Positions 1 through 9,733 of a DNA stretch of 9,733 bases are shown here, piece after piece. The DNA lies in the NCBI GenBank assembly GCA_900299205.1, contig OMIW01000002.1, positions 1 to 9,733 of the forward strand, written 5' to 3'. Origin of the DNA: Pseudomonadota bacterium (lineage in GTDB: Bacteria; Bdellovibrionota_C; UBA2361; OMIW01). How positions within the stretch are numbered: the stretch's first letter is position 1; each line of letters starts with the position of its first letter. The notes beneath the pieces are model-generated. The model ran no database searches and was not told the origin of the DNA. It worked only from the letters and a program-made list of their open reading frames with translations. Position numbers and translations under genes: made by a program.

Positions 1-2
1 AG

Positions 3-2762
3 CAGGTGGTCGATGCGGCCTCGGTCGGTGGGGTGATGGGATTCTCGGAGCTGTTCGGTCGGGTGGGGTCGTTGCTGCGGGGGTATCGCACGATGGCGAG
101 GCTTATCCGAGAGTGGCGCCCCGATCTCGTTATCTTGGTTGATTTTCCCGATTTTAACCTTCGTCTCGCCCGGGTTGCCCGTGATGAGGGAATAGCGACT
201 CTTTATTATATTCCGCCGAAGGTCTGGGCCTGGCGCTCTAAACGGATTAAAGCGTTCCGTCACACCATCGATCGGATTGCGGCTATTTTTCCCTTTGAGC
301 CGTCGTTTCATGCGAACCGCTCCTATCGGCATACCCACTATGTGGGGCACCCCTTCGTTGAGCGATTTCGGGATATTTCTCGGGATCCCGACCTTTTTCG
401 ATCGGACCATCACATCCCCGCCAGAGCTCCGATTGTCGCTCTCCTGCCCGGCAGCCGACGCGCTGAGATTGCGCGACATTGGGAGATTCAGCGCGATGCA
501 TTTGAAAAGCTGTGCGCTCGGTATCCTGACCTTCACGGTGTTTGTGTTGTTCCGACTGAGGAGCTTGCTTCGAGGCTTCGTGCGTCCTCTCCGTCGGAGC
601 GATTGACAATCACGGTCGGAAACTCGGATGCAGTGCTGGCGCATGCCTCGGTGGGGGTGCTCAAAAGCGGGACCTGCACCCTCGAGGCTGCCTTTGTTGG
701 GCTTCCCTTTGTCTGCGTCTACCGCGCATCACCGTTCTCAGCCTTTCTCGTGCGATTGCTTGTTTCCATTTCTGAAGTTTCGCTCGTCAATATCGTACGC
801 CCTCAGACGGTGCGAGAGCTGCTGCAGCGTGAGTGTACCCCCGAGGCGATCGTTGATGAGGTATCACGCATACTCGACGATGGCGAGTATCGGGCATCAA
901 TCAGCACGGGGCTTGAGGCAGTTCGTCATTCGTTCGAACGGCGTGCAATCACCGAAAACGGCACCCTTCGCGAACCATTGCCAGCCGCCGACGAGGTCGC
1001 CCGGCTGGTGCTTCAGACGGCACGACCCGCCCGGCCGCCCCGTGGCATACTCAAGCAGCGGCTCAAGCAGTTTCTTCAGCCTTACCGTCGCACCTTTATC
1101 GGGGCTTTGCTCTGCATGGTGGCTTTCGGTGCCTCCGATGGCGTCGTACCGTTCCTCGTCAAAGAGGTGCTCGACCGGGTCTTTCAGGCGAATGACCCGG
1201 CCTACCTGTATCTTTTTCCGCTGCTCCTTATCGCCCTCAGTGCCCTTCGGGGTGCCGCCGATTTTGGTCAGCAATATCTGATGAGTGTCGTGGGTCATTC
1301 GGTGGTTCGGGATCTTCGCCGTGCGATGAACGATCAGTTTCTGAGGTTGGGTCCGGAATATTTTATTCGTAACCCGAGTGGTGACATGCTCGCGCGCATA
1401 ACTGGCGACGTTCTTCTTGTTCGCACCCTCCTCACCGATTCGTTTGCATCGATGCTCCGTGATTCAATTCGGATAGTCGCGCTTGCGGGGGTCGCGGTTT
1501 GGATGGATCCGACTCTCGCGCTTATCGCGATAATCGTGGTTCCCATCGGGTTATTCCCGATGATTCAGCTCACCCGTCGGCTTCGTGAACTCGGGCGACG
1601 GGGCCAGGATGGGGTCGGCGCACTGACGGCGAGGCTCCAGGAATCGATCCTTGGGAGCAAGGTGGTAAAGATATTCTGCAACGATGATTTTGAACGGCAT
1701 CGGTTTGCGGATGCGAACCAGGCGCTCACGAAGGTATTTATCACCTCTGATCGGGTCAAGGCACTTAATGGACCGATTAATGAGGTGCTCGCGAGCGTTG
1801 CGGTGGCGGCGGTCATATTGTATGGCGGCACCTCGGTGTTGAGTGGTACCCGCTCGCAGGGGAGCTTTATCGGATTTTTGATCGCTATTTTTCTTCTCTA
1901 CGATCCGTGGAAAAAACTCAGCAGAGTGCATGCGGCAGTGCAGCAATCGTTGGCGGGGGCGGCTCGGGTGTTCGAGGTTCTTGATACTACTCCGACGATT
2001 CAGGAGCCATCAACGCCAGTGCCGTTGACCGCGGGTAACTCGATAGAGGTGAGGGGAGTTTCATATAGATATGGTGATTCTCCGGTATGGGCACTTCGCG
2101 ATATTTCGCTCACGATACCCGAGGGCTCTCGGATTGCGCTTGTGGGCCTCTCTGGCTCGGGCAAGTCAACGCTTGCCGACGTTATTCCCCGATTTATCGA
2201 CCCGACCGAGGGGGTTGTTCGGCTCGGCGGGGTCGATCTCCGTACCGCAAGCCTTGCCGATATCCGAAGTCGTATCGCGATGGTCAGTCAGCATACGTTT
2301 CTTTTTAACGATTCCATCTGGAACAACATTCGATACGGCAACCACGACGCAACCCCCGAAGAGGTCCTCCGTGCGGCAGAGCAGGCTTATGCGACTCCAT
2401 TCATTAGCGCTCTCCCCGAGCGCTTTGATACCGTTGTGGGCGAGGGGGGATTTGCGCTTTCAGGAGGAGAGCGACAGCGGCTCGCGATAGCTCGCGCGAT
2501 CCTAAAAAACGCTCCGATTCTGATCCTTGATGAGGCGACTGCGTCGCTCGATAACCGTTCAGAGCGTGAAGTTCAGCAGGCGCTCGATACCCTGATGGAG
2601 GGCCGCACTACGATCGTGGTTGCCCACCGCCTCTCGACGATTGTCAACGCCGACCGGATAGTGGTGATGAAGGAGGGGAGAATACTCGAGCAGGGAACGC
2701 ACACTGAATTGCTCGCCCTCGGGGGGGAATACGCGGCGCTCCACGCGCTTCAGGGGCGGTAA
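3..2762 (+). CDS. lpxB-msbA: Lipid-A-disaccharide synthase fused to MsbA-type lipid A ABC exporter (5' partial)
   Basis: One uninterrupted frame carries two lipid A proteins. Numbering is from the GTG at 6. Residues about 1-340 are LpxB, the glycosyltransferase (GT19) that joins UDP-2,3-diacylglucosamine and lipid X. Visible motifs are PPKVWAWR (70-77), IFPFEP (94-99), VGHP (113-116), LLPGSR (146-151) and SGTCTLEAA (221-229). About 60 N-terminal residues of a normal LpxB lie before the window; the codon before the GTG is CAG, so the frame stays open and the GTG is not the true start. A short linker (about 340-350) leads into a full half-size ABC exporter: about six membrane segments at 363-635, Walker A GLSGSGKST (714-722), Q-loop Q762, signature LSGGERQ (818-824), Walker B ILILDEA (838-844) and H-loop H874. 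The sequence shows the fusion; the MsbA assignment rests on overall similarity and the LpxB context. It is predicted to be inner-membrane-bound and dimeric. GTG codons near the junction could allow internal initiation. Confidence 0.93.
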   Translation, partial: QVVDAASVGGVMGFSELFGRVGSLLRGYRTMARLIREWRPDLVILVDFPDFNLRLARVARDEGIATLYYIPPKVWAWRSKRIKAFRHTIDRIAAIFPFEPSFHANRSYRHTHYVGHPFVERFRDISRDPDLFRSDHHIPARAPIVALLPGSRRAEIARHWEIQRDAFEKLCARYPDLHGVCVVPTEELASRLRASSPSERLTITVGNSDAVLAHASVGVLKSGTCTLEAAFVGLPFVCVYRASPFSAFLVRLLVSISEVSLVNIVRPQTVRELLQRECTPEAIVDEVSRILDDGEYRASISTGLEAVRHSFERRAITENGTLREPLPAADEVARLVLQTARPARPPRGILKQRLKQFLQPYRRTFIGALLCMVAFGASDGVVPFLVKEVLDRVFQANDPAYLYLFPLLLIALSALRGAADFGQQYLMSVVGHSVVRDLRRAMNDQFLRLGPEYFIRNPSGDMLARITGDVLLVRTLLTDSFASMLRDSIRIVALAGVAVWMDPTLALIAIIVVPIGLFPMIQLTRRLRELGRRGQDGVGALTARLQESILGSKVVKIFCNDDFERHRFADANQALTKVFITSDRVKALNGPINEVLASVAVAAVILYGGTSVLSGTRSQGSFIGFLIAIFLLYDPWKKLSRVHAAVQQSLAGAARVFEVLDTTPTIQEPSTPVPLTAGNSIEVRGVSYRYGDSPVWALRDISLTIPEGSRIALVGLSGSGKSTLADVIPRFIDPTEGVVRLGGVDLRTASLADIRSRIAMVSQHTFLFNDSIWNNIRYGNHDATPEEVLRAAEQAYATPFISALPERFDTVVGEGGFALSGGERQRLAIARAILKNAPILILDEATASLDNRSEREVQQALDTLMEGRTTIVVAHRLSTIVNADRIVVMKEGRILEQGTHTELLALGGEYAALHALQGR

Positions 2763-2918
2763 TTTCAAATCTGGGAATCTCGCTACATCGGTGCTTTGCA
2801 GTTTTTCAACAAGAGGTACTACACTGCGAATCGGAACCGGAGTATAGTCCGGCTCGAAAGGGGGAACGTTGGAATCGCTCCCCTTGACGCGGTTACCAGG
2901 CTAGGAGGCTTATACGAT
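2763..2918 (+). promoter_or_regulatory. gap leader region: candidate promoter, palindrome and hairpin
   Basis: This 156-bp gap between the lpxB-msbA stop and gap holds several signals. A TATAGT hexamer (2843-2848) matches five of six bases of a sigma-70 -10 box, but only a weak -35 (TACACT, 2820-2825) lies 17 bp upstream. The hexamer sits inside an inverted repeat CCGGA-GTATAG-TCCGG (2837-2852), an arrangement typical of an operator. Further down, AAGGGG (2858-2863) can pair with CCCCTT (2880-2885) across a 16-nt loop. The Shine-Dalgarno AGGAGG (2903-2908) sits 10 nt before the gap ATG. The motifs are seen directly; promoter and operator function is inferred. Confidence 0.4.
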
Positions 2919-3926
2919 ATGGCGATTACCCTTGCGATTAATGGCTTCGGACGGATCGGACGAAATGTGCTTCGGCAAATTATCACCCGTAACCTCACCG
3001 ATACCTTCACCGTTGCAGCTATCAACGATCTGACCGATGCCGAGACCCTCGCGCATCTGCTCAAGTACGATTCAGTCCATGGCACCCTCAAGGAAGAGGT
3101 CGTCGCCGAGGATGGGGCGATTCGGGTCGGCGGCAAGGTCATCAAGGTGTACGCTGAGAAAGATCCCGCTGCGTTGCCGTGGAAGACCCTTGGGGTTGAT
3201 GTCGCCCTCGAGTGTACCGGCGTGTTCACCAAGCGTGACAAAGCGGCACTCCACCTTCAGGCAGGTGCTCGCAAGGTTCTTATCTCCGCGCCATCTCCTG
3301 ACCCCGATCTCACCCTCGCGTACGGCGTCAACCACGCAGCCTACAACGGCAGCGAGCATCAGGTTGTCAGCTGCGCCTCGTGTACGACGAACTGCCTCGC
3401 ACCAGTTGCAAAGGTGCTTCTCGAAAACTTCGGTATCGTGCGGGGTACGATGACGACGATCCACTCGTACACCAACGATCAACGGATCCTTGATCTGCCC
3501 CATAAAGACCTCCGTCGTGCCCGTGCGGCGGCGATGTCGATGATTCCGACAACGACCGGTGCGGCAAAAGCGGTGGGACTCGTCCTGCCGGCGCTGAAGG
3601 GGAAGGTCGATGGCTTTGCGATGAGAGTGCCGACCCCCGATGTCTCAGTGGTCGATTTTGTCGCAGAGGTTGAGCGTGACGTGACCGCTGCTGAGGTCAA
3701 CCTGGCCCTCAGGAGCGCCTCCGAGCAGTCGCTCAAGGGCATCCTCGGCTTTTGCGAAGAGCCACTCGTTTCGGTAGATTTCACAGGAGATCAGCGCTCT
3801 TCCATCGTGGATGCTGATTGCACGATGGTAATCGGAGGCCGGATGGTAAAGGTCATCGCGTGGTACGACAACGAGATGGGCTTCTCCGCACGGATGCTCG
3901 ATGTTTCGAAGCTCCTCGCGGCGTAA
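2919..3926 (+). CDS. gap: Glyceraldehyde-3-phosphate dehydrogenase, NAD-type
   Basis: This cytosolic glycolytic enzyme oxidatively phosphorylates glyceraldehyde-3-phosphate to 1,3-bisphosphoglycerate. The 335-residue length is standard for the family. The Rossmann fold starts with INGFGRIGR (7-15). Asp37 in IND (35-37) is the residue that normally favours NAD over NADP. The catalytic cysteine is Cys155 in SCASCTTNC (151-159), and the general-base histidine is His182 in TTIHSYT. The C-terminal signature WYDNEMGFS is intact. The start is ATG 2919, because AGGAGG lies 10 nt upstream and the product then begins directly with the nucleotide-binding fold; the frame extends further upstream but encodes nothing conserved. 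It precedes tpiA by 148 bp, with no pgk between them. Homology is unambiguous. Confidence 0.98.
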   Translation: MAITLAINGFGRIGRNVLRQIITRNLTDTFTVAAINDLTDAETLAHLLKYDSVHGTLKEEVVAEDGAIRVGGKVIKVYAEKDPAALPWKTLGVDVALECTGVFTKRDKAALHLQAGARKVLISAPSPDPDLTLAYGVNHAAYNGSEHQVVSCASCTTNCLAPVAKVLLENFGIVRGTMTTIHSYTNDQRILDLPHKDLRRARAAAMSMIPTTTGAAKAVGLVLPALKGKVDGFAMRVPTPDVSVVDFVAEVERDVTAAEVNLALRSASEQSLKGILGFCEEPLVSVDFTGDQRSSIVDADCTMVIGGRMVKVIAWYDNEMGFSARMLDVSKLLAA

Positions 3927-4074
3927 CGGATGAGGAGAGGAGGTTCGGGGGGGGGATCTGTTGGGGTTCCCGCCCCGTTTCGCTCCGATATGGCGAGTCC
4001 GAAGTCGTGCCCCGAGTTCCTACCTGTCGGTGCGGACGGGGCAATAACCACCAGACGCTCACACCGAGGCACCC
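3927..4074 (+). promoter_or_regulatory. gap-tpiA spacer with G-run and 7-bp stem
   Basis: The spacer contains a purine-rich stretch ending in nine consecutive G (3947-3955). It also has a perfect 7-bp inverted repeat, TGCCCCG (4008-4014) and CGGGGCA (4037-4043), separated by 22 nt. A GAGG Shine-Dalgarno (4066-4069) lies 5 nt before the tpiA ATG. No U-tract terminator or convincing promoter is visible, so gap and tpiA may be co-transcribed. Any regulatory role for the stem is speculation. Confidence 0.3.
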
Positions 4075-4869
4075 ATGACAACCGCCCATTCCGGTACCGA
4101 TATGCAATCGTTTCCCTGCTACCTCGTCGCCAACTGGAAAATGAGCCTCTCGACCCGTCAGTCGCTCGAGCTGGCGACCGCGTTGATGCACGAGGCGTCG
4201 ATGATGCCGATCCCCGACGACCTGCACACCTGGATCGCCCCTTCTTTTTTGGCGATTCCTGATATCGCACGAAAAGTTGCTGGGACGCGATTTCGGGTTG
4301 GGGGACAAAACCTCTGGCCTGAGCAGCACGGTGCGTACACCGGTGAGGTGTCGCCGACCCAGTTGAAAGAGATGGGGGCGACGTTTGTTATCGTCGGCCA
4401 CTCTGAGCGACGTTCGCTCGTACACGAGGGGGAGGAGCTGATTCGGCGCAAGGTGAAGTCAGCGATTACCAACGGACTCGCCTGTATCCTCTGTATCGGT
4501 GAAACCCGTGATGAACGAAAGGCGGGCAAGACCCTCGCCGTGCTCCGTTCCCAGATCACGAGCGCGGTCCTCGGCCTATCCCCGCATGAAGTACGGTCCC
4601 TCCTCATAGCGTACGAACCGGTCTGGGCGATAGGCACCGGGGAGGTCGCAACCACCGAACAGATCGCCGAAGCGCATACCACAATAAGCACGATCGTGGC
4701 TGAACTTACCACCGCCCGGTGTCCCGTTCTCTACGGCGGAAGCCTGAAACCCGAGAACGCCCCCGAAATACTCGCCCTGCCGTCGGTTCACGGCGGGCTC
4801 ATCGGGGGGGCCAGTTTGCAGTCGGGGTCGTACTTTGAGTTGGTACGAGCTGGGCTGGCGGGGATGTGA
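4075..4869 (+). CDS. tpiA: Triosephosphate isomerase
   Basis: This cytosolic TIM-barrel enzyme interconverts dihydroxyacetone phosphate and glyceraldehyde-3-phosphate. The 264 residues include the substrate-binding lysine in ANWKM (Lys22), the electrophilic His109 in VGHSERR (107-113) and the catalytic base Glu181 in AYEPVWAIGTG (179-189). The mobile-loop and phosphate-binding segments YGGSLKPEN and GGLIGGASL follow. The usual GAQN element reads GGQN (76-79), a mild variation. ATG 4075 is preferred because of GAGG 5 nt upstream. ATG 4102 would give a 255-residue protein closer to the common N-terminus but has no visible ribosome binding site. It lies downstream of gap on the same strand and ends 9 bp before the stop of a convergent small gene. 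Confidence 0.97.
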   Translation: MTTAHSGTDMQSFPCYLVANWKMSLSTRQSLELATALMHEASMMPIPDDLHTWIAPSFLAIPDIARKVAGTRFRVGGQNLWPEQHGAYTGEVSPTQLKEMGATFVIVGHSERRSLVHEGEELIRRKVKSAITNGLACILCIGETRDERKAGKTLAVLRSQITSAVLGLSPHEVRSLLIAYEPVWAIGTGEVATTEQIAEAHTTISTIVAELTTARCPVLYGGSLKPENAPEILALPSVHGGLIGGASLQSGSYFELVRAGLAGM

Positions 4870-4878
4870 TTGGGGGGG

Positions 4879-5118
4879 TTAGGCCTGTCGTACGAGTGGC
4901 TCTCCGGTTATTGGGTCGGTACCCGGTTTCGGCCCCTCCTGTGTCGGACCGGCTGGCGCTGGCTGAAGCAATCTATCGTTCAGTTCCCTCGGGTACGTGG
5001 GGTGCTCAAGATACACTCTGGTCTTGGCGATCTCTTGGAGGAGCTCGGCTTTGTTCCCTACTGGAGAAAGTGCTTCGGCAGTCGATGTTGAAGTGCTGGG
5101 GGTGGTGCGTTCTAACAT
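4879..5118 (-). CDS. Small hypothetical protein, 79 aa, convergent with tpiA
   Basis: I do not recognise this protein. The frame runs from ATG 5118 to a TAA 9 bp beyond the tpiA stop, giving compact tail-to-tail packing. An upstream in-frame ATG at 5160 would give 93 residues, but ATG 5118 is favoured by a GGAA-containing purine stretch just upstream and by coupling to the leader ORF that ends across it. The product starts MLERT. It has a Ser/Thr-rich segment (7-13), a probable amphipathic helix (about 22-38, KAELLQEIAKTR) and a Pro/Gly-rich hydrophilic tail (52-75). No signal peptide, membrane segment or catalytic motif is visible. Codon choice looks more like real coding than the overlapping plus-strand frame. 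Its existence is inferred from frame, spacing and composition only. Confidence 0.5.
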   Translation of the reverse strand: MLERTTPSTSTSTAEALSPVGNKAELLQEIAKTRVYLEHPTYPRELNDRLLQPAPAGPTQEGPKPGTDPITGEPLVRQA

Positions 5119-5189
5119 ATAAATTTTCCGTTCAAAGCTGCATGGGTAATAATGAAACATCGCAGAACGAATTCTGTTAGTTCAAACAT
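5112..5189 (-). CDS. Possible 25-codon leader ORF upstream of the small gene
   Basis: A 25-residue frame starts at ATG 5189 (MFELT...) and ends at TAG 5112-5114. Its stop overlaps the start region of the 79-codon gene (ATG 5116-5118, different frame), as expected for translational coupling. The start is preceded by AAGGAG (5198-5203) with 8-nt spacing, the best Shine-Dalgarno in this region. The middle of the peptide is hydrophobic (FVLRCFIITHAAL). It could be a leader peptide, a tiny membrane peptide, or a remnant of a duplicated start. No homology is recognised. Confidence 0.35.
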   Translation of the reverse strand: MFELTEFVLRCFIITHAALNGKFIC

Positions 5190-5201
5190 ATAAACGTCTC
5201 C
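5112..5201 (-). repeat. Two diverged copies of a translation-start region, 71-bp period
   Basis: Two minus-strand 33-nt segments, each centred on TTTATATGTT, surround the ATGs at 5189 and 5118. They align without gaps at about 23 of 33 positions. Both encode similar first residues (MFELT and MLERT). The offset is exactly 71 bp. Between them lies a small hairpin, CAGAA-CGAA-TTCTG (5163-5176). The similarity is seen directly by hand alignment; origin by duplication is inferred. Confidence 0.45.
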
Positions 5202-5329
5202 TTTGGAGCTACACGGCGCACCATAGACATTTTAGAGGATATGCCATCACCTCACCATCAAGTTGCCTAATCACCCCGGCCACCTGAAAATTTCTTTTCA
5301 CACTCATTCCCTAGCCTTTCACCCCTACC
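5190..5329. promoter_or_regulatory. Divergent intergenic region between small gene and HD gene
   Basis: This region separates the minus-strand small-gene unit from the plus-strand HD-domain gene. On the plus strand, TTGCCT (5263-5268) and GAAAAT (5286-5291) are 17 bp apart, each matching four of six sigma-70 consensus bases. That would place the transcript start about 30 nt before the HD-gene ATG. On the minus strand TAAAAT-like sequence is present but its best -35 partner is badly spaced. CTCC-TTT-GGAG (5198-5208) is a small hairpin that includes the leader ORF's Shine-Dalgarno. Function is inferred. Confidence 0.3.
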
Positions 5330-6748
5330 ATGCCACACGCCCCCTCAATCTCACTCCGCGAAGTAGCGCATCTCCGAGGCCTCGCACTTGCCACTGGACA
5401 CGAGCACCCCACCCGCGACATCCGTCGCGGGCTCGAGGTTGTTCTGGAATACGCAGATCTTGAGCTTCACCGGCACGAAAAAGTGGCCTTAGGCGCGCTG
5501 CTTGACGAGCTTCAATTTGCAAACCGATTCCGAGGTGAGCCGACGTTCGCCGAGGGGGCGGGAGAGGAAGCGGGGACCCATAGCCTTCATGTCGCTCGGA
5601 TGATGGTCGCGGTCGCAGATGCCGCCTCGCAGCGGCTGAGTGTTGAGGGCTCCTCTGAACAGGTGCCCCGAGAATTTGTCCGCGATGCGATCGTGGCGTC
5701 GTGTCTTCACGATATGGGGGAGCTGTTTGGGGAATTTTCAACGGTGCGGGAGCGTGCCGAAAGGGGTGGTGTCGAGGAGTCGAGCGCGGAAAAGGAGCGG
5801 TTGATCTTTGTCGGTGCCGCGATGGTGGCGCTGCAGCTCGCCGAGCAGGGTCGGATCGATGAATTTGGTGGGATAATCGCGGGGCTTCGGAATAAGATCG
5901 GTGCCGATGTTACCACCCAGGCAGTCTGGAATAGCTTCGTCGAGGTGCAGCAGCATCTGCCCTCCCTCAGCCGAGCTGGGGAGCGTCGGCTCGATCGGTG
6001 GGTGAGACTGTATGAGGCCACTGAGGGTATCGGAAACCCCTCAGCGGAGGATCATTTTTTGGGTGTGTCCGTCAAGATGGTTGAGCAGCTTCAGGGTTCT
6101 CTCCACTATCATCGGTTTGGACGAAAACCCCCTTCTTTGGTTGATTTTCAGCTCGAGGGTCAGATTTATGAGCCTTGGTGTCCCAGTCAGGCGGATGCTA
6201 TTCGACACACCGAGCAGTTGCGGAGCCACATGGTGGTGGCGAATCTTGCGCGACTCGAGGGGAAGATAGGGAATTTGTGTGCGCTCGCGGTGAGTGGTCC
6301 GCAGCGGGCCATCGCCGCGGAGCTTCGGGAACGGGGATACTCTGCCGTTATCGAGTGGCTTGATGTCGCGACCCCTGTCATTAGTCGCTCCCTGCGGGAT
6401 CCCAATCCCGAGATCACTCGGCGGATAGCGGATGCATCGGATGAATCAGAGATCGCCGATGCCCTCCGTAGTGAGTATCGAGCGATGCTCTCGCAGCACC
6501 GTTCGTTCCGGGAACAGGAGGATAACTCCTCGAAGCTTCACCCGATAGAGACCCGTGTTCGCTTGCAATCGCTCTACCGTCAAGCGCTCGCGAGTGATTA
6601 TGAGCCACGTCCCGGCGAAATCCTCGCATTGGTCGATCAGATACCGGAGAGTCTCGTCCCGTTGCAACCGACCACCTCGGGATTGGCGCGGCGCCGTGCG
6701 CCACGAGCATCTTGGGAGTCTCCAAGCAAAGGCCGGGTAATTTCTTGA
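5330..6748 (+). CDS. HD-domain protein, probable metal-dependent phosphohydrolase, 472 aa
   Basis: This is a soluble protein with no signal peptide or membrane segment. Residues about 80-230 form an HD domain of the HD_3/YfbR-like type: His84 in THSLHVARMM, the His127-Asp128 pair in CLHDMGELFGEF (125-136) with the adjacent Glu131 common in this group, and a candidate fourth ligand, Asp222, in LDRWVRLYEA. Such domains hydrolyse phosphate esters, often nucleotides, but no substrate can be assigned here. The region 240-472 is long, largely helical-looking and charged, with no motif I recognise; the last 25 residues are basic. ATG 5330 is the start because an in-frame TAG lies at 5312-5314 and no other good start follows before residue 91. 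No Shine-Dalgarno is visible; the leader is pyrimidine-rich. It stands alone, divergent from the small gene and convergent with cutA-purN. Confidence 0.8.
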   Translation: MPHAPSISLREVAHLRGLALATGHEHPTRDIRRGLEVVLEYADLELHRHEKVALGALLDELQFANRFRGEPTFAEGAGEEAGTHSLHVARMMVAVADAASQRLSVEGSSEQVPREFVRDAIVASCLHDMGELFGEFSTVRERAERGGVEESSAEKERLIFVGAAMVALQLAEQGRIDEFGGIIAGLRNKIGADVTTQAVWNSFVEVQQHLPSLSRAGERRLDRWVRLYEATEGIGNPSAEDHFLGVSVKMVEQLQGSLHYHRFGRKPPSLVDFQLEGQIYEPWCPSQADAIRHTEQLRSHMVVANLARLEGKIGNLCALAVSGPQRAIAAELRERGYSAVIEWLDVATPVISRSLRDPNPEITRRIADASDESEIADALRSEYRAMLSQHRSFREQEDNSSKLHPIETRVRLQSLYRQALASDYEPRPGEILALVDQIPESLVPLQPTTSGLARRRAPRASWESPSKGRVIS

Positions 6749-6819
6749 GCGAGGGTTCCGCCACCGTTGGATACGAATGAGTCCCTGCTAAGTTGCTCCC
6801 AGCCGGCGCATTGATGACG

Positions 6820-6842
6820 ATTATTACTCGGGGAGTAAAAAT
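6820..6842. terminator. Hairpin spanning the cutA-purN stop codon, possible terminator
   Basis: A 10-bp inverted repeat with one mismatch (6820-6829 against 6833-6842, GGG loop; core TTACTC-GGG-GAGTAA) covers the last codons and the stop of cutA-purN. It lies in the 75-bp junction with the convergent HD gene. There is no proper U-tract on either strand, so terminator function is weakly supported. It may instead protect the 3' ends of the mRNAs. Confidence 0.3.
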
Positions 6843-7861
6843 CCTAAAGCGGCGCCACCCTGACGCGCTTCGGCTGATATCACAATACGATTATCTTCTG
6901 CTTGAATCTCTTTCCGGGCAATTGCGCCAATCACCCAGGGAAAAAGTCGGTGCTCATGCGCGAGGACCCGCGCCGCAAGCTCCTCTGGTGTGTCGGAACT
7001 GACGCAGGGAATAGAGACCTGAGCTATGATGGGGCCGGTATCAACTCCTCGATCAACTAGGTGTACCGTCGCCCCGTGTTCGGTATCTCCCGCTTCGAGC
7101 GCCCGCCGATGGGTATCGAGCCCGGGGTGTTTGGGGAGGAGCGAGGGGTGAATGTTGATGAGCCGCCCAGCGAACATATCGACGAACCACGGCTTGAGGA
7201 TCTGCATGAATCCTGCGAGCGCGACGATGTCGGGGGCGATGTCGCGGAGGGTGTCGGCGATCCGCTCCTGGCAGCGATGTGTCGTGCCTGAAGCTGTGCG
7301 GGGATGAGCGACTGTATGGATTCCCTGAGCGCGCGCGGCGGTGATAATGGGGGCCTCAGCGTTGTCGGAAATGACGGCTGCCACCCGATACCCTTCGTGG
7401 TGTTGGTGTTCGATAAGGGAAAGGGCGTTCGAGCCTCGACCGGATGCAAGAATCGCGACCGATGGGCGACAGACGGGCACGTCATGGGGATAGGGGGCAA
7501 CTTCGCCCTCGACCCATCGGCCAAATGCCGCTCCGTACTCAGCTGGCACCGCGATGATCGCGGGAAGCTCGTATGGATGAATCTCGATGAGGCGCCGCCG
7601 AACCGAGGGGAGCGCGGCACGGGTGGTTTTTATCTCGAGCTGCAGCTCCGGCTCGGTGGTGACGGTCCCTTCCCACCGATACGTTGACCTGACCGGCGAT
7701 ACGACCGATACGCACCCGCACAGCCGCTCAGCGACGAGGATGGTTGCGATCCGATCGGCGTCGCTTTCTGATGGGACGGTCGTTAAGACGATGATGCCCG
7801 AGGAGGAAGATGGCAACGACGCGGGAGACGGACGGGAGAGGGGTGGAGGACTGTCGTTCAT
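6824..7861 (-). CDS. cutA-purN: CutA1-like protein fused to phosphoribosylglycinamide formyltransferase
   Basis: This single 345-residue frame contains two domains. After a Pro/Ser-rich lead (1-22), residues about 23-117 are CutA1, a small trimeric protein named for divalent-cation tolerance: IIVLTTVPSESDA (23-35), LCGCVSVV (47-54), YRWEG (61-65) and HPYELPAIIAV (95-105). Residues about 132-320 are PurN, which uses 10-formyl-tetrahydrofolate to formylate GAR in purine synthesis. ASGRGSN (139-145) binds phosphate, and the catalytic residues appear as Asn236 and His238 in INIHPSLLPK and Asp274 in GVDTGPII. The linker (118-131) has in-frame GTG codons (for example Val128), so separate PurN translation is possible but lacks a clear Shine-Dalgarno. 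ATG 7861 has no visible ribosome binding site, and its leader is C-rich. The gene is divergent from mrp. Both domain assignments are secure; the functional link between them is unknown. Confidence 0.94.
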   Translation of the reverse strand: MNDSPPPLSRPSPASLPSSSSGIIVLTTVPSESDADRIATILVAERLCGCVSVVSPVRSTYRWEGTVTTEPELQLEIKTTRAALPSVRRRLIEIHPYELPAIIAVPAEYGAAFGRWVEGEVAPYPHDVPVCRPSVAILASGRGSNALSLIEHQHHEGYRVAAVISDNAEAPIITAARAQGIHTVAHPRTASGTTHRCQERIADTLRDIAPDIVALAGFMQILKPWFVDMFAGRLINIHPSLLPKHPGLDTHRRALEAGDTEHGATVHLVDRGVDTGPIIAQVSIPCVSSDTPEELAARVLAHEHRLFPWVIGAIARKEIQAEDNRIVISAEARQGGAALGFLLPE

Positions 7862-7920
7862 GGGGGGCGAATCGAGGTCAGGTGGGCTCTGAGGGGGGTG
7901 TGGTAAACACCTCGATTGTC
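7862..7920 (-). promoter_or_regulatory. cutA-purN leader with 9-bp inverted repeat and competing hairpin
   Basis: A perfect 9-bp inverted repeat, AATCGAGGT (7870-7878) and ACCTCGATT (7909-7917), encloses 30 nt and ends 8 nt before the cutA-purN start codon. Inside it, GGTGT (7897-7901) and ACACC (7907-7911) form a second hairpin that shares bases 7909-7911 with the outer arm, so the two structures compete. It could be a protein operator or an RNA leader switch. The repeats are seen; the role is inferred. Confidence 0.4.
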
Positions 7921-7957
7921 GATCGCAGGAGGGGGGAGAAGCAAGGAGTTCCGCAGT

Positions 7958-7987
7958 TTGGCAGGAGCGAGGTAATTAAGGTAGAGT
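7958..7987 (+). promoter_or_regulatory. Candidate sigma-70 promoter for mrp
   Basis: TTGGCA (7958-7963) matches five of six -35 consensus bases and TAGAGT (7982-7987) four of six -10 bases, with an 18-bp spacer. Transcription would start near 7994 and give a leader of about 50 nt before the mrp ATG. Confidence 0.35.
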
Positions 7988-7999
7988 AAGGGACCTTGT

Positions 8000-8031
8000 A
8001 AGGGCGGCGTTTCATTCAGGCCGACCTTTTT
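8000..8031 (+). terminator. Terminator-like hairpin in the mrp leader (possible attenuator)
   Basis: AAGGGCGGC (8000-8008) pairs with GCCGACCTT (8020-8028) with one G-A mismatch and an 11-nt loop, running into five T (8027-8031). This has the form of an intrinsic terminator. It sits just before the mrp start, with no plus-strand gene upstream to terminate. An earlier AAGGT/ACCTT pair (7978-7982 with 7993-7997) repeats the same sequence words. Attenuation is an inference. Confidence 0.35.
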
Positions 8032-8044
8032 CAGAGAGCGGCAG

Positions 8045-8821
8045 ATGAAGCAGATAGTTCCGATCATTAGTGGTAAGGGTGGCGTTGGTAAATCAACCGT
8101 TGCGGTTAACCTCGCGGTTGCTCTAGCGCAACGGGGCCTTCAGGTGGCCCTTATCGACAGCGATTTTTACGGACCGAGTGTGCCGACGATGCTCGGTGGG
8201 GGTAGTCTGACGGTTGATCACGAGGGGAAGATTATCCCTCCCGTCAAGTACGGGGTGAAATATATCTCCCTCGGGTTCTTTCTGAGCAATCCCGACGAGG
8301 CGGTTGTGTGGCGGGGGCCGATGTTTACGAAGGCACTCACGCAGCTCTTCGGGGATGTGAATTGGGGAGCAGTCGATATTTGTATCGTGGATATGCCCCC
8401 TGGGACCGGAGACGCTCAGATATCGCTTGCTCAGATGGTCACGTTGACCGGTGCGGTTGTCGTGACGACTCCGCAAGAGGTCGCTCTCGCCGATGTGCGA
8501 AAATCTATCAGCATGTTGCGAAAAGTTAATGTGCCGCTCCTTGGGATCGTGGAGAATATGGCAGGCTTTCGCCTCCCTGACGGGGGTGTTGCGGCGATAT
8601 TCGGCGAGGGAGGGGGGCAGCGCACTGCTGATGAGTGTGGCGTGCCTCTTCTTGCCTCGATTCCTCTTGACCCCGTCATTCGGGAGGGGGGAGACACAGG
8701 GCGGCCGGCGGCTCAGGAATCAGAGCTCGGCTCAGGGCGATTGTTCGGCGATATCGCGGAAAAGGTGCTCGCATTACTTGCTGCCCGCGCCGAGGCGCCA
8801 CAGGTTCAGATCGTCGGGTAA
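8045..8821 (+). CDS. mrp: Mrp/ApbC (NBP35-family) P-loop ATPase, short form without CxxC
   Basis: This is a cytosolic MinD/ParA-like ATPase of the Mrp/ApbC/NBP35 group, whose characterised members carry and transfer Fe-S clusters. Visible features are the deviant Walker A GKGGVGKST (10-18), Asp38/Asp40 in DSDFYGPSVP (38-47), the family hallmark DMPPGTGDAQ (116-125), TTPQEVALADV (140-150) and ENM...IFGEGGG (169-190). Two things differ from the textbook protein. It is 258 residues long because the usual N-terminal MIP18/DUF59 domain of about 100 residues is absent. The cluster-bridging CxxC expected near 176-179 reads RLPDGG (175-180), with no cysteine. Variants without this motif also occur in some other bacteria (recollection, unchecked), so activity may be retained with a different cofactor role. 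ATG 8045 has a weak GAGAG upstream. It precedes secG by 134 bp on the same strand. Confidence 0.9.
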   Translation: MKQIVPIISGKGGVGKSTVAVNLAVALAQRGLQVALIDSDFYGPSVPTMLGGGSLTVDHEGKIIPPVKYGVKYISLGFFLSNPDEAVVWRGPMFTKALTQLFGDVNWGAVDICIVDMPPGTGDAQISLAQMVTLTGAVVVTTPQEVALADVRKSISMLRKVNVPLLGIVENMAGFRLPDGGVAAIFGEGGGQRTADECGVPLLASIPLDPVIREGGDTGRPAAQESELGSGRLFGDIAEKVLALLAARAEAPQVQIVG

Positions 8822-8914
8822 ATCTCAGAACATCGGGGGATCGGGTATTGTCCTGTGAGCGAGCGGTAGGGGGGATGTTGGACCGCGCAGTTGAACTATA
8901 CATTTGAATCGTGT

Positions 8915-8934
8915 AGGGGTTACCCCTCGCGAGG
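8915..8934. promoter_or_regulatory. Two overlapping palindromes upstream of secG
   Basis: AGGGGT-T-ACCCCT (8915-8927) is a perfect inverted repeat with one central base. It overlaps by three bases a second perfect palindrome, CCTCGCGAGG (8925-8934). Both lie 22-41 bp before the secG ATG. A TATACA hexamer (about 8896-8901) just upstream is a possible -10 element without a good -35. The site could be an operator, or two RNA hairpins that exclude one another. Confidence 0.35.
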
Positions 8935-8955
8935 TGTAATCAGATAAGAGTTTTC

Positions 8956-9408
8956 ATGTTCTATTTTATTTTATTTGTTCACGTCCTGTTATGTTTTATT
9001 TTGATTGGGCTTGTTCTCCTTCAGCAGGGCAAAGGAGCAGACATGGGAGCCGCGTTGGGCGGGGGAAGTAATACGCTCTTCGGTGCGGCGGGGGCGACCG
9101 CGTTTGTAGTTAAAGCGACTACCGTATCCGCGGTGCTTTTTATGGTTACCTCGATTCTGTTGATTAAACAGTATCGTGCGGCAACTGCGGCCGAAGGCTT
9201 CGCGGCAAGCTCGGTCGAGGACCGGCTTCAGGGCTCGCTGCTCAAGGAGAGCGTTGAGCGCGAAGTCGCTGCCGTTGAAGCGACTTCGGCGCCGGCTACG
9301 CCGGGAGTCGAGGGTAATGGAGGAGCACCAACAGTGGCCCCGGCACCAGTAGCGGCTGCCGCTGCGCCTGCGCCCGAACAGTCTGCTCCGAAAGCTGAAT
9401 CTCAGTGA
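8956..9408 (+). CDS. secG: Preprotein translocase subunit SecG with long Ala/Pro-rich tail
   Basis: SecG is the small inner-membrane subunit of the SecYEG channel that assists SecA-driven protein export. The sequence has two membrane segments (about 2-22 and 51-71) joined by the conserved loop QQGKGADMGAAL (23-34) and GSNTLFGAAGATAF (37-50), which is diagnostic for SecG. The family core ends near residue 73. The remaining roughly 75 residues form a low-complexity tail that begins with an acidic, helical-looking part (about 86-106) and ends Ala/Pro-rich (107-150). Tails of variable length are known in SecG, so this is not disabling. ATG 8956 has only a weak AAGAG upstream. In many bacteria secG directly follows tpiA; here four genes (the small minus-strand gene, the HD gene, cutA-purN and mrp) separate them. 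The stop overlaps the 3' end of a convergent minus-strand frame. Confidence 0.95.
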   Translation: MFYFILFVHVLLCFILIGLVLLQQGKGADMGAALGGGSNTLFGAAGATAFVVKATTVSAVLFMVTSILLIKQYRAATAAEGFAASSVEDRLQGSLLKESVEREVAAVEATSAPATPGVEGNGGAPTVAPAPVAAAAAPAPEQSAPKAESQ

Positions 9409-9733
9409 GAAGCTCCATCTACGGGGGTAGGGGCTCCCTCGGGAGGAGGAGCGGTCGGGGTGGAAGCGGGAACGGTCTCTGGCGCTGCAATTGGAGGAGT
9501 GGCGATGGGGGAGGCGCTGGCTCCTAGAATTCTACGGAGTACCTCTACCGGGATCGGGGTGGGACGGCTCATGCTGAGTGCGCGCTGGTCGGAATTCGGT
9601 GTGGGTGATGTGACGATAGCTCCCGATGTTTTGGAGTAGATTCCACGACGGTTCTGGACTTTCCCGCGCTTCGTGGGGGCGGCTCGTCGCCTCTGAGCGC
9701 GGCTCGTGCGGGCTTGCGGTCGGGGGACACCGG
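9402..9733 (-). CDS. Unrecognised basic, Pro/Ala-rich protein, C-terminal part only
   Basis: A minus-strand frame is open from the right edge (first full codon at 9731) to a TGA at 9402-9404, about 109 residues. It overlaps the secG stop by 7 bp, tail to tail. Its start lies outside the window. The visible part begins with an Arg/Lys-rich stretch (QRRRAAPTKRGKVQNRRG), continues through VEVLRRILGAS, and ends in a Pro/Ala/Thr-rich tail (ASTPTAPPPEGAPTP). Plus-strand frames over the same bases are broken by stops, which favours the minus-strand reading. I cannot assign a family. The basic segment would fit a nucleic-acid- or ribosome-associated protein, but that is a guess. Confidence 0.55.
   Translation of the reverse strand, partial: GVPRPQARTSRAQRRRAAPTKRGKVQNRRGIYSKTSGAIVTSPTPNSDQRALSMSRPTPIPVEVLRRILGASASPIATPPIAAPETVPASTPTAPPPEGAPTPVDGASH

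Follow-up and report, generated by a model that had tools for sequence, protein, structure and literature searches.

A single reading frame joining CutA1 and PurN domains, probably a lineage-specific gene fusion in one bacterial genome

The locus and its reading frame

The stretch of DNA analysed here (the window) is one whole contig of 9733 bases from a genome of 2.45 Mb in 206 contigs. It contains an open reading frame in which a CutA1 domain is followed, through a short linker, by a PurN domain (Table 1). The initial annotation had located this frame exactly, leaving unstated that it lies on the minus strand, and its placement of the linker at about 7460-7500 was close to what is found. The translation has no internal stop, and the frame remains open from stop to stop for 383 codons.

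Table 1. Features of the window and of related loci
Feature	Position	Strand	Remarks
CutA1-PurN fusion ORF	6824-7861	minus	345 aa; ATG at 7861, stop at 6824-6826
Pro/Ser-rich N-terminal tail, residues 1-22	7796-7861	minus	low pLDDT, non-coding-like codon usage
CutA1 domain, residues 23-118	7508-7795	minus	PF03091, AlphaFold2, Foldseek
Linker, residues 119-134 (GEVAPYPHDVPVCRPS)	7460-7507	minus	C5 and C4 runs; out-of-frame TGA at about 7482-7485
GTG (V128), in frame	7478-7480	minus	about where the order's separate PurN proteins start (alignment)
PurN (GAR transformylase) domain, residues 135-319	6905-7459	minus	TIGR00639, invariant columns, pLDDT, Foldseek
11-base near-repeat, CCCGTCTGTCG CCCATCGGTCG	7455-7480	minus	at the junction; seen by eye
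LpxB + MsbA, one open frame	3-2762	plus	at least 919 aa, running off the contig start
gapA, then tpiA directly	2919-4869	plus	no pgk between
472-aa protein	5330-6748	plus	ASCLHDMGE motif
secG	8956		three genes between secG and tpiA
Gene X, example in locus L006	980-1315	minus	one of several
Gene X, example in locus L011	2273-2650	plus	one of several
Gene X, example in locus L018	2105-2545	plus	one of several
PurM-like frame, locus L253	1153-2295	plus	77.5 bits against a PurM cut-off of 236

Codon usage was scored with a model trained on homology-supported genes from the same genome. Frame 0 is favoured from about residue 13 through to the C terminus, the linker included (+0.12), and the frame that holds the TGA scores strongly negative in the linker (-0.55). 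At residues 1-22, the log-odds of frame 0 are negative. As these residues are without coding-like codon usage, the true start may be further downstream, for example at the TTG at residue 16, and the tail is probably untranslated, or translated in part. No Shine-Dalgarno-like word was found upstream of the ATG. That a single frame carries both domains intact, as had been claimed, is borne out by codon usage that is unbroken over the linker, by high-confidence folds, and by an assembly free of indel noise. One continuous fused reading frame with complete CutA1 and PurN domains is thus supported. The profile scores, the codon usage, and the predicted structures all rule out a chance ORF.

The domains are joined by about 13 flexible residues, for which pLDDT is low in both of the AlphaFold2 models described below. 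The letters at this point read gtt gcc ccc tat ccc cat gac gtg. Because the final GTG, encoding V128, stands at about the usual start position of PurN, the two proteins appear to be joined almost end to end, and this codon could possibly be a relic of the old PurN start, or an internal start. It has no Shine-Dalgarno-like word upstream, although only about half of the genes of this genome have one. The near-repeat that spans the junction is not a multiple of three in length; that it helped to shift or join frames here is only an idea, but it might have done so.

Among the other genes of the window, the 472-aa protein has a sub-threshold match to an HD domain (E 0.038) and no significant match in Pfam or NCBIfam.

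Two complete domains in one reading frame

The CutA1 and PurN domains were aligned and folded separately. The first matches the Pfam CutA1 family (PF03091) over residues 23-118, covering profile positions 1-97 of 99 with an E value of 1.6e-27 and 95.7 bits against a gathering score of 22.4; against the narrower NCBIfam CutA equivalog, NF041095, it scores 77.5, below the cut-off of 120. AlphaFold2, run on an alignment of CutA1 relatives, produced a monomer model with pLDDT of about 95 for residues 21-120. The top Foldseek matches of this part are all CutA1 proteins, with rmsd of about 1-1.6 Å, and the nearest solved CutA1 structures align over residues 24-110 of the fusion. Thus, the domain is full length, and its sequence and predicted fold agree with solved CutA1 structures.

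It is, however, a divergent member of its family. Its PF03091 score is the lowest of those compared, ten relatives scoring between 109.5 and 126.6 bits. Conservation was checked at C50, Y61, W63, E72, K78, H95, P100, W116, and the PE motif of the family. Ten residues that are invariant in the alignment are kept, including H95, Y97, P100, and W116, whereas the near-invariant A49, E101, and Y113 are lost. The low score and these three losses make it uncertain whether CutA1 function is retained. CutA1 stands alone in relatives, as a protein of about 100-120 aa, whereas here an enzyme is joined to its C terminus. The fused copy is the only CutA1 recognised in the genome.

For the second domain, the match to Pfam Formyl_trans_N extends over residues 135-311 (E 1.2e-46), and the NCBIfam PurN equivalog, TIGR00639, is matched with 177.9 bits, exceeding its cut-off of 150.1. 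Its catalytic residues, N236, H238, and D274, do not vary across an alignment with 17 relatives from the order; from a further alignment that includes E. coli sequences, we take them to be the counterparts of N106, H108, and D144 of E. coli. Modelled with an alignment of PurN relatives, residues 134-345 have pLDDT of about 95. GAR transformylases are the top Foldseek matches, and the nearest solved PurN structures align over residues 132-318. With an equivalog score above the cut-off, the catalytic Asn, His, and Asp in place, and a GAR transformylase fold, this part resembles the PurN family, and the initial description of it as catalytically intact holds. It differs in what precedes it: PurN is free-standing in every relative of the order and follows CutA1 here. 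An assignment as PurU was rejected, the score against TIGR00655 being 72.1 for a cut-off of 285.95 and the N-terminal domain being CutA1, not ACT.

The fused PurN is also the only copy recognised in the genome, and no PurT scored over its cut-off there, the best match to TIGR01142 being PurK. On these profile searches, the PurN part is the genome's only recognised GAR transformylase. PurK and PurE were both found. The PurM-like frame listed in Table 1 falls well short of the PurM cut-off; either PurM has diverged here or the assembly may lack it.

Gene neighbourhood and the search for other fusions

A CutA1-PurN fusion was found in none of the 27 other genomes of the order, in which cutA and purN are separate genes. 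They are nevertheless near neighbours in many: in 13 of the 27 (G001, G004, G007, G010, G012, G013, G014, G017, G018, G019, G021, G023, and G026), the two are co-directional with a gap of 0.42-0.78 kb, and in G003, they are about 1.6 kb apart. The gap is filled by a small divergent gene on the opposite strand, here called gene X, so that cutA and purN form no simple operon in these relatives. Gene X occurs in 23 of the 27 other genomes, usually beside purN or cutA. Its product, which has no match in a Pfam search, carries the motif RLPPVLPGEEV..GxKMRVWSSxGPVPV..VIVDxR and, by eye, a signal-peptide-like N terminus, and is probably a small secreted protein.

Gene X was not found in the fusion genome or in G008. 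The latter appears to be the closest relative among the genomes compared, judging from its PurN, which has the best identity to that of the fusion within the order (53%), and from a shared LpxB-MsbA open frame. In G008, cutA and purN are separate and lie on different contigs.

The initial annotation proposed that conservation in relatives be checked, and the answer is negative not only within the order. Searches of four phyla, about 450 genomes in all (45 of its own phylum, 77 and 40 of two others, and 291 of a fourth, at E ≤ 1e-36), and of 80 proteobacterial purN loci found no second fusion. Nor was one present among 101 PurN frames from the retrieved loci or in plasmids, where a match with 81% coverage proved to be annotated as another formyltransferase. 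In a scan of genome contigs, whose search patterns reach close relatives only, the best 80 matches all covered the PurN region only. A conserved CutA1-PurN architecture is rejected over these genomes, loci, and plasmids, and a literature search for a link between CutA and PurN found nothing relevant. What we have is most likely a singleton in which two known families are fused, private to one genome.

The genome sample yielded eight candidate fusions, of which the two in the window were taken as fusions; the six outside it were put down, on the table of matches, to reference stretches with cut ends or to multidomain matches. A different PurN fusion or extension is suggested by one family of another phylum (G154, G156, G158, G159, and G160), where the open frames that contain PurN are 470-514 aa long.

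Probable origin of the fusion and its possible meaning

The explanation that we consider probable is a genuine, lineage-specific fusion with a working PurN, in which the CutA1 trimer is most probably kept and the join is mainly a by-product of gene proximity. The ancestor would have had cutA and purN co-directional with gene X between them. Loss of gene X would have brought cutA up against purN, and loss of the cutA stop in frame would then have made a single chain of the two complete proteins, connected by a short flexible linker. PurN would catalyse its normal reaction, converting 10-formyl-THF and GAR to FGAR, while CutA1 most probably remains the usual trimer, with three PurN domains on tethers of about 13 residues from its C termini. 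By analogy with the known trimeric state of CutA1, it is plausible that the fusion trimerises PurN. We infer that the fusion arose mainly through gene proximity and not as a regulatory device. We favour a PurN that works while tethered to a CutA1 trimer, and do not assume sensing, because CutA1 keeps ten invariant residues and has nonetheless lost A49, E101, and Y113 and scores low.

The first alternative, which we regard as unlikely, is that the fusion is an artefact of sequencing or assembly: cutA and purN would be separate, abutting genes (cutA...TGA-c-GTG...purN), with one C lost from a C-run there. One extra C in the C5 or the C4 run would indeed close cutA with a TGA that lies 1 nt ahead of the V128 codon, an ordinary operon junction with a start in frame at about the usual PurN position, and the genes are separate in all relatives, with the fused frame in one genome only. 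The V128 GTG, however, has no ribosome-binding word in front of it, and by our reckoning, a stop in an alternative frame within about 20 codons is expected by chance about half the time. The quality of the assembly also counts against an indel. When about 0.6 Mb of the fusion genome was searched with proteins derived from relatives, no frame break was met in 130,569 homology-covered coding bases (385 queries with good matches), as in a smaller first pass. The 95% upper bound of about 2.3e-5 per base corresponds to about 0.1% per 60-base junction; summed over all co-directional neighbours, it still allows up to about one artefactual fusion per genome, so that the test lowers the possibility of an artefact and does not remove it. 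The result that was to count against the fusion has thus been obtained in half: cutA and purN are indeed separate neighbours in relatives, but apart from the short C-runs of the linker nothing points to a sequencing error, and an indel there is unlikely. LpxB and MsbA likewise form one open frame, of 1004 aa, in G008, while several other relatives have adjacent genes with one stop between them. Its recurrence in G008 independently confirms that at least one of the assembly's fusions between adjacent genes is real.

It is rather improbable that CutA1 is instead a decaying relic, a passive N-terminal appendage, with selection acting on PurN only, which might also be made from the internal GTG. 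The lowest CutA1 score of those compared, the three missing near-invariant residues, and the in-frame GTG at V128 would all fit such decay, but they have to be set against a full-length domain that retains ten invariant residues (H95, Y97, P100, and W116 among them), a fold predicted at pLDDT of about 95, and coding-like codon usage.

The least probable of the explanations is that a PII-like CutA1 trimer binds a small molecule in the clefts between its subunits and thereby controls or organises PurN. Similarly improbable is the wider proposal that CutA1 gives GAR transformylase a true module for allostery or assembly, a PII-like trimeric sensor placed on PurN in parallel to ACT in PurU. We know of no ligand for CutA1. 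PurU (formyltetrahydrofolate deformylase) consists of an ACT domain and a formyltransferase domain. It is the nearest architectural parallel, with a small ferredoxin-like domain N-terminal to Formyl_trans_N, and PurU structures are among the structure matches; that domain is ACT in PurU and CutA1 here, and the fusion scores far under the cut-off of the PurU model. In eukaryotic GART, a fused PurD-PurM-PurN polypeptide, PurN is also part of a longer chain, but its partners there are purine enzymes, whereas CutA1 is not known in the pathway. Enzymes and enzyme-like chains with PII/CutA1-like modules are known. The CutA1 trimer is suspected of small-molecule carriage or signalling in the work of Selim et al. 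(2021), as cited in PMC8469502, and a phage SAM lyase has a PII/CutA-like trimer (PMC7877911). In the NIF3/DUF34 family (YqfO, SA1388), a CutA1/PII-like trimeric module and an enzyme-like core share one chain: the PII-like domain of SA1388 forms trimeric lids (PMC1779786), and DUF34 proteins have CutA1-like inserts (PMC8469502). There, however, the module is inserted, its partner domain is unrelated, and the arrangement is conserved across many taxa, whereas CutA1 is N-terminal here. The proximity of cutA and purN in about half of the order also speaks for a sensor. Against it are the singleton nature of the fusion, the divergent gene that separates cutA and purN in relatives, and the divergence of CutA1 at three near-invariant positions. 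Neither ligand sensing by CutA1 nor regulation of PurN by it is supported here, and the earlier suggestion of metal sensing in particular is unsupported, since a metal role of CutA1 is disputed (Selim et al. 2021, as cited in PMC8469502) and those three residues are lost.

Read as a fusion of gene neighbours, the join offers a weak clue to the function of CutA, because the partner is simply its neighbour in the order and the fusion occurs in one genome only. CutA1 is nonetheless widespread and has no agreed function, and any natural fusion partner is therefore a testable hint. Should the fusion be a regulated trimer, it would provide an enzyme readout for a CutA1 ligand, and a role for CutA1 as a module of GAR transformylase, if true, would tie it to one-carbon and purine metabolism.
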